Source: Desulfovibrio fairfieldensis (GTDB taxonomy: Bacteria > Desulfobacterota > Desulfovibrionia > Desulfovibrionales > Desulfovibrionaceae). Taken from it: a stretch of DNA of 64,000 nt. Position numbers and translations under genes: made by a program. The notes under the pieces are model-generated. The model did not search any database, was not told the DNA's origin, and saw nothing but the letters and a program-made list of their open reading frames with translations. Where the stretch lies: contig NZ_CP014229.1 in assembly GCF_001553605.1 (NCBI RefSeq), forward strand, positions 2,508,501 through 2,572,500. Reading direction: 5' to 3'. This document shows positions 1 to 64,000 of this stretch, piece after piece. The first letter of the stretch is position 1; every line of letters begins with the position of its first letter.

Positions 1-897
1 CGCGCCACCCGGCGGCGCGTGCTGGTGGTGGACGAGGCCGTGAACCCCATCTGGCGGGTCATGCTCGGCACCTATATGTCCAGCCTGGACCTGGAACTGA
101 AGACCGTGCGCCAGCGCGACGGCGTGAGCGACATGGACGCGCTGATGGCCGCCGTGGACGACAACTGCGCGGCCGTGCTGGTGCAGAATCCCAACTTCTT
201 CGGCGCGGTGGCCGACTATACGGAACTTTTCGCCAAGGCCCGCGCGCACAAGGCCTTCGGCATCATCTCCGTGTACCCGGTCATGCAGGCCGTGCTCAAA
301 ACCCCCGGCGAAATGGGGGCCGACGTGGCCGTGGCCGAGGCCCAGAGCCTGGGCCAGCCGTTGTCCTTCGGCGGTCCCTATCTGGGCGTCATGACCTGCC
401 GCAAAGAGCACATCCGCCAGTTCCCCGGCCGCATCGCGGGCCGCACCACGGATCTGGACGGCAAAACCGGCTACGTGCTGACCCTCCAGGCCCGCGAGCA
501 GCACATCCGCCGCGCCAAGGCCACATCCAACATCTGCTCCAACCAGGCTCTCTGCGCCCTGCGCGCCCTGATCCACATGAGCCTGCTGGGACCGGAAGGC
601 CTGACCCGCCTGGCGGAAAACAACATGGCGCTGGCCCGCTATGCCGTGGAGCGGCTCACGGCCCTCAAGGGCGTGGAGCTGCTCAACGACGCGCCCTTCG
701 GCAATGAAGTGGCCCTGCGCCTGCCCATGCCCGCTGAAACCCTGGTGGACACGCTCACCAGCCACGGCTGCGTGCCGGGCTATCCCGTGGGCCGCTACTA
801 TCCGGGCATGGAAAACGTGCTGCTGCTGGCCTGCACCGAGCTCAACAGCCGCCGCCAGATCGGCTTTCTGGCCGAAACCGTGGGAGGTCTGCTGTGA
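1..897 (+). CDS. gcvPA: glycine dehydrogenase (decarboxylating) subunit 1, 3' part
   Basis: The 298 visible residues are the C-terminal part of the N-terminal-type subunit of the two-subunit P-protein of the glycine cleavage system. This PLP enzyme decarboxylates glycine and passes the aminomethyl group to lipoyl GcvH. The gene enters from the left edge already in frame (codon 1 at base 1), so its start lies outside the window. Visible features typical of GcvPA are VVDEAVNPIWR near the start, the FGGPYLGV segment and the GRTTDLDGKTGYVLTLQARE stretch. The stop overlaps the start of gcvPB by 4 nt (GTGA), so the two are almost certainly translationally coupled. PLP is bound by the partner subunit. 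Identification is firm; only the missing 5' end is unknown. Confidence 0.95.
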   Translation, partial: RATRRRVLVVDEAVNPIWRVMLGTYMSSLDLELKTVRQRDGVSDMDALMAAVDDNCAAVLVQNPNFFGAVADYTELFAKARAHKAFGIISVYPVMQAVLKTPGEMGADVAVAEAQSLGQPLSFGGPYLGVMTCRKEHIRQFPGRIAGRTTDLDGKTGYVLTLQAREQHIRRAKATSNICSNQALCALRALIHMSLLGPEGLTRLAENNMALARYAVERLTALKGVELLNDAPFGNEVALRLPMPAETLVDTLTSHGCVPGYPVGRYYPGMENVLLLACTELNSRRQIGFLAETVGGLL

Positions 898-2351
898 AAA
901 CCATTTTCGCCAAATCCGTGCCCGGCCGTCGCGCCTGGGAGATAGATTCCGACGCGCCCAAAGCGGCGCGGATGCTGCCCGCCGGTCTGCTGCGCAAAGA
1001 TCCGCCGCGCCTGCCCGAATGTTCGGAGCTGGACGTGGTGCGGCACTTCACCGGGCTTTCCAAACTCAATTACAGTGTGGACGCCAATTTCTACCCCCTT
1101 GGCTCCTGCACCATGAAGTACAATCCCAAGTTCACCGAATACGTGGCCGCGCTGCCCGGCTTCAGCCGCCTGCATCCGCTGCTGGCCCAGCTCTCGCGCG
1201 GGGCGGCCTGCACGCAGGGCGCGCTGCAATGCCTCTATGAGGCCGAGCGCTGGCTGTGCGAGCTCACGGGCATGAAGGCCTTCACCTTCCAGCCCATGGC
1301 CGGAGCCAACGGCGAATTCACGGGCGTCAAGCTCATCGCGGCCTACCATAAGGCCAAGGGCCGCAATCGCAAAAAGATGCTCATTCCGGACGCGGCCCAC
1401 GGCACCAATCCGGCTTCCGCCGCGTTGGCCGGTTTTGAGACCGTGAACATCGAGTCCCGCGACGGCATGGTGGACCCGGACGCCTTGGCTGCGGCCATTG
1501 CCGAGCACGGCGAGGACGTGGCCGGTCTGATGATGACCTGCCCCAACACGCTGGGTCTCATGGAGCTGTACCTGCCGCGCATCGTGGAAGAATTGCGCAA
1601 GGTGGACGCGCTGCTCTATTACGACGGCGCCAACATGAACGCCATCATGGGCAAGATGCGCGTGGGCGACGTGGGCTTTGACGTGGTGCACCTCAATGTG
1701 CACAAGACCCTGGGCACCCCGCATGGCGGCGGCGGCCCCGGCGCCGGGCCGGTGGGCGTGGGCGAACGCCTGCTGCCCTTCCTGCCCGTGCCGCGCGTGG
1801 CCCTGCGCGAGGACGGCAGCTATTATCTTGATTACAATCTGCCCCGGTCCATCGGCTACATGGGGCCGTTCTACGGCAGTTTCGGCGTTGTGGTAAAAGC
1901 CTTGGCCTACATGCTGCGCCTGGGCGGCGAAGGCCTGACCCGTGCTTCGGAATACGCGGTGCTCAATGCCAACTACCTTAAAAAACGCCTGGAAGACGTA
2001 CTGGACGTGCCCTTTGCCGACCGGCTCTGCGCCCATGAGTTCGTGGCCTCCGCGCCCGAAGGCACCCGCGCCCTGGACATTGCCAAGGCCCTGTTGGACC
2101 GGGGCTTCCATGCGCCGACCATCTACTTCCCGCTGATCGTCAAGGAATGCCTGATGGCCGAGCCCACGGAAACCGAGAGCAAGGAAACCCTGGACGCGTA
2201 TGTGGACGCCCTGCATGAGATCATCGCCCAGGGCAAGGCTGATCCGCAGAGTCTGGCGGACGCGCCTGTCGGGCTGCCGGTGCGCCGCCTGGACGAAACC
2301 ACGGCCGCGCGCCAGATGGTACTCACCGAGGATATGGAACAGGGCCGGTAA
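894..2351 (+). CDS. gcvPB: glycine dehydrogenase (decarboxylating) subunit 2
   Basis: This 485-residue subunit carries the PLP-binding lysine of the split glycine decarboxylase, in the motif NVHKTLGTPHGGGGPGAGP around residues 268-286. It starts with GTG at 894, overlapping the gcvPA stop; the length is normal for GcvPB. PLGSCTMKYNP and PMAGANGEFTG are further family landmarks. With GcvPA it forms the alpha2beta2 P-protein, which in anaerobes can run toward glycine oxidation or synthesis. The gene ends in a hairpin terminator shared with the converging mnmA gene. A very long open frame on the opposite strand (798-2621) is a codon-bias shadow. Confidence 0.97.
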   Translation: MKTIFAKSVPGRRAWEIDSDAPKAARMLPAGLLRKDPPRLPECSELDVVRHFTGLSKLNYSVDANFYPLGSCTMKYNPKFTEYVAALPGFSRLHPLLAQLSRGAACTQGALQCLYEAERWLCELTGMKAFTFQPMAGANGEFTGVKLIAAYHKAKGRNRKKMLIPDAAHGTNPASAALAGFETVNIESRDGMVDPDALAAAIAEHGEDVAGLMMTCPNTLGLMELYLPRIVEELRKVDALLYYDGANMNAIMGKMRVGDVGFDVVHLNVHKTLGTPHGGGGPGAGPVGVGERLLPFLPVPRVALREDGSYYLDYNLPRSIGYMGPFYGSFGVVVKALAYMLRLGGEGLTRASEYAVLNANYLKKRLEDVLDVPFADRLCAHEFVASAPEGTRALDIAKALLDRGFHAPTIYFPLIVKECLMAEPTETESKETLDAYVDALHEIIAQGKADPQSLADAPVGLPVRRLDETTAARQMVLTEDMEQGR

Positions 2352-2379
2352 GTCCGTCTTCACATATTCCCGTTGCTGC

Positions 2380-2407
2380 AAAAGGCCGGAGTTTGCTCCG
2401 GCCTTTT
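2380..2407. terminator. bidirectional hairpin terminator between gcvPB and mnmA
   Basis: The arms AAAAGGCCGGA (2380-2390) and TCCGGCCTTTT (2397-2407) form a perfect 11 bp stem with a 6 nt loop. The stem carries A4 on one side and T4 on the other, so it can terminate gcvPB on + and mnmA on -. Confidence 0.85.
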
Positions 2408-2412
2408 CCTGT

Positions 2413-3525
2413 TTACCTGATTTCTTCCACAACGCCCCCGGCCAACACCCGGCCCCCGGCGTCGTAAAGGGCCGCCACCTGGCCCGGCGCGCTGGGAAAC
2501 TGGGGCGCTTCCAAGGTAATCCGCAAGCGCTCGCCGTCCAGGACTGCCTGGGCCGAGACGGCCCGCTGGCGGTGGCGCAGACGGGCCAGCACATCTTCGG
2601 GCCAATGTTCCGGCGGCACAAGAATATTGGCCGGGCCGGTCAGGCAGGCGCGCATGCCCAGCAGGGCGCGCGGCCCCACGATCAGGGCATTGTCCGCCCT
2701 GTCCTTGCGCAGCACATACAGCGGCTCGCTGTGGGCGATGCCCAGGCCCTTGCGCTGGCCCTCGGTGTAGCGCCAGAGCCCCTGATGCCGTCCGATTTCG
2801 CACAAGCCGTCCGTCGCACCGCCGGGCTTTGAGGCCAGCAGTACCGGTCCTTCTCCGGAGGGCTCCAGGCCTTGGGCGCGCCATTGCGCCGCCAGAAAAG
2901 GCCGGTAGGCGGCATCGTTTTCCGGCACGAAGCAGATGTCCTGGCTTTCACGGGGCAGGGGCACGGCCAGACCAGCAGCGGCTACCAGGGCCACGCTTCG
3001 GGCCTTGTCCTGGTCCGCCAGGGGAAAGAAGGCATGGCGCAGGCGCGCGGCGGGCACCAGGCTGAGAAAATAACTCTGATCTTTGGCCCTGTCGTGCGCG
3101 GCGGCCAGAACCGGCGGCGCCTCCTTCTCCCCGTTGCGCCCCGGCAGCAGGCGGGCGTAATGGCCGGTAGCCAGCTTGTCCGCGCCCAGATCCAGGGCCG
3201 CGTCCAGCAGGGCTCCGAATTTGACGGCCCGGTTGCAGCGCGCGCAGGGATTGGGCGTGCGCCCTTCGGCATAGGACCTGGCAAAGGGAATCATGACCTC
3301 GCGCTGAAAAACGACGCGCAGATCCACTGTGTGCAGGGGAATGCCCAGGGCCCGGCAGGCGGCTTCAAGGCCCGGCAGTGGATCACAGGCGCCGCCGGGC
3401 CGGGGATGGGACTGTTCCGGCAGAAAGAAGCCGTGCAGGGCCAGCACGTCGTGCCCGGCCCTGCGCAGGAGCAGCAGGGCGCAGAGGCTGTCCACGCCGC
3501 CGCTCACGGCTACGGCAATGCGCAT
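2413..3525 (-). CDS. mnmA: tRNA-specific 2-thiouridylase MnmA
   Basis: MnmA installs the 2-thio group on U34 of tRNA Lys, Glu and Gln, using ATP and a relayed persulfide sulfur. The 370-residue protein opens with the PP-loop SGGVDS near residue 8. It has the catalytic cysteine in NPCARCNRAVKFG and the second redox cysteine in SQDICFVPE, followed by the C-terminal beta-barrel. I place the start at the ATG at 3525, because GGAG lies 7 nt upstream; a TTG two codons earlier (3531) is less likely. An interspersed repeat lies directly upstream, so its promoter is either inside the repeat or shared with the ATPase gene at 3884-4633. Confidence 0.96.
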   Translation of the reverse strand: MRIAVAVSGGVDSLCALLLLRRAGHDVLALHGFFLPEQSHPRPGGACDPLPGLEAACRALGIPLHTVDLRVVFQREVMIPFARSYAEGRTPNPCARCNRAVKFGALLDAALDLGADKLATGHYARLLPGRNGEKEAPPVLAAAHDRAKDQSYFLSLVPAARLRHAFFPLADQDKARSVALVAAAGLAVPLPRESQDICFVPENDAAYRPFLAAQWRAQGLEPSGEGPVLLASKPGGATDGLCEIGRHQGLWRYTEGQRKGLGIAHSEPLYVLRKDRADNALIVGPRALLGMRACLTGPANILVPPEHWPEDVLARLRHRQRAVSAQAVLDGERLRITLEAPQFPSAPGQVAALYDAGGRVLAGGVVEEIR

Positions 3526-3548
3526 GGGCAATCTCCGGGGGCTGTTCC

Positions 3549-3746
3549 TAGAGCATTTCGACCTTGAAATACTGCCAATTTTAAAGCTGACGCTGCCCTC
3601 AGCCTATCGTTGCTGTCGTCATCCATAAGTCGCCCAGCGGCAACGGCTGAAGCGCGGCGGGAACGTGGTCCCGCCTTGGCTTCCGGCGCTGGCGTCCGCT
3701 CTCGCGGCCGCCAGCGCATTTCAATATTTTCAAAGTTGAAATGTCC
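3549..3746 (-). repeat. interspersed repeat family A, copy 1
   Basis: Read on the minus strand, this intergenic stretch matches 48314-48550 on the plus strand almost base for base. Shared segments include GGATGACGACAGCAA, GATAGGCTGA, GGCAGCGTCAGCTTT, GCGGCCGCG and AAGCCAAGG. Copy 1 lacks about 50-60 nt present in copy 2 (the part around 48429-48485). Both ends carry short palindromes built on CATTTCAA/TTGAAATG. It encodes no recognisable protein and lies between two minus-strand genes. Confidence 0.85.
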
Positions 3747-3883
3747 TGAATCAGGGAGTGTTGCCTTTTCAGCGAGGAAAACGAGTTTTTTACCACGGGA
3801 GTATACTCTCACGGTATTTGGCCGGAGCAAAAAGCGACGTTTGACGAAGCTGGAAGGTGAAAGAACCAATTTGGAAACAGCTC

Positions 3884-4633
3884 CTACAGAATCTGATTCA
3901 GGAACTGCCTGAGTCTCGGATGGCGCGGCGCGGTGAACAGTGTGTCCGGCTTGCCCGCTTCCACGATCTGCCCCTGATCCATGAAGATCAGGCGGTCGGC
4001 CACCGTGCGGGCAAAGCCCATTTCATGGGTGACGCAGATCATGGTCATGCCTTCCTCGGCCAGGTTGACCATGACGTCCAGCACTTCGCCCACCATTTCC
4101 GGGTCCAGGGCCGATGTGGGTTCGTCAAAGAGCATGATCGCGGGCTGCATGGCCAGGGCCCGGGCGATAGCCACGCGCTGCTGCTGTCCGCCGGAAAGCA
4201 TGGCCGGGTAGACGTTGGCCTTGTCGCTGATGCCCACTTTTTTGAGCAGGCCCAGAGCGCGGGCTTCGGCCTCTTCGCGGGAGAGATGAAGCAGTTTGAT
4301 GGGGGCGAGGGTCAGGTTATGGAGCACGGTCTTGTGCGGAAACAGGTTGAACTGTTGAAAAACCATGCCCAGGTTGCGCCGGATGAGATTGATATTGTTC
4401 TCACGGCTCATGATGTCCTGGCCCTGCACCGTGATCTCGCCCTTGTCGATTTCTTCCAGGCGGTTGATGGAACGCAGCAGGGTGGACTTGCCCGAACCGG
4501 AAGGGCCGATGATCACCACCCGCTCGCCGGGGGCGATATCCAGGCTCACGTCCTGCAAGGCGGGCAGATGGCCGAAATATTTCCAGACGTGACTGATAGT
4601 GATGATGGGGTCGTGATCGTTACTTTCCGTCAT
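3884..4633 (-). CDS. polar amino-acid ABC transporter ATP-binding protein (GlnQ/HisP family)
   Basis: This 249-residue ATPase energises uptake of a polar amino acid. Visible motifs are Walker [10 protein letters not shown] (about residues 39-47), the Q-loop in [14 protein letters not shown], the signature LSGGQQQR, Walker [15 protein letters not shown] and the switch histidine in CVTHEMGFA. It is very probably the ATPase for the permease and binding protein at 5759-7552. It is not next to them: 1.1 kb and a terminator (5684-5722) intervene. Its start codon lies inside the last codons of a leftover permease tail (4620-4652), showing that it was once translationally coupled to a permease. The exact substrate cannot be read from sequence. 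Confidence 0.93.
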
Positions 4634-4652
4634 AGTAGTCCAGCCTGGATTC
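4620..4652 (-). pseudogene. remnant 3' end of an ABC permease gene
   Basis: Read on the minus strand, the 33 nt upstream of and overlapping the ATPase start encode [10 protein letters not shown] and a stop. The intact permease at 5759-6562 ends in ESRLNYYDGK and a stop. The DNA around it is also alike (TCCAG-CTG-ACTACTATGACGG). The resemblance fades just upstream. I infer that an ancestral permease gene overlapped the ATPase start by the usual ATG overlap, and that a rearrangement left only this tail when the permease was moved or duplicated about 1.1 kb away. Confidence 0.7.
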
Positions 4653-5524
4653 TGAATGGAGATTCCACCCGGTTGAGAATAATGATATTTTTTTTGAAAA
4701 TCAAATAGTTACATGCAGAAATCAAACTATGGCAATCTGCGCGCCGCAGGCTATTGATATCCGCCTGGGGCGGTATGGATCCTGCTTCGACGATTGTATG
4801 GCCGTAGGGATTGGCATATGGGAATGTCGGTGTTTCGTCAAGAAATTGGCCCAAAATCGTATGTAAACCGGCAGTTGGCGACGGATTTTCACTCTTCGCC
4901 ACAGAGTCAGGAGCAAGAAGACGAACGCTGTGGCTGTCCTTGATAAGGCCGTTCTCATCCCTCTTTGCTTGACAAGTCGATTTTTTCCTTATAACGTGTA
5001 CCCAAAGACAAAAAAGAGTGCAAGACCATGAACGCCACTCGCCGGATTTGCCTTTTCTGCGGAATATGTATGGGGATCATCACGATCTTCCTGCTGACCT
5101 GCGGGCGAAACGCACCGGCCCGATCCTTGGGGCTTGTAAATTTCAAGCCGTTCATGGCATCCAGCGCCTTTCCCGCACTCCCCACCCTTTCTGTTCCCTT
5201 TCGGAAACAGGGGAGCAAACAGCGCCACCGCTCCCTGGATGGCTCAGAGCCGGGATCGCCTGATTCTCCTCTTGTCTCCGGCGTCATCCCTATCATTTTT
5301 CATCCCCATTTTTTCACGCGGCTCCTTTTTTCCCATGACATGGGCCATATTCCCGGTCTCCGTGAAATCCGGGGCATGCTGCCTTTTTCCCTTGCTCCTC
5401 CTCCCGCTCGTGCCTCCTGAACCCGTTTCCTCCACAAGTCGTCGTACGCTTCTCCTGTACGGATATATTGTGCCGGACGAGCGTGGACGACAAACCTCCA
5501 TTTCAGGAACGCAAGGAGCACATC
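4634..5524. other. long intergenic stretch without a convincing gene
   Basis: Between the ATPase gene and the micro-ORF at 5525 I find no open frame that looks like protein. A plus-strand frame at 5028-5420 starts with a hydrophobic stretch that could mimic a lipoprotein signal (LLTCG), but the rest is low-quality sequence with no family resemblance. The 90-residue minus-strand frame at 4630-4902 is also unconvincing. The stretch holds a candidate promoter at 4969-4995. It may represent decayed DNA left by the rearrangement that separated permease and ATPase. Confidence 0.5.
4969..4995 (+). promoter_or_regulatory. candidate sigma-70 promoter
   Basis: A perfect TTGACA (4969-4974) is followed 15 nt later by TATAAC (4990-4995), in AT-rich surroundings. 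The spacer is short. It would transcribe rightward toward the micro-ORF at 5525. Confidence 0.4.
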
Positions 5525-5620
5525 ATGGATCTCGGTACGAAGGTTCTTCTCATCAGTGGTGGATTTTTTCTCTTCGCCCTTATTCTTGGTCTGTTCGGTA
5601 AGAAGATGAACGACGACTAA
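5525..5620 (+). CDS. 31-residue single-pass membrane micro-protein
   Basis: A short frame with strong translation signals: AAGGAG sits 7 nt before the ATG (5525-5527) and the frame closes with TAA at 5618. The product begins MDLGTKVLLI, has one hydrophobic helix (about residues 7-24) and ends in a charged tail, KKMNDD. The layout (short polar N-terminus, one transmembrane segment, charged C-terminus) is typical of small bacterial membrane proteins that accompany transporters or respiratory complexes. No partner gene is adjacent on the same strand; the nearest membrane protein is the convergent permease. Function unknown; the coding call rests on the ribosome binding site and the clear membrane profile. 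Confidence 0.6.
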   Translation: MDLGTKVLLISGGFFLFALILGLFGKKMNDD

Positions 5621-5683
5621 GCCTGTGCGCCATTATTTTCTGCGCGGGCTGCCTTTTCGGGGTGGTCCGCGTGGTTTTGCATG

Positions 5684-5722
5684 AAAAAACCTCTGCCGGG
5701 ATTTTGCCGATCCCGGCAGAGG
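5684..5722 (-). terminator. Rho-independent terminator of the binding-protein/permease unit
   Basis: Arms 5690-5702 (CCTCTGCCGGGAT) and 5710-5722 (ATCCCGGCAGAGG) give a perfect 13 bp stem. On the minus strand it is followed by T6 (A6 at 5684-5689). It lies just after the permease stop, so the permease transcript ends here and does not reach the ATPase gene. Confidence 0.88.
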
Positions 5723-5758
5723 AGAGCAGGTTGCCTTTAAATCCGTAACGAGGCGTAG

Positions 5759-6562
5759 TTATTTGCCGTCATAGTAGTTCAGTCTGGATTCCATGATGCT
5801 CACTGCTTTGGAGAGCGCAAGGGTGATGATCAGATAAATCAGGGCAATAACCGTGTATGTCTCGAAATACAGATAGGTGGTGCCCACAAAGCTGCGGGCG
5901 CGCTGCATGATGTCGGGCACGGCCATGATCGAAACCAGGGAGGTGTCCTTGAGCATGGCGATGCACTCGTTGCCCACGGGCGGCAGAATGGTGCGCCAGG
6001 CCTGGGGCAACACCACGTAAAACATGGTCTGAAAGCGGTTGAAGCCCAGGGAGCGCGCGGCTTCGCTCTGGCCTTTGGAAATCGCCATGATGCCCGCGCG
6101 GAAGACTTCGCCCATGTATGCGCCGTAACAGACGCTGATGGCAATGACCGCCGAGGTGATGCCGCTGATCTGGAAAAAGCGGGACAGTGCGTAGTAGATG
6201 TAGAAGAGCTGGACCAGGAGCGGGATGCCGCGGATGACCTCCACATAGGTGGAGGCGAGAAGATTGATTGCGCGATTGCGCGAAATGCGCCCCAGGCCGG
6301 TCAGCAGGCCCAGGGGCACGGCACAGCAGATGGACATGACCGTGATTTTGAAGGTGACCACCACGCCGTCCGGCAGATAGAGCAGAATCCGCAGATAGGG
6401 GTCCGGCCAGAGCAGACAGAGCGCGAAAAGAGCGCACACAGCGCCCACCAGGGCAATGGACCAGGCGTTGATCAGACGCCATTCGCGGGGGTCCGGGATG
6501 GACGCCCCGTCCGTGACCATGACAATATTGCCCTTGCTGTGAGTGTCGTTGGGTTCGGGCAT
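5759..6562 (-). CDS. polar amino-acid ABC transporter permease (HisM/GlnP family)
   Basis: This 267-residue inner-membrane permease has an N-terminal extension with one hydrophobic helix (INAWSIALVGAVCALFALCL), then the family core. The core includes VTFKITVMSICCAVPLGLLTG and YVEVIRGIPLLVQLFYIYYAL. The EAA loop, EAARSLGFNRFQTMFYVVLP (about residues 180-199), docks the ATPase. It ends in ESRLNYYDGK. It follows the binding-protein gene on the same strand after 246 nt containing a strong GC hairpin, and is closed by a terminator. The start at 6562 has only a weak ribosome binding site; an internal start near residue 14-16 is possible. Confidence 0.92.
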   Translation of the reverse strand: MPEPNDTHSKGNIVMVTDGASIPDPREWRLINAWSIALVGAVCALFALCLLWPDPYLRILLYLPDGVVVTFKITVMSICCAVPLGLLTGLGRISRNRAINLLASTYVEVIRGIPLLVQLFYIYYALSRFFQISGITSAVIAISVCYGAYMGEVFRAGIMAISKGQSEAARSLGFNRFQTMFYVVLPQAWRTILPPVGNECIAMLKDTSLVSIMAVPDIMQRARSFVGTTYLYFETYTVIALIYLIITLALSKAVSIMESRLNYYDGK

Positions 6563-6716
6563 GGACGCCGCCGCCTTTTAGTGTGTTTTACGCGTGCAAT
6601 CGGCGCTTGACGGCAAAAGGAATCCGCCCCGCGCCGATAGCCGCGCGCGGATTCTTCCGAAATCCGCGCAAAGCGGTTTGCCGTTGTCACAGCCGGACCG
6701 CTCTTGTTTGTGGTGG

Positions 6717-6749
6717 GCGCGGGCGGGGGCTGAAGCCGCCCGCCCGCGC
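6717..6749 (-). promoter_or_regulatory. strong GC hairpin between binding-protein and permease genes
   Basis: GCGCGGGCGGG (6717-6727) pairs with CCCGCCCGCGC (6739-6749), and an inner GGC/GCC closes a TGAA loop. There is no T tract. In ABC uptake operons such stem-loops behind the binding-protein gene typically protect its mRNA or dampen read-through, giving an excess of binding protein; that role is inferred here. Confidence 0.6.
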
Positions 6750-6808
6750 GTCAGGGCCGGTAAACGACGGAAACGCGTCGCTTCCGCCGGAGAATCCGAG
6801 GATCCCGC

Positions 6809-7552
6809 CTAGTTGCTCTTACCCATCCACTTTTCAATCAGCTTGGCTTCCTGGCCGGATTCCTTGACCTGCTTGATGCCCTTGTTCAGCTTGTCCACCA
6901 GATCCTGGCGGCCCTTGCGCACGGTGAAGCCGTAGTATTCCTTGTCGCCGGTCTTGAAGGAAAGGTTCAGCTTGCCGGCGTAGTCGGCTTTTTTGTTCAC
7001 ATAGTACATGGCAACGGGGTCGTCGCAGATCACCGCGTCCAGGCGGCCGCCCACCATATCCTGAATGGCCAGGCCCACGTCGTCGTATTCCTTGAGGTCC
7101 GCGTCCACATCGGCCTTGCGCATCACGAAAATGCCCGTGGTGCCGATCTGGCCGCCCACCTTCTTGCCCTTGAGGTCGGCAAGGCTCTTGATGCTCGTGC
7201 CCGCGGGCAGCACCACGGCCTGGACCACTTCATAATAGGGATCGGAGAAGTCGAACTGCTTCTGGCGCTCGGGCGTGATGGTCGTGGAAGAGGCCACGAT
7301 GTCATATTTGCCCGTGGCTACGCCGCCGAAAATGCCGTCCCAGGCGATATTGCGGACGTCCACCTCAAAACCGGCGGCCTTGGCCACCGCGCGGATGTAA
7401 TCCGTGGAATAACCTTCAGGCTGTTTCTGGGCGTTGAGCATTTCCATGGGCGGCCAGGTGCAGTCACTGGCTACGGTGTACTTTTCCGCCGCCAGGGCCT
7501 GGCCGCAGAAAAGCGTCAGCACGAGCAGGGCAAGGGAAACTCCGCGAAACAT
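6809..7552 (-). CDS. periplasmic amino-acid-binding protein (SBP family 3)
   Basis: The 247-residue protein has a classical signal peptide (MFRGVSLALLVLTLFCGQALA, cleavage after about residue 21). The mature part is of the bacterial solute-binding family 3 type: KYTVASDCTWPPMEMLNAQ, the GYSTDYIRAVAKAAG segment, and the ligand-loop region TITPERQKQFDFSDPYYEV. A GGAGG ribosome binding site precedes the ATG. It is the first gene of the transporter unit and has a good promoter upstream (7636-7664). Residues of the TPER/SDPYY type bind the amino-acid head group in this family; side-chain specificity is not predictable here. Confidence 0.94.
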   Translation of the reverse strand: MFRGVSLALLVLTLFCGQALAAEKYTVASDCTWPPMEMLNAQKQPEGYSTDYIRAVAKAAGFEVDVRNIAWDGIFGGVATGKYDIVASSTTITPERQKQFDFSDPYYEVVQAVVLPAGTSIKSLADLKGKKVGGQIGTTGIFVMRKADVDADLKEYDDVGLAIQDMVGGRLDAVICDDPVAMYYVNKKADYAGKLNLSFKTGDKEYYGFTVRKGRQDLVDKLNKGIKQVKESGQEAKLIEKWMGKSN

Positions 7553-7635
7553 AGGGCCTCCTTAAGATTGCGAAATCAACGAGACGCGCGCCGCGCGCCG
7601 GAACATCCCTCCGGTCACAGGCCGGAGCATGCCCA

Positions 7636-7664
7636 TCTTTAGCCGGGGGCGCAGCCGCCGTCAA
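7636..7664 (-). promoter_or_regulatory. sigma-70 promoter of the amino-acid transporter unit
   Basis: On the minus strand, TTGACG (7664-7659) and TAAAGA (7641-7636) are separated by exactly 17 nt. The promoter lies about 85 nt upstream of the binding-protein start. The rest of the 320 nt gap 7553-7872 contains only GC-rich stem-loops. Confidence 0.6.
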
Positions 7665-7872
7665 GGGCGCTCCCGGCCTGTGCCGCTGCCGGGAAGAAAG
7701 CGCCCGGACGCGGCACGGCCATGCCCGTTGCCCGCAGGCTTGGGACATGGCCGTTTTGCTGCCGGGAAATCTCCGGCAAACTGCCGTTTGCTTCCTTATA
7801 TATGCCGCCCGCAGCGGGAAGACGCGGAGCGGCCGTGGTGTCCGCGGCAAGCGTCGGAACCCGGTGAAGGCC

Positions 7873-8517
7873 TCAACGGTTGCCGGAGGCAGAGTCGTCC
7901 TCTTCCTCATCGTTGTTCGGAGGCGCGGCCGGAGCGGCGCGGGCGGGCAGCTCGGTGTCCTCATCATCGCTGCGGTCGTCCTTGAGGGCCTGCTGCAGGA
8001 ACCAATCCTCGCGGATGCGCCAGGAAGCGGCGGCGGTATAAGCCGGTGAGGAATAGCCCACGGAAAGCACCAAGGTGCGCCGGGCGTGTTCCTGCAGGCG
8101 GATCAGCAGGGGGGTGAAGTCCGCGTCGCCGGACAAAATGATGAATTCATCAAAATGGGTGGAATGGGAGAGATCGTCCATGCAGTCCATAACCAGATGG
8201 ATGTCCGTGCTGGTTTTGCCGCGTGAGGTCAACGGCGGACAGTCCACCACCTGAAAGGCGCTGCGGATAAACGGATTGCGGAATTCCTGATAACGTTGCG
8301 GATTCAGATAACACATCCGCTTGAGGATGCGTCGGCGCACGCCCTCGCCGTACAGAATGCGCAGGGCGTGGTTTTCAATCCAGCGAACCCAGCGGTAGGG
8401 CGCCGAGCCGAAGGTCCGGGCGGCTTCCGGGTCCGCCTCCAGAAAACGGGTATAGATATTGTCAAAATCCACATATAACGCGCTGAAAACTTCATCAAAA
8501 CCGGTAAATCGTGCCAT
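7873..8517 (-). CDS. NYN-domain (PIN-like) putative ribonuclease
   Basis: The 214-residue protein belongs to the NYN/LabA-like branch of PIN-fold nucleases. Acidic residues expected at the metal site are visible in YVDFDNIY (about residues 15-22), in TDIHLVMDCMDD and in IILSGDADFTPLL, the family hallmark. The last 35 residues are an acidic, low-complexity tail (DDRSDDEDTE, NNDEEEDD). I chose the ATG at 8517 because GGAG sits just upstream; an in-frame ATG 14 codons earlier lacks this. These enzymes usually act on structured RNA. The target is unknown, and the neighbours give no clue. Confidence 0.85.
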   Translation of the reverse strand: MARFTGFDEVFSALYVDFDNIYTRFLEADPEAARTFGSAPYRWVRWIENHALRILYGEGVRRRILKRMCYLNPQRYQEFRNPFIRSAFQVVDCPPLTSRGKTSTDIHLVMDCMDDLSHSTHFDEFIILSGDADFTPLLIRLQEHARRTLVLSVGYSSPAYTAAASWRIREDWFLQQALKDDRSDDEDTELPARAAPAAPPNNDEEEDDSASGNR

Positions 8518-8692
8518 GTGCTCCTCAAAACAAGTCATAAAGTGAATACTGCAGATCACAGCATACTAGTGCCATAGCCCCGGCAACACAAGGCCGTATC
8601 GGCTTGAATTTGCCGGGCCGGGCGGCTATGCTGCAAATGTGCGGCGCGGCGACGGCATCGGGCGGCCCCGCCGCCGCATGTGAGGAGGTGTG

Positions 8693-10027
8693 ATGCCAAA
8701 GATTTTCGCGGCCCCGGCCCTTTGGGCCGCGTCCAGGCTGGAGCCGTGGCGCGCCATGCGCCGGGAACGGCCGGGTGAATTCTGGTTTGCCTGTCTGTTC
8801 TGGTCCTTTTGGCTCTCGCTGGCTTCTTTTCCCATCGGTTACGGCATGCGCGAGGTCATGCCGGTGCTCAGCTTTATTTTTCTGCTGCTCTATTACCGCC
8901 ATGAATGGCGGAACAGCGTGCTGCGCCGTCTCGACGCCCGTCCGCTGTTCTATTGCCTGTGGCTGATGGTCGGCATCGGCGTCTGTTTTTCCACGGATCC
9001 GCTTTCTTCCTTGTTGCACGCGGGCACGGGCATCAACAAGGGTTTTATCCTGCCCTTTATCGCCATGGAATGCGTGCGCGGCGAGAAGGACTTGCGCCGC
9101 CTGGTCTGGGCCTGCGTGCTGGCCTGCTCCTGGCAGGGCCTGGACGGTCTCTGGCAGGCCTTCACAGGCCGCGACTTCATCATGGGCTATGAACCCAATG
9201 CCGGGCGCTTGACCGGCAGCCTGGGCGACTACACGGTGGGCAATTATATCGCGCTGGCTCTGATCCCGGCCTTCGGCCTCTGGTTCATCCTGCGCCGTGG
9301 GCTGGACGCCGTCAGTTCCGCCTTTCTGTGTCTGACCGTCTTCTGGCCCGCCTTTTTTTTGCTCCAGGGGGCGGCCAGCCGCAGCGGCGCGCTGGCAGTG
9401 GCCTCGGCCTTCGGTTTCTGGGCCCTGCTGCGCCGACGGCGCTGGCAGTGGCGCATCCTACTTTGGCCTCTGGCGGCTCTGGTCGTGTTCATCCTCTGCC
9501 AGCCGCAACGTCTGACGCCGGAAACACTGGCCTCCGACGGGCGCTGGAGCCTTTGGGAACTGGGCTGGCGCGTTTTTCTGGAACATCCCTGGTTCGGCGC
9601 CGGCGCCGGGCAGTACAACGCGGCCTTCCGTGCCCTGGGCCTTTCTCCGGCCGAGGACGATATCACCATCAGCCATCCGCATAATCTCTACCTGGACCTG
9701 CTCTATGCCCATGGGTTGGTAGGCTTTTGTCTGGGCATGGTCTTTCTGCTGGGCTTCCTCTGGTGGGGGTACAAGCGCATCCGCCCGCGCCTGACGGCGG
9801 AATGTGCGGGAAAAAGCCCGAGCCTGCACTGGCGGCTGACCGCCTGGTTCTGGATCGGTTTCGCCGGCTGGCTGGTCAACGGCATTTTCGGGCATGACTT
9901 TTATCGCATCTGGTGGCTGGGCCTGGCCATGAGCCACCTGGGCGTCATGATCGGCGCGGTGGTCAACGGTTCGGCCCAGAGCTCGGACCCGCCGCCGCGC
10001 GAGGTAAAGGGAGAAAGCAATGTTTGA
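8693..10027 (+). CDS. O-antigen ligase/polymerase family membrane protein (Wzy_C)
   Basis: This 444-residue protein has about ten to eleven hydrophobic segments. The family signature lies in the large periplasmic loop: WELGWRVFLEHPWFGAGAGQ (about residues 285-304) followed by the histidine-containing SHPHNLYLDLLYAHGLVG. In WaaL-type ligases this region joins undecaprenyl-linked polysaccharide to lipid A-core. A polymerase role (Wzy) cannot be excluded, but the ABC-type O-antigen cluster at 23.5-40 kb needs a ligase and no polymerase, which favours ligase. AGGAGG precedes the ATG at 8693. It overlaps the next gene by 8 nt. Confidence 0.85.
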   Translation: MPKIFAAPALWAASRLEPWRAMRRERPGEFWFACLFWSFWLSLASFPIGYGMREVMPVLSFIFLLLYYRHEWRNSVLRRLDARPLFYCLWLMVGIGVCFSTDPLSSLLHAGTGINKGFILPFIAMECVRGEKDLRRLVWACVLACSWQGLDGLWQAFTGRDFIMGYEPNAGRLTGSLGDYTVGNYIALALIPAFGLWFILRRGLDAVSSAFLCLTVFWPAFFLLQGAASRSGALAVASAFGFWALLRRRRWQWRILLWPLAALVVFILCQPQRLTPETLASDGRWSLWELGWRVFLEHPWFGAGAGQYNAAFRALGLSPAEDDITISHPHNLYLDLLYAHGLVGFCLGMVFLLGFLWWGYKRIRPRLTAECAGKSPSLHWRLTAWFWIGFAGWLVNGIFGHDFYRIWWLGLAMSHLGVMIGAVVNGSAQSSDPPPREVKGESNV

Positions 10028-11534
10028 ATCGGCATCCCTGGGCAGATCTTATTCTACCAAGGAATACGACGCTCTTAAAGAGGATCTGCGCGGCAGACTG
10101 TTCGCCGCGCAACGCGAGGCGCGCGAACACGACGTGCCCGCGCTGGTAATTATTGAAGGCGTGGACGGCGTGGGCAAGGACGCGGTGGTCAATCTGCTGT
10201 CGGCCTGGATGGATGCCAAAAACATCCGCAACCACACCTTCTGGCTGGAAACCGATGAGGAAAAGAAACGGCCCGAGGCCTGGCGTTACTGGCGCGCGTT
10301 ACCCGGCAAGGGCGAAATGGCCGTGTTTTTCGGGGGCTGGTACAGCGAACCTATCCGGAAGTTCTGTTGCGGCGGCCTGGACGAGAACGATTTCAACCGG
10401 CGGATGCAGCGCTGGGCCCGGCTGGAACGCGCACTGGCAGCATCGGGAACCCTGATCGTTAAATTCTGGCTGCATATCGGGAAGAAAGCCCACAAGGAAC
10501 GTCTGGAACAGCGCCTGAAGCACAAGGGCCACCGCAGCTTCACGCCGTATGACAAGAAGAGTGAGGAAAATTACGACGCCCTGGTCAGCGCGGCGGCCAA
10601 AGCCATAACCATTACCGACCGGGCCTATGCGCCCTGGACTCTCATCGACGCTTTTGACGCCAATTTCCGTAATGTGGCCGTCACCCGCGCCCTGACCGCC
10701 GCGCTTTCCAGCGCCGTGGCCGCCCGCGAAACCCTCGCGCAGGAAGCGCCCGTTATGACCAGCCAGGCTTGCCCCGAGGGGAGCAGCATGCCGGAGCGGG
10801 ACGATGCCGCCGCGTTCAATGCTCTGGACGCGGTGGATCTGAGCAGCGCGCGTGAGCACAGCGAGTATAAAAAGAAGCTGGCCGCCCTGCAGGAGGATAT
10901 CTATGCCCTGACCTATAAGGCCTGGAAACACGGCATTTCCAGCACGCTGGTCTTCGAGGGCTGGGACGCCGCGGGCAAGGGCGGGGCGATCCGGCGGCTC
11001 ACGGCGGGCATGGATGCGCGCATTGTGCGGGTGATCCCCATCAGCGCGCCCACGGACGAGGAGCTGGCCCATCATTATCTCTGGCGTTTCTGGCGGCATG
11101 TGCCCATGGCGGGTTTTGTGACTGTCTACGACCGCTCCTGGTATGGCCGGGTGCTGGTGGAACGGGTCGAGGGACTTACGCCGTCCGCCGACTGGAAGCG
11201 GGCTTACGCTGAAATCAACGATTTTGAGGCCCAGTTACGGGAACCCCACAATATAGTGGTTAAATACTGGCTGCATATTTCCCAGGAAGAACAGCTGCGG
11301 CGTTTCCGGGAGCGGGAAAACACGCCCTGGAAGCAGTACAAGATCACGGAAGAGGACTGGCGCAACCGGGAAAAATTCCCTGCCTACATGGAGGCCGCGG
11401 AAGAAATGTTCGCCCGTACCAGTACGGAAGAGGCCCCCTGGCATATCGTCCCGGCGGAGGACAAGAAATATGCCCGTCTGGATGTGCTGCGCATTTACCG
11501 GGACACGCTGAAAAAGGCCCTCAAGCGGATTTAG
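10020..11534 (+). CDS. pap: polyphosphate:AMP phosphotransferase (two-domain PPK2)
   Basis: This 504-residue enzyme is of the duplicated PPK2 (class II) type, which phosphorylates AMP to ADP with polyphosphate. The N-terminal copy has a Walker A-like EGVDGVGKDAVV (about residues 45-56) but a degenerate second half (FFGGWYSEPI). The C-terminal copy has the full set, FEGWDAAGKGGAIRR and YDRSWYGRVLVERVEG, so catalysis probably resides there. Length matches known PAP proteins. The start lies inside the end of the ligase gene. The stop falls in a short palindromic repeat (11531-11567), followed by a strong terminator. Confidence 0.93.
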   Translation: MFESASLGRSYSTKEYDALKEDLRGRLFAAQREAREHDVPALVIIEGVDGVGKDAVVNLLSAWMDAKNIRNHTFWLETDEEKKRPEAWRYWRALPGKGEMAVFFGGWYSEPIRKFCCGGLDENDFNRRMQRWARLERALAASGTLIVKFWLHIGKKAHKERLEQRLKHKGHRSFTPYDKKSEENYDALVSAAAKAITITDRAYAPWTLIDAFDANFRNVAVTRALTAALSSAVAARETLAQEAPVMTSQACPEGSSMPERDDAAAFNALDAVDLSSAREHSEYKKKLAALQEDIYALTYKAWKHGISSTLVFEGWDAAGKGGAIRRLTAGMDARIVRVIPISAPTDEELAHHYLWRFWRHVPMAGFVTVYDRSWYGRVLVERVEGLTPSADWKRAYAEINDFEAQLREPHNIVVKYWLHISQEEQLRRFRERENTPWKQYKITEEDWRNREKFPAYMEAAEEMFARTSTEEAPWHIVPAEDKKYARLDVLRIYRDTLKKALKRI

Positions 11535-11567
11535 AGCGGATTACTTTTAAAAGTTAACCTGCTCTAA
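11531..11567. repeat. short palindromic intergenic repeat (family B)
   Basis: TTAGAGCGGATTAC-TTTTAAAA-GTTAACCTGCTCTAA is an imperfect 37 bp inverted repeat overlapping the pap stop codon. Its left half (AGAGCGGATTAC) recurs at 54597-54608, and the TTAGAGC/GCTCTAA ends recur at 54708-54737. Confidence 0.65.
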
Positions 11568-11581
11568 GAACAAAACAGAAA

Positions 11582-11623
11582 AACGACAGGCCCCGATCTG
11601 GTAACGGATCGGGGCCTGTCGTT
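11582..11623. terminator. bidirectional terminator between pap and thyX
   Basis: ACGACAGGCCCCGATC (11583-11598) pairs perfectly with GATCGGGGCCTGTCGT (11607-11622) across an 8 nt loop. The right arm abuts the thyX stop codon. A-rich and T-rich flanks on both sides suit termination from either direction. Confidence 0.85.
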
Positions 11624-12495
11624 TATTCTTCCTCGAATTCGCCGTCGCTGGGGGGCGCAGCTTCCCGCATGCCGCCGCTCAAGGTCAGTTCCCCCAGCTT
11701 TCCGTTGCCGAGAAGATCCGTGGTTTTCGTCTTTGACGCGCCCCGCTCCCGCAACACGTCCAAGGCTTCGTCCTTGGTGATGATCCGTCCTTTGCAGCGC
11801 GCGTTCTGCAAATTGTTTTCCGGGCAATACCCCAGCTGCACGCAGTTGGGGCCCGCGCCTTCAAACAGGTCGGGCGCGGCCCCTCGGCAGAGGCGCAGCA
11901 TCTTCCAGGCCAGATCCCGGATTTCGTGCTGGGCGTTGCGGCAGCAGCGGATAGCGAACCAGTCCAGCAGGGCGTGGGCGTTCATGCCGATGATGGCTTT
12001 GAATTCCGTGGCCTGGGGTTTCAGATAGCGCAGATTTTCCTCGGGCAGTCCGGCTTCCAGGCCGGCTTCATACCATTGGCGGGTCAACTCGGCCAGATCC
12101 CGACCGCTGAGCGTGGCGGTGCCCCCGCCGGGCAAGGTTACGGGCGCGGAAAATTCCGCCACCTCGCGTGGGTAGACCACGGAGAAACGCCGTTTGCCGT
12201 TGAGCTCCGCCCGGCCCGATTTGATCAGATAAGAGGCCAGGCGCTTGCGTACCAGTTGGGCCTCGGTCACGCGCGAGTAGCCCCCTACTCCGAAGAGAAA
12301 ATAGTCGAATTCCAGGGCCGCGCGGTGCCCGCTGGATAAAATGTTCCGCACGATCTGCCGGGAATAGGGCGAGGCCGCGATGTCCTCCAGCTCCCGCTCG
12401 CTGCGCACGAAGCGGGCCGCCAGATCCGTGTATATTTTGCCGCCGCCCGCGAGCAGCAGCACTTTGCCCTTGCCGGTGTATTTTTCTTCAAGCAT
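11623..12495 (-). CDS. thyX: flavin-dependent thymidylate synthase ThyX
   Basis: ThyX makes dTMP from dUMP with FAD, NADPH and methylene-tetrahydrofolate. The 290-residue product has the core motif in divergent form, RKRLASYLIKS (about residues 82-92). It still fits R-x-R-x7-S, with K in place of the usual H. The second half contains AIIGMNAHALLDWFAIR and RNAQHEIRDLAWKML, where the conserved dUMP-binding Arg resides. It is longer than the typical 220-250 residues, with an extra acidic C-terminal tail after about residue 240. The ATG at 12495 begins MLEEKYTGKG; the open frame continues upstream into trpB antisense, which is not coding. Divergent from trpB. Confidence 0.85.
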   Translation of the reverse strand: MLEEKYTGKGKVLLLAGGGKIYTDLAARFVRSERELEDIAASPYSRQIVRNILSSGHRAALEFDYFLFGVGGYSRVTEAQLVRKRLASYLIKSGRAELNGKRRFSVVYPREVAEFSAPVTLPGGGTATLSGRDLAELTRQWYEAGLEAGLPEENLRYLKPQATEFKAIIGMNAHALLDWFAIRCCRNAQHEIRDLAWKMLRLCRGAAPDLFEGAGPNCVQLGYCPENNLQNARCKGRIITKDEALDVLRERGASKTKTTDLLGNGKLGELTLSGGMREAAPPSDGEFEEE

Positions 12496-12611
12496 GACCG
12501 CTTCCGTGTTGGGGTATGCCCGCGCGCGGCGAGCGGAGAATGGCCGCACTATAGGCAAAAGCCGGGGCAGCGGCAAGGCCGCGGCATATCTCCCGCTCTT
12601 GACATCTCCTT

Positions 12612-12645
12612 CGCAAAAACGACAGAGTAAGAACCCATTTTTGCG
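12612..12645 (+). promoter_or_regulatory. inverted repeat in the trpB leader
   Basis: CGCAAAAA (12612-12619) and TTTTTGCG (12638-12645) form perfect 8 bp arms 18 nt apart. They sit a few bases before the trpB ribosome binding site (TAAGGAGAG) and just after a TTGACA (12598-12603). It could be an operator or an mRNA stem-loop. Confidence 0.45.
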
Positions 12646-12660
12646 TAAGGAGAGAACAGC

Positions 12661-13872
12661 ATGAGCCAACAATCCGCCCTCAGCGGCAAACCCGACAGCC
12701 GGGGATTTTTCGGCGCGTACGGCGGCCAGTATGTGCCGGAACCTGTCAGGGCGCGCCTGGACGAACTGGCCGGAGCTTTTGACGCGGCTTTGAACGACGC
12801 TTCCTTCCAGCGGGAGCTGGAATATCTGTTTGTCCATTATACAGGGCGCCCGAGCCCGGTGTTCCACTGCGCCAATCTCAGCCGCATGCTGGGCGGGGCC
12901 CGGATCTGGCTCAAGCGCGAGGATCTGAATCATCTGGGCGCGCACAAGATCAACAATACGCTGGGGCAGTGCCTGCTGGCCAAACGCATGGGCAAAAAGC
13001 GGGTCATTGCCGAAACCGGGGCCGGGCAGCATGGTGTGGCCACGGCGGCGGGCGCGGCGCTCATGGGGCTGGAATGCACCATCTGCATGGGCGAAGTGGA
13101 TATCGAACGCCAGCATCTGAATGTGATCCGCATGGAAATGCTCGGCGCGCGCGTGCTGCCCGCCAAAAGCGGCCAGCGCACGCTCAAGGAAGCCGTGGAT
13201 GAAGCTCTGGCCGTGTGGATTGACGATCCGGAGATGTTCTATGTGCTGGGCTCGGCGGTGGGACCGCACCCATATCCTTATATGGTGCGCCACTTCCAGT
13301 CCGTGATCGGGCGCGAGGCCCGCGCCCAGATGCTGGAGGAACTGGGCCGCCTGCCCGATGCCTGCCTGGCCTGCGTGGGCGGCGGCTCCAATGCCATCGG
13401 CCTGTTCGCGGGTTTTCTGGACGACGCGGACGTGCGGCTCGTGGGCGTGGAGCCCGGCGGGCGCGGCACGGCCTACGGCGAGCATGCGGCCTCCCTCTGC
13501 CTGGGCGAGCCGGGCGTGCTGCACGGCTTTAATTCCTATATGATCAAGAATGCGCAGGGCGAGGCCGGGGAAGTCTACTCCATTTCCGCCGGGCTGGATT
13601 ATCCTTCTGTGGGCCCGGAACATGCCCAGCTCAAGGATATGGGCCGGGCGGAATATGTCAGCGTCACGGACCGGGAAGCCCTGGACGCCTTTTTCGCGCT
13701 GTCCCGGCATGAAGGCGTGATTCCGGCTCTGGAGTCCTCGCATGCCCTAGCCCAGGCCATCAAGATGGCCCCGTCCATGTCCGCGGACACGGTGCTGCTG
13801 GTCAGCCTTTCGGGCCGCGGGGACAAAGACGTGGCCCAGGTGGCCGAGCTGATGCGCAAGGAGAATGCCTGA
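12661..13872 (+). CDS. trpB: tryptophan synthase beta chain
   Basis: This PLP enzyme condenses indole and L-serine to tryptophan. The 403-residue protein shows the standard TrpB1 features: GAYGGQYVPEP at the N-terminus, the PLP lysine in HLGAHKINN (about residue 99), ETGAGQHGVATA with the catalytic Glu, the phosphate-binding GGGSNAIG and SGRGDKD near the C-terminus. A good AAGGAG precedes the ATG. No trpA or other trp gene is nearby. It is divergent from thyX and followed at 38 nt by an unrelated SDR gene, so it is an orphan trpB here; trpA may lie elsewhere. Confidence 0.96.
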   Translation: MSQQSALSGKPDSRGFFGAYGGQYVPEPVRARLDELAGAFDAALNDASFQRELEYLFVHYTGRPSPVFHCANLSRMLGGARIWLKREDLNHLGAHKINNTLGQCLLAKRMGKKRVIAETGAGQHGVATAAGAALMGLECTICMGEVDIERQHLNVIRMEMLGARVLPAKSGQRTLKEAVDEALAVWIDDPEMFYVLGSAVGPHPYPYMVRHFQSVIGREARAQMLEELGRLPDACLACVGGGSNAIGLFAGFLDDADVRLVGVEPGGRGTAYGEHAASLCLGEPGVLHGFNSYMIKNAQGEAGEVYSISAGLDYPSVGPEHAQLKDMGRAEYVSVTDREALDAFFALSRHEGVIPALESSHALAQAIKMAPSMSADTVLLVSLSGRGDKDVAQVAELMRKENA

Positions 13873-13910
13873 GGCGGAGAGGGCTTCGGATGTTCCTTGC
13901 GGAGGCGCAT

Positions 13911-14837
13911 ATGCGCGTTGTAATTTTAGGCGGCACGGGCTTTATCGGCTCGGCCCTGGTCAAGGCCCTGCTCCGGGCCGGACATGATGTGACGGTGAGC
14001 AGTCGCCGCGTCCGTCCCCAAGAGGACGGCGGACCGGCATACGCCCGGTGGGACGGCCAAAGCCCGCAGGCCCTGGCGGAAATCTGCAAGGGCGCGGCGG
14101 CTGTGGTCAATCTGCTGGGCGAGAATATCGGCGCCGGGCGCTGGACTGTTGCCCGGCGTGAAGCCATTATACAGAGCCGCGTCCGCGCGGGAGAAGCCGT
14201 GAGCGCTGCGTTCGCCCTGCTGGACAAGGCTGGGGATGCGTTGCCGAAAACCCTGATCCAGGCTTCTGCTTCGGGCTGGTACGGGCTCTGGCCCGATCTG
14301 GCGACGGCCCCTGACTGCACGGAAGACGCCCCTGCGGGGTCGGGCTTTCTGGCTGAAGTTGTCCGCCGCTGGGAGGCATCGTCCGCGCCGGTGGAAGCTC
14401 TAGGCGTGCGCCGGGTCCGTATCCGCACCGCACCGGTGCTGGGCAAGGGCGGCGGGGTCTTGGCCAGGATGCTGCCCCTGTACCGCTGGGGCCTGGGCGG
14501 CCCGGCGGGCACTGGCCGCCAGCCCTTTCCCTGGATTCATCTGGACGATGAAGCCGGGGCCATTGTCTTTTTACTGGAGCATCCGGAGATCAGCGGCCCC
14601 TGCAATCTCTGCGCGCCGGAGCGGACCGACGCGGCGGGCTTTGCCCGCGCTCTGGGCGGGGTGCTGCATCGCCCGGCGTTCTTGCGGGTGCCCGCCGTTG
14701 TCCTGCGGCTGGCCTTGGGACAAATGGCCGAGGAATTGCTGCTCAACGGCCAGCGCTACGCGCCGCGCAAGCTGCTGGAAGCGGGCTATGTCTTCCGCTA
14801 TCCCAATTTGGACGGAGCGCTGGCGGCCTGCGTGTAA
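13911..14837 (+). CDS. TIGR01777-type SDR epimerase/NAD-dependent nucleotide-sugar epimerase-like protein
   Basis: The 308-residue protein is an atypical SDR (YfcH/SDR39U1 type). It begins MRVVILGGTGFIGSALVKAL, the dinucleotide-binding Rossmann motif. The middle has NLLGENIGAGRW, family-specific, and QASASGWYGLW, where the usual YxxxK catalytic pair is not evident, as is common in this family. The C-terminus (RVPAVVLRLALGQMAEELLLNGQR) matches the DUF1731 cap. I place the start at 13911, behind GGAGG; an upstream in-frame ATG at 13890 is less well placed. Substrate unknown. Confidence 0.88.
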   Translation: MRVVILGGTGFIGSALVKALLRAGHDVTVSSRRVRPQEDGGPAYARWDGQSPQALAEICKGAAAVVNLLGENIGAGRWTVARREAIIQSRVRAGEAVSAAFALLDKAGDALPKTLIQASASGWYGLWPDLATAPDCTEDAPAGSGFLAEVVRRWEASSAPVEALGVRRVRIRTAPVLGKGGGVLARMLPLYRWGLGGPAGTGRQPFPWIHLDDEAGAIVFLLEHPEISGPCNLCAPERTDAAGFARALGGVLHRPAFLRVPAVVLRLALGQMAEELLLNGQRYAPRKLLEAGYVFRYPNLDGALAACV

Positions 14838-14866
14838 GCGTCTAGCGCTCTCCCGGATATAACAAC

Positions 14867-14896
14867 AGCGGGGTTCAGATCCGTCTGAACCCCGCT
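14867..14896. terminator. bidirectional terminator
   Basis: AGCGGGGTTCAGA (14867-14879) pairs with TCTGAACCCCGCT (14884-14896), with a 4 nt loop and TTTC after it. It separates the SDR gene from the converging cytochrome gene. Confidence 0.8.
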
Positions 14897-14925
14897 TTCA
14901 TGATCAACGCTGCCAGCTTATAAAG

Positions 14926-16317
14926 CTACTTGGCCGCCACCTTGCCGGAGAGCATCTTGTGCTCGCCGGTCAGAGTGCGCAGGAAGGCCACGATCAGGTC
15001 GCGGTCGCTCTGGGGCACGTCCAGACCGGCGCAATAGACGCCCATGATCCGCACGGCTTCATCCAGCGTGTCCACGGTGCCGTCATGCAGATACGGGCCG
15101 GTCAGCTCGATATTGCGCAGATTGGGCACCTTGAAGCGGCGCATGTCCACGTCGCTCTTGGTATGGTTGTAGCGGCCCTTGTCCGAACCCAGTTCCTTGC
15201 CGTTGCGGTTGTCGGCGAAATAGTCCTTTTTCAGGTCCATGTATTCGTAGGACTGGCCGCCTACGCTCTTGCCCACATGGCAGGAGGCGCAACGGTAGGC
15301 CTTGAAGCGGTTGTAGCCCTGCACTTCCTGGGCGCTGAGGGCCTTGTCGTCGCCGCGCAGCCACTTGTCGAAACGGCTGTCCGGCGTGATCAGGGTCTTT
15401 TCGTACTCGGCGATGGCGTCGGTGATGTTCTTGCCGCTCCAGCCGTCGGGATAGACGGCCGTGAACTCTGCGGTCAGGGCAGCGTCCCGGGACAGGCGGC
15501 CGATGATTTCCTCCCAGTTCTTGCTGCCCATTTCAATGGGATTCATGGGCGGGCCGCCCGCCTGTTCCTGCAGGTCGGCCGCGCGGCCGTCCCAGAACTG
15601 GGCCAGATTGAAGGCCGCGTTGAACACCGTGGGCGGGTTCACGTCGCCGAACTGCTTGCGCACGCCTTCGGAGAAGCGCTGGTGGTCCGTGCCGCCCCGG
15701 TCATAAAAGTGGCAACCGGCGCAGGACAGCGTGCTGTCCGTGGAAAGGCGCTTGTCATTGAACAGCTTGTCGCCCAGGGCCACCTTTTTGGCGTCGGCCT
15801 TGATCAAGCGCGGCAGAGGCTGCAAGGGCTCGTTGGCGCGTTTGGGCGCGGCGTCGGTGGCATAGTGGGCCTTGCGCGAGGTCTTCACCCAGTCCAGGAT
15901 GTCCTTCTTGTCCCGGTCCGAAAGGCGGCTGCCCCAGTGCACCACCGCGAACTTGGCCGGAGGCATGGTATCATTGACGATCACCCATTCCATTTTCGCC
16001 AGTACGGTTTCGCCGATGGGTTTGCCCTTGTTCTGGATCAGCTCCACATTAAGGTCCATGGCGCGGATGCCGTCTCGGTAGTCTTTTTCAATGATCTGGC
16101 GGATGCCCGGCACTTTGGCGTAAAACGGCAGGTCATAGCCGCGGGTGTGACAGGCCATGCACTTGTCCTGCACAACCTGGGAAACCTTGGCGAACTTGGC
16201 CATGGGCGGCATGCCGCCGGACGCCGTTTCACCGGTGGGCGCGGCCGACGCGGGCCCGCTGAGCAGTGCGACCATCCCCAAAGCGGCCGCTGCGGCACAG
16301 GAAATCCTCATACCCAT
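14926..16317 (-). CDS. triheme cytochrome c peroxidase (YhjA/CcpA-like)
   Basis: The 463-residue exported protein has a signal peptide (cleavage after ASA, about residue 25) and three CxxCH heme c sites. CMACH (about residue 53) is in an N-terminal haem-binding domain; CAGCH and CASCH belong to the two-domain diheme peroxidase/MauG-like core. Landmarks such as PPTVFNAAFNLAQFWDGRA and VPNLRNIELTGPYLHDG are typical of bacterial peroxidases, the latter region supplying the conserved loop before the active site. The extra N-terminal heme matches the E. coli YhjA layout, where it receives quinol electrons. It probably reduces H2O2 in the periplasm. It is transcribed alone from an AT-rich region shared with the porin gene. 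Confidence 0.92.
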   Translation of the reverse strand: MGMRISCAAAAALGMVALLSGPASAAPTGETASGGMPPMAKFAKVSQVVQDKCMACHTRGYDLPFYAKVPGIRQIIEKDYRDGIRAMDLNVELIQNKGKPIGETVLAKMEWVIVNDTMPPAKFAVVHWGSRLSDRDKKDILDWVKTSRKAHYATDAAPKRANEPLQPLPRLIKADAKKVALGDKLFNDKRLSTDSTLSCAGCHFYDRGGTDHQRFSEGVRKQFGDVNPPTVFNAAFNLAQFWDGRAADLQEQAGGPPMNPIEMGSKNWEEIIGRLSRDAALTAEFTAVYPDGWSGKNITDAIAEYEKTLITPDSRFDKWLRGDDKALSAQEVQGYNRFKAYRCASCHVGKSVGGQSYEYMDLKKDYFADNRNGKELGSDKGRYNHTKSDVDMRRFKVPNLRNIELTGPYLHDGTVDTLDEAVRIMGVYCAGLDVPQSDRDLIVAFLRTLTGEHKMLSGKVAAK

Positions 16318-16809
16318 TCCTCCCTGTTGGTGTGGGTTGCAGTTGTGTCCATCTTCACAATCCTTGTTCTTTTGTCAAGAAAAATTATCAATACTGAATA
16401 GAGGGGCAAAGCCTGCCGGCATGGCACAGGCCGCAACTTGCCGGTATCGTATCCGGATGCCCCGCATGTTGCCGCTCCGGCAGCTCAAAAATTTTTAAAC
16501 CGTCCCGGACAGGCGCCACAACCCCGGAAACAGGCTCTACTAGGACATGAGGAGCATGTTTTTCCAGGCCGCGCAAAAAAATTTAAAAAAAAATTTTCAT
16601 CGTGAAAAAATTTAACAGGCTGATTTTATGGTCAAAATTTTTTGACACCATTTTTCCCGCCCTAAAGAGTAAAAATTTTTGCACGAATAGACTTGCAATG
16701 CAGGCGGGGATTTCTTAAATTCAGCTCGCGGCGGGAAACCGCCCCACAGGCGTTTCCGTTACGACAACTCGTTCCCCATACCGGGGAGCAAAAGAAAGGA
16801 AGGTTAACC
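16318..16809. promoter_or_regulatory. AT-rich divergent promoter region between peroxidase and porin genes
   Basis: About 490 nt without a gene. From 16560 to 16690 there are repeated A and T tracts, including a long A/T block at 16572-16600. TTGACA at 16640-16645 is followed by a weak -10 (TAAAGA, short spacer). Such UP-element-like tracts fit a highly expressed porin. On the left side, a TTGACAAAAG sequence on the minus strand near 16370-16379 may serve the peroxidase gene. Confidence 0.5.
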
Positions 16810-18378
16810 ATGAAAAAGATCGCTACGCTTCTGTTGGCGGCGGGCTTGGTGTTCGGTGCTGCTACCGGCGCCAGCGCCATTGATTTCAAGGCCAAAGGCC
16901 AGTGGATCATGAGCTTCGACTATGGCCAGAACGGCAATTTCACCGGCGGTAATGGTCAGACCGGCTACAACGGCAAGGAAGACGACTTTGAAGCCCGCCA
17001 GCGTGTGCGTCTGCAGTTGGACGCCGTGGCTTCCGAGTCCCTGTCCGGCACGGTCTTCTTTGAAATCGGCGACACAATGTGGGGGCAGGAAAAAAGCGGC
17101 GGCGCGTTGGGCGCGGACGGCAAGATCGTTGAGGTAAAGCGCGCTTACATCGACTGGATGGTGCCCCAGACCGACCTGAAGGTGCGTATGGGCATCCAGG
17201 GTGTGGCCCTGCCCAGCTTCACCACCGGCAGCACCGTGCTCAACGACGACGTGGCCGGCATCACCGCCTCCTACCAGTTCAACGAAAACGTGGGCCTGAC
17301 CGCCCTGTGGGCGCGTGCCTACAATGACAACTACCCCGGCGGGAATTGGTTCGACGGCAACCGTATGCGCCCCGGCCATGCCAACTATATGGACAATCTG
17401 GACGCCTTTGCCCTGCTGGTGCCCCTGACCTTTGAGGGCGTAAAAGTGACCCCCTGGGGCATGTATGCGGCCATCGGCCCCAATACTTTCAGGGCTGAAA
17501 ATGGGAGTAACCGTGATCCCTTCGGCAATATCGACAATATGGGCACTTCCAAAGGCTATGTAAGCGCCGGTATGCTGCCCGTGGGCGGCGCCATGCATCG
17601 GGATGGCACGAACGCCAACGGTGAACGCCGTCTGAGCTCCTATGGCGACGCCTGGTGGGGTGGCCTGACCGGCGAAGTGACCCTGTGGGATCCCTTCCGC
17701 TTTGCCTGGGATTTCAACTACGGTTCTGTGACCTGGCAGGATGACGGCCGCCTGAACCGTCAGGGCTGGCTGGCCTCCCTGCTCTTTGAATACAAACTGG
17801 ATTGGGCCACTCCCGGTCTGTACGGCTGGTACGGTTCCGGTGACGACAGCAACCCGGCCAACGGTTCCGAGCGCATGCCCACTCTCAGCGCCAACAACAC
17901 CAACGGATTCTCCAACTTCGCCTTTGACGGCGATCCCTATATCGCCCGCGACGCGGCCATCGGTCACGGCATGGGCGGTACCTGGGGCATCGGCGCGCGC
18001 TTGAAGGATATGAGCTTTGTGGAAGACCTCAAGCACACCTTGCGCGTGAACTACATCGGCGGCACCAATAGCCCGACCATGGCCAAGAAGATGAGCCTCA
18101 ACGGCATGGCTGCCAATGGCTATACCTATGATCCTGATCAGTTCGCCAATGTGGGTCGTGAAGCCATGTACCTAACCACCATGGACAGCGCTCTGGAAGT
18201 CGGCCTGACCAACAGCTACCAGATGTACGAAAACTTCGTCATCAATGTGGAAGCCGACTACATCGCCCTCTGGCTGGATCATAGCCGCTCCGTGTGGGGC
18301 AACAGCAAGATGAACGGCAAGAGCGACCAGGAGCGCGACGCCTGGAACATCAACGCCAGCTTCGTGTACTCCTTCTAG
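16810..18378 (+). CDS. outer membrane homotrimeric porin (Desulfovibrio type)
   Basis: The 522-residue protein has a clean signal peptide (MKKIATLLLAAGLVFGAATGASA, cleaved at about residue 23). The mature protein is rich in aromatic and glycine residues in alternating beta-strand patterns and ends in a terminal aromatic: WNINASFVYSF. A final Phe is the usual BAM recognition signal. AGGAAGG precedes the ATG at 16810; the frame is open further upstream but without a start context. Sulfate reducers of this group carry several paralogous porins of about 450-530 residues that act as general diffusion channels. Codon use is strongly biased, consistent with high expression. It is monocistronic, with its own terminator. 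Confidence 0.93.
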   Translation: MKKIATLLLAAGLVFGAATGASAIDFKAKGQWIMSFDYGQNGNFTGGNGQTGYNGKEDDFEARQRVRLQLDAVASESLSGTVFFEIGDTMWGQEKSGGALGADGKIVEVKRAYIDWMVPQTDLKVRMGIQGVALPSFTTGSTVLNDDVAGITASYQFNENVGLTALWARAYNDNYPGGNWFDGNRMRPGHANYMDNLDAFALLVPLTFEGVKVTPWGMYAAIGPNTFRAENGSNRDPFGNIDNMGTSKGYVSAGMLPVGGAMHRDGTNANGERRLSSYGDAWWGGLTGEVTLWDPFRFAWDFNYGSVTWQDDGRLNRQGWLASLLFEYKLDWATPGLYGWYGSGDDSNPANGSERMPTLSANNTNGFSNFAFDGDPYIARDAAIGHGMGGTWGIGARLKDMSFVEDLKHTLRVNYIGGTNSPTMAKKMSLNGMAANGYTYDPDQFANVGREAMYLTTMDSALEVGLTNSYQMYENFVINVEADYIALWLDHSRSVWGNSKMNGKSDQERDAWNINASFVYSF

Positions 18379-18406
18379 CTCGCGAAAGACGGCACGGCAC
18401 TCAACA

Positions 18407-18434
18407 AAGGGGAGCCCACAAGGCTCCCCTTTTC
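18407..18434 (+). terminator. porin gene terminator
   Basis: AAGGGGAGCC (18407-18416) and GGCTCCCCTT (18422-18431) form a 10 bp stem with loop CACAA, followed by a short T run. Confidence 0.85.
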
Positions 18435-18478
18435 GTATGGATTTTACGCATTCCGACGGCACACGTAGGCGCTTATAT

Positions 18479-18516
18479 AAAAAAAGAGCCGCGGATCCCC
18501 TGAAATCCGCGGCTCT
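18479..18516 (-). terminator. terminator of the unknown gene at 18542-19057
   Basis: On the minus strand, AGAGCCGCGGAT and ATCCGCGGCTCT make a 12 bp stem, followed by T7 (A7 at 18479-18485). Confidence 0.88.
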
Positions 18517-18541
18517 TAACATAACAAGCTATGCAAGGCGC

Positions 18542-19057
18542 TTACACGTTGTAATCGCCCCGGTTGAATTTGAATTTTTCCGTGGCGGTCATCACTTCCA
18601 GCTCGTTCAGCAACGAATCGAAACCGGGGTTTTGGCCGCGCACGCCGGCTGTGCCCTGCTTGAGCTGGGCCACTTGGCCGTCGATGCCCTGCAACAGGGC
18701 ATAGGCGTCGCGCAGGGAACCCGCGCCAGAGGACGAGCCCAGGGTTTTGGCATAGGAATCCCAGAGATCCAGCGTGCCGGAGGCCTGATTGAAGGCTTCC
18801 TGCAAAATCTCCGCGTCGGGATCGGCAGCCTGGCTCTGTCCCGCGCCGTTCAACAGCATCTGGCTGATCATCCCGGCCTGCGCCGCTCCGGGTGAGAGCG
18901 GGCTGGCAGCGGCATTGGCCTGTTCCGCGCCGGTTCCCAGCTGCTGGGCCAGAATGGCGTCAAAACCGCCGCTCTGGCCGGTCTGCCTGCGAGCCGTCGT
19001 TGCCTGCTGCTCCTGTTGGCGCAGCAAGGCTTCCAATTGTTCGGTATTAATTTCCAT
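18542..19057 (-). CDS. conserved-type hypothetical protein, alanine/glutamine-rich
   Basis: A 171-residue soluble protein with no family I recognise. It opens MEINTEQLEALLRQQEQQ, a helical stretch. It then has a low-complexity Ala/Gln/Gly linker (about residues 20-75) and a predicted helical C-terminal half (ILQEAFNQASGTLDLWDSYA, LLNELEVMTATEKFKFNRGD). There is no signal peptide or membrane segment. GGAGG precedes the ATG and a good terminator follows, so it is a genuine single-gene unit. The linker followed by a folded C-terminal helix bundle is reminiscent of flagellar or secretion accessory proteins, but nothing nearby supports that. Confidence 0.75.
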   Translation of the reverse strand: MEINTEQLEALLRQQEQQATTARRQTGQSGGFDAILAQQLGTGAEQANAAASPLSPGAAQAGMISQMLLNGAGQSQAADPDAEILQEAFNQASGTLDLWDSYAKTLGSSSGAGSLRDAYALLQGIDGQVAQLKQGTAGVRGQNPGFDSLLNELEVMTATEKFKFNRGDYNV

Positions 19058-19204
19058 AATCGCCTCCAGGGTTGGCGTTCATTCCGCACATGCAAGATCT
19101 CTGCCACAGGAGGATAGACAGCTAACATGTTGTTTTTTCAGCCTTCATCCCTATAAAGAAGGAAAAAATTTCCCGTGTCCGAAGCATATGCTTTGTAAAA
19201 GCCC

Positions 19205-19233
19205 TTGTCTATTATTCAAAAAAACTCTATGCT
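19205..19233 (+). promoter_or_regulatory. sigma-70 promoter of the universal stress gene
   Basis: TTGTCT (19205-19210) and TATGCT (19228-19233) are spaced by 17 nt, in an AT-rich stretch about 130 nt before the start codon. Confidence 0.55.
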
Positions 19234-19366
19234 TTTATACAAGTTACAGGGTTAAAGCGTCCGGTTTCAAGCCGGGCGCGCCTTCGGCTAGGGCGGGGGA
19301 AATTTTCCGCCCCTGCCGGGAGCTCCCCAGTCACACTAGCAGCCCGCAGGGGAAATGGAGCTTGCC

Positions 19367-19822
19367 ATGAAGGAAATCAAGAAGATTCTTTGCGCTGTGG
19401 ACCTCTCCGAGCACAGCAAGGCCGTGGCCGAATACGCGGTCCTGCTTGCCAAGGGTTTGGGGGCCAGCGTCCTCGTCGTGTATACGGCTCCCTCGCTGAG
19501 CCAATATGTGGGTTTTCATGTACCGCCCAATACCATTGAGAACTTCGTGGGTGAAATTGTCACCGGCGCGGAAAAGTCCATGGAGGCCTTCGTGGCCGAG
19601 AACTTCGCCGGCGTGGAAGCCAAGGGCCAGGTGCTCATCGGCTACGCGGCCGAGGAAATTCTGAACCGCGCCCATGAGGAAAAGGTGGACATCATTGTCA
19701 TGGGTACCCACGGCCGCAAGGGCATTGACCGCATCCTTTTCGGTTCCGTCGCCGAAAAGGTGGTCAAGAATGCCGACATGCCCGTGCTGACCATCCGTCC
19801 CGCAGAACCCATCGGGGAATAA
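19367..19822 (+). CDS. universal stress protein UspA family
   Basis: A 151-residue single-domain Usp. It begins MKEIKKILCAVDLSEHSKAV and ends with the nucleotide-binding motif GTHGRKGIDRILFGSVAEKV (about residues 108-127), which fits G-2x-G-9x-G-S/T. It is therefore probably an ATP-binding member. I prefer the ATG at 19367, behind GGAG, over the in-frame ATG at 19355. It is transcribed alone, with its own promoter and terminator. Role: stress survival or regulatory signalling; the exact target is not known for this family. Confidence 0.93.
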   Translation: MKEIKKILCAVDLSEHSKAVAEYAVLLAKGLGASVLVVYTAPSLSQYVGFHVPPNTIENFVGEIVTGAEKSMEAFVAENFAGVEAKGQVLIGYAAEEILNRAHEEKVDIIVMGTHGRKGIDRILFGSVAEKVVKNADMPVLTIRPAEPIGE

Positions 19823-19873
19823 TCCGCCGTGACGGCGACGGGGACCTTTTCCCGCCGCCACGCAACGCCTGCC

Positions 19874-19901
19874 AGCCGCCGCGCCAGCGGCGGCTTTTTT
19901 T
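19874..19901 (+). terminator. terminator of the universal stress gene
   Basis: AGCCGCCGC (19874-19882), loop GCCA and GCGGCGGCT (19887-19895), followed by T7. It stands only 10 nt before the hisC start, so hisC transcripts must arise by read-through or from an embedded promoter. Confidence 0.85.
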
Positions 19902-19910
19902 GGGGTGACC

Positions 19911-21047
19911 ATGTCCGAGATCAGCGTGCGCCCACACATCCGGGAGCTCGACGCCTACGTGCCGGGGCTTTCCATTGCGGAAATCCAGCAAAAATACGGC
20001 CTTTCCCAGGTCATCAAAATGGCCAGCAATGAAAACCCGTTGGGGGCCTCGCCTCTGGCCCAGGAAGCCGTGCGCCGCCACGCGCCGTTTCTGTTCCGCT
20101 ATCCCCAGGGCGGCAATCCGCGTCTGGTCCAGGCCCTGGCCGGACTGCACGGGGTGGACCCGTGCCGGGTAGCCGTGGGCAACGGCTCCGATGAAATCAT
20201 TGATCTGCTGATCCGCATCCTGGCCGAACCGGGCAAACATTCCCTGGCCTGCTTTGAGCCCTGCTTCAGCATTTACCCCATCCAAGGCCGGATTTCCGGC
20301 GTGGAGGTCCGCCGCTGCCCGCTGGAAAAGGATTTTTCCTTCAATTTCGACGCCCTGCTCGACCTGGTGGACCAGAGCACCCGCCTGGTTTTCGTGACCA
20401 CCCCGGACAATCCCTCAGGTTACTGCCCGCCGCGCGAGGCTGTGGCGGACCTGGCCCGGCGTTTGGCCGGGCTCGCGCCGGACTGCCTGCTGGTAGTGGA
20501 CGAGGCCTATATGGATTTTGCCGAGGACGAGGCAAGCGCATCCCTCCTGGCCTCGGACATGCTGCCGGACAACACGGCCGTTCTGCGCACCTTCTCCAAA
20601 AGCTGGGGCCTGGCCGGGCTGCGCCTGGGCTACGGGGTGCTGCCGCCCGCTCTGGCCGAATATTTCTGGCGGGCGCGCCTGCCCTTCTCCGTCAACATCC
20701 TGGCGGAAGAGGCGGCGCTGGCCGCCCTGTCGGACACGGCCTTCCGCCGGGCGACTCTGGACGCTGTGCGCCAGGGACGCGCCACGCTGCGCGACGGCCT
20801 TACGAAGTTGGGTTGCGCTGTCTGGCCCAGCGCGGCCAATTTTCTGCTTTTCCAACTGCCTCCGGGCGCGGGTACGGCCAGGGACTGCTTTGAGGCCCTG
20901 CTCCGGCGCGGCATCATCATCCGCCCGCTGAACAGTTATCATCTGCCGGAGCACTTGCGCGTCAGCGTGGGCGACGCCAAAGAAAACGCGACCTTTCTTG
21001 CCGCCATGCGCGACATTCTGACCGGGTCCGAAGGGAGGCGCGCATGA
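19911..21047 (+). CDS. hisC: histidinol-phosphate aminotransferase
   Basis: The 378-residue PLP enzyme converts imidazole-acetol phosphate to histidinol phosphate. Class I/II aminotransferase signatures: NENPLGASPLA near residue 40, VDEAYMDFAE (PLP-ring Asp/Tyr) and the Schiff-base lysine in TFSKSWGLAGLRLGYG (about residue 225). The C-terminal Arg is in LRVSVG. The ATG at 19911 follows GGGGTG. It overlaps cmk by 4 nt (ATGA). HisC-family enzymes can also serve in aromatic amino-acid transamination; no other his genes are nearby. Confidence 0.93.
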   Translation: MSEISVRPHIRELDAYVPGLSIAEIQQKYGLSQVIKMASNENPLGASPLAQEAVRRHAPFLFRYPQGGNPRLVQALAGLHGVDPCRVAVGNGSDEIIDLLIRILAEPGKHSLACFEPCFSIYPIQGRISGVEVRRCPLEKDFSFNFDALLDLVDQSTRLVFVTTPDNPSGYCPPREAVADLARRLAGLAPDCLLVVDEAYMDFAEDEASASLLASDMLPDNTAVLRTFSKSWGLAGLRLGYGVLPPALAEYFWRARLPFSVNILAEEAALAALSDTAFRRATLDAVRQGRATLRDGLTKLGCAVWPSAANFLLFQLPPGAGTARDCFEALLRRGIIIRPLNSYHLPEHLRVSVGDAKENATFLAAMRDILTGSEGRRA

Positions 21048-21745
21048 GCGGACGTCTGCCGGTGGTGACGCTGGACGGCCCCGCGGGCGTAGGCAAGACC
21101 ACCCTGGCCCGACGCATGGCCGAAAGCCTAGGCCTGGCCTATCTGGATACCGGGGCCATGTTCCGTTGCCTGGCCCTCAAACTGGGCCCCGGCGCGGAGC
21201 ATCTGCCCGAGGACGAACTGCGCGAGCGTTGCGGCCAGTGGACTTTCAGCATCGCGGGCAGGGGCCAGAGCGCCACGCTGTTCTGCAACGGCCAGGCCGT
21301 GCGCGGCGAAGTGCGCACTGAAGAAGTGGGCATGTTGGCCGCGCGCATCGGCACAGTGCCGGTGGTGCGCGATGTGCTGCGTCGGGCGCAGCGGGCCATG
21401 GGCGAACACTCGCCCTTGGTGGCGGAGGGCCGGGATATGGGCACTGTGGTCTTTCCGGATGCGCGCTTCAAGTTTTTTCTGGACGCCGCCCCCGAAGTGC
21501 GCGCCATGCGCCGCCTGCGCGACCTGGAAAACCGGGGCGAGCATGCGGAACTGACCGCCCTGACCGAACAGATCCGGCAGCGCGACGCCCTGGACCGCAA
21601 TCGAACTGTGGCCCCTCTGCGCCCGGCTGCGGATGCCTTGATTGTGGATACATCCCAGCTGGATATTGAAGGTGTTTTGGGCGTGATGTTGCACTATATC
21701 AATGTGCACGGCGGCATGCAGGCCTTATCCTCACAGGCGAAATAG
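21044..21745 (+). CDS. cmk: cytidylate kinase
   Basis: The 233-residue protein phosphorylates CMP/dCMP with ATP. It has the P-loop GPAGVGKTTLARRMA (about residues 12-26), LDTGAMFRCLAL for nucleoside binding, EGRDMGTVVFPDA and the lid region RQRDALDRNRTVAPLRPA. All match bacterial Cmk. Its start overlaps the hisC stop, so the pair is translationally coupled. Length is normal. Confidence 0.95.
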   Translation: MSGRLPVVTLDGPAGVGKTTLARRMAESLGLAYLDTGAMFRCLALKLGPGAEHLPEDELRERCGQWTFSIAGRGQSATLFCNGQAVRGEVRTEEVGMLAARIGTVPVVRDVLRRAQRAMGEHSPLVAEGRDMGTVVFPDARFKFFLDAAPEVRAMRRLRDLENRGEHAELTALTEQIRQRDALDRNRTVAPLRPAADALIVDTSQLDIEGVLGVMLHYINVHGGMQALSSQAK

Positions 21746-22398
21746 GGAAAGGCGTTTTATCCCTTGTTCTGCTGTCGCCGTCCAGGCGGACCTCGACGGC
21801 ACCTCTGCGGTTTCCATTAATTATTACTATCCGGCGAATGGTAAGATTTCGGGACTCCAGCGCAACAGTTGAAATGAAGATTTCCTTTCCGCTGTTTCCC
21901 CTTCTTCGTCGCCGTTTCCTATAAAGGCTTGGCCCTGGAGCCATCTTTGGCCCATTTCTATGACTCGGGGCGTTACCTTGGACGACCGCGTGCAGATGTT
22001 GCGTTTCCGGCAGCATCGTAGGCACAATCCCCCAATCTTTTTTTCTCCTTTTCCTGTTGAAATGTCCTGTTGGTTGACTTCTGACGTGACGACGCTTTCT
22101 GTCCCGCCATATCCCCTCTTTCCCTCGCCGTATTTCCCAAACCCCAGTTCGCCATGACCTCGGCAGAAATTGCCTGTTCACGGCAGAAATTGCCGACGGC
22201 CCTCCCCCAGCGCGGCAAGTCTTTGGCGCGTCCATGCCATTACGGCGTATGCATCCCGCTCGTGAGATATTTTTTAGAAAAAATTCCGCTGATTTTATTA
22301 CCTTTTATTTTGAATGGCACAAGCAGTGCATACAGAAGGACACAAGCCACAGGCGCATACGGCGCCGGTGTGGGAAACAGCCTCATGGGGAGGACAAC
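21746..22398. other. 653 nt intergenic region, no convincing gene
   Basis: No frame resembles protein. The stretch is less GC-rich than its neighbours. It contains a direct duplication of CGGCAGAAATTGCC (near 22162 and 22183) and a T-rich segment before the TPR gene that may hold its promoter. The open frame upstream of 22399 in the TPR reading frame lacks protein-like character. Confidence 0.5.
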
Positions 22399-22962
22399 AT
22401 GGACAACCAACTGGATTACGAAATCAATAAGGAATTGGGCGAGTGCTATCTTTTCATGGGCGATTTTGACAAGGCCGAGGAATACTACCGCAAGGCCGCC
22501 AGCAACAATGCCCAGAGCGCCGCGCCCTACATGGGGCTGGCCACCGTGGCCGTGCAGCGTTCCGAACTGGAAAAAGCCCTGGTGCTCTATCAGAAAGCCG
22601 CCGCCGTGGAAGAAACCGACAAGGCCCTCTGCGGTATCGGGCTGGTCTACATGGAACAAGGCAAACACGAAGACGCCTTCAGCCACTTTGCCCGCGCGCT
22701 GGACAAATCCGCCGCCAACATTGTGGCATTGAACTGCCTGGTGCGCGAAGCCTATCAGCTGGGCTGCGTGGAACAGGTTCTGCCCTACCTGGAAGCCGCT
22801 CTGGCCTGCAGCGAAGAAGCCGAGGCCGTGCGCGTGACCCTGGCCGGCTGCCTGATCTACCTGGGCCGCAGCGACGAAGCCCGCCAGCACCTGGAAACCG
22901 TGCTGGGCGCCAATCCGTCCAATAACAACGCCAAGGAACTTTTCGACACCATGGCCGCGTAA
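22399..22962 (+). CDS. tetratricopeptide-repeat protein
   Basis: The 187-residue soluble protein is almost entirely TPR. Repeats start at about residues 7 (ELGECYLFMGDFDKAEEYYR), 42 (PYMGLATVAVQRSELEKALV), 75 (CGIGLVYMEQGKHEDAFSHF), 109 and 143 (GCLIYLGRSDEARQHLETVL). There is no signal peptide. GGGGAGG precedes the ATG at 22399. TPR solenoids bind peptides or partner proteins; the partner is unknown. Transcribed alone, with hairpins behind it. Confidence 0.88.
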   Translation: MDNQLDYEINKELGECYLFMGDFDKAEEYYRKAASNNAQSAAPYMGLATVAVQRSELEKALVLYQKAAAVEETDKALCGIGLVYMEQGKHEDAFSHFARALDKSAANIVALNCLVREAYQLGCVEQVLPYLEAALACSEEAEAVRVTLAGCLIYLGRSDEARQHLETVLGANPSNNNAKELFDTMAA

Positions 22963-22968
22963 GCCAAA

Positions 22969-23073
22969 GCCGGGCGAGAACACGCCCGGCCTTGCGCGCA
23001 GCCAGTAGATACTCCCCTCCCCACACGATTTTCCGGCCCCCGGCGGGTGCCTGGGGCCGGAAAATCTCTTCTT
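22969..23073 (+). terminator. tandem hairpins after the TPR gene
   Basis: A first stem (GCCGGGCG/CGCCCGGC, 22969-22990) is followed by a stronger one: GATTTTCCGGCCCC (23027-23040) with GGGGCCGGAAAATC (23053-23066), then TCTTCTTC. Confidence 0.65.
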
Positions 23074-23263
23074 CAGGGGAAGCAGCGCCGACGCGGGTCA
23101 TCCACGTCGGCGTTCTGTTGTCCGTTGTACGAAAAAAGCGCGAAGACGTGCCCGGAACATCGCCCACCGGCATTCGGCTGGCCCCTGCAGATCCGTCATT
23201 TTCGGTACTTACGATCTTGTTAAAGATGCTCATCCTTAAAATAGAAAATTCCGACACGCTTGC

Positions 23264-23293
23264 TTGGACATGGATTTGTGACATTACTATAAA
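23264..23293 (+). promoter_or_regulatory. candidate promoter of the polysaccharide cluster
   Basis: TTGGAC (23264-23269), an 18 nt spacer, then TATAAA (23288-23293). It lies 280 nt before the first gene of the cluster, in an AT-rich leader. The 23074-23575 gap otherwise holds no gene longer than a 17-codon frame at 23317. Confidence 0.45.
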
Positions 23294-23365
23294 ATGGAGG
23301 AATTGGCATTTACACCATGCAGCCTCAGGAGAACTTTCCTTTTAAGAAGTATCAGCCAAAATCCT

Positions 23366-23372
23366 GGTAGCG
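23366..23372 (+). promoter_or_regulatory. ops-like GGTAGCG in the cluster leader
   Basis: GGTAGCG is the core of the ops/JUMPstart element that recruits RfaH-type antiterminators at polysaccharide operons. Only these seven bases match, so chance is a real alternative; position (transcribed leader of the cluster) is the main support. Confidence 0.25.
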
Positions 23373-23575
23373 AATAAATATATTTGTATTTTCAGCGTAT
23401 TATAAAAATATATAAGCGCCCTGCCAGCTGGGGCCGTGCCTCTTTTTCTTTGTTTTGATATATGCTATCTGAAAAAGACGAAGTGCCTGTCTCGATTTTC
23501 GCCAGCAGACATGACGCCTCTAAGACAGGCAATCTTTTTCGATCCTTTTTAAGACACAGCACTCAGGAAACCAAC

Positions 23576-24016
23576 ATGACAGATATTGTTTCCATCCGGC
23601 ATGGCGACGAATTGCTGGCTATCATTATTCCAGCAGCATATCATGCTGATGGCATACAGTTTTTTACCCCCGGGACATTTTCCCAGCAGTTGGGCTACAT
23701 GAGCCATCCTGCAGGTTATGAAATTCTGCCGCATGATCACAATCCTGTGCCTCGTACTGTTGAATGGACGCAGGAAGTACTTTTTGTCCGATCAGGAAAA
23801 GTTCGTATGGATATTTACGCTCCTGGCAGCCGGGTTTATCTTGAAAGTCGGAAGCTCCTGCCAGGAGATATTGTTCTTCTGGCCCATGGCGGTCATGGTT
23901 TTGTTATGCTTGAACCTTCAGAAATGATCGAGGTCAAGCAGGGCCCATATGCCGCCGAGCAGGACAAGGAACGCTTCTCCTCCGTATCCGAAAACTGTAT
24001 CATCATCAGGGACTGA
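23576..24016 (+). CDS. cupin-fold protein of the polysaccharide cluster
   Basis: A 146-residue single-domain cupin-like protein. It carries a histidine-rich strand, [20 protein letters not shown], and [16 protein letters not shown], followed by [20 protein letters not shown], which fits the two cupin boxes. I start it at 23576 ([11 protein letters not shown]), where the cupin domain begins; a longer frame from 23462 adds unstructured sequence. Small cupins in LPS clusters act as sugar-nucleotide epimerases/isomerases or bind sugars; this one cannot be assigned. First gene of the cluster, 50 nt before gmd. Confidence 0.7.
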
Positions 24017-24066
24017 GCCGCTTCTATGCGCGTTTTCCCGCACATCACCCCAACCACATACAGCAC

Positions 24067-25212
24067 ATGAAAAAAGCTCTGATCACCGGCATCACCGGCC
24101 AGGACGGCTCCTATCTGGCTGAATTTCTTCTGAACAAAGGGTACGAGGTACATGGTATCAAACGACGTGCCTCGCTGTTTAATACCGACCGCATCGATCA
24201 TCTGTATCAAGGCCCCCATCAGCAAGGCCGTAAGTTCATGCTGCATTACGGTGACCTTTCCGACGCCGGTAACCTGATCAGCATCATGCAGGAAGTGCAG
24301 CCCGACGAGGTCTATAATCTGGCGGCCCAGAGTCATGTGCAGGTGTCCTTTGAATCCCCCGAATACACGGCCAATGTGGATGCCCTGGGTACTCTGCGCC
24401 TGCTGGAAGCCATCCGGATGCTGGGCTTAACAAAAAAGACCCGCTTCTATCAGGCCTCCACTTCGGAGCTTTTCGGCAAGGTGCAGGAGATACCCCAGAC
24501 GGAAAAGACCCCTTTCTATCCGCGTTCACCCTACGCCTGTGCGAAGCTCTATTCTTACTGGATCACGGTCAACTACCGCGAAGCCTACGGCATGTACGCC
24601 TGCAACGGCATTCTTTTCAATCATGAATCCCCCGTGCGTGGCGAAACTTTTGTAACCCGCAAGATCACCCGTGCCTTGGCCCGTATCCTGCTGGGTCTTG
24701 CGTCCTGTCTGTATCTGGGCAACATGAATGCCAAACGCGACTGGGGCCATGCCCGCGATTATGTGGAAATGCAGTGGATCATGCTGCAACAGGAGCAGCC
24801 TGATGATTTTGTTATCGCCACAGGCCGCCAGTTTTCGGTGCGGGATTTTGTCAATGCTGCGGCCGCGGAGCTAGGCCTGACGTTGGAATGGAAGGGGACA
24901 GGCGTAGATGAGATCGCCACTGTAGCGGCCATTGATGCGACCAAGGCAGCCCAGGCCGCCAGAGGTAAGAATCTGCGCATCCAAGTCAATGAGGGCGACA
25001 TCATCGTGCGTGTAGATCCGCGCTATTTCCGACCCACTGAAGTGGAAACACTGCTGGGCGATCCTGTCAAAGCCCAAACAAAACTGGGATGGAAGCCACA
25101 CATCTCTTTTGAGGAAATGGTTGAAGAAATGGCCCGCCATGACCTTGAGTTGGCTCTGCGTGACGCTGTGGTGGAGGGCGCCGGCTTCACCAGTTTCAAG
25201 CACGAAGAATAA
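24067..25212 (+). CDS. gmd: GDP-mannose 4,6-dehydratase
   Basis: The 381-residue SDR makes GDP-4-keto-6-deoxy-D-mannose. It shows the NADP-binding [15 protein letters not shown] (residues 8-22), the catalytic [10 protein letters not shown] with Tyr and Lys (about residues 157-166), [14 protein letters not shown] with the active-site Thr/Glu region, and [19 protein letters not shown]. Length is typical. Its product is the shared precursor for GDP-L-fucose (next gene) and GDP-perosamine (31691). Its GC content resembles the chromosome, unlike genes further into the cluster. Confidence 0.97.
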
Positions 25213-25285
25213 GACCTGTCTGGCCTGTTTTTGATTCATGGGGCGGGATGACGCAATATCACCGTCCCATCATATGAGAGAACCT

Positions 25286-26221
25286 ATGTTGCTAAAAGAT
25301 GGGAAATTCTTTGTGGCTGGTCATCGCGGTCTTGTGGGCAGCGCCATTTGTCGTGCCTTACGTCGCGCGGGCTATGAGAATCTGCTGCTCCGCAGCCACG
25401 CAGAACTGGATCTGACCGAACAGCAGGCTGTACGTGATTTTTTAGCCAGCGAGAGGCCCGATTATGTGGTACTGGCGGCGGCCAGGGTGGGCGGTATCCA
25501 TGCCAATGCCACCTATCCGGCCAAGTTCATATACGAAAACCTGCAGATCCAGAACAACGTCATTCACAGCGCATGGCAGAACGGCGTGAAAAAATTTCTC
25601 TTTCTGGGATCTTCCTGTATCTATCCAAAGCTGTGCCCACAGCCCATCAAAGAGGAATATCTCTTGACAGGCCCCCTTGAACCCACCAACGATGCCTACG
25701 CGCTGGCCAAAATTGCAGGTATCAGAATGTGTCAGGCATACCGCAGACAATACGGTTTTGACGCCATCTGCGCCATGCCCACCAATCTCTACGGCACGGG
25801 CGACAATTATCATCCGGGAAACAGCCATGTGATCCCGGCCATGATCCGCCGTTTTCATGAAGCCAAAACGGCTGGTGCCCTGCAGGTGCGCATCTGGGGC
25901 ACAGGCACCCCGTTACGTGAATTTTTGCATGCTGACGATATGGCTGAGGCCTGTGTCTTTCTGCTGAATAACTATTCCGACTTCGAGCACATCAACGTGG
26001 GCAGTCAGCAGGAAATGACCATCATGGACGTTGCCCGCCTTGTAGCCCGCGTGGTCGGTTATGAAGGCGAGATTCTTACGGACCCCAGTCGTCCCGACGG
26101 AACTCCACGCAAACTCATGGATTCCGGCAAATTATTCGACATGGGCTGGAAACCTAAATTTAGTCTGGAAGACGGGCTGCGCGACGCATATGCGGATTTT
26201 CAAAACTCTCTACCCGGATAG
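25286..26221 (+). CDS. fcl: GDP-L-fucose synthase
   Basis: The 311-residue bifunctional epimerase/reductase converts the Gmd product to GDP-L-fucose. N-terminal [16 protein letters not shown] is the NADP site, [20 protein letters not shown] is a family landmark, and [15 protein letters not shown] holds the catalytic Tyr/Lys. [24 protein letters not shown] sequence follows. I favour the ATG at 25286 (GAGAG upstream) over 25274 or 25238. Eight nt separate it from wzm. Confidence 0.96.
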
Positions 26222-26229
26222 CTCTTTTC

Positions 26230-27051
26230 ATGTCGCAAGAACTGATTATTGAAGCCGGGCGTACGGAACGCCAGTATTGGAAAGATTTATGGCGTTACCG
26301 GGAGCTTTTTCTCATTCTGACTTGGCGCGATGTGGCCGTACAGTACAAGCAGACCGTGGTAGGTATTCTCTGGGCCGTGCTGCGCCCTTTGCTGACCATG
26401 GCGGCCTTTACCTTTGTGTTCGGCAAGGTGGCCAAACTTCCTTCGGAAGGCGTTGCGCCGTATCCGCTGATGGTTTTTGTCGCCATGTTGCCATGGCAGT
26501 TTTTTGCCACCGCCATCGCTGCTTCCGCCAATAGCCTGATCACCAATAGCAATCTGGTGTCCAAAGTGTATTTTCCCAGGATTATCGTCCCAACAGCGAC
26601 CATTGGCGTGGCGGTGGTGGATTTCGCCATTTCATTTGTGTTGTTGGGCGGCATGATGGTCTGGTACCAGTATCTACCGCCAATGCAAGTACTGGCGGTC
26701 ATTCCGCTGACTCTACTGGCGGCTGTGGTGGCGTTGGGGCCGGGACTTATCCTCTGCTCTCTGAATGTGACCTACCGGGATTTCCGTATCATCGTGCCTT
26801 TCATTACCCAGTTCGGTCTGTACATTTCACCGGTGGGCTTTTCCTCAAGCATCGTACCGGAAAAATGGAAACTACTGTACGAGTGTAATCCTATGGTCGG
26901 CGTTATCGACAGTTTTCGCTGGGCCGTACTGGGCACCATTGAATTTCCTGAGCGAGCGTTTTGTATCAGTCTGCTTTGCGCCTGCCTGCTTATGTTGTTG
27001 GGCATAAAGGTTTTTCGCAGAACGGAACGCACCTTTGCGGATGTGATTTAG
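26230..27051 (+). CDS. wzm: O-antigen/polysaccharide ABC exporter permease
   Basis: The 273-residue ABC-2 type permease has six hydrophobic segments. It carries the family entry region YRELFLILTWRDVAVQYKQT (about residues 22-41), then VVGILWAVLRPLLTMAAFTF. The segment NVTYRDFRIIVPFITQFGLY precedes the last helices. It pairs with the ATPase encoded 10 nt downstream to export undecaprenyl-linked polysaccharide across the inner membrane. A polymer made this way is finished in the cytoplasm. Confidence 0.93.
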   Translation: MSQELIIEAGRTERQYWKDLWRYRELFLILTWRDVAVQYKQTVVGILWAVLRPLLTMAAFTFVFGKVAKLPSEGVAPYPLMVFVAMLPWQFFATAIAASANSLITNSNLVSKVYFPRIIVPTATIGVAVVDFAISFVLLGGMMVWYQYLPPMQVLAVIPLTLLAAVVALGPGLILCSLNVTYRDFRIIVPFITQFGLYISPVGFSSSIVPEKWKLLYECNPMVGVIDSFRWAVLGTIEFPERAFCISLLCACLLMLLGIKVFRRTERTFADVI

Positions 27052-27061
27052 AGGCTTGCAT

Positions 27062-28324
27062 ATGAAACCAATCATTTCCGTTGAAGGACTCGGCAAGAGT
27101 TATACCATCCGCCATGAGGGGCAAACGCATTATAAATCTCTGCGAGAGGAAATATTCAAATTGCCCTCGCGCCTATTGCGACGCGGCGGACAGAGCCGGG
27201 AAGAATTCTGGGCGCTAAAGGATGTGAGCTTCGACATTATGCCCGGCGACCGCGTGGGCATCATCGGTCGCAATGGCGCGGGCAAGTCCACACTGCTCAA
27301 ATTGCTCTCGCGCATTACCGAGCCCACCACCGGGCGTATTACCTTACGCGGCCGCGTGGCCAGTCTATTGGAAGTAGGCACAGGTTTTCATCCGGAGCTG
27401 ACGGGCCGTGAGAATATATATCTAAACGGCGCCATTCTTGGCATGACTCGCTCCGAAGTGCGGCGCAAATTTGATGAAATTGTGGATTTCGCTGGAGTGG
27501 AGAAATTTCTGGATACTCCGGTCAAGCGCTACTCCTCCGGCATGTATGTGCGCCTTGCCTTCGCCGTGGCCGCCCACCTTGAACCGGAAATTCTCATCGT
27601 GGACGAGGTGCTGGCTGTGGGGGATGCGGCGTTTCAAAAAAAATGCCTTGGTAAGATGGAGGCAGTGAGTAAGGAAGGGAGGACAGTACTGTTCGTAAGC
27701 CATAATATGGCGGCGGTACAACAGTTATGCCAAAAAGGTATTTTGCTAGAAAATGCCAGATTAAAGGTTAATAGTAGCGTTGAGATGGCTATTGATATGT
27801 ATCAAAATTGCCATGGATGCGGTAGAAATCTATCGCAAAATTCTGAAACTACTACCAGGGACTTGATTGATAGACGGCCATTTGGGTGTGTCCATAAAAT
27901 TATTTCGAAAATAAGGTTAATGACACTGGAATCAGAACTAAAAAATATTTTTACTATGCTTTCTGGGGTAAAACTAGAAATATTTCTCAATGATATTGAT
28001 ATATATCCTGATATTGATTTCGGAATTTCTATTTTTAATGAGTCTGGCGTCCGGCTTGTGACATATACTACATGGATGATGGGCGTGAAACTTGATAAAA
28101 AAGCAAAAAAACTTGTCCTCATTATTCCTGAAATGATTTTTCCACCTGGAGAATATACTATTAATATCTGTGCGGCACGAAAACTAGCGGGTGAATATAT
28201 AGATAGAATTGAACCCGCAATTAAATTTTATATAGTTGATTCTGACATATTCCATACTGGCTATGGATATTCCCGAGGCGAAGGAATTACTTATCAGAAA
28301 GGCATATTGGAGTTTTCTATATGA
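27062..28324 (+). CDS. wzt: O-antigen/polysaccharide ABC exporter ATPase with C-terminal carbohydrate-binding domain
   Basis: The 420-residue protein has two parts. Residues 1 to about 220 are the ATPase: Walker A GRNGAGKSTLL, the signature-region RYSSGMYVRLAFAVA, Walker B ILIVDEVLAVGD and the H-loop FVSHNMAA. Residues from about 225 on form a beta-rich Wzt C-terminal domain (SGVKLEIFLNDIDIY onward), which in E. coli O8/O9a recognises the finished O-antigen end. Base composition changes sharply between the parts: 41 of 60 bases are G/C at 27241-27300, against 15 of 60 at 27961-28020. The ATG at 27062 overlaps nothing; the stop overlaps the next start by 4 nt. Confidence 0.92.
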   Translation: MKPIISVEGLGKSYTIRHEGQTHYKSLREEIFKLPSRLLRRGGQSREEFWALKDVSFDIMPGDRVGIIGRNGAGKSTLLKLLSRITEPTTGRITLRGRVASLLEVGTGFHPELTGRENIYLNGAILGMTRSEVRRKFDEIVDFAGVEKFLDTPVKRYSSGMYVRLAFAVAAHLEPEILIVDEVLAVGDAAFQKKCLGKMEAVSKEGRTVLFVSHNMAAVQQLCQKGILLENARLKVNSSVEMAIDMYQNCHGCGRNLSQNSETTTRDLIDRRPFGCVHKIISKIRLMTLESELKNIFTMLSGVKLEIFLNDIDIYPDIDFGISIFNESGVRLVTYTTWMMGVKLDKKAKKLVLIIPEMIFPPGEYTINICAARKLAGEYIDRIEPAIKFYIVDSDIFHTGYGYSRGEGITYQKGILEFSI

Positions 28325-29043
28325 AAGTGAAAAAATGCATTAAATGTATTATAAAAAACTCTTTTATATGCAAAAAAATTGCAAATATATGCAATGAATA
28401 TTCATATGGATCGATATGTTATGGACAAAATGCCGAAGATATGATTGCTGAAAAATTTTTTGATACCAATTATAAAGGATTTTATGTAGATATTGGGGCT
28501 CATCATCCACAACGCTTTTCTAATACTTATAGTTTTTATCAAAAGGGTTGGCGTGGCATTAATATTGATCCTCTCCCCGGAAGTATGACCCATTTTGAAA
28601 AAGAGCGGAACGAAGATATTAATTTGGAAATTTGTGTCTCAGCAGATTCAGGCATTGTAAAATATTATTTGTTCGACGAACCTGCGTATAATACAATCTC
28701 AGAAGAACGAGCGGAAAAGGTTTTATCTTTAAATGTAACAAGACTTAAAAATATAATAGATATTCAATCTAAGCCATTGGCTGACTTGCTTGACCGATAT
28801 GTTCCTAAGGGAAAATCAATAGATTTAATGTCTATTGATGTTGAGAGTATGGAACTACCTGTTTTGATGACAAATAATTGGGAGAAGTTTTTGCCTAAGC
28901 TTATAATTATTGAATCATTAATATCAACATACGGAGATATATATATGGTTAAAAATGATCCAGCAATTCGTTTTCTAGTTGGTATTGGGTATGAGATTGT
29001 TGGCAAAGTGCTAAATGTGGTATATTTAAAGTATAAAAAATAA
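28321..29043 (+). CDS. FkbM-family SAM-dependent methyltransferase
   Basis: The 240-residue protein has the FkbM family core: FYVDIGAHHPQRFSNTY, the SAM-binding glycine region (about residues 55-71), followed by INIDPLPGSM and the acidic MSIDVESMELPVL. FkbM-type enzymes O-methylate sugars or other hydroxyls. It is very AT-rich and overlaps wzt by ATGA. In ABC-exported O-antigens, methylation of the non-reducing end often stops chain growth and marks the chain for Wzt; that role is an inference here. Confidence 0.88.
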   Translation: MKVKKCIKCIIKNSFICKKIANICNEYSYGSICYGQNAEDMIAEKFFDTNYKGFYVDIGAHHPQRFSNTYSFYQKGWRGINIDPLPGSMTHFEKERNEDINLEICVSADSGIVKYYLFDEPAYNTISEERAEKVLSLNVTRLKNIIDIQSKPLADLLDRYVPKGKSIDLMSIDVESMELPVLMTNNWEKFLPKLIIIESLISTYGDIYMVKNDPAIRFLVGIGYEIVGKVLNVVYLKYKK

Positions 29044-29239
29044 GAATGTTCTATTGTCATTTTGCTTTCAATTGATCAAGTTTTTATATTGTCTTTTGCG
29101 TTTGTTGCAAAACAAGTGAGTTACCAAGGATGTTCCGAATTTTATGGTGATAGACTCCACTGTGCTGGGATAAAAACTAGGATGAATATGATTCATAGAC
29201 GGCCTGTCCACATTTGAAAATTAACAACTGGAGACTAAA

Positions 29240-30460
29240 ATGAAGGTAATAGTATGTGGAGGAGATGGCTTTTGCGGTTGGCCGACTTCTTTACACCTTT
29301 CAGCTTGCGGGCATGAGATTACAATTATTGATAATCTTTCTCGGCGAAAAATAGATATTGATCTTGAAGTTCAATCACTCACTCCAATACATTTTATCGG
29401 AGAGCGAATTCGAGCTTGGCACGAAATCAGCGGAAATATTATTCGTTTTGTTCAACTGGATTTAGCATCGAATTATGCAAAATTTTTGAATTTAATAAAT
29501 GAAATTAAGCCAGATGTCATTGTTCACTTTGCTGAACAGCGGTCAGCTCCATATTCAATGAAATCAACTTTTACAAAAAAATATACTGTAGATAATAATA
29601 TTAGAGCCACACATAATATTTTGGCTTCAATTGTAGAGTCAGGATTAGATGTTCATTTGGTTCATCTTGGTACTATGGGGGTATATGGGTATACTTCAAA
29701 GGGAATGACAATACCAGAAGGGTACTTGTCAGTGACCATTGATGCAGACAATGGTAAAAAAATAGAAAAAGAGATACTGTATCCTCCAAGTGCTGGAAGC
29801 ATTTATCATATGACAAAAACATTAGATCAATTATTATTTGCTTACTATAATAACAACGATAAGTTGAGGATAACGGACTTGCATCAAGGAATTGTTTGGG
29901 GTACAGAAATTGAAGAATCATCCAGAGATGAAAGACTCATAAATAGGTTTGATTATGATGGCGATTATGGCACTGTTTTAAACCGTTTTTTAATGCAGGC
30001 GGCTTTAAAGTATCCTTTAACTGTACACGGTACGGGAGGACAAACAAGAGGTTTTATTCATATTCGTGATACGGTTAAATGTTTGGAACTCTCTATAGAA
30101 AATCCTCCAATTAAGGGAGAACGTGTCTGCATACGGAATCAGGTCACAGAAACACATAGGATTAGGGACTTGGCTAAATTGGTATCTAAATTGACAGGAG
30201 CAGAGACTATTAGCATACCCGACCCACGTAACGAAGACATAGAAAATGATTTGGATGTAGATCATAGATGCTTTCTCGAATTGGGGCTCCAGCCTACTAC
30301 CTTGGCAGAAGGTTTGCTTTCGGAAATTTATAATATTTCTCAGAAGTATGCAGATCGCTGCGATAAAAAAAAGATCCCTTGTGTTTCCTACTGGGATAGA
30401 GAACGTGCAGAGGAATGCAAAAAATTTTATGAAGCCAATGAATTGATCAGCAGGGTATAA
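29240..30460 (+). CDS. sqdB: UDP-sulfoquinovose synthase-like SDR (SqdB/SQD1/Agl3 family)
   Basis: The 406-residue protein aligns with SQD1-type enzymes, which build UDP-6-sulfo-glucose from UDP-glucose and sulfite. Diagnostic segments are GGDGFCGWPTSLHLS (NAD site), SLTPI, HFAEQRSAPYSM (residues 96-107), LGTMGVYG with the catalytic Thr145, SIYHMTK with Tyr189 and Lys193, DLHQGIVWG, and LTVHGTGGQTRGFIHIRDTV. These residues are those used by plant SQD1 (T145, Y and K of YxxxK, and the adjacent H). General epimerases lack the EQRSAPYSM and GGQTRG motifs. It is AT-rich and sits between wzt/fkbM and a glycosyltransferase. A close relative with a different nucleotide-sugar product remains possible. 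Confidence 0.82.
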   Translation: MKVIVCGGDGFCGWPTSLHLSACGHEITIIDNLSRRKIDIDLEVQSLTPIHFIGERIRAWHEISGNIIRFVQLDLASNYAKFLNLINEIKPDVIVHFAEQRSAPYSMKSTFTKKYTVDNNIRATHNILASIVESGLDVHLVHLGTMGVYGYTSKGMTIPEGYLSVTIDADNGKKIEKEILYPPSAGSIYHMTKTLDQLLFAYYNNNDKLRITDLHQGIVWGTEIEESSRDERLINRFDYDGDYGTVLNRFLMQAALKYPLTVHGTGGQTRGFIHIRDTVKCLELSIENPPIKGERVCIRNQVTETHRIRDLAKLVSKLTGAETISIPDPRNEDIENDLDVDHRCFLELGLQPTTLAEGLLSEIYNISQKYADRCDKKKIPCVSYWDRERAEECKKFYEANELISRV

Positions 30461-30463
30461 ATT

Positions 30464-31384
30464 ATGCCAGCTCCAATTGCCATTTTTGCATTTAACAGGC
30501 CTGACTTGTTGCAACAAACCATAGCAGCACTTATGGCAAACCCCCTTTCCGAGAAAAGTAATGTTACCATATTTTGCGATGGGCCACGTGACGAAGCCGA
30601 AGCGTTGTTGACAGGCCAAGTGCGCAGTATTGCGAAATCTGTAAAAGGATTTGCTACATTAGACGTTGTAACGAGAGACGAGAATCTTGGTGGCTTCCGG
30701 GCAATTCCTGATGGCATGCGTCAGATGTTTAATCTTTATGATAGCCTTATTGTTTTAGAAGATGATATCCTTTTATCTCCATTTGCTTTAGAATATTTTA
30801 ATAACGCTTTGAATAAGTATGAGGACAAAAGAAGCGTTTTCACTATTTCAGCCTGGAGTCCATCTGCAAATTTTATTCGCGCACCAAGGGATTACCCTTT
30901 TGAGGTTTGTTTTTTCCCCAACTTTGGAGGTTGGGGTTGGGCCATATGGAAAGATAGATTCGATTTGATTGACTGGAGCTTTCCTGAAAAAGAAGATATA
31001 GAAAACTACCCAGTATTATTAAACAATATGGCATGCATTCAACCTAATTTAGTTAAATTAATGTTACACCAGAAGCATAAAATAAATTGGGATGTTTGTG
31101 TAGATTTTTATCGTTTTAAAAATGGACTATTGTCACTTTTCCCACTAAAGTCTTTAGCTGTTAATATTGGATTATTCTCTGGCCAACATCCAGTGAATTC
31201 TATTCCTCAATACATGGATATACAGTTGACTAGTGATCATGCTCCAGATTTGATTGACTACGTTTTTTGTGATCCACGTCTAATGAGGAAATTTCTTTTA
31301 GCATTTTCAGGAGATCGGAGCTTCGCTTTTTTTTCTCGGATGATTAACTGGTGCAAGTGCATTTTTAGTCAGAAATTTATATAA
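30464..31384 (+). CDS. GT-A fold glycosyltransferase
   Basis: The 306-residue protein starts PAPIAIFAFNRPDLLQQTIA, the NRP motif of a glycosyltransferase family often annotated as family 2. It has the metal-binding acidic motif in VLEDDILLSPFALEYFN (about residues 96-112) and the acceptor-side GGWGWAIWKDRF. There is no membrane segment. It lies 3 nt after the sulfoquinovose synthase gene and is equally AT-rich; the pair was probably acquired together, which makes it the best candidate for transferring the sulfo-sugar. Confidence 0.85.
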   Translation: MPAPIAIFAFNRPDLLQQTIAALMANPLSEKSNVTIFCDGPRDEAEALLTGQVRSIAKSVKGFATLDVVTRDENLGGFRAIPDGMRQMFNLYDSLIVLEDDILLSPFALEYFNNALNKYEDKRSVFTISAWSPSANFIRAPRDYPFEVCFFPNFGGWGWAIWKDRFDLIDWSFPEKEDIENYPVLLNNMACIQPNLVKLMLHQKHKINWDVCVDFYRFKNGLLSLFPLKSLAVNIGLFSGQHPVNSIPQYMDIQLTSDHAPDLIDYVFCDPRLMRKFLLAFSGDRSFAFFSRMINWCKCIFSQKFI

Positions 31385-31690
31385 AGAACAGCATTGGATT
31401 GAAATTTTGCAATTTTGATATAGCAGAATAGGATCGGCGCTGGAACCTAATCGTAGCTTTCGCCATGAGCTGCAGACACCGCGCGTCATTCTTTTCAGCG
31501 GCTGAGAAGAAGAAGAAGAAGAAGAAGAAGAAGAAGAAGAAGAAGAAGAAGAAGAAGAACGGAAATGATAGCAGTGCCTTGCTCATGAACTAGCAGAACT
31601 GATAGAAATCAATATATCAGATTTGCATCAAGAGTTACTTTGGCACTATAGGGTGTTGTGAAGAACAGCGTTTGAGCCTTGGGGGATTTT
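31385..31690. other. intergenic segment with microsatellite, possible decayed gene end
   Basis: About 300 nt between two cluster genes. One plus-strand frame reads through NLIVAFAMSCRHRASFFSA into a poly-lysine run made by the trinucleotide tract and then stops. It has no proper start and contains an upstream stop, so I treat it as a relic or non-coding. The composition is nearer the chromosome than the AT-rich genes to its left, marking a mosaic boundary. Confidence 0.5.
31506..31559 (+). repeat. (GAA)18 trinucleotide microsatellite
   Basis: Eighteen uninterrupted GAA units (54 nt), preceded by GCTGA and followed by CGGAAATG. It lies 132 nt before the GTG start of the aminotransferase gene at 31691. 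Perfect tracts of this length are prone to slipped-strand length change. In an intergenic position that could alter promoter spacing rather than a reading frame. Confidence 0.95.
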
Positions 31691-32812
31691 GTGACTAAGT
31701 TCCTTCCTGTTTGCGAACCGCTACTGCAGGGCAATGAGCTTGCCTACGTTACAGAAGCAATATCCACCAGCTGGATTTCTTCTTCAGGTAAATACGTCTC
31801 CGCTTTTGAAGAAGCTTTTGCTGCTTACTGCGGAACAAGACACGCTATTGCCGTCTGCAACGGCACAGTGGCTCTCCATTTGGCCCTGCGGGCACTGGGC
31901 GTCGGCCCGGGGGATGAAGTTATCATTCCGGACTTTACCATGATTGCCTCGGCATTGGCGATCTGCTACTGCGGTGCCAAGCCCGTCTTTGTGGATGCCG
32001 ACGCGATTACCTGGAATATAGATACTGCTGCAATAGAGCAGAAAATCAATCCGGCCACAAAGGGTATCATGGCCGTGCATATTTTCGGCAACCCTTGTGA
32101 CATGGCTGCCTTACAGCACATTGCTGACCGTTACGGACTCTGGCTGATGGAAGACGCTGCGGAGGCTCATGGCGCGCTTTTCCAAGGGCGTGGAGTGGGC
32201 AACCTGTCCCGCATTGCAGGTTTCAGCTTTTTTGCCAACAAAAATATTACCACCGGCGAAGGTGGTATGGTAGTCACAAATGACGACAACTTGGCTCACG
32301 CCTGCCGCTATTTCAAGAACATGTGTTTTCCGCTGGATGCGCCACGCTCATATCTGCACGCGGATATCGGCTACAACTACCGTATGAGTAATCTTCATGC
32401 GGCCATAGGCTTGGCTCAGACCGAACGCGCCGATGTTTACAAAGCTCTGCGTCAGTCGCATGGGCGTCTTTACCGCCAGCGCCTTTCCGCCATCCCCGGA
32501 ATATTGCTGCAGCAGGACACGCCTTGCGGCGAATCCGTCAACTGGATGAATGGCTTGGCGCTCACGCCTGAATACGGCCGCAGTAGAGGCGAAGTCATTG
32601 CCCATTTGAGGGAAAACAATATTGATAGTCGGCTATTTTTTAATGGTATGCATCGCCAACCTGCACTGAAGAACTATGGTTGCGCATGTGACGACAGCTA
32701 TCCTGTTTCTGACATGCTGGCCGACAACGGTTTCTATCTGCCCAGCGGCAGTGGCCTGCAGGAAGCGGATATCGAATATGTCTGCTCTGTACTAGCAGAA
32801 TTCCGTCGTTAA
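31691..32812 (+). CDS. DegT/DnrJ/EryC1 aminotransferase, probable GDP-perosamine synthase
   Basis: The 373-residue PLP enzyme has the features of sugar aminotransferases. These are CNGTVALHLALRALGVGPGD near residue 60, VEDAAEAHGA-like sequence (MEDAAEAHGALFQG) for the PLP-ring Asp, the Schiff-base lysine in FSFFANKNITTGEGGM (about residue 182), and GYNYRMSNLHAAIG. FFANK with TTGEGG is typical of Per/RfbE, which aminates GDP-4-keto-6-deoxymannose, the Gmd product in this cluster. I choose GTG at 31691 because GGGGGA lies 5 nt upstream. Substrate assignment is from context and motif; other 4-keto sugar aminotransferases look similar. Confidence 0.82.
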   Translation: MTKFLPVCEPLLQGNELAYVTEAISTSWISSSGKYVSAFEEAFAAYCGTRHAIAVCNGTVALHLALRALGVGPGDEVIIPDFTMIASALAICYCGAKPVFVDADAITWNIDTAAIEQKINPATKGIMAVHIFGNPCDMAALQHIADRYGLWLMEDAAEAHGALFQGRGVGNLSRIAGFSFFANKNITTGEGGMVVTNDDNLAHACRYFKNMCFPLDAPRSYLHADIGYNYRMSNLHAAIGLAQTERADVYKALRQSHGRLYRQRLSAIPGILLQQDTPCGESVNWMNGLALTPEYGRSRGEVIAHLRENNIDSRLFFNGMHRQPALKNYGCACDDSYPVSDMLADNGFYLPSGSGLQEADIEYVCSVLAEFRR

Positions 32813-32843
32813 ACTTTCCTTAAAAAAGTTTAGGAAAAACCAT

Positions 32844-33765
32844 ATGATACGAAGCACTAAGGAAGTATGTAAGCTTTTTATTCCTCCTATAATCCTTTTA
32901 GTGTATAAAAAAATAAAATCGTATTCTAATAATAAATCAAAAGAAGATAGGACTTATACTATTCACGGGAAAGACTTACTTATTCCATGGGATCATCGAC
33001 TTGACCACTACCAATTAATATATCATAAATATGACACTTTTCTTCCACATCTTGCAAAATATATAAACGAAGGTTTTATTATTGACATTGGTGCAAATGT
33101 TGGTGATACATTGTATGGAATGATCCAAGACAATAATACTAAATTTATATGCATTGAACCAGAGCCTCGTTTTTTTTCGTTTCTGCAAAAAAATATTCAA
33201 CGATTAGGGAAAAGGCTGGAAGCAAATGTCGTTGCATTTAATGTTGCAATAAGTTCTAAAAAAGAAAAACTTTCATTTAGTGCACAACATGTGCACTGCC
33301 AGCCAAATCGATTCTGTTCAAGGTGCCATTCCTGCAAAGTCTCTTGATGATATGGCGGAAGAGATACCTCAGCTACCTGAACAATGCCGTCTTATCAAAA
33401 TTGATACCGACGGGTTTGATTATGATTGTATACTCTCTGGGAAAAAATTTTTTTCTAAAACTTCAGCACTTGTTTTTTGGGAAAATGATTTTGTAAATGA
33501 AGATTCTCTAAAAAATTATTCTGAAGCAGTTAACCTCCTCATCAAATGTGGTTATAAAAAATTTTATATATTCGACAACTATGGTAATTTTATGGTTTCA
33601 ACCCTAGGAAGCGACATTATATACTTTTTAAGCTATTATCAAGAATCATTAACGATAATGAAACACAGCAATATTCCCTATTATGATATTTTAGCCTGTC
33701 AAGAAAATGACATACCGTTTATCGACAATGTTATTAATAAATATAATTTTATACAAAAAAGATAA
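32844..33765 (+). pseudogene. frameshifted FkbM-family methyltransferase
   Basis: Two overlapping frames make one FkbM-type protein. The first (32844-33347) carries the SAM site FIIDIGANVGDTLYGM and FICIEPEPRFFSFLQ, then runs into nonsense after LSFSAQH. The second (open from about 33280, ending 33765) continues with TASQIDSVQGAIPAKSLDDM and LIKIDTDGFDYDCI, the expected C-terminal half. The frame change (+1) falls at about 33279-33300, where GTGCAC occurs twice, 5 nt apart. Either the gene is broken, or this is a sequencing error or programmed shift. It is AT-rich like the first FkbM gene. Confidence 0.75.
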
Positions 33766-33774
33766 GCACCAATA

Positions 33775-34551
33775 ATGAAACCTTTCAACGAATATTCATA
33801 TTATTATAACGTCCTCTATCAGAACAAGGATTATGCTGGCGAAACGTCTTTCATTCTAGACTGCCTTCAACAACAGGGATGCTGGCCCGCAACGCTTCTG
33901 GATCTGGGTTGTGGCACTGGGCGGCATGCCTTGGAAATGGCGCATCGGGGCCTCACAGTTACCGGTATAGACATGTCCACCACCATGTTGGGAATGGGGC
34001 GATCTCTGTACGCCAGTATGATCCCCCCGCACAACGGGAAACCTCTTCCCCGGCTGCTTGAAGGTGATGCCCGCAACGTACGGTTACATGAGACCTTCGA
34101 TGCAGTTACCAGCCTATTCCATGTCATGAGCTATCAGAATTCGGAAGAAGACGCTCTCGCCGAATTGGAGACAGCCAAGAATCATTTAAAAACAGGAGGG
34201 GTTTTTCTTTTTGATTTCTGGTACGGCCCAGGAGTTTTGACCGATCCCCCCACAGAGCGTGATCGTCAGATGGAAGATGAGCAGACACTCGTGCAACGAC
34301 ATGCTCATCCTGTACACAGGTTCAACGATAACATCGTCGAGGTACACTACAGCATAGACCTCACAGACAAGAGCAGCGGCAAGTGCTCTCATTTGACTGA
34401 AATGCACAGTATGCGCTACTGGTTCCTTCCCGAATTACGCTACTTGGCTTTCCAAAGCGGCTTCACTGTTGCAGCAGAAGGGGCATGGCTTTCCTTTGAT
34501 GCTCCTACTTGCAATACCTGGAACGCCTGGATGGCATTGAAAAAATGTTAA
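33775..34551 (+). CDS. class I SAM-dependent methyltransferase
   Basis: The 258-residue protein has the canonical motif I LLDLGCGTGRHALEMAHRG (about residues 41-59), motif II-like VTGIDMSTTMLGMGR and the post-motif FDAVTSLFHVMSYQNSEEDA. It is of the Methyltransf_11/25 type, which methylates sugars or small molecules. No membrane segment. Composition is close to the chromosome. It overlaps the next glycosyltransferase by 7 nt. It could be a capping or decorating enzyme for the polysaccharide. Confidence 0.88.
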   Translation: MKPFNEYSYYYNVLYQNKDYAGETSFILDCLQQQGCWPATLLDLGCGTGRHALEMAHRGLTVTGIDMSTTMLGMGRSLYASMIPPHNGKPLPRLLEGDARNVRLHETFDAVTSLFHVMSYQNSEEDALAELETAKNHLKTGGVFLFDFWYGPGVLTDPPTERDRQMEDEQTLVQRHAHPVHRFNDNIVEVHYSIDLTDKSSGKCSHLTEMHSMRYWFLPELRYLAFQSGFTVAAEGAWLSFDAPTCNTWNAWMALKKC

Positions 34552-35711
34552 AGCGGATAGCTATCTATACCACGATTTCTCCCGAAGGGGGAGGGAGCTT
34601 TCAGTATGGGGCATCGATCCTCTCCGCGCTCAGCCAACTGGATGCCAGGAACTATCAATCCCGATTCTGGTGCCGTGATCCTGCATGGCTCCCCATCGCC
34701 GCACAATTTCATATTCCCGGGACGCTGTTCCCCGCTCACTCCCCCCTGCTACAGCGAATCGTTTTGCGTGGAGTTCGAGAGCTGAGAAAAGTATGTGATT
34801 TGCCTGCCCAACAGTTTACTCCTTTCTTTCTTCCTATCCAGCGATGGCATCCTCATATATGTGTATGCCTTAATCAAGCTTTCACTCCGCTTGTTAATTG
34901 TAAGATAATCGGTCCTATCCATGATCTAATGCATCGTTACGAAGCACGCTTCCCTGAAGTGGGAGAGGAAAGCGTATACTGCAGCAGAGAAAAGCTCTTC
35001 GCCAGCCATTGTGCCAATGCTGATGCCATTCTCGTTGACTCGCACATCGGTAAAGAACAGGTACTGGAGATATATCATCCTGATCCCCAAAAAATATTTG
35101 TCCTCCCTTTCGTGCCTTCGCCTCTGGCAGAACATGCTGAGAAGCCCTCACATTTTCCCCTCACCGACGACACTCCCTTCCTTTTTTACCCGGCACAGAT
35201 GTGGCTGCATAAAAATCATGCAAACCTGCTGAGAGCCGTGCACAGCCTGCTTCCCGAGCTTGATATTCACTGCATCTTTACCGGCACAAAAGATAAAAAT
35301 GGGGCTGCATTATATGATCGCCTTGTAGATGACCTGGATCTTGCGCAACGAGTTCACCATCTCGGCTATGTCAGCGACAATGAAATGCGATGGTTGTATG
35401 AAAATGCCCGATGCATGATTATGCCCACCTTCTTTGGTCCGACAAACATACCTCCGCTTGAAGCTATGCTGGCGGGTTGTCCTGTCGGCGTATCCAATAT
35501 CTATGCCATGCGTGAACGCTATGGAGACGCAGCCCTTTACTTTGACCCCAAAAGCGCTCCAGATATGGCCAACACTATACGAAAACTCTGGACAGACGAT
35601 GCCCTGTGCCTGAAATTGAGAAAACTTGGAGAAAAGCATATAGCAGCTTGGGGACAAATAGATTTTGAAAAACGCTTTATACATATTTTGCATCAGATAG
35701 AGGAGTCATAA
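34545..35711 (+). CDS. glycosyltransferase family 4
   Basis: A 388-residue GT-B enzyme. The N-terminal half begins RIAIYTTISPEGGGSFQYGA. The C-terminal nucleotide-sugar domain has PAQMWLHKNHANLLRAVHSL and TGTKDKNGAALYDRLV. The donor motif is PTFFGPTNIPPLEAMLAGCP (about residues 290-309), in which the usual first acidic residue of E-x7-E is not obvious but the second Glu is present. ATG at 34545 overlaps the preceding stop. Sugar specificity unknown. Confidence 0.88.
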   Translation: MLKRIAIYTTISPEGGGSFQYGASILSALSQLDARNYQSRFWCRDPAWLPIAAQFHIPGTLFPAHSPLLQRIVLRGVRELRKVCDLPAQQFTPFFLPIQRWHPHICVCLNQAFTPLVNCKIIGPIHDLMHRYEARFPEVGEESVYCSREKLFASHCANADAILVDSHIGKEQVLEIYHPDPQKIFVLPFVPSPLAEHAEKPSHFPLTDDTPFLFYPAQMWLHKNHANLLRAVHSLLPELDIHCIFTGTKDKNGAALYDRLVDDLDLAQRVHHLGYVSDNEMRWLYENARCMIMPTFFGPTNIPPLEAMLAGCPVGVSNIYAMRERYGDAALYFDPKSAPDMANTIRKLWTDDALCLKLRKLGEKHIAAWGQIDFEKRFIHILHQIEES

Positions 35712-36568
35712 TGGCTCCTTTCTTCACCATCATCACATCCACCTATAATGCCGCGTCTACCCTGCCCAGATTGCTAGATTCCTTGACGCTCCAGACTTGC
35801 AAGGACTTTAACTGGATTGTGCAGGACGGCGCCTCTACAGATGACACCATGCGCATAGTGGAGCGGTATCGTGACCGTCTACCGGAAATTTTGGCGGATA
35901 GCGGTAAGGACAGCGGCATCTACGATGCATGGAATACGGCCCTGAACCACTGGCGAGACAAGCTGGGGGAATGGGTGCTCTTCATGGGGGCGGACGATAT
36001 GCTTGCGGATAATCACGTACTGAACCAAGCTAAGAACTTACTCCAAGATTGTTCTGAAAAAATTATCTTCGGAGCAGGAGAGCTGATTCTTTTTGACCCT
36101 GATCTTGGTTTTGTAGAACACTCTCCCCAACAATATTCCGCAATAAACTTTGAGCGACGTTTCTTTGGAATGCCGTTTCAGCATCCAGCTCTTTTCAACA
36201 AAAAGAGCATATTCAAGCAAAGTAATTTTGATATCAGCTTCAAAATAGCTGGTGATTACGATTTCATTTTGCGTACATGGAAATCTCCAGAACAAGTATA
36301 TCCGCTCAATATCACAGTTACTAAAATGGCGATTGGCGGAATATCCAGCTCATCGCAAACTAAAAAAAAGTGTCAGTCAGAAAAATGCAGAGCAATCAAA
36401 AAAAATCTTCCATTTGACTGGAAACACGGCCTTCGATATGTTGTTATCCTTGTGGACGTCTATTTTTTCAACATCAAAATGGAATTAAAAAATAAATTCT
36501 ATTTGTCTGAAGGCGGTAAGGCTCTTTGGGGGAAATTGCAAAAATTTCGGCGTTACATCATAAAATAA
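35711..36568 (+). CDS. glycosyltransferase family 2
   Basis: A 285-residue GT-A enzyme: TIITSTYNAASTLPRLLDSL at the N-terminus, IVQDGASTDDT for nucleotide binding, DSGIYDAWNTALNHW and the DxD-like GADDML (about residue 96). This arrangement resembles colanic-acid type enzymes (WcaA/WcaE). It shares one base with the previous stop. The last 80 residues are AT-rich and Lys-rich. Confidence 0.88.
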   Translation: MAPFFTIITSTYNAASTLPRLLDSLTLQTCKDFNWIVQDGASTDDTMRIVERYRDRLPEILADSGKDSGIYDAWNTALNHWRDKLGEWVLFMGADDMLADNHVLNQAKNLLQDCSEKIIFGAGELILFDPDLGFVEHSPQQYSAINFERRFFGMPFQHPALFNKKSIFKQSNFDISFKIAGDYDFILRTWKSPEQVYPLNITVTKMAIGGISSSSQTKKKCQSEKCRAIKKNLPFDWKHGLRYVVILVDVYFFNIKMELKNKFYLSEGGKALWGKLQKFRRYIIK

Positions 36569-36594
36569 CTAAAAAATTTATCCTTATTTATATT

Positions 36595-37557
36595 ATGAAG
36601 CAGCAAGATTCCCGCCCAGACATTTCTGTCATTGTCCCCGTATATAATACAGAACGTTATATCAGGCAGTGCCTCTCCAGCATTTGTAATCAATCATTAA
36701 AGAATATTGAAATAATTTGTATCAATGATGGTTCACCGGATGCTTCTGAAGCCATCATCCGCGAGATGCGCTTGTATGACAAGCGCATCATCCTGATCAA
36801 TAAAAAGAACGGAGGGCCGTCCGAAGCTCGCAAAACCGGAGTAGCACAAGCGGCAGGAAAATATATCGGCTTTATTGATAGTGATGACTATATAGAAAAA
36901 TATTTTTTTGAATATTTGTATATGGCAGCCTGTGCAGAAGACGCTGACATTGCGGTTACAACTTCTATGGTCGCTTTTTCAGAAGATGGTAAAACCTATC
37001 TCAAAAAATCTTGTTTTCATGAAAAGAAACGACAGCTCACAAATAAAGACCGTTGTTCTCTCTTTCTGCACATGGGAAGTGCTTGCAACAAAATATATAA
37101 AAATGAATTTATAAAAAAATCTATCAAATACTATATACCCACAACTACCCCGGCAGAAGATAATTCTTTTACAATATTCTCGCTTATTACAGCTAGCAAG
37201 GTTACCCTAACAACAGAGGCAAAATATTTTTATCGACAGCGTAAAGCATCCGTGTCCCGTGCGCCCGTTTCTTTGGAAACATGCAACCAAGTATATCTCC
37301 TTTACGGGAAAATTCTTGCTCAACTGCAGGACCTTGCTCCCCAAGATGAGCAGCTATACGCGGCTTTCATCCGCCGGCGCAGAGACTGGGATTGCTTCCA
37401 GCTGGCAGAGCGACTTTCCACATGCCATGAGCGCATGTGTTTTCTGAAACAGACTAGGGATCCACGTTTTCATGTTATGTACTTGGCAAGAAAAATCCGT
37501 AACCTGTTAAAAAAAGCATACAGCACGTCCGTCAAATACCTCCGCAACTACGAGTAA
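36595..37557 (+). CDS. glycosyltransferase family 2
   Basis: A 320-residue GT-A enzyme of the common type: ISVIVPVYNTERYIRQCLSS, IICINDGSPDASEAI, and the catalytic metal site FIDSDDYIEKYFFEYL (about residues 91-106). I start it at 36595 (MKQQDSRPD), since the longer frame overlaps the previous gene. There is no good Shine-Dalgarno, so coupling to the upstream gene is possible. Confidence 0.88.
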   Translation: MKQQDSRPDISVIVPVYNTERYIRQCLSSICNQSLKNIEIICINDGSPDASEAIIREMRLYDKRIILINKKNGGPSEARKTGVAQAAGKYIGFIDSDDYIEKYFFEYLYMAACAEDADIAVTTSMVAFSEDGKTYLKKSCFHEKKRQLTNKDRCSLFLHMGSACNKIYKNEFIKKSIKYYIPTTTPAEDNSFTIFSLITASKVTLTTEAKYFYRQRKASVSRAPVSLETCNQVYLLYGKILAQLQDLAPQDEQLYAAFIRRRRDWDCFQLAERLSTCHERMCFLKQTRDPRFHVMYLARKIRNLLKKAYSTSVKYLRNYE

Positions 37558-37561
37558 TACG

Positions 37562-38818
37562 ATGCACATTGCTCTTGATGTCCATGACATGAACCGCACT
37601 GGCGGCCTGGAAAAAGTCGTGATGGGCATTGCGACCGAAATGGCAAGGCGCGGCCATCAGGTAAGCTGCTTTACCTATGCCGCGCCGCTACGCTCCCCTA
37701 CTCCCCCTCCGTCGGACGGACTGCGCCTAGAGTATTACTCCTTCACCGGAGACGCGGCCATAGTTCGCCCCATGCGCGACAGGATCCTGCGCAGTAATCC
37801 GGATGTCTTCATTAGCCCATCGTCCTTCAACAACATTCTGTTCTGGAGTGCCGTACTGCGCAGCACGGGCATTCCTCTGCTCTATTCCGAACATAATAAT
37901 CCCTGGCGCATTGAGCAGGAACGCTGGAACCCGGAAGAGCGGAAGGCGGCGCTTTGGGCTGCGGATGCGGTACATCTGCTCATGCCCCAGTTTCTGGACT
38001 CAGTGCCCACGGCATTACGAAGCAAATGCCGCATCATCGCCAATCCTGTACCCGCGCCGCCAGCCATCCCTTCCCAAAAACATGCTCCCTGCATACTTTC
38101 CCTTGGCAGACTTGCTGCCGTAAAGCAAATCCCCATGTTGGTACGGGCGTTCGCGCTGCTTGCCGCGGAGTTTCCCCTCTGGGAACTGCATATCTGGGGG
38201 ATCGGCAGCGATGAAAAAAATATTCGCAAGGCCATTGCCGCGACAAGATGCGCCTCCCGAATATTCCTGCACGGCATAACGCGACAACCGGCGCAGCAAT
38301 TCGCCCAGGCGGATATTTTCTGCATTCCCTCCCGCTTTGAGGGCCTGCCGCTGACTGTTGTGGAAGCTTTTTCCCATGGTGTTCCGGTGGTGGGTTTCGC
38401 GGATTGCAGTGGCGTCAACGGCCTTGTCCGTCCAAACCAGAACGGGCTACTGGCGGTGGAAATGACAGATACAAGCTTGGCTGCCTGCCTCCGCCACCTG
38501 ATGGCGGACGCCAATGCGCGACAGTACATGGGGCAGGTCGCGCAAAAGGACGCTCAGCTTTTTTCTCCGGCAATTATTTATGATCAGTGGGAACGCTTGC
38601 TGTGCGAAACCGCCGCCAGTAAGGGGCAAACGCAGCTACAAAAAATGGATGTCTGTTCCCCCATGTCCTCATTGGATGAGGAGAGCTGGTGCAACACCAT
38701 GCGCAAGCTATGCGCCAGAAAGAATCTGCTTCTGCGTGATTCCCAATTGTTGCGTCGCATCATCTGGCGACACCCTCGCCTGAAGGCTTTGCTCAAACGG
38801 CTGCTGCAAAAAGCCTGA
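37562..38818 (+). CDS. glycosyltransferase family 4
   Basis: A 418-residue retaining GT-B enzyme. Acceptor half: IALDVHDMNRTGGLEKVVMG with the GG loop. Donor half: LSLGRLAAVKQIPMLVRAFA and the E-x7-E motif in PSRFEGLPLTVVEAFSHGVP (about residues 259-278). It resembles WabH/AmsD-type enzymes using UDP-hexosamine or UDP-hexose, but donor identity is not certain. It is the last plus-strand gene of the cluster and converges on the GT gene at 39038. Confidence 0.9.
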   Translation: MHIALDVHDMNRTGGLEKVVMGIATEMARRGHQVSCFTYAAPLRSPTPPPSDGLRLEYYSFTGDAAIVRPMRDRILRSNPDVFISPSSFNNILFWSAVLRSTGIPLLYSEHNNPWRIEQERWNPEERKAALWAADAVHLLMPQFLDSVPTALRSKCRIIANPVPAPPAIPSQKHAPCILSLGRLAAVKQIPMLVRAFALLAAEFPLWELHIWGIGSDEKNIRKAIAATRCASRIFLHGITRQPAQQFAQADIFCIPSRFEGLPLTVVEAFSHGVPVVGFADCSGVNGLVRPNQNGLLAVEMTDTSLAACLRHLMADANARQYMGQVAQKDAQLFSPAIIYDQWERLLCETAASKGQTQLQKMDVCSPMSSLDEESWCNTMRKLCARKNLLLRDSQLLRRIIWRHPRLKALLKRLLQKA

Positions 38819-39037
38819 TTGTATCCCACACAAAATATATCGCAGCCGTGATTTTGATGAAATAAAATCAAAACAATTAAGGAGATAGAATGGCCGCTTG
38901 CCAGTTTATCTCTTTTATCAGCTACATGAAATTATTACAGACAAAAAATGGGCACTCGGGAGCAGCCCCAGTCTTCATCGCCAAAGAGTCTTTCACACAG
39001 CAGTCCAGCATATCCACAAGCAGTATTCATAAAATGG

Positions 39038-40228
39038 TTATTCTTTGGCGAGAACAGACTGTACGGCTGTCTCCATGCGTTTAAATCTGGCCTCCCAGGT
39101 ATGATATAAACACGCGGCATCAATGAGATTGGCGTCTCTGCGCTCCCCTTCCAGCACATTGCGGATATGTTCCGCAAATTCCTCCGCCGTATCCGCTGGA
39201 AAATAGAGTTTTTCAAACTCCTCCAGTGCCGGAAGCCGTGTTGCCACCACAGGAAGTCCGGAGGCAAGGTATTCAAAAAATTTCATCGGGAACATGGACG
39301 TCGTGTAGGCATTGCGCGCGGCAGGCAATACGGCAATATCGCAATGTGCCAGAAAAGCCGGCAGATGCTCATAAGAGCGCGGTCCCAAAATATGCACATT
39401 GGGCATACGAGGCGGTTTCTCTGTGTCTGGCTGTCCTTCCCCCACTGGCCCAATGAGTACCCACTGCACATCCGGCAGCAGTTCCGCTACGCGCTGCATC
39501 AGGGAAAAATCCACCTTATACTGACTGAGCGCACCGATGAAGATGAGGCGGGGACGGGGGATGCCCACTAGTTCCATTGGCTCATCAAGACGGTCATGGG
39601 CGCTCTGAAACAAGCCGAGATCACAGACATTAGGATCATATATGACTCTTGAAAAGATAGGGGCGAGCATCTTTTGCAGATGACGTGATGTCACAAAACA
39701 GATATCGGCGATTTGTGCCAGCCGGGCCTCTTCCTGCCGGATGACGTTAACATCAATCCCCGGAGACGCTCCCAAATCATCAACACAATGGTAAACGATG
39801 CCTTCATGCGGCAATGACCGGCAGATATCACTGACGATAGGCGTATATGTGATGATGAGTGGACGTCTAATTCCCAGTAAAAATAGATTCCATTTAATCG
39901 TCAGCAAAAGAATGTACCGATTGATTCTGCGCACAAAGGGGATTGAATGAAATGGCAAGAGAAATGGCGAAATGCGCCAGATATTCTTGGCCACATTGCG
40001 CGGGATAGGAACCGCTTTGAGCAATCTCTTGAAAATTCTTTTTATATCACGCGGATGCAAGGAGGGTTGCCGCAAGCCGAGAGAATCGACATAAACGACA
40101 TTATAGTCATGCTCAGCAAATAAAACGGCCATCCTTTGCTTATTAGTCCAGAAAGGATTATCCCAGTCTGCTGTGGACAAAAGAAGAATATTTTTCTGAC
40201 CTCGTCTGTTATTCATGGCAGCCATCAT
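39038..40228 (-). CDS. glycosyltransferase family 4, opposite orientation
   Basis: The 396-residue GT-B protein faces the rest of the cluster. N-terminal: NILLLSTADWDNPFWTNKQR. Middle: IVYHCVDDLGASPGIDVNVI and ADICFVTSRHLQKML, features of the TuaH-like/teichuronic-type branch. C-terminal donor site: MFPMKFFEYLASGLPVVATR. The start is uncertain: ATGs at 40228, 40225 and 40216 lie within 12 nt and none has a clear ribosome binding site. Composition is intermediate. Being convergent, it needs its own promoter upstream of 40228, near the tRNA gene. Confidence 0.86.
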   Translation of the reverse strand: MMAAMNNRRGQKNILLLSTADWDNPFWTNKQRMAVLFAEHDYNVVYVDSLGLRQPSLHPRDIKRIFKRLLKAVPIPRNVAKNIWRISPFLLPFHSIPFVRRINRYILLLTIKWNLFLLGIRRPLIITYTPIVSDICRSLPHEGIVYHCVDDLGASPGIDVNVIRQEEARLAQIADICFVTSRHLQKMLAPIFSRVIYDPNVCDLGLFQSAHDRLDEPMELVGIPRPRLIFIGALSQYKVDFSLMQRVAELLPDVQWVLIGPVGEGQPDTEKPPRMPNVHILGPRSYEHLPAFLAHCDIAVLPAARNAYTTSMFPMKFFEYLASGLPVVATRLPALEEFEKLYFPADTAEEFAEHIRNVLEGERRDANLIDAACLYHTWEARFKRMETAVQSVLAKE

Positions 40229-40319
40229 AAAAAAAGGATTATATCAAGCCAAAGGCCAATAAAACGCCAGACTCAGCCCTCATTAAAGTGTCGTCCACGA
40301 AAAAACTTCCACTCGACGA

Positions 40320-40351
40320 AAGGGCTTATGGTTTTAAAACCATAAGCCCTT
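40320..40351. terminator. perfect palindrome after the tRNA gene
   Basis: AAGGGCTTATGGTTTT (40320-40335) and its exact complement (40336-40351) form a 32 bp perfect palindrome, 7 nt beyond the 3' end of the tRNA on the minus strand. Likely its terminator, although the following T run is short. Confidence 0.6.
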
Positions 40352-40358
40352 AAATTTG

Positions 40359-40434
40359 TGGTGGAGAAGAAGGGATTTGAACCCTCGACCCCCGCCTTGC
40401 GAAGGCGATGCTCTCCCAGCTGAGCTACTTCCCC
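40359..40434 (-). tRNA. tRNA-Ala(CGC)
   Basis: The minus strand folds as a full cloverleaf of 76 nt with encoded CCA. The acceptor is GGGGAAG/CTTCTCC, containing the G3-U70 pair that identifies alanine tRNAs. The D arm is GCTCAGCTGGGAGAGC, and the anticodon loop TTCGCAA has anticodon CGC (reads GCG). The T arm is GAGGGTTCAAATCCCTT. A strong promoter lies upstream and a palindrome downstream. It stands between the main cluster and the CgeB-type glycosyltransferase gene. Confidence 0.96.
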
Positions 40435-40460
40435 ACAAGTGGAAACATCGTGGAAAAAAA

Positions 40461-40489
40461 TTTCTAGGCAAAAAAGGTCAGCCTGTCAA
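40461..40489 (-). promoter_or_regulatory. promoter of the tRNA-Ala gene
   Basis: On the minus strand a perfect TTGACA (40489-40484) and TAGAAA (40466-40461) are spaced 17 nt apart, 27 nt before the tRNA 5' end. Confidence 0.75.
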
Positions 40490-40536
40490 GCCCTTCTCCA
40501 GTCCAAGGCCGATCGCGCTTGCAGCACAATTTTCTC

Positions 40537-42144
40537 TCAAATTCCCAACGTATCACGGAGTTGCGCCACGCGATGGCTGTAGGCATGGCCCGAGCGTATG
40601 TGTTCCCGCCAGGCTTGGCGCAGTTCGCGGGTCCGGGCCGGATCAGCGCGCAGAGCGGCCAGCCGGGGCAGCAGGTCCGCCGGGCTACTTAATGTTACAG
40701 GCCGGGTCAACGCCTCGGGAAAGAGTCGCAGGCCGGGCGTGGCGTCGCTCAAAAGCAGTCCACCGGCAGCCCAGACGTCGAAATGGCGCTGGCTCAGACT
40801 CTGCGGCAGCAACAGGCTGGTCACGTTGAGCACGGCCCCGGCCCGGCGGTAGATATCCGGCAGGACCGTATAATAATCCACCGGCGGCAGCACCTCGAGG
40901 CCCGGCAGCAAATCTTGCCAGCCCGCATCGCCCACCACCCGCATTCCGGCTTCCAGCCCGGCCCGGACCCAGCGGGCGCGATTGGCCTGGGAGCAGATCT
41001 CCGCGCCCAGACCAACGCAACGCACATCCTGTCCAGGCCAGGGGGCAACCCCAGATTTCCGGAGCCACCAATGAAAATGCGGCCCCTCCGCAGGACCGCC
41101 GGAATGCGTCAAGAGGGTGCGCGCCTCCTGCTCCAGGCCCTGTAGCACACGGGCCGCCGCAAAAAAACGTTCCCGCTCCGGAAAGGCCGAACGCCCCACG
41201 AAGAGCGGCGGGTTTTGGACAAGGTCCGCAGCCTCGTTTTCGTCCGGCAAATCCCGCCACATTTGTGGGGCCACGGCCAGAGGCAAATAAAAAACCCGCC
41301 GGGCTCCGGCGGCCCGCAGGCCGGGAATAAAACTCTCGTCGGTCACGAACAGCGCGGCCTCTTGCCACCAGGGCAGACGCAGACCGGAGAGCAAATGCCA
41401 AGGGTTGTCCACAAACCAGACAGCCACCGGCACGCCCAGAGCTTGGCAAAGATAAAAAATCCGCCCTTCCGGGTCCAGGCCACGTAAATTGACGGAGAGC
41501 AGCAGCGCGGGATTGCTCCCGGCCAGCAGATTTTCCCAGGCCGCCAACAGGTTTTCCGTATCGCGGCACATGGGCACACTTTCCAGCACTGGTCCGAAAC
41601 CGGCTTCGCCCAAAGCCTGACGCAATTCCTGATGCAGAAGCTGCCGCTCTGTGCCGGGCAGCAGAACCGGGCGGCGACCGCCCACCTCCGCCACATGTTT
41701 CGTAGCGTCTTCAATGACTGTCCGCCGCGTCCGCTCTTCCAGCCGGGCCGCGCCCAGACGTCCCAGGAGCGGACCCCAGAAATCCGGGGCCAGGCGCAGA
41801 CCGGGCCGGTAAAAAAAGACAGAACAGCGCGCGGCCAGGGCCACGATATCTTCCGGCGTGATCTGTTGCCAATGCCCGGGCAGGGACCGCCGCCCCGCTC
41901 CCGAATGCGCGACATCCAGACGGCGCAGGGTTTCCGGCTCGTCCAGCCAGAACACCCGCGCGCCGTCCACGCCGCCCCGCGCAAAGGGCAGGTCGCCAGG
42001 CCGCCCCGGCCCCAGCCCTAACAACAGCACATCCTTGCCGACGCCCAGGCGCTCCCAGGATTCGGGATTGTCGGGCAGGCTCAGGCTGCGCCCCGCGAAA
42101 TCAGGCAAACTGACGCGCCGTGGCGCGCGCATGGATTCAGACAT
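40537..42144 (-). CDS. CgeB/DUF3880-type glycosyltransferase
   Basis: The 535-residue protein has the two-part architecture of this family. A DUF3880-like N-terminal half includes LLLSVNLRGLDPEGRIFYLC, VAVWFVDNPWHLLSGLRLPW and FVTDESFIPGLRAAGARRVF. A Glyco_trans_1_2 C-terminal half has YRRAGAVLNVTSLLLPQSLS followed by RHFDVWAAGGLLLSD (about residues 435-472). In sulfate reducers such enzymes are often near polysaccharide or flagellar glycosylation genes. The start at 42144 has GAGGGAGC just upstream. It is GC-rich, unlike the AT-rich core of the cluster. Confidence 0.85.
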   Translation of the reverse strand: MSESMRAPRRVSLPDFAGRSLSLPDNPESWERLGVGKDVLLLGLGPGRPGDLPFARGGVDGARVFWLDEPETLRRLDVAHSGAGRRSLPGHWQQITPEDIVALAARCSVFFYRPGLRLAPDFWGPLLGRLGAARLEERTRRTVIEDATKHVAEVGGRRPVLLPGTERQLLHQELRQALGEAGFGPVLESVPMCRDTENLLAAWENLLAGSNPALLLSVNLRGLDPEGRIFYLCQALGVPVAVWFVDNPWHLLSGLRLPWWQEAALFVTDESFIPGLRAAGARRVFYLPLAVAPQMWRDLPDENEAADLVQNPPLFVGRSAFPERERFFAAARVLQGLEQEARTLLTHSGGPAEGPHFHWWLRKSGVAPWPGQDVRCVGLGAEICSQANRARWVRAGLEAGMRVVGDAGWQDLLPGLEVLPPVDYYTVLPDIYRRAGAVLNVTSLLLPQSLSQRHFDVWAAGGLLLSDATPGLRLFPEALTRPVTLSSPADLLPRLAALRADPARTRELRQAWREHIRSGHAYSHRVAQLRDTLGI

Positions 42145-42213
42145 GCTCCCTCGCAAGAAAACGGATTTCCCACCATAGCCGCCATGCGCCGCCCGCCGCA
42201 AGGCCGTGCGACA

Positions 42214-42243
42214 TAAAAGCCCCGCCGGATTTCCGGCGGGGCC
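42214..42243 (-). terminator. sodC terminator
   Basis: GCCCCGCCGG/CCGGCGGGGC stem (42219-42242), followed on the minus strand by TTTTA. Confidence 0.8.
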
Positions 42244-42285
42244 TGTCGACAGAAGGAAAGTGAAAGGTATGAGCCTGATTACGTA

Positions 42286-42822
42286 CTACTTAATGACGCC
42301 GCAGGCGATGCGCGCGCCGCCGCCGCCCAAGGGCGGATTGTCGGTATAATTATCGCCGCCCTCATGGATCATCACGGAATGGCCCTTGAGGTCCTTGGCC
42401 TGGAGGTTGGGAGCGTGCAGCTTGGCCTTGGCCACGCCTTCGGCATCGGCCATGATATGCGGCAGGTCGCCCTTATGGCCGGCCTTGCCGGGCCCGGCGT
42501 GCTTATTGGTCTTCATGGGGTCGTAATGCCCGCCGGCGGCCAGGCCTGCCACCATTTTGCCGTCCTTTTCAGCCGGAGCGCAGGAAGCGTTTTCATGCAC
42601 ATGCATGCCGTGCTCGCCCTCGGGCAGGCCCGTCAGGTCCACAATAATATCCACCCCGCCGCCGTCGGCGTCCGAGAAGGTGATGAAGCCGATTTCCTCG
42701 CCCACGCCGTCGGGGCTGATTTTATTCACCGGGGTTTTAACGCTTTCCGCCTGCGCGGCGGAGCCCATCAACAACAGCCCGCCGCAGAGCAGCAGGGCGA
42801 AACTCATGTTTTTCAAAATCAT
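42286..42822 (-). CDS. sodC: Cu/Zn superoxide dismutase family protein, periplasmic
   Basis: The 178-residue exported protein has a signal peptide (cleavage after AAQA, about residue 25). The Cu/Zn-SOD fold is evident: GEHGMHVHENASC carries two copper histidines and the first disulfide Cys, GGHYDPMKTNKH and HKGDLPHIMAD carry the bridging and zinc ligands, and HSVMIHEGGDNYTDNPPLGG has the last copper His. The C-terminal GGARIACGVI holds the second Cys. All metal ligands appear present, so it should dismutate superoxide in the periplasm. I start it at 42822, where AAGGAG is 7 nt upstream. An AT-rich palindrome (AATAATTATT, 42936-42945) upstream could be a Fur/PerR-type site. Confidence 0.92.
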   Translation of the reverse strand: MILKNMSFALLLCGGLLLMGSAAQAESVKTPVNKISPDGVGEEIGFITFSDADGGGVDIIVDLTGLPEGEHGMHVHENASCAPAEKDGKMVAGLAAGGHYDPMKTNKHAGPGKAGHKGDLPHIMADAEGVAKAKLHAPNLQAKDLKGHSVMIHEGGDNYTDNPPLGGGGARIACGVIK

Positions 42823-43025
42823 TGTCATTCTCCTTAAGATAGGCAAATGCGCACTCCGGGCTTCAACCGGAGCGGCATGGATTTTTTAACCTGTCCTGAC
42901 GCTAGCCTGCTTTCCGGCTTTTCGTCAATACAAGAAATAATTATTCTCAAATCAGGCAAAAAACCAGGCAGATAAGCCAGTTGCGGCACGGTGCAAGGCC
43001 GCCTAGCCTCATCCGGCATCAAGAC

Positions 43026-43054
43026 TTGGCGAACGAATTGAAAAAGGCTATACT
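43026..43054 (+). promoter_or_regulatory. sigma-70 promoter of rlmE
   Basis: TTGGCG (43026-43031) and TATACT (43049-43054) are spaced exactly 17 nt, 18 nt before the rlmE start, implying a very short leader. Confidence 0.65.
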
Positions 43055-43071
43055 TATGTGTTGGGGTTTTT

Positions 43072-43704
43072 ATGAAGGAATATCGCGACCATTATTTCCT
43101 CAAAGCCAAGCGTGAAAATTATCCGGCCCGCTCGGTCTACAAGCTGAAAGAGCTGGATGCCAAATTCCGTCTGCTCAAGCCGGGCATGAAAGTGCTGGAT
43201 CTGGGGGCCGCCCCCGGTTCCTGGTCTTTGGGCGTCGCGGAAAAAGTGGGCTCCAAGGGGCTTGTCCTGGCCTGCGACATCCAGAGCACGGAAACGGCGT
43301 TCCCGCCCCAGGTGCTCTTCATGCAGGAGGACGTCTTCCAGCGCTCCGCCGCCTTTGAGGCCAAGCTGGCCGAACTGGGCCCCTTTGACCTGGTCATCAG
43401 CGATATGGCTCCGCGTACCACGGGTACGCGCTTCACGGATCAGGCCCGTTCCCTGGAGCTGACCCTGGAGGCTCTGGCCGTAGCCTGCCTGCATCTGAAG
43501 CAAGGCGGCAATTTTGTGGTCAAGATCTTCATGGGACCGGATATTCAGGATCTGCTCACCCCCATGCGCAAGGCGTTCAGCTCGGTCAAATCCTTTAAGC
43601 CCAAAAGCTCACGCGCCGAAAGCAAGGAAACCTTTTTTACGGGCCTGGGTTTTCGCGGCGACACGGCCGCTATCGCGTCCGGCGATGCCGGGCCGGAAAC
43701 ATAA
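43072..43704 (+). CDS. rlmE: 23S rRNA 2'-O-ribose methyltransferase RlmE
   Basis: RlmE (FtsJ/RrmJ) methylates U2552 of 23S rRNA late in 50S assembly. The 210-residue protein has [10 protein letters not shown] (first catalytic Lys), motif [31 protein letters not shown] (catalytic Asp), FVVKIFMG (second Lys) and [10 protein letters not shown] (Glu), completing the K-D-K-E tetrad. Start ATG at 43072; the leader is short. Confidence 0.95.
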
Positions 43705-43715
43705 CCGGATTTCGT

Positions 43716-43842
43716 CTGAATCATATGGCGGTTCAGACTGTATTCAGCAAAAAGACACATTTTTTTTGCTGAATCCATGCCGCTTCGCGGCGCGCGGTCC
43801 CCACGGGCCGCGCAAACATTCAAGGTGAAACGCTCTAATACT
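43716..43842 (+). repeat. intergenic repeat (family B relative)
   Basis: After a hairpin (GTCTGAA/TTCAGAC, 43716-43739), the stretch CTGAATCCATGCCGCTTCGCGG (44 nt later) to GCTCTAA resembles 54663-54737 (CTGAATCCACGCCGTTTCGCGG ... GCTCTAA). Both lie in gaps between genes. The 43705-43864 gap holds no gene. Confidence 0.55.
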
Positions 43843-43864
43843 TTTACGGTTTTCGGGAGGTTTT

Positions 43865-44602
43865 ATGTCAGGTCACAGCAAATGGGCCAATATCCAGCAC
43901 CGCAAGGGACGCCAGGACGCCAAGCGCGGCAAGATTTTCACCAAAGCCGCCAAGGAAATCATCATTGCCGCTAAAAACGGCGGCGATCCTTCGGGCAATT
44001 CCCGTCTGCGGGCGGCCATCGCTGCGGCCAAAGCCGTGAACCTGCCCAAGGACAAGATTGAAGCCGCCATCCGCAAGGGCACCGGCGAAGACGCGGGCGG
44101 CGATTTTGTGGAAGGCTTCTACGAAGGCTACGGTCCCGGCGGCATCGCCATCATGGTGGAGGTCGCCACGGACAATAAAAACCGCACCGTGGCCGAAGTG
44201 CGCCACCTTTTCACCAAGCATGGCGGCTCCATGGGCGAGAACGGCAGTGTAGGCTGGATGTTCGAGCGCAAGGGCGTCATCAGCGTGGACAAGGCCGCCT
44301 ACGCCGAGGATAAAATTATGGAAGCCGCCCTGGAAGCCGGGGCCGACGACGTGCTGGACGACGAGGATGTCTGGACCCTTCAGACGGCCATGGCCGACTT
44401 CGCGGCCGTGCGCGACGCCCTGGAAGCCGCGGGCATTGAGATGCAGTCCGCCGAGCTGGCCATGGTGCCGCAGAACCTGGTGGCCGTGAGCGCGGATATG
44501 GGCCAGAAGGTGCTGCGCCTGATGGAAGCCCTGGACGACAATGACGATGTGCAGAATGTCTATGCCAATGTGGATTTTCCGGACGATATGCCCACCGACT
44601 GA
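43865..44602 (+). CDS. yebC: YebC/PmpR family protein
   Basis: The 245-residue protein is a standard Yeb[21 protein letters not shown] at the N-terminus, [20 protein letters not shown] (about residues 87-106) and [19 protein letters not shown]. The family was long annotated as transcriptional regulators; some members relieve ribosome stalling on proline stretches. A GGAGG ribosome binding site precedes the ATG. It is about 200 nt from ruvC, a common neighbour of yebC in bacteria, so co-transcription is plausible. Confidence 0.95.
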
Positions 44603-44808
44603 CGCAAGCCGGTCCTTTTGCCTTCTTGCTGTGTCGCGCATCGTTTTTTATTCCGGTCATGGACCAGAAGAGTCCACTTCCTGCATAAAAAACTCGCGCT
44701 CCTTGCGGAAAGGCAAAATTCCTCGTCGCGCGCCCTTTTTCATTGCCGCCGTCATGCCTCCCGCTACCGGCTTGACGGCGGCATAACTATATTGTTGGGG
44801 CACCTTCT

Positions 44809-45312
44809 ATGCAGCCCGTCACCGTCATCGGCATTGATCCCGGTTCCCAGCGCACGGGCTGGGGCGTGGTGCGCGAAGTCTCCGGCGTTCTCCGGCTGGT
44901 GGACTGCGGCGTGGTGCGCACGGCCTCAGCCGGAAAGGAATTTTCCGCGCGGTTGGCGCGCATTTACCATGAGCTGGCCAAGGTGCTCGGGCGCTGCAAG
45001 CCCGACGAAGCGGCCATTGAACAGGTCTTTACCGCCAAAAACGCGGCCAGCGCCCTCAAGCTGGGCCAGGCCAGAGGCGTGGCCGTGGCGGCCTGCGCGG
45101 CGTATGGCCTGGGAATCAGCGACTACGAGCCGACCCTGGTCAAAAAGTCCCTGGTGGGCACAGGCCGGGCGGAAAAGGAGCAGGTGGCCTTTATGGTCAA
45201 GCGCCTGCTCAACGTCCGCGAGGCCGACTGGGCGCTGGACACCTCCGACGCCCTGGCCGTGGCTGTCTGCCATCTGACCATGCGGCGCTTTGCCGCGCTC
45301 ACGGCGCGCTGA
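44809..45312 (+). CDS. ruvC: crossover junction endodeoxyribonuclease RuvC
   Basis: RuvC resolves Holliday junctions. The 167-residue protein has the four acidic catalytic residues in place: GIDPGSQRTGWGVV (Asp at about 10), AAIEQVFTAKNAASAL (Glu at about 69) and WALDTSDALAVAVCH (Asp pair near 142-145). Length is typical. ruvA and ruvB are not adjacent. It is followed by a hairpin terminator. Confidence 0.96.
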   Translation: MQPVTVIGIDPGSQRTGWGVVREVSGVLRLVDCGVVRTASAGKEFSARLARIYHELAKVLGRCKPDEAAIEQVFTAKNAASALKLGQARGVAVAACAAYGLGISDYEPTLVKKSLVGTGRAEKEQVAFMVKRLLNVREADWALDTSDALAVAVCHLTMRRFAALTAR

Positions 45313-45379
45313 CCACAAAACGAAGAACAGGATGCGCCTCCGGAGCCGGAAACGCATCCCGTCCATCAGAAATAAACAC

Positions 45380-45419
45380 CGGCGCATGGGGACGGTTCGC
45401 GTCCGCTGTGCGCCGTTTT
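45380..45419 (+). terminator. ruvC terminator
   Basis: CGGCGCA (45380-45386) and TGCGCCG (45409-45415), with an inner GGACG/CGTCC stem, followed by TTTT. Confidence 0.65.
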
Positions 45420-45421
45420 CA

Positions 45422-46327
45422 TTACGGGCGCGGCGCGCGCGGCCCGGCGGGCTGCATGGAATAGCGGTACAATTCGTGAATTTCCTTGTCGTAACCGGGA
45501 TAGAAGCCCTTGCCCATGCCGAGCACGATACGCGCGCCCCGGTTCATGTGCACCAGCAGGTCGCCGCTGGAGGGGTCCACGCAGAGACCTTCGATTTCGC
45601 CCTGCTTGATGGCTTCGTCAAAGGTCTTTTCCAGCACCACGGGCGCGTTGGTGGCCGAGGTCACGTCCACGCGATAAAGATGGTCGGGCTCGTTGTCGTC
45701 TGCGGTGCCGTCGTCGGCCGTCACAAAAAGCGAACCGTCATAGTAGAACACGCCCTGCACCCACTGCGGCACGGGCTGCAGATGCACCTTGCGCAGATAC
45801 TTGCCGTCCAGGTCGTATTCATAGAGATAGCGGCCGCTTTCCTCGCCCACCCAGGAGCACATCCACACCGTGCCCTTGACCGGGTCCACAGTGATGCCGG
45901 ACACTTCCAGCTGGCCGGACTTGGGCTCGAACTTAAAAGTGCGTTTGAATTTCAGAGTGTCCGCATCGTGCACGGCGATCTGAATATCCTTGCCCACGCC
46001 GTCCATGAAATTCTCGGCGCTGATGTACAATTCGCCGTTGTAGACGTCGATGTCCCCGATGTGATTGGACGGGATGGCGTAGCCCTCAAAGGGATTGTCG
46101 TTCTGCTTCAGCAGCTTGCCGTTCATGTCGTATTTGAACAGTTTTTTGCTGTCGCTCACGTAGATGTACTTGCCGTCGCAGGCCACGCCCTGGCGGCCGG
46201 CCACGGGCATGACGCTTTTGAGCGTGTACTCGTACTTGGGGGCATGGGCCGGACGGGCCTGCGAGGCCTGCGGCGGAACCAAGGCCGCGCCCAGCAGCAG
46301 CGCGACCAGCGCAATGAGCTTTTTCAT
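45422..46327 (-). CDS. secreted beta-propeller protein of unknown function
   Basis: The 301-residue protein has a signal peptide (MKKLIALVALLLGAALVPPQ, cleavage near residue 25). Repeated blade-like segments follow, for example GVACDGKYIYVSDSKKLFKY, GDIDVYNGELYISAENFM, GITVDPVKGTVWMCSWVGEE and VQGVFYYDGSLFVTADDG. The pattern matches NHL/YncE/glutamine-cyclotransferase-like six-bladed propellers. No catalytic motif is evident. I take the ATG at 46327; the frame extends 33 codons upstream without a signal peptide. Probably a periplasmic binding or scaffold protein. Confidence 0.82.
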   Translation of the reverse strand: MKKLIALVALLLGAALVPPQASQARPAHAPKYEYTLKSVMPVAGRQGVACDGKYIYVSDSKKLFKYDMNGKLLKQNDNPFEGYAIPSNHIGDIDVYNGELYISAENFMDGVGKDIQIAVHDADTLKFKRTFKFEPKSGQLEVSGITVDPVKGTVWMCSWVGEESGRYLYEYDLDGKYLRKVHLQPVPQWVQGVFYYDGSLFVTADDGTADDNEPDHLYRVDVTSATNAPVVLEKTFDEAIKQGEIEGLCVDPSSGDLLVHMNRGARIVLGMGKGFYPGYDKEIHELYRYSMQPAGPRAPRP

Positions 46328-46474
46328 CCTTTCTCTCCTTGCGGATTGCGGCGCCGCGCGGGGCTTCCCCATGAAGCCGCGCAACGGGCCTTCAAATACC
46401 GTAATGCAAGCGAAATGGACTGACAAGAAGCCCTGCGCTGCCGAAGCGTAACGTCATAAAAATTTCACACACGT

Positions 46475-46507
46475 AAAAAACGAACCCCGCCGTGGGGCGG
46501 GGTTCGT
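46475..46507 (-). terminator. terminator of the cyclophilin gene
   Basis: ACGAACCCCGCC/GGCGGGGTTCGT stem (46480-46507), loop GTGG, followed on the minus strand by T6. Confidence 0.88.
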
Positions 46508-46548
46508 CGTCGGTCCGGAGTCCGGACCCGGCAATTGCTTTCAACGCA

Positions 46549-47142
46549 CTATTCAATGACCACGGCCTTTTTGATGATCACCGGCGTCGTGGGCACGTTT
46601 TCGTAAAAGCCCTTTTTGCCCGTGGCCACGGCTTCAATCTTGTCCACCACCTCATGGCCCTTGATGACCTTCCCGAACACGGCATAGCCCCAGCCCTGGG
46701 GGGTCTGGCTCTTGAAATCCAGAAAGCCGTTGTCTTTGGTATTGATGAAGAACTGCGCGCCGGCCGAGTGCGGGTCGGCGGTGCGGGCCATGGCGATGGT
46801 ATACTTCTGATTGCGCAGGCCGTTGTTGGCCTCGTTGTGAATGGGCGCGCGGGCGCTCTTTTCCTTCATGTCCGGAGTCAGGCCGCCGCCCTGGACCATG
46901 AAGTTTTTGATAACGCGGTGAAAAATGGTGCCGTCATAATGTCCGGATTTCACGTACTGGATGAAGTTGGCCGTGGTAATGGGGGCCTTGCGGGCATCCA
47001 GGCGCACCACGATGTCCCCGAGGCTGGTTTCCAGCTTGACGGCGGGATCGGATGCCGGCGCGGCGGCGCGGGCCTGCCCGGCGAAAACCGGCAGCAGCGC
47101 CAGGCTCAGGACAAGGCAGAAGGCCGAAAGAAAAAATTTCAT
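46549..47142 (-). CDS. periplasmic peptidyl-prolyl cis-trans isomerase (cyclophilin)
   Basis: The 197-residue exported cyclophilin has a signal peptide (cleavage after ARA, about residue 26). The fold follows: KLETSLGDIVVRLD, GTIFHRVIKNFMVQGGGL (catalytic Arg and Phe/Met/Gln pocket), YTIAMARTADPHSAGAQFFI and YAVFGKVIKGHEVVDKIEAV. It is of the PpiA type, assisting folding of exported proteins. AAGGAG is 7 nt before the ATG. Transcribed alone. Confidence 0.94.
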   Translation of the reverse strand: MKFFLSAFCLVLSLALLPVFAGQARAAAPASDPAVKLETSLGDIVVRLDARKAPITTANFIQYVKSGHYDGTIFHRVIKNFMVQGGGLTPDMKEKSARAPIHNEANNGLRNQKYTIAMARTADPHSAGAQFFINTKDNGFLDFKSQTPQGWGYAVFGKVIKGHEVVDKIEAVATGKKGFYENVPTTPVIIKKAVVIE

Positions 47143-47491
47143 AACTGACTCCTTGGAATACGGCATTTTCGCCGGTGCGGGCACCGCGCCGACTGTGCAT
47201 GCTAGCACGCGGCCCGGCCCACCCGCAAGACGAAGCATGGCCCGCCCACCAGTACTTTAACACATAAAATGCCCGCTTACGGCGAGTAAAGCCCGTCTGC
47301 CCGCATTTCGCGGCAAGGACTTGCAGACAAATCCTTGCCGGGCGGTGGGCCGGTTCGGCATCCGACAAGAAAAACAAAATTTCGATGACGAGCGTCTGCC
47401 CGATAAGAGCCTATACGGCATAGCCGGAACCTAGAAACAACGCCTGGCGCGGGAACCCCAAAACCGCTCCGCCGCCGCAAGGCCACGGCAC

Positions 47492-47519
47492 TTGCTAAAT
47501 CGGGGGGGAGTCATATAGT
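47492..47519 (+). promoter_or_regulatory. promoter of the BI-1 family gene
   Basis: TTGCTA (47492-47497), 16 nt, then TATAGT (47514-47519). The rest of the 47143-47596 gap (about 450 nt) holds no convincing gene. Confidence 0.55.
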
Positions 47520-47596
47520 ATGCGAAAAGGAGTGTGGATAACCACCCCGCGGCACGCTGTGCCGGACCGGACAACAACAGTTTTTTTGGAGGACTT

Positions 47597-48304
47597 ATGT
47601 CACCGACTACCCGCAGTGTCGCGCAAAGCGGCGTGACCAGCGCCGTTTCCGTTTACATGCGCCAGGTCTACCAGTGGATGACGGCGGGCCTTGCCCTGAC
47701 CACGGTGGTGGCCTACGGCGTGGCCAACTCGCCGGCCATCCGGGATGCCATTCTGGGCAACAGCCTGGTTATGATTCTTCTGATCGTGGCCCAATTCGGC
47801 ATGGTCATCGCCCTTTCGGCCGCCATCCACAAAATGTCGGCGGGCACGGCCACCGGCCTCTTCCTGCTCTACTCGGCCCTGACCGGCGCCATGCTTTCGT
47901 CCATCTTCGTGATCTACCCCATCGCGTCCATCGCCAACGCCTTTCTGGTGACCACGGGCACTTTCCTGGCCATGTCGGTCTACGGCACGGTAACCAAGCG
48001 CGACCTCACGACCATGGGCAACTTCCTGTTCATGGGGCTCATCGGCATCATCATCGCCATGGTGGTGAACATCTTCCTCAAGAGCACCATGATGGACTTT
48101 ATTATCAGCTGCCTGGGCGTGCTGATCTTCACCGGCCTGACCGCCTACGACACCCAGAAGCTGCGCCGCTTCGGCGAAGCCGCGCCTCTGGACGACGGCA
48201 CGGCGGTGCGGCGCGGGGCCATCATGGGCGCGCTGACCCTTTACCTGGACTTTATCAACCTCTTCCTGATGATGCTGCGGCTTTTCGGCGGCAACCGCAA
48301 CTGA
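47597..48304 (+). CDS. Bax inhibitor-1/YccA family inner-membrane protein
   Basis: A 235-residue protein with seven hydrophobic segments from about residue 27 on. Family landmarks are VYMRQVYQWMTAGLALTT, LLYSALTGAMLSSIFVIY, GTFLAMSVYGTVTKRDLTTM and the C-terminal TAYDTQKLR with ALTLYLDFINLFLMMLRLFG. Bacterial members (YbhL, YccA) act as cation-leak channels or modulators of FtsH proteolysis. GGAGG precedes the ATG at 47597. Confidence 0.92.
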   Translation: MSPTTRSVAQSGVTSAVSVYMRQVYQWMTAGLALTTVVAYGVANSPAIRDAILGNSLVMILLIVAQFGMVIALSAAIHKMSAGTATGLFLLYSALTGAMLSSIFVIYPIASIANAFLVTTGTFLAMSVYGTVTKRDLTTMGNFLFMGLIGIIIAMVVNIFLKSTMMDFIISCLGVLIFTGLTAYDTQKLRRFGEAAPLDDGTAVRRGAIMGALTLYLDFINLFLMMLRLFGGNRN

Positions 48305-48313
48305 GCCGCCTAA

Positions 48314-48550
48314 AGCATTCCAACGTTGAAAATGTTGAAATGCTCCGGCGGCCGCGTGAGCGGACGCCCGCGCCTGAAGCCAAGGTGGGAGCGCGTTCCC
48401 GCCGCGCGTCAGCCGTTGTCGCTGGGCTGCTTGCTTGAGCCGTTCACGGCGAAGCCGTGTTACGGATCAAGACAGCAGCGCTACGGATGACGACAGCAAT
48501 GATAGGCTGAAGGCAGCGTCAGCTTTGAAATTGGCACAATTTCAAAGCGA
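48314..48550 (+). repeat. interspersed repeat family A, copy 2
   Basis: Same family as 3549-3746 in reverse orientation, but longer by a block at about 48429-48485 that contains a second copy of the GGAT-x-AAGACAGCAG motif. It begins with a palindromic CATTCCAACGTTGAAAATGTTGAAATG-like end. It closes with GCTTTGAAATT-GGCAC-AATTTCAAAGC, an 11 bp perfect stem at 48521-48547. It starts 9 nt after the BI-1 stop codon. Confidence 0.85.
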
Positions 48551-48693
48551 ATCTGCATCTAGAACGCGGGCCCGACGGATCTTGATTGCAATTCCGCCGG
48601 ACCGCGGGGACTGTCTCCAAATGGATTTCCCGGTTTTCTTGCCGGAAATATCACACGTTGGAGATAAGCCCTGAACCTTTTTTCAGCCGCGCG

Positions 48694-48727
48694 GGGGCAA
48701 AAGGCGGAGCCTTTTGCCCCTTTTTTT
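48694..48727 (+). terminator. strong terminator in the rnr leader
   Basis: GGGGCAAAAGGC (48694-48705), loop GGA, GCCTTTTGCCCC (48709-48720), then T7. It ends only 27 nt before the rnr start codon, so it is either the end of the BI-1 transcript or an attenuator controlling rnr. Confidence 0.88.
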
Positions 48728-48754
48728 GAGCATGGCGCGGCCCATGGAAATAAC

Positions 48755-51244
48755 GTGAAAAAGCAACATAAAAATATACGCCCTACCGATCCCGCCGCCC
48801 TTCCCGGCAATGACGAACTGCTGGAACTTTTTGCCCGCGAATCCCGCCCCATGCGTCTGGACGGCCTGCTGCGCGCCACGGGTCTGCCGCGCCGGGCGAA
48901 AAAAGAGCTTGAGGAAAGCCTGGCGGATCTGGCCCGGCAGGGGCGTCTGGTGCGCCTGCGCGGCGGCCTCTGGACCCGGCCCGAAAGCCTCAAAAGCCTG
49001 GTGGGCCGCTATCAGGCCCTGCGCAACGGCGGCGGCTTCGTCACCTCGCTGGCGGCCGAAAACGGCTCGCCCGCCGTGCGCGTGGCGGGCGGCAGGGACA
49101 TTTTCATCCATCCCCTGCAAAGCAATGAGGCCTGGCATCAGGATCTGGTGCGGGTGGTGCTGGCTCCGGCTTCCTCGCGCTCCGGGCAGGGGCGCGGCGG
49201 ACCGAACCCGGAAGGCCGTATTGTGGAAATTCTGGAGCGCCCGCAAAAGGAAATCCCCGTGCATCTGCACAGCCGCACGGGGCGGACCCTGTTCTGCCGC
49301 CCGGCGGACAGCCGCCTGGCCGTGGACTTCAGCGTGCCCCTGCCCGAGGGAACCGCCGTGCCGGAACAGGGCGCGCTTCTGCTGGTGGCCCCGGAAGAGC
49401 GTCTGGCTTCGGATCTCTGGCGCGCGCGCCTGATCGGCACCTACGGCCGCGAAGACGACGTGGACGTGCAGGAGGAGCTGGTCAAGCTCAACCATGAGGT
49501 GCCGCGCGATTTTCCGCTCTCGGTCCTGGCCGAGGCGGCGGCCTTACCCGCGGCTCCCGGCGAGGCGGATATGGCCGGGCGTGAGGATTTGCGCCATCTG
49601 CCACTGGTGACCATTGACGGCGCGGACGCCCGCGACTTTGACGATGCCGTGCAGGTGGAGCGCAAGGGCAAGGGCTGGCTGCTGCGGGTGGCCATCGCCG
49701 ACGTGAGCCATTACGTGCGGCCCGCTCCCGGCAAGGGGCACGCCAGCCTGGACGCCGAGGCCCTGGCGCGCGGCAACTCCTGGTATTTCCCCCGTTCCGT
49801 GGAACCCATGCTGCCCCCGGCCCTGTCCAACGGCCTGTGCAGCCTTAAACCCCAGGAAGACCGTCTGGCCGTGCTGGCGGAAATTCCCTTTTCACCCACA
49901 GGCCAGCCTGGCAAGGCGCGTTTCGCCCCGGCCGTGATGCGTTCCGCCGCGCGCCTGACCTACGACCAGGTCAAGGCCTGCCTGCTGGATCATGACGCCG
50001 AAGCTCTGGCCCGGCTGCGCGAGAACCCGCGCGGCGGGGACGTGCTGGCCATGCTGGAGGAGGCCTTCCGGCTCTATACAGTGCTGCGCGAGGCCCGGCG
50101 GGAGCGCGGCAGTCTGGATTTCGACCTGCCCGAACCGGAATACACGTTTGACGCGGAGGGCCGGGTGCTCAAGATCGGCTTCCGTCGGCGCCACGACGCC
50201 CACCGGCTCATCGAGGAATTCATGATCGCGGCCAACGAGGCCGTGGCCCGGCATCTGCGCGACGCCGGGCTGCCCTTTCTTTACCGCGTGCATCCCCAGC
50301 CGGAGCCGGAGCGCCTGGAAAGCCTCTTTGAAACCCTTGCCGCCACGGCTTTGGAAACGATGCCCACGGACAAGCAATCAGGAAAGCAGACGGACGGGCG
50401 GCCCGATGCGGCGGCCATTCAGGGCATCCTCGCCGCGGCCCAGGGCACGGACCAGGAATTTCTGGTAAACCGCCTCTGCCTGCGGGCCATGCCCCAGGCC
50501 CGCTACCAGCCGGAAAACGAGGGGCATTTCGGCCTGGCCTCCCAGGCCTACTGCCACTTCACCTCGCCCATCCGCCGCTATGCGGACCTGCTGGTTCACC
50601 GGGCCTTGAAAACCTCGCTGGGACAGGCCGTCGGCCCCCTGCCCGCCGGGCAGAAGCTGCTGCGCGTCGGCGACCAGCTCAACCGGCGGGAGCGCGCCGC
50701 CGTGGACTGCGAACGCGAAATGGCCCGCCGTCTGGGTTGCCTGGCCCTGCGGGACCGTGAAGGGGAACGCTTTGCCGGTGTGATTTCCGGAGTGACGGAT
50801 TTCGGCCTGTTCGTGGAGCTCGCGGACATGCCTGTGGAAGGCATGATCCGCGTGGAAGACCTGGGCGACGACTGGTACGAGCTGGACTCCCGCAGCCAGT
50901 GCCTGCTGGGCCAGCGATCCGGCCTGTGCTGGCGTCTGGGCCAGCGTCTGGACGTGCGTCTGGCCGAGGTGCACATGGGCCGCCTGGAAATCCGGCTCAT
51001 GCCCCTGGAACTGCCCCGCGCAAACCGGGGCGCGCGCGCACGGCGCAATGCGGGCGGACGGACGCGAAGCGCGGCCCGCCCGGAGCGACGTGCTGAACAG
51101 ACGCGCAAGAAACAGACCCGGAACAAACCCGCCGACGCGGCGCCGGACCGCAAGAGCCGGACGCGCGCCCGCACCGGACAGGAAACACGGACCGGACGAA
51201 ACGGGCAAAAGCAAAACGGCGCGCGCCCCAAACGGGGACGCTGA
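48755..51244 (+). CDS. rnr: ribonuclease R
   Basis: The 829-residue 3'-5' exoribonuclease degrades structured RNA. Domains in order: N-terminal helix-turn-helix-like region (LLELFARESRPMRLDGLLRA), two cold-shock domains (about residues 80-260), and the RNB catalytic domain with VTIDGADARDFDDAVQVERK (about residues 286-305, metal-binding Asp residues). Then HFTSPIRRYADLLVHRALK, an S1 domain (FAGVISGVTDFGLFVELADM) and a long Arg/Lys-rich tail (about residues 750-829). The start is GTG at 48755 with a weak ribosome binding site. The stop overlaps murJ by 1 nt. Confidence 0.95.
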   Translation: MKKQHKNIRPTDPAALPGNDELLELFARESRPMRLDGLLRATGLPRRAKKELEESLADLARQGRLVRLRGGLWTRPESLKSLVGRYQALRNGGGFVTSLAAENGSPAVRVAGGRDIFIHPLQSNEAWHQDLVRVVLAPASSRSGQGRGGPNPEGRIVEILERPQKEIPVHLHSRTGRTLFCRPADSRLAVDFSVPLPEGTAVPEQGALLLVAPEERLASDLWRARLIGTYGREDDVDVQEELVKLNHEVPRDFPLSVLAEAAALPAAPGEADMAGREDLRHLPLVTIDGADARDFDDAVQVERKGKGWLLRVAIADVSHYVRPAPGKGHASLDAEALARGNSWYFPRSVEPMLPPALSNGLCSLKPQEDRLAVLAEIPFSPTGQPGKARFAPAVMRSAARLTYDQVKACLLDHDAEALARLRENPRGGDVLAMLEEAFRLYTVLREARRERGSLDFDLPEPEYTFDAEGRVLKIGFRRRHDAHRLIEEFMIAANEAVARHLRDAGLPFLYRVHPQPEPERLESLFETLAATALETMPTDKQSGKQTDGRPDAAAIQGILAAAQGTDQEFLVNRLCLRAMPQARYQPENEGHFGLASQAYCHFTSPIRRYADLLVHRALKTSLGQAVGPLPAGQKLLRVGDQLNRRERAAVDCEREMARRLGCLALRDREGERFAGVISGVTDFGLFVELADMPVEGMIRVEDLGDDWYELDSRSQCLLGQRSGLCWRLGQRLDVRLAEVHMGRLEIRLMPLELPRANRGARARRNAGGRTRSAARPERRAEQTRKKQTRNKPADAAPDRKSRTRARTGQETRTGRNGQKQNGARPKRGR

Positions 51245-52830
51245 TGGGCCTGCTCTCCTCCCGCCAGCACATGGGCGCGGCGGCCCTGATTCTGGCCGCC
51301 AGCACCATTCTTTCCCGGCTCATGGGCCTGATCCGGGACAAGGTCATTTCCTGGCAGTTCGGCGCGGGCGGTGAAGCGGACATGTATTTCGCGGCCTTTG
51401 TGGTGCCGGACATCATCAACTACCTGCTGGCCGGCGGCTTCATGTCCATCACCATCATTCCCCTGCTTTCCCGTCGCTTTCAGGAGGACGAGGCCGACGC
51501 CTGGCGCTTTTTTTCCTGCGTGTTCTGCTGGACCCTCACCGCCTCGCTGCTGCTCACGGGAGCGGGCATCCTGGCCGCCGAACCCCTAGCCCGTCTGGTG
51601 GCCCCCGGCTTCTCGCCGGAACAGTGGCAGAGGCTGGCCTTTTTCATGCGCATCATTCTGCCCGCCCAGGTCTTTTTTCTCTGTGGGGCCTGTCTCACGG
51701 CCCTGCTCTTCCTGCGGCGGCAGTTCAGCGTTCCGGCCCTGGCCCCGTTGGTCTACAACGGCTGCATCATCGCGGGCGGCCTGCTGCTGCCCCTGCTGGG
51801 AACGCGCCTCGGCATCAGCCAGGGCAACGGTTACGGCATGACCGGCTATTGCCTGGGCGTCACCGTGGGCGCGGCCCTGGGCACCTTTGCCCTGCCGTTG
51901 CGGGTGGCGGCCGCGGGCGGACTGCATCTGCGCCCGGTCTGGCGGCACAGGCTCATGGGCCGATTTTTGATCACGGCCCTGCCCCTGATGCTGGGCCAGA
52001 CCATCATCATGCTGGATGAGCAGTTTTTGCGCGTCTTCGGCAGTCTGGCCGGGGACGGCGTGGTCAGCCTGCTGAACTACGCGCGGCGCATTGCCCAGGT
52101 GCCGGTGGGCCTCATGGGGCAGGCCGCCGCCGTGGCCTCCTATCCCTTTCTGGTCTCCCTGCTGACCAAGGGCGACACGGAACGCTTCGACCAGACCCTG
52201 CGCACGGCCCTGCGCGCGGGCCTGGGCCTGATCATCCCCTGCGCGCTCTGGATGATGGCCGCCGCCTGGCCCATTCTGGGCGTGATCTTCCAGGGCGGGC
52301 GCTTCGGCGCGGCAGAGACCATGGCCGCCGTGCCCCTGACCCGGATCATGCTGGCCTCGACCCCGCTCTGGATCGTCTACATGGTGCTGGTACGGGCCTA
52401 CTACGCCCACGGCGACACCCTGACCCCGGCGGTCACGGGCACCATCATGACCCTGGCCTGCCTGCCGCTCTACTATTACTGGGCCGTGCCCCTGGGGGCC
52501 TGGGCCATCGCCGCCCTGTCCGGCGCGAGCGTGAGCCTTTATGTGCTCTGGCTGGTGGGGCTGTGGATCCGCCGCCACGGCGACGGGGCCTTTGCCGGGC
52601 TCTGCGGACTGGGGCTGCGCGCCCTGGCCTGCTCTCTGCCCGGCGCGGGCGCGGCCTGGTGGCTGGCCGGATACAGTCTCGCGCATCTGCCGCTGCCGCC
52701 CATTGCGGCGGCCTGCGCGGCTCTAGTCGTCAGCGGCCTGGCTTTTGCCCTGCTCTTCCTGCCTCTGGCCTGGTGGCTCGCGCCGTCCATTCTGGAGCCC
52801 GTGCTGCGGCGGCTGCGGCGTTCCCCTTAG
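51244..52830 (+). CDS. murJ: lipid II flippase MurJ
   Basis: The 528-residue polytopic membrane protein (about 14 segments) moves lipid II across the inner membrane. Landmarks: STILSRLMGLIRDKVISWQF with the conserved Arg residues (about residues 20-39), FVVPDIINYLLAGGFMSITI, LVAPGFSPEQWQRLAFFMRI, LLNYARRIAQVPVGLMGQAA and QGGRFGAAETMAAVPLT. The ATG overlaps the rnr stop (TGATGG). A fold-back repeat element starts 16 nt after its stop. Confidence 0.94.
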   Translation: MGLLSSRQHMGAAALILAASTILSRLMGLIRDKVISWQFGAGGEADMYFAAFVVPDIINYLLAGGFMSITIIPLLSRRFQEDEADAWRFFSCVFCWTLTASLLLTGAGILAAEPLARLVAPGFSPEQWQRLAFFMRIILPAQVFFLCGACLTALLFLRRQFSVPALAPLVYNGCIIAGGLLLPLLGTRLGISQGNGYGMTGYCLGVTVGAALGTFALPLRVAAAGGLHLRPVWRHRLMGRFLITALPLMLGQTIIMLDEQFLRVFGSLAGDGVVSLLNYARRIAQVPVGLMGQAAAVASYPFLVSLLTKGDTERFDQTLRTALRAGLGLIIPCALWMMAAAWPILGVIFQGGRFGAAETMAAVPLTRIMLASTPLWIVYMVLVRAYYAHGDTLTPAVTGTIMTLACLPLYYYWAVPLGAWAIAALSGASVSLYVLWLVGLWIRRHGDGAFAGLCGLGLRALACSLPGAGAAWWLAGYSLAHLPLPPIAAACAALVVSGLAFALLFLPLAWWLAPSILEPVLRRLRRSP

Positions 52831-52846
52831 GGCGTTCAGCCGTGGC

Positions 52847-53089
52847 GGCCTGTTGACACTACTGGGATTTTGTTCGCTAGCGAGGAGAACGGGCCTTTTA
52901 TCGCTGCTGTCTTTATCCGTAATGCTCGTTCCTCGCATAACGGCTAAAGCATGAAAGGAGTGTACTCTTGCCTCAGCCGTTGCAGCGAAGCTGCTTACGG
53001 ATGAGGACAGCAGAGCTATGGTACTCGACTGGAATAAAAGGCGAAGTTCAACAAAGCCGGCGGGCAAAAGAACGTAGTGTCAACAGGCC
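52847..53089. mobile_element. 243 bp MITE-like fold-back element with 16 bp perfect terminal inverted repeats
   Basis: GGCCTGTTGACACTAC (52847-52862) and GTAGTGTCAACAGGCC (53074-53089) are exact inverted copies. Inside, a left arm (CTGCTGTCTTTATCCGTAATG ... AACGGCT, about 52903-52948) is an imperfect complement of a right arm (AGCCGTTGCAGC ... TTACGGATGAGGACAGCAG, about 52976-53012), so the whole element can fold back. No transposase frame fits. The GGAT-AGGACAGCAG core resembles family A repeats. The right end abuts the stop codon of the next gene (53090-53092). I see no clear target-site duplication. Confidence 0.7.
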
Positions 53090-53587
53090 CTAAAACAGCG
53101 CGCCGTGCCCCAGTCCTTGCACCAGGCGCAGCAGATCCCGGCCCATGAAAAACCAGACCGCCAGCGCAATGACCGCCAGAAAGCAGTATTCTCCCAGACT
53201 GCCCGTGGCGCAGAGCTTAAGGGAAAAACGTCCCTTGCGTGAAAAGGGCTGCAAGGGCACGCCCTGAGGCGTGAGCATGTCCAGGGCCACATGGGAAAGG
53301 CCGCCGAAAGCCAGCCCGGTCAGCGCGGCCCGTCCCAGCGGCGGCAGATGCCAGAACAGGGCCGCCAGAAACAGGGCCAGCCACCAGCCGAACCAATGCG
53401 TCGCGCCCCGGTGGATACGGTTGAAGACCTTCTGACGGCCGCGCCGCGTGGGGGCCAGACCGGCCAGGCGCTGGTCCAGCACGTCGGGCAGCACCGCGCC
53501 CACGCAGGCCGCCAGCACGCCCGCAGGCGGCAGATGCAGGGCCAGGGCCGCGCCCACAGCCGCCGCCTGATGGGTGATCCATTTCAT
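53090..53587 (-). CDS. YdjM/DUF457-type membrane metal-dependent hydrolase
   Basis: A 165-residue membrane protein of the DUF457 group. The N-terminal MKWITHQAAAVGAALALHLP carries the typical His. ACVGAVLPDVLDQRLAG has the Asp, and HRGATHWFGWWLALFLAALF (about residues 58-77) has the HRxxTH motif. GGLSHVALDMLTPQGVPLQP gives the distal metal ligands. In E. coli YdjM is LexA-regulated; the catalytic role is unproven. The stop codon begins at the outer edge of the fold-back element. Confidence 0.87.
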   Translation of the reverse strand: MKWITHQAAAVGAALALHLPPAGVLAACVGAVLPDVLDQRLAGLAPTRRGRQKVFNRIHRGATHWFGWWLALFLAALFWHLPPLGRAALTGLAFGGLSHVALDMLTPQGVPLQPFSRKGRFSLKLCATGSLGEYCFLAVIALAVWFFMGRDLLRLVQGLGHGALF

Positions 53588-53651
53588 GCGCTGTCCCGTA
53601 ACCTACAGTATTTTGCGATTGAAATGTTATACATTTCAATCGGGAATTTCT

Positions 53652-54428
53652 CTATCGTGATCCGCCCGCCCGCAGGGCCAGATCGCGCGTATGCCGCAAC
53701 AGCTCCGGGCCGCCGGGCTGCCCGTGGCCGGGAACCACAATGCGGGCATCGGGAAAGGCGGCCAGGGCCTTTTCCATAGTGCCCGGCCAGGCCCGCACGT
53801 CGGCGTCCTCAGTGTTGCCCAGATTGACGGCCTTGGCGTCCTTTGCCATGCAGCCCGGAAAAAGCAGATTTTCGGCGGGAATCCAGACAAAGATGCCGTC
53901 CGTGGAATGGCCGCCGCCCAGATAGACGTTGTGCACCTCCAGACCGTGCAGTTTGAGCGTCCGCTCGCTCGCGAAGCCGTGCTCCGGCGGGCGCAGGCCC
54001 TTTTGCCGGGCAATGGCAATAGTGCCGTCGTAGGCGTAGGTCGGGATGCCCCGGCGGTGCACGGCGGGCAAGCCGCCCATGGCATCCTTGTGCCAGTGAT
54101 TGGGCACGCAGGCCGTGACTCTGGCGTGCAGGACATTTTCTATCCAGTCCAGCAGGACTTCGGTCTGAGATTCGGTCCACGGCGTGTCAAAGAGAAAGGC
54201 TTCGCCCTTATCCACCAGAATCAAACCATTGGCGGGCACCAGGCCGAACGGCGGCATCTCATAGCGGGATACGTGCATGTATACCCGCCCGGACAGCCGG
54301 ACCACGTCCAGATCCTCCGCAACACGGGCCGACTCGCCGATTTCCTGCGCCGCAGTCTTTGCAGGGGACCACCAACAGACAATCAGGGCCAGCACGACTG
54401 CCCCCAAAAACACTCGTACTTGTGTCAT
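53652..54428 (-). CDS. subclass B1-like metallo-beta-lactamase
   Basis: The 258-residue exported protein has a signal peptide (about residues 1-28, ending KTAAQE). It has all six zinc ligands of subclass B1: His111 and His113 and Asp115 in NHWHKDAMGGL, His174 in GGGHSTDGIFVW, Cys193 in LFPGCMAKD, with Lys196 three residues later, and His235 in VVPGHGQPGG. The LGNTEDADVRAWP segment and the LLRHT end follow VIM/IMP-type enzymes. Cys at the second zinc site separates B1 from glyoxalase-like and B3 relatives. It should hydrolyse beta-lactams, though activity is unproven. GGAGG precedes the ATG at 54428. No mobile genes flank it, apart from palindromic repeats on one side. Confidence 0.87.
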   Translation of the reverse strand: MTQVRVFLGAVVLALIVCWWSPAKTAAQEIGESARVAEDLDVVRLSGRVYMHVSRYEMPPFGLVPANGLILVDKGEAFLFDTPWTESQTEVLLDWIENVLHARVTACVPNHWHKDAMGGLPAVHRRGIPTYAYDGTIAIARQKGLRPPEHGFASERTLKLHGLEVHNVYLGGGHSTDGIFVWIPAENLLFPGCMAKDAKAVNLGNTEDADVRAWPGTMEKALAAFPDARIVVPGHGQPGGPELLRHTRDLALRAGGSR

Positions 54429-54595
54429 ATTTTCCTCCATACCATGCCATATCATAAGACGCTTCCCCGGCGGACGGGGGTTTTTGTTCGCCGACAAGAA
54501 AGACAAGCAGCCCGGCGCGGGAACGTAGTCTAACTACGTGACCAAGCCGGGCCGCGCCGTCTGACGCAGTCAGCGGGCAAAAAGACCGTCCGGGC

Positions 54596-54741
54596 TAGAG
54601 CGGATTACCTTTGAAACGCCTTGTGTTTCAAAGGTTCATTCAGTCGAAGAACGCGGTGTTCGGCTGAATCCACGCCGTTTCGCGGTGCGCCTCACCGTGT
54701 TCGGCGGTTAGAGCATTTCAACGTTGAAATGCTCTAACCGC
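54596..54741. repeat. palindromic intergenic repeat (family B), includes a 38 bp perfect palindrome
   Basis: CTAGAGCGGATTACC opens the element. ACCTTTGAAAC/GTTTCAAAGGT forms a hairpin (54607-54635). The right end, 54704-54741, is a perfect 38 bp palindrome centred on AACGTT and containing TTAGAGCATTTCAA. It overlaps the nrdJ stop codon. Related pieces occur at 11531-11567, 43716-43842 and at the ends of family A copies. The remainder of the 54429-54733 gap carries no gene. Confidence 0.75.
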
Positions 54742-57019
54742 AGCGGGAAAACCCGCAGGCCGGGCAGATCAGGCAGCCTTCCTGAAAAACCAGGGGCTCG
54801 TTGCATTCGGGGCAGCGCTGCGCTTCCAGGTCGTTGACCTCCCCGATGTGCTCGTCTTTGAGATAGCGCTTTTCCAGAACCCAGGCGATGGCGTCCGGAA
54901 TGGACAGCAGCAGGCCTTTGCCCCGGAAGACCGGGTGTTCGCCGCCGATGCCCTTGATCTGGGCCACCACATCGCGCACATGGACGCCCGAGCGCAGCGC
55001 CAGGGACACCAGGCGGCCGATGGCCTCGGCCTTGGCCGTGATGGAACGGCCCGACTTGCCGATGGTGGCGAAGACCTCAAAGGGTTCGCCGCCCACCTCG
55101 TTGACGGTCAGGTACATGGCGCCCAGGCCGGTCTGCACCTTCTGGGTGAAGCCCTGCACGATGTCCGGGCGCTTGCGCACCGCGGCCTGGGCCCGGCCCG
55201 TCTGAACGGCGACCTGGCCGGATGGGGCGGCGGGTTCGCCGTCCATTTTTTTCTGGCCTTCGCCGGTGGCCAGCACCTGAATGCTCTTGCAGCCGTCACG
55301 GTACACCGTGACGCCCTTGCAGCCTTCCTTGTAGGCCAGCCAGTAGATGTCGAAAATGTCCTGCTCCGTGGCCGTGTTGGACAGGTTCACGGTCTTGGAT
55401 ACGGCATTGTCCGTGTGCCGCTGAAAAGCCGCCTGCATGCGCAAATGCCAGACCGGTTCGATATCCATGGCGGTCACAAAGACCTTGCGCAGTTTGGCGG
55501 GCAGAAAGTCCATGTCCTGGATGGAGCCCTTGGCCACCACGCTGTCCATGAGCTCGTGGCTGGCCAGGCCGGTGGCGGCCAGCGCGGCCTCGAAATAGGG
55601 ATTGACCTCCACCAGGCGCTCGCCGTCCAGAATATTGCGGGTGAAGCAGAGCGCGAAGAGCGGCTCCACGCCGGAGGAGCAGCCCGCAATAATGGAGAGC
55701 GTGCCCGTGGGCGCGATGGTGGTCACCGTGGCGTTGCGGTAGGGGCCTTTTTTCGCCTTGGCGTAGGTGGAGGCGGGATAGGCCGGGAAGGGCCCGCGCT
55801 CCTTGGCGAGTTCGACCGAGGCCTTGTGCCCTTCCTCCTGTACAAAGCCCATGACCCGTTCGGCCAGAGCAATGCCTTCCCGGGAATTGTACGGCACGCC
55901 CAGCTCAAAGAGCAGATCCGCGAAGCCCATGACGCCCAGGCCGATCTTGCGGTTTTTGCGCACGGTTTCGGCAATGCGGGGCAGCGGGAACAACGAGGCG
56001 TCAATGACGTTGTCCAGAAAACGCACGGAAAGATGCACCACGCGCCTGAGCTCCGCCCAGTCGATGCCGTCGCGGGCCGGGTCGGCGTCGTCGTTATGGC
56101 CGGGCAGATAGAAGCAGGCAAGATTGATGGAGCCCAGATTGCAGGCCTCAAAGGGCAGCAGGGGCTGCTCGCCGCAGGGGTTGGTGGATTCGATCTCGCC
56201 CTGGTCCGGAGTGGGATTGTCACGATTGATGCGGTCCAGGAAGACGATGCCCGGATCGCCTGACTGCCAGGCTTTTTTGACCAGCAGGTCAAAGACGTCG
56301 CGGGCGCGCAGGCGGTCCACCACCTCGCCGGTGTTGGGCGCGCGCAGATCGTAGTGCTCGTCCTTTTCCACGGCCTGCATGAAGGCTTCGGTCAGGCCCA
56401 CGGAAAGATTGAAGTTGTTGAATTCGCCCTCTTTTTCCTTGGCTCGGATAAAATCGAGAATGTCCGGATGGTCCACGCGCAGGATGCCCATGTTGGCGCC
56501 GCGCCGGGTGCCCCCCTGCTTGATCTGCTCCGTGGCGGTATTGAAAATGCGCAGGAAGGAGACGGGCCCGGAGGCCACGCCGCCGGTGGAACCCACCCGG
56601 CTTTCCTTGGGGCGCAGGCGCGAGAAGGAAAAGCCCGTTCCGCCGCCGGATTTGTGGATCATGGCCGCATACTTCACGGCGTCGAAAATTTCTTCAATGG
56701 AGTCGCCCACGGGCAGCACAAAACAGGCGGAGAGCTGGCCCAGATCCGTGCCCGCGTTCATCAGGGTGGGCGAATTGGGCAGGAACTTCCAGCCGGTCAT
56801 CAGATCATAAAAGTCGCGGGCCAGGGCTTCCGGCTCACGGGAGGAGCGCTCGTACTTGCCTTCCTCCGCGGCGATGGCCGAAGCCACGCGCCAGAAGAGG
56901 TCGCGCGGGGTTTCCGAGAGTTTGCCGTCCAGGGATTTGCGCAGATAGCGCTTCTGCAGCACCACCTCGGTGTTGGGTTTCAATTGCGGCTGCGGCAGAT
57001 TTTTGGGCATTGCGATCAT
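54734..57019 (-). CDS. nrdJ: adenosylcobalamin-dependent ribonucleotide reductase (class II)
   Basis: The 761-residue enzyme makes deoxyribonucleotides using an AdoCbl-generated thiyl radical and needs no oxygen. Visible parts: an ATP-cone-like N-terminus, PNSPTLMNAG and SACFVLPVGDSIEEIF (first redox Cys), GGGTGFSFSRLRP, NPCGEQPLLPFEACNLGS (active-site Asn-Cys-Glu), TIAPTGTLSIIAGCSSGVEP, EGCKGVTVYRDGCK and a C-terminal TSCPD-like region. It ends in a zinc ribbon CPECNEP...CPACGFSRCG. The start is uncertain: ATGs at 57019 and 57010 lack a clear ribosome binding site. I see no cobalamin riboswitch in the 190 nt leader, only a GC hairpin near 57062-57085. Confidence 0.94.
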   Translation of the reverse strand: MIAMPKNLPQPQLKPNTEVVLQKRYLRKSLDGKLSETPRDLFWRVASAIAAEEGKYERSSREPEALARDFYDLMTGWKFLPNSPTLMNAGTDLGQLSACFVLPVGDSIEEIFDAVKYAAMIHKSGGGTGFSFSRLRPKESRVGSTGGVASGPVSFLRIFNTATEQIKQGGTRRGANMGILRVDHPDILDFIRAKEKEGEFNNFNLSVGLTEAFMQAVEKDEHYDLRAPNTGEVVDRLRARDVFDLLVKKAWQSGDPGIVFLDRINRDNPTPDQGEIESTNPCGEQPLLPFEACNLGSINLACFYLPGHNDDADPARDGIDWAELRRVVHLSVRFLDNVIDASLFPLPRIAETVRKNRKIGLGVMGFADLLFELGVPYNSREGIALAERVMGFVQEEGHKASVELAKERGPFPAYPASTYAKAKKGPYRNATVTTIAPTGTLSIIAGCSSGVEPLFALCFTRNILDGERLVEVNPYFEAALAATGLASHELMDSVVAKGSIQDMDFLPAKLRKVFVTAMDIEPVWHLRMQAAFQRHTDNAVSKTVNLSNTATEQDIFDIYWLAYKEGCKGVTVYRDGCKSIQVLATGEGQKKMDGEPAAPSGQVAVQTGRAQAAVRKRPDIVQGFTQKVQTGLGAMYLTVNEVGGEPFEVFATIGKSGRSITAKAEAIGRLVSLALRSGVHVRDVVAQIKGIGGEHPVFRGKGLLLSIPDAIAWVLEKRYLKDEHIGEVNDLEAQRCPECNEPLVFQEGCLICPACGFSRCG

Positions 57020-57213
57020 CAGAGCATAAACCTTGGGATAGAAGTTGGACAAGGACACGCCCCGCCTGCGGCAGGGGCGCGAACTTTGTTCATATACGCC
57101 TGGCGGGGCTGAAAAAAAAGCCTCTGAAAATCCGCATTCCCCGTATAACATGCTGTAATAACAAAATAAATTTTCTTAAAAAGTTCACGGGAAAAGTGCC
57201 GGAGCCGCGCCGC

Positions 57214-58782
57214 TCAAGGCTTTGCGGACGGCTGCGGGCGCTGCCTGCGGACAATGCGCGCCCGGCTTTTGGCATCGCGCGGCGCGTCCGGATTAAGCCG
57301 CACGGGCAGCAACCCGCCCGAGGCCAGGGCCTCGGCATCTTCCAGCAATGCCAGCCCCTGAGCCGTGCAGGCATAGCGGCCCCTGCCCGCCAGGCCCGGC
57401 ACCGGGAAAGGCGCGGAAAGCACCCTCGCGGGCAGGCCGGTCCCTTGTCCGGCGACATGGGCGTTCTCCACGTCCGGGCCGAGCAGCAGAGGTGCCAGGG
57501 ACAGGCCGCTCTTGGGCAGTCCGGCCTCGGTGGAGAGACGCAGCAGCCAGTCCGGCGCATCCCGGCTGTCAAAGGTGAAGTGGCACCAGGTCCGCCCGCC
57601 CTGCCCTGACAGCAGGGGACAGGCCGCGTTGTGCGGGCAGGGAGCCAGGGCCGCGAGCCCGCCTTCCAGGGCCAGGGCGCGCAGGCGCATGATGGTATTG
57701 CCGCCCAGGCGCGTGCCCGGTTCCACAAAGAGCAGGGCCGGGGCGGCCCGCGTGCCGCCGGAACAAGCTTCCTCACGACGGAACAGCAGGGGCGCGAAGG
57801 CCTCCAGCAGGCCGTCCAGGCGCTCGGCCAGCGGGCCGGACTGCCGGTCCCCGGCATCGGAACCGTCCGGGTCCTCCCCGTCCTCGTCCCAGGCCTGCCG
57901 TCCGCCCGCAGTCTTGCGGCCCGGCCGCAGCTCATTGAGCACATTGGCCGCCGTGATCAGCCAGGGACGGCACGGCCCCGCCCCGGCACGGCCCGCCAGC
58001 AGGGGGGCCGCCTGCCGGGCCAGGTTTTCCAGTGGTCCCTGCGCCGTGCGCACGGGCCAGGTTTTCCAGCCCAGGCACGCGCCCCAGGCCGCGAACAGGG
58101 CCTTGCCCAGTTCCGGGGGCCGGGCGGCACTGTCCAGGGCCAGCACCCGCACCGGGGCCTCCCGCCACTCCGGCCGGGCCAGCCAGAGGGCCAGGGGCAG
58201 GCTCAAGGGGCCGGAACCCGCGTCCAACAGCAGGGCCTCGCCGCCCGCCGGGGCCAGAGCGCGCGGGTCGGGCAACGGCAGGGCCGCCAACAGCCGGGCC
58301 AGGCGCAGCAGATTCCAGGGCAGGAAATAATAGAGATAGGCGCTGACAAAAGCCGGGGAGCTCCAATAGGGATGCCGCAGATCCCGGCGTTCCGTGGTCA
58401 GCAGGCGCGACAGCGCGGCCACATCCTCGGGCAGGGAGCGGCGATGCGCGGCGTTCAGGGGCCAGACCTTGTGCAGGGCCTCGGGCAGGCGCTCCAGAGC
58501 CGTGCGCGCGTCCGCGTCCAGAGGCGGGAAGAGCGGCTCGGCATGAGGCCATGGAGACGGCGGCAGCGGGCGGCTTGGCACTGCGCGCTCCGTCCGGACA
58601 GGGTGGGCGGGGTGCGTGGGGCGCGGCCCGTCCGGCTCGGTTCTTACGAAATGCCGGAACTCGGAATGTTTTTCTGCACGGGCGGCGGGCTCGCGGCGCT
58701 CCTTGCGAGGCGCGCGGCGAGGCGGGGCATCCGCTTTGTTCTTGCCGGATCGGGAGGGCGGGGACGCGGGGCGGCGGGGCAT
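57214..58782 (-). CDS. Rsm22/METTL17-like protein (ribosome assembly, Fe-S type)
   Basis: The 522-residue protein has a basic, low-complexity first 90 residues. A degenerate methyltransferase core follows: EALLLDAGSGPLSLPLALWL, about residues 188-207, and LITAANVLNEL. The Rsm22 signature is LFVEPGTRLGGNTIMRLRAL, then CPHNAACPLL (about residues 393-402) and TWCHFTF. The two Cys of the first motif with the Cys of WCHF match the positions that bind a [4Fe-4S] cluster in mitochondrial METTL17. These proteins aid small-subunit ribosome assembly. The ATG directly abuts the RACE gene stop (TGA then ATG), so they are co-translated. Confidence 0.82.
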   Translation of the reverse strand: MPRRPASPPSRSGKNKADAPPRRAPRKERREPAARAEKHSEFRHFVRTEPDGPRPTHPAHPVRTERAVPSRPLPPSPWPHAEPLFPPLDADARTALERLPEALHKVWPLNAAHRRSLPEDVAALSRLLTTERRDLRHPYWSSPAFVSAYLYYFLPWNLLRLARLLAALPLPDPRALAPAGGEALLLDAGSGPLSLPLALWLARPEWREAPVRVLALDSAARPPELGKALFAAWGACLGWKTWPVRTAQGPLENLARQAAPLLAGRAGAGPCRPWLITAANVLNELRPGRKTAGGRQAWDEDGEDPDGSDAGDRQSGPLAERLDGLLEAFAPLLFRREEACSGGTRAAPALLFVEPGTRLGGNTIMRLRALALEGGLAALAPCPHNAACPLLSGQGGRTWCHFTFDSRDAPDWLLRLSTEAGLPKSGLSLAPLLLGPDVENAHVAGQGTGLPARVLSAPFPVPGLAGRGRYACTAQGLALLEDAEALASGGLLPVRLNPDAPRDAKSRARIVRRQRPQPSAKP

Positions 58783-60438
58783 TCAGACTCCAAAGCGCAT
58801 ATGGCGCAGATAGGCGTGATAAAAATCCGGGTTTTCCACCAGGGGCAGCAGGCGGGCTCCGGCGCAGAGGCGGGCCAGTTCCGCGCCTTTGTCCGGATGC
58901 AGGGCCAACAGGGCCGCGCCGTCCAGAGAGACATTGCCCACGGCCCGGATGCGGGAGCCGAGTCCGGAAGGCACAAAACCCAGTTGTTCCAGATTGTCGG
59001 CCCGCACATGCTCGCCCAGCGCACCGGCCAGGCACAACGCGGCCAGCTCGCGCGGCGGCACGCGGGCGGCCCGCAGCAGAGCGTCCAGAGCCAGGGCAAA
59101 GGCGGCCTTGACTTTGAGCAGCTCTTCCACATCGGCGGCGGCCAACCAGAGACCGCGCGGCAGATGCAGGCGCATGCGGCCATGCTCTTTTTGCAAACCG
59201 GCGGCCAGCTTACGGGCCAGAGGCATGGAAAATCCCGCGCGCCCATCGGCAAACAGGCCGGAGGCGTCCAGCAGCCCCACTTGCCGCAGCAGAGCGAGCA
59301 GCGAAAGATAGCCGGTGGCGCTGATGCCGCGCGCGGGGCCAGACGTGGAGCCGGGTGCGCCGTCCGGCGAATGCGCCGCCAGTCCCGCCGGAGTCAGGCT
59401 GAAGTCCGTGACCACGCCGGGCCCGGCCAGTTGCCCGCATTCCGGGCCGATGCCCTCCAGAGCCGGGCCCAGGGGCACGCTGGTCAGCAGAAGATCCCCC
59501 CGCGCCGTGACCAGGGCCAATTCGCCGTTGGTGCCCAGATCCGCCAGCACAAAGGGCCGGGGCGTTCGGGCCGCCAGCAGTGCCGCCAGGCCCGCGCTCA
59601 CGTCGCCGCCCACAAAGGGCGCGGGCAGCGGCGGGATATAGACAGACGGCAGACCCGGCAGATGCGCGGTTTCGTGCCCGGCGTGGGCCGCGTGATAGGG
59701 CGCGGCGCAGAGGCCTTCCACATCGCGGTCCAGAAAAATGTCGGTCATGGCTGTATTGGCCGCCAGGCAGATGCGGACCACCGTGTTGCCCGAGGCGTGC
59801 AGGCCGTCCACAACGCGGCGCAACGCGTCGCGGACCAGCCCGGCCAGACGGGCGCGGCCTCCCGGCTCGCGGGCCACGGCCAGGCGGGACATGACATCCG
59901 CTCCGGCCCCGGCCTGGGGATTGAGAAAGTGTCCCAGGGCAACAGCCGCGCCGGAATCCGTCTCCAGAGCCCGCCAGTACACGGAAGTGGTACCCAGATC
60001 CACAGCCAGCGCCAGTTCCCGCCCCGTCTTCGCGCCCAGGGCGTTCCCCGGTGAAACCTCGTCGACTTCCGCCGCAAAATCCTCCGGCGGCAGTTCCAAC
60101 TCCAGCACGCTGCCCGGCCCGGAATCAGGCCCGATAGCGGGCACAGCGGGAACCTGGCGGCGACAGGCCATCCGCCAGCCCGCTTCCAGCTCCCGCGCTG
60201 AAAAAACAGCCTCCTCGGCGGGCAGGGGCAAGGGCGCATCCCGCGGGAAACGCAGGCGGCAGCGGCCGCAACGGCCCAGCCCGCCGCAGAGCGGCAGGGG
60301 CCGCAGCTTCCCGGAAAGCCAGAGGGCTCGGGAAAGGCTTTCTCCGGCCGGAGCTTCAATGTCCACGCACGGCGCGGGAATTTGTGGGGCCGTACCGCCG
60401 GAGGCAACCTCCGCAACGGGAGAAAGGCGCAATTTCAT
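58783..60438 (-). CDS. RACE-type corrinoid-enzyme reductive activator (2Fe-2S, ASKHA ATPase)
   Basis: The 551-residue protein has a ferredoxin-like N-terminus with the [2Fe-2S] motif CGGLGRCGRC (C-x5-C-x2-C), its fourth ligand in RMACRRQVPAV, then a linker and a DUF4445 ASKHA domain. The ASKHA domain shows LALAVDLGTTSVYWRALE (phosphate 1, about residues 142-159), LADLGTNGELALVT (phosphate 2) and CLAGALGEHV (adenosine motif). Such proteins (RamA, RACo relatives) use ATP to re-reduce inactive Co(II) in corrinoid methyltransferases. No methyltransferase gene is adjacent; downstream are the Rsm22-like gene and the B12-dependent nrdJ. Start ATG at 60438. Confidence 0.86.
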   Translation of the reverse strand: MKLRLSPVAEVASGGTAPQIPAPCVDIEAPAGESLSRALWLSGKLRPLPLCGGLGRCGRCRLRFPRDAPLPLPAEEAVFSARELEAGWRMACRRQVPAVPAIGPDSGPGSVLELELPPEDFAAEVDEVSPGNALGAKTGRELALAVDLGTTSVYWRALETDSGAAVALGHFLNPQAGAGADVMSRLAVAREPGGRARLAGLVRDALRRVVDGLHASGNTVVRICLAANTAMTDIFLDRDVEGLCAAPYHAAHAGHETAHLPGLPSVYIPPLPAPFVGGDVSAGLAALLAARTPRPFVLADLGTNGELALVTARGDLLLTSVPLGPALEGIGPECGQLAGPGVVTDFSLTPAGLAAHSPDGAPGSTSGPARGISATGYLSLLALLRQVGLLDASGLFADGRAGFSMPLARKLAAGLQKEHGRMRLHLPRGLWLAAADVEELLKVKAAFALALDALLRAARVPPRELAALCLAGALGEHVRADNLEQLGFVPSGLGSRIRAVGNVSLDGAALLALHPDKGAELARLCAGARLLPLVENPDFYHAYLRHMRFGV

Positions 60439-60489
60439 GCCGCCTACCCTGCCCCAAGGCCGCCGCAATGGCAAGCCGCGCGGGCGCTC

Positions 60490-62823
60490 TCAGGCCCTGT
60501 TGCCGCCCACGGCTCTGGTCAGGGCCTCCAGATCGCCTTCCACGGGCTCGGCAAAAGCCAGACCCGCCTGCGGGCCGTCCGCCCACATGACCCTGGCTTC
60601 CCGCCCGGCGAGGGCAGCGTCAAAGGGGTCGGCCACAGCGTGCAGGACAAGGATCTCCCCGCCCTCCAGCCCGGCGGGAGCGTTAAAACAGAGGCGCGCG
60701 CCCGATCGGCTGACATCCAGCAGCACGGCCTCAATCTTCCGTCCGCTGAAGGAAACATGCATATTATAGGGATCGCGCAACTGGAAACGAGGCTCCGCGC
60801 GGCGCTCGCCGCGCATGCCGTCGATGATCTTTTTCAGTTCGCCGGAAAGCGCGCTCAAGTCCCGCACATGCCCGTCGGAAGCCTGCATATTGTCCGTGGT
60901 GTCGCGGGCCTTGTCGCTGATGCTCTTGATGCTCTCCAGCATGCGCCCGCCGGAGGCGGCCTGCTCTTCCGTGGCTTTGGCGATGCCCGCCACCGTGTCG
61001 GCCACCTGCCGCGACACGTCGAGAATGCGGTTCAGCCGCTCCCCGGAACTGTCGGCCAGTTACGTGGTCTGGCGGGTCAGTTCCACGGCGCGTTCCGTAG
61101 CCGTGCTGCCCGCGTCCACGCCCTGCCGGATGGCCCGCACCGCCGCCGCCACATCCGTGGTGGCCTGCATGGTTTTTTCCGCCAGCTTGCGCACCTCGTC
61201 GGCCACCACCGCGAAACCGCGCCCGGCCTCGCCCGCGCGCGCCGCCTCAATGGCCGCGTTGAGCGCCAGCAGATTGGTCTGATCGGCCACGTCGGTGATC
61301 AGCTCAAGAATGTGACCGATGCCCGCGGCATGCGCGCCCAGTTCCTCCATGCCTTCGGCCACGGCGGCGGTCTGTTCAGCCACCCTGGCGATGCAGGCGA
61401 TGGTTTCGCGCACCACCTCCACGCCGCTGCCGGCCTCTTCCTCCGCGCTTTTGCTGTCGCCAGCGGCCCGACCGGCGGCGGCCGCCACCTCGCTCATGAT
61501 CTCGACCATAGCGCGAATGCCGTCAGCCGCGGCCAGAGAGGCCCGAGCCTGTTCCTCAGCCATATCGCCGGTGGTGCGCAACTGTCCGCTGAGTTTTTCA
61601 AAGGCCCGCGCCTGCCGGCCCGAAATATCCCGCGCCTCGTCGGCGGACTGGTAGATACGCTCGTTCAGGGCCGCGATACGTTCCTGCTGGGCGTGAATAT
61701 CGGTCAGATCCCGGTGCAGGGTGAAGCAGCCGATCAGCGTGCCGTCCAGATCCCAGAGCGGGGAAACGTCCATGGCCACGCGCTTGGCCTGCCCTTTGAA
61801 ATTCTCGCGCGTGACTTCGTAATTCAAAATTTCATGCCGCTCTCCCATGACTTGGTCGCAGAGCGTTTCCCGGTGGGGATCAGCGTAAAAAAACTCGCCC
61901 GCGTTTCTGCCGAGGTAGTCTTCCGGACTGCCGGAATGCCCCCAGCAGGCCAGCATGGCCCGGTTCACGTAAGTCAGGCGGCAATCCACGTCAAAAGCGG
62001 CGAACGGCAGGGTGATGCCCCGCATGATGCCCTGGGACATGCCCAGCTTTTCCTTGATATGCCCCACCATGATATTGAAGGCTTCGGCCAGCTGCCCCAC
62101 TTCGTCGGCCTGACGGATGGGCACGTTGCTGAACTCTCCCTGCGCCACGCGGCCCGCGTGATCCTTCAACTTGGCCAGGGGCGCGGAAATGCCCCGAATC
62201 AGGAGCCAGAGCGCCAGGCAGCAGCCCAGTACGGTGAGCGTGCCGAGACCCATATCCAGCATGGTGGTCATATGGATTTTGGCGCGCAGTTTTTCCACCG
62301 TCCCGGCAAAGGACGTATTGATCTCGCCCCGGGCCTCGGTAAGAATTTCCTGCACCTGCTTGAGCAGCGGCATGGTGACGTCTTCAAACAGACGGCGGGC
62401 CTGGGCGCTGTCGCCGCGTTCCATGGCGGCTTTGAGCCGTACGGCGGAATCATGCAGGGCCAGATGGACGGTCCCGAGCTTCTGAAAAAGCGGCTCCAGC
62501 GCGGGCAGTTCCCGCTCCAGCCCCGCTTTGCCGGAACCGTAGAACCAGCGGCCGAATGCGCACTTATGCCCGTCCAGCGAGGCGTCCAACGTGGTCTCGC
62601 CGTTGTCGAGCAGATACGTCTGCACGCGGGACGCCCACTGCAAATGGGCCACTTCAGCGGCCAGGAGCATGGTGTCCTGCCGGGGGCGGCTCAAGATGTC
62701 GGCCTCGCCCCCGATCAGCCGCAATTCCCGAATATTGAGCAGCATGAAGGCCAGGACAACGAGCATGCCCAGCAGAAAAATGGCGACCAGTTTCTTTTTT
62801 ATGGAAATGTCGCTCAAACGCAT
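60490..62823 (-). pseudogene. CZB-HAMP-PAS chemoreceptor with C-terminal PilZ domain, interrupted by an in-frame stop
   Basis: One continuous frame of 777 sense codons is broken by a single TAA at 61060-61062 (after ELTRQTT, before LAD). Order of parts: transmembrane helix 1 (residues 11-30); a periplasmic CZB zinc domain with His60, the HKCAFGRW motif (Cys88), His120 and His124; helix 2 (about 185-210); HAMP; PAS ([18 protein letters not shown]); and the MCP hairpin tip [20 protein letters not shown]. After the stop come the returning helix and a PilZ domain with RRAEPR and DVSRSG, the c-di-GMP-binding pair. A truncated receptor of 587 residues retains the signalling tip but loses the PilZ part. 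Read-through, real disruption or a base error are all possible. Confidence 0.85.
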
Positions 62824-63535
62824 GACGCCCTCCCGTGTTTCCCCGTCGCGCCGCCGTCAGCGCATTAACGGCGCATCCCTTTTCCGGGGCGGGTCTGTTG
62901 TCGGTTCACGGGCTCGTTCAGACGGACAGCGGCAAGCCCATGCCAGAACTCCGGCTGAGCTTTGTCATTATTGCCGGTGCATGACACGCGAAAGCCTTCC
63001 CTGAGAAAGCGGGCCACAGTTCACATGAAATTTTTCCCCAAAAAACTCCGGGGAAAACTAAAAAGAACAACGGACAACAACCGTTGACAAGCCAACGCCA
63101 TACTGGCAGCACCCGGCATGGCGAAGGACACGGCAAGTTCTCCGAATTCAGATTTAATATAACGTATTTTTAGACATAGCTTGCCTCTGGAAAAAAGGCA
63201 ATGGGGATATCTTACAGATGCACTACACTTTACTGCCGCATACTGTACGTTGAATTCTTTTTTTATGTAGTCTTCTTTTTTACAATTTCCGCCAGGCTTC
63301 GCATAGCCTGCTTCATATAATATCATGCATATTATGCAGATATAAAAATCCGTCCCGCCAAGACAAGACAGCGGAACGCCGGGATCGTCAGACTTCCGAC
63401 AACAGCTCCACGCCGTTCTTTGGTCCGGCGCGGGCGGGCTTGTCGCGCGAAGCCCGGTGGCGGCCTTGTCAATCTGGCCTTTTTTTTGCATTCTGCTTTG
63501 CGAACAGGTACATCAGCAGGAGTTTCGAGGTCCAT
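62824..63535. other. 712 nt gap between chemoreceptor and fliM
   Basis: No convincing gene. It contains a hairpin (TTTTCCCC 63032-63039 with GGGGAAAA 63050-63057) and an AT-rich segment (63150-63340). A 156-residue minus-strand frame at 63021-63491 has no protein-like features. The sigma-54 promoter of fliM lies at its right end. Confidence 0.5.
63474..63490 (+). promoter_or_regulatory. sigma-54 promoter of fliM
   Basis: CTGGCCTTTTTTTTGCA matches the -24/-12 consensus (YTGGCACG-N4-TTGCW), with invariant GG and GC separated by exactly 10 nt. It lies 45 nt before the fliM start, in line with RpoN control of flagellar genes. Confidence 0.75.
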
Positions 63536-64000
63536 ATGAACAAAGTTCTGGCGCAAGACGAAGTGGATGCCCTGCTGCGCGGGCTTTCCGGCGGCGAGAT
63601 TGAAAACGAACCGGAAGTGCCGGAAGACGATTCCGGCATTGTGGCCTTTGATCTCGCCAATCAGGACCGTATCATCCGCGGCCGCATGCCGGTGCTGGAA
63701 ATCGTCAACGACCGTTTCGCCCGGCTCTGCACCAATGCCCTGTCCAACGCCGTGCGCAAACGCGTGGAGCTGAACCCCATTTCCATCGACATGACCAAGT
63801 TCGGGGAATTCATGCGCTCCCTGCCCGTGCCCACGTCCATCAACATCTTCAAGATGGACCCCTTGCGCGGCAACGCCATCATGGTGGTGGACTCGCGCCT
63901 GGTCTTCGCCCTGGTGGAAAACGTCTTCGGCGGCGCGGGCACCCAGCCCAAGATCGAAGGCCGCGAATTCACGCGCATCGAACAGGCCGTGGTGGACAAA
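63536..64000 (+). CDS. fliM: flagellar motor switch protein FliM, 5' part
   Basis: The 155 visible residues start MNKVLAQDEVDALLRGLSGG, the N-terminal CheY-P binding motif of FliM (LSQDEVDALL type). They continue with the CheC-like middle domain: FDLANQDRIIRGRMPVLEIV, KFGEFMRSLPVPTSINIFKM (GGF-equivalent region) and FGGAGTQPKIEGREFTRIEQ. The gene runs off the right edge. The ATG at 63536 has GAGG 5 nt upstream. FliM is part of the C-ring that sets rotation direction. The nearby disrupted chemoreceptor fits a motility neighbourhood. Confidence 0.95.
   Translation, partial: MNKVLAQDEVDALLRGLSGGEIENEPEVPEDDSGIVAFDLANQDRIIRGRMPVLEIVNDRFARLCTNALSNAVRKRVELNPISIDMTKFGEFMRSLPVPTSINIFKMDPLRGNAIMVVDSRLVFALVENVFGGAGTQPKIEGREFTRIEQAVVDK

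Follow-up and report, generated by a model that had tools for sequence, protein, structure and literature searches.

A probable SqdB-type UDP-sulfoquinovose synthase encoded in a Wzm/Wzt polysaccharide locus of the sulfate reducer Desulfovibrio fairfieldensis

The window, i.e., the whole stretch of 64,000 nucleotides of the Desulfovibrio fairfieldensis genome that was analysed, contains a gene cluster (Table 1) in which Wzm and Wzt components, the latter with a Wzt_C domain, are encoded among glycosyltransferase genes, identifying it as an ABC-dependent O-polysaccharide locus. The epimerase/reductase of the cluster is presumably a GDP-fucose synthase. Besides GDP-fucose, GDP-4-amino-4,6-dideoxymannose (perosamine type) could be made by the GDP-mannose dehydratase and the DegT aminotransferase. 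Two overlapping ORFs in different frames (32844–33347 and 33280–33765) correspond to the front and the back of one FkbM methyltransferase profile, so that this gene looks interrupted, or contains a sequencing error. In the congeneric genomes G473, G474 and G006, the loci with a homologue of the transferase at 30464 and a GDP-fucose synthase-like gene contain another ABC protein. Congeneric loci harboring a homologue of this transferase have part of the frame in common and differ in their inner genes, which fits a variable O-antigen locus. A sequence-only reading had assigned a UDP-sulfoquinovose synthase homologue to an ABC-type O-antigen cluster of a sulfate-reducing bacterium; this setting is borne out by the Wzm, Wzt and glycosyltransferase genes and by the presence of dsrA (643.5 bits) and aprA (1174 bits) in the genome, both scoring over the cut-off.

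Table 1. Genes of the polysaccharide locus, with positions in the window
Feature	Position	Strand	Basis or remark
GDP-mannose 4,6-dehydratase	24067..25212	+	PF16363, 515 bits; 92% identical in G473
GDP-fucose synthase-like epimerase/reductase	25238..26221	+	PF01370, 237.7 bits; 87–88% in G473, G474, G006
Wzm-like ABC-2 permease	26230..27051	+	PF01061; 85% identical in G451
Wzt-like ATPase, C-terminal Wzt_C	27056..28324	+	PF00005, PF14524; 91% over 230 aa in G451
FkbM-type methyltransferase, upstream of synthase	28321..29043	+	PF05050
Predicted SqdB-type UDP-sulfoquinovose synthase, 406 aa	29240..30460	+	Sequence, tree, model, residues
Glycosyltransferase, GNT-I-like (GT-A by nearest structures)	30464..31384	+	PF03071, 26.4 bits vs cut-off 25.4
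DegT/DnrJ aminotransferase	31679..32812	+	PF01041, 398 bits
Four glycosyltransferases (two Glycos_transf_1, two Glycos_transf_2)	34509..38818	+	Alternative candidates for use of UDP-sulfoquinovose

The synthase ORF is intact, starts with ATG and is preceded by GGAG. The motifs EQRSAPYSM (residues 99–107), GTMG (144–147), YHMTK (189–193) and GGQTRG as well as Thr145, Tyr189 and Lys193, on which the earlier assignment to the SQD1 family was based, are all present and correctly numbered, and the three residues are invariant across a 39-row alignment which includes seven plant SQD1-like rows. With T145-M146-G147 and Y189xxxK193, the protein matches the [ST]MG-xn-YxxxK signature described for UDP-sulfoquinovose synthases in an excerpt of PMC8987622. 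Its top match in the PDB is SQD1 of Arabidopsis (1qrr; E 5.5e-91, 308.7 bits), whereas the second-best family, UDP-glucuronate decarboxylase, reaches only 47 bits, indicating that the SQD1 match is not due to chance. The AlphaFold2 model (mean pLDDT 86.1) superimposes on 1qrr with TM scores of 0.88/0.91 at 2.2 Å, as compared to query-normalised TM scores of 0.55–0.67 for the other folds listed, such as UDP-glucose 4-epimerases. SQD1 thus is the nearest relative by sequence and by structure, far above ordinary epimerases, in agreement with the sequence-only reading. The plant enzyme (1qrr, 1i24) resembles the synthase in fold and in Thr145/Tyr182/Lys186, His183 and Arg101, but it is only 43% identical, belongs to a separate clade, and has Glu148 where the synthase has Val. 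Taken together, sequence and model make it very probable that the protein is a UDP-sulfoquinovose synthase of the SqdB type.

Such proteins are not rare in bacteria; at least 7,999 homologues were found at E ≤1e-40. The best other homologue among the matches listed is 75% identical, and for 16 of the 120 homologues listed, the JGI annotation reads UDP-sulfoquinovose synthase. A scan of genome contigs with the single synthase protein yielded eight loci, all distant (seven with 24–34% identity, and one 34-residue piece with 53%). A phage origin was dropped because 50,697 phage records gave no match to the synthase at E ≤1e-30. A promoter of its own in the gap before the synthase gene was also rejected, as 10 promoter-like hits in 28900–31700 compare with a shuffled mean of 10.0.

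The functional residues of the family have been probed in Agl3 of Sulfolobus acidocaldarius. According to an excerpt of that study (PMC4388408), replacement of His95, Arg101, Met145, Tyr182 or Lys186 by Ala abolishes activity, T144A is still active, E147A retains 12.4% (5,6-ene activity) and Y148A 15%. Compared from these published positions, all five essential residues are kept in the synthase as His96, Arg101, Met146, Tyr189 and Lys193, and so are the equivalents of Agl3 Tyr148, Ser180 and Thr185; the residues listed for the synthase comprise His96, Arg101, Thr145, Met146, Val148, Tyr149, Ser187, Tyr189, His190, Thr192 and Lys193. A Glu at the position of Agl3 Glu147 is absent, its place being taken by Val148. 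The same Val occurs in every one of the 30 SqdB-type sequences aligned for the tree, including four genes linked to family 8 glycosyltransferases (GT8) and two linked to phosphoadenylyl-sulfate (PAPS) reductase genes, and is therefore regarded as a trait of the type; since it is also found outside the type, in the Agrobacterium and Natrinema rows and in two look-alikes (L095, L096), it was not treated as a defining test for SqdB. Loss of function through the Glu-to-Val exchange was rejected because the GT8-linked relatives carry the same Val. Arg101 and Met are likewise present in 30 of 30 SqdB-type rows of this alignment. The type is nevertheless not uniform, as two SqdB-type relatives, G520 and G635, have Thr in place of the Met required for Agl3 activity.

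The NCBIfam model for UDP-sulfoquinovose synthase, NF041015, gave 326 bits for the synthase, 249 bits short of its cut-off of 575. Among 14 control genomes, 13 had a match to this model and one exceeded the cut-off; NF041015 is probably a narrow model built around Agl3, and if it is taken as such, the sub-cut-off score does not exclude the synthase from the family.

A survey of the order at E ≤1e-40 revealed 40 places in 39 of 348 genomes, which fall into two classes, namely 14 SqdB-type genes (E ≤1e-148) and 26 SQD1-like genes (E 1e-59 to 1e-85). Residues were compared for all 14 SqdB-type proteins of the order plus three from elsewhere in the phylum, and for 17 of the 26 SQD1-like proteins. 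Position 101 is Arg in 17 of 17 SqdB-type and Pro in 17 of 17 SQD1-like proteins so compared. Although the three SQD1-like proteins measured are more similar to SQD1 (46–53% identity) than those of the SqdB type (42–46%), Pro at position 101 makes them poor candidates for the same reaction. At 12 of 15 loci (L044–L047, L110–L120), the Pro-101 SQD1-like gene lies within about 1.1 kb of a gene for a FlaA1-like dehydratase, a name given by reading of the sequence and not by family search; at L046, one of the three loci without it, the contig starts 187 bases before the gene. A second NAD-epimerase adjoins the SQD1-like gene in 9 of the 15. The Pro-101 cassette is a conserved one, serving the formation of a nucleotide sugar that is probably not sulfoquinovose. 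The Arg101/Pro split provides a simple sequence rule by which likely synthases can be told apart from look-alikes, both of which may receive the same label in automatic annotation. A plasmid search with a look-alike protein as query retrieved 18 records, all of them within the 22 plasmid records matched by the synthase.

The phylogeny suggested as a check by the sequence-only reading placed the synthase in an SqdB-type clade. In this tree of 42 rows, the clade comprises 30 rows, among them the GT8-linked and the PAPS-reductase-linked genes, with a support of 92/95, which is under the star level. The plant SQD1s and the SQD1-like genes of the order fall into the other clade (99/97), together with the sequences from Pseudonocardia and Natrinema. 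The tree was rooted on outgroups with very long branches, and the branches of the Agrobacterium and Natrinema sequences are long as well. The GT8-linked group of the SqdB type (100/100) does not include the synthase. The closest SqdB-type gene in the order, that of G710, is 70% identical and looks isolated.

These data bear on the possibility that the protein is a diverged enzyme of the SQD1 fold which forms another nucleotide sugar without sulfite, acting as an epimerase or producing a UDP-glucose-5,6-ene. The NF041015 score below the cut-off and the Val at the Glu147 position would fit such a role, as would the look-alikes of the order, which also occur among sugar genes and, in the three measured, are nearer to SQD1 overall while having Pro for Arg101. 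Agl3 itself yields the 5,6-ene when sulfite is omitted, as stated in an excerpt of PMC4388408. However, all residues essential in Agl3, Arg101 among them, are retained by the synthase, and the SqdB type of synthase includes the GT8-linked and PAPS-reductase-linked members, so that we consider a product other than UDP-sulfoquinovose unlikely.

The neighbourhoods of the 14 SqdB-type genes of the order were inspected for roughly five genes to either side, as far as the contigs extended. Eleven of them, including that of the window, are located near glycan genes, and in nine of these cases (window, G025, G460, G621, G681, G670, G666, G635 and G481) a neighbouring glycosyltransferase was verified either through Pfam directly or through a BLAST match to a glycosyltransferase so verified. 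G025, G460 and G621 (L040, L072, L103) have a common cassette encoding GT2 enzymes, radical SAM proteins and a large protein with an FkbM domain; adjoining it in G025 are genes for a 2099-aa repeat protein and for an outer membrane efflux protein. Another cassette, coding for an asparagine-synthase-like protein, a glycosyltransferase, a GT4 enzyme and an epimerase, is common to G681, G670 and G666. The glycan cluster of G670 that holds the SqdB-type gene also contains an APS kinase gene (L105, 5267–5851). In G588, the SqdB-type gene is located by that of a Stealth protein, and in G510 a sugar epimerase is encoded three genes away, two nearer downstream genes having no Pfam match. The remaining three genes (G710, G463, G520) appear isolated, as judged from four neighbours tested and the rest by eye. 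Outside the order, the SqdB-type genes of G189 and G113 are situated in glycan clusters, and that of G075 looks alone by eye.

Matches to the synthase at E ≤1e-30 were found in 22 plasmid records, and the neighbourhoods of 10 of the 22 were inspected. The plasmid-borne SqdB-type proteins encoded next to GT8-like genes or near PAPS reductase genes are 59–64% identical to the synthase; relatives from Agrobacterium, Pseudonocardia and Natrinema plasmids (32–44%) lie outside the type. On plasmids of Marinovum, Loktanella, Sinorhizobium meliloti and Palleronia, the synthase gene is directly followed by a glycosyltransferase gene, annotated as glycogenin, family 8 or plain glycosyltransferase. The mutual identity of these four transferases (64–79%) indicates that all are of the family 8 kind; none resembles the transferase at 30464. 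A reductase or epimerase gene comes next in three of the four loci. SqdB, SqdC and SqdD of S. meliloti are assigned to sulfoquinovosyl diacylglycerol in an excerpt of PMC10315480, and from their layout we infer that the four GT8-linked loci are sqdBDC loci. On plasmids of Pelagovum pacificum and Rhodobacteraceae bacterium M382, a PAPS reductase gene is next to the synthase gene or one gene on, and glycosyltransferases are encoded near both. The reductases at L017 (8001–9907) and L025 (8001–11764), where the order is SqdB then PAPS reductase, are 74% identical to each other, and L025 has a sulfotransferase gene in between. PAPS reductase makes sulfite. On a Rhodococcus plasmid, the synthase gene is located near genes of a SulP sulfate transporter and a glycosyltransferase.

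The synthase could accordingly be thought to serve the formation of sulfoquinovosyl diacylglycerol, its place in a polysaccharide locus being incidental. Four of its relatives adjoin GT8-like genes, the S. meliloti proteins are listed for this lipid in the part of PMC10315480 considered, and the SqdB-type genes of G710, G463 and G520 look isolated. Against this, a search of the window's own genome with one S. meliloti SqdD-like (GT8) query returned no homologue (best E 0.32), the synthase gene belongs to a locus linked to an exporter and is separated by 3 nt from a glycosyltransferase gene, and glycan genes occur near 11 of the 14 SqdB-type genes of the order. A role in sulfolipid synthesis is thus improbable. 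The alphaproteobacterial SqdB proteins of S. meliloti, Loktanella, Palleronia and Marinovum correspond to the synthase in type, in identity (59–61%) and in their motifs, including GTMGVYG and Arg101, but differ in setting: the gene studied here is part of a Wzm/Wzt locus and lacks a GT8-like neighbour, and no match to the S. meliloti transferase was obtained in its genome.

The glycosyltransferase encoded downstream had been proposed as the natural partner of the synthase. Its gene starts 3 nt after the synthase stop codon, and its AT-rich character is as described (GC content 0.376, matching 0.369 for the synthase gene, as compared to 0.582 for the window); the model of the protein (pLDDT 89.2) has POMGNT1 and GNT-I as its nearest PDB structures. 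However, of 79 congeneric genomes, 55 of which are ≥90% complete and ≤5% contaminated, 17 have a homologue of the transferase (E ≤1e-15) and five have the synthase (E ≤1e-40), both being found together only in the window genome. Among the four remaining genomes with a synthase, two have a completeness of 77% and 67%, so that a miss of the transferase carries little weight there. Contig 124 of G473 (3,860 bases) carries an FkbM gene (48% identity) directly followed by a transferase homologue (42%), without a synthase gene between them; it looks as if the synthase gene had been gained between the FkbM and transferase genes in the window genome or lost in G473. In G189, a transferase also follows an SqdB-type gene, but its 24% identity to the window transferase is weak. 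Based on the congeneric distribution and on contig 124, the adjacent transferase as partner of the synthase was rejected as unsupported; that it is a dedicated sulfoquinovosyltransferase appears quite doubtful, and any transferase of the locus may use the sulfoquinovose donor.

On balance, we think it rather likely that the SqdB-type synthase supplies UDP-sulfoquinovose for the Wzm/Wzt-exported surface polysaccharide of the locus. In the proposed pathway, the enzyme would oxidise UDP-glucose at C4 with its bound NAD+, elimination of the C6 hydroxyl would give the 4-keto-5,6-ene, and addition of sulfite at C6 and reduction at C4 would then lead to UDP-6-sulfoquinovose. One transferase of the same locus would place sulfoquinovose in the glycan, and export by Wzm/Wzt would result in a sulfonated O-polysaccharide. 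Sulfate reduction forms sulfite in the cytoplasm, and the presence of dsrA and aprA indicates that this is also the case here; the sulfite would probably be withdrawn from sulfate respiration at the AprAB step. The SqdB–PAPS reductase pairs of Pelagovum pacificum and strain M382 are comparable in identity (64%) and in the glycosyltransferases nearby, but carry a local sulfite-making enzyme, whereas the synthase described here would draw on sulfate respiration.

A known enzyme thus appears to have found a new use. Agl3 provides a precedent for UDP-sulfoquinovose in a surface glycan, the S-layer N-glycan of S. acidocaldarius, as reported in an excerpt of PMC4388408, though the present host is bacterial and the export route is different. 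No report of a bacterial O-antigen, capsule or exopolysaccharide containing sulfoquinovose was found in the open-licence literature, covered mostly as titles and beginnings of abstracts, although this does not prove that there is none. GC/MS of alditol acetates would overlook a sulfonate. This is the method by which D. desulfuricans LPS was analysed, according to an excerpt of PMC3354558. A partial forerunner is the inclusion of SQD among the nucleotide-sugar enzymes in a prediction of cyanobacterial EPS (excerpt of PMC12555021).

We tentatively suggest, as a generalization that may well prove too broad, that sulfate reducers divert respiratory sulfite to UDP-sulfoquinovose and build variable surface glycans from it, that SqdB genes enter and leave glycan loci, in the present case between the genes for FkbM and the transferase, that Rhodobacteraceae act likewise by means of a dedicated PAPS reductase, and that sulfonated surface glycans of bacteria are widespread and unrecognised. 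Sulfoquinovose is one of the large organosulfur pools. If the proposed pathway is true, bacteria which have respiratory sulfite at hand would make this sugar in a context other than sulfolipids and archaeal N-glycans; a permanently charged sugar would be added to bacterial surface antigens, and anoxic habitats would have a source of sulfoquinovose.
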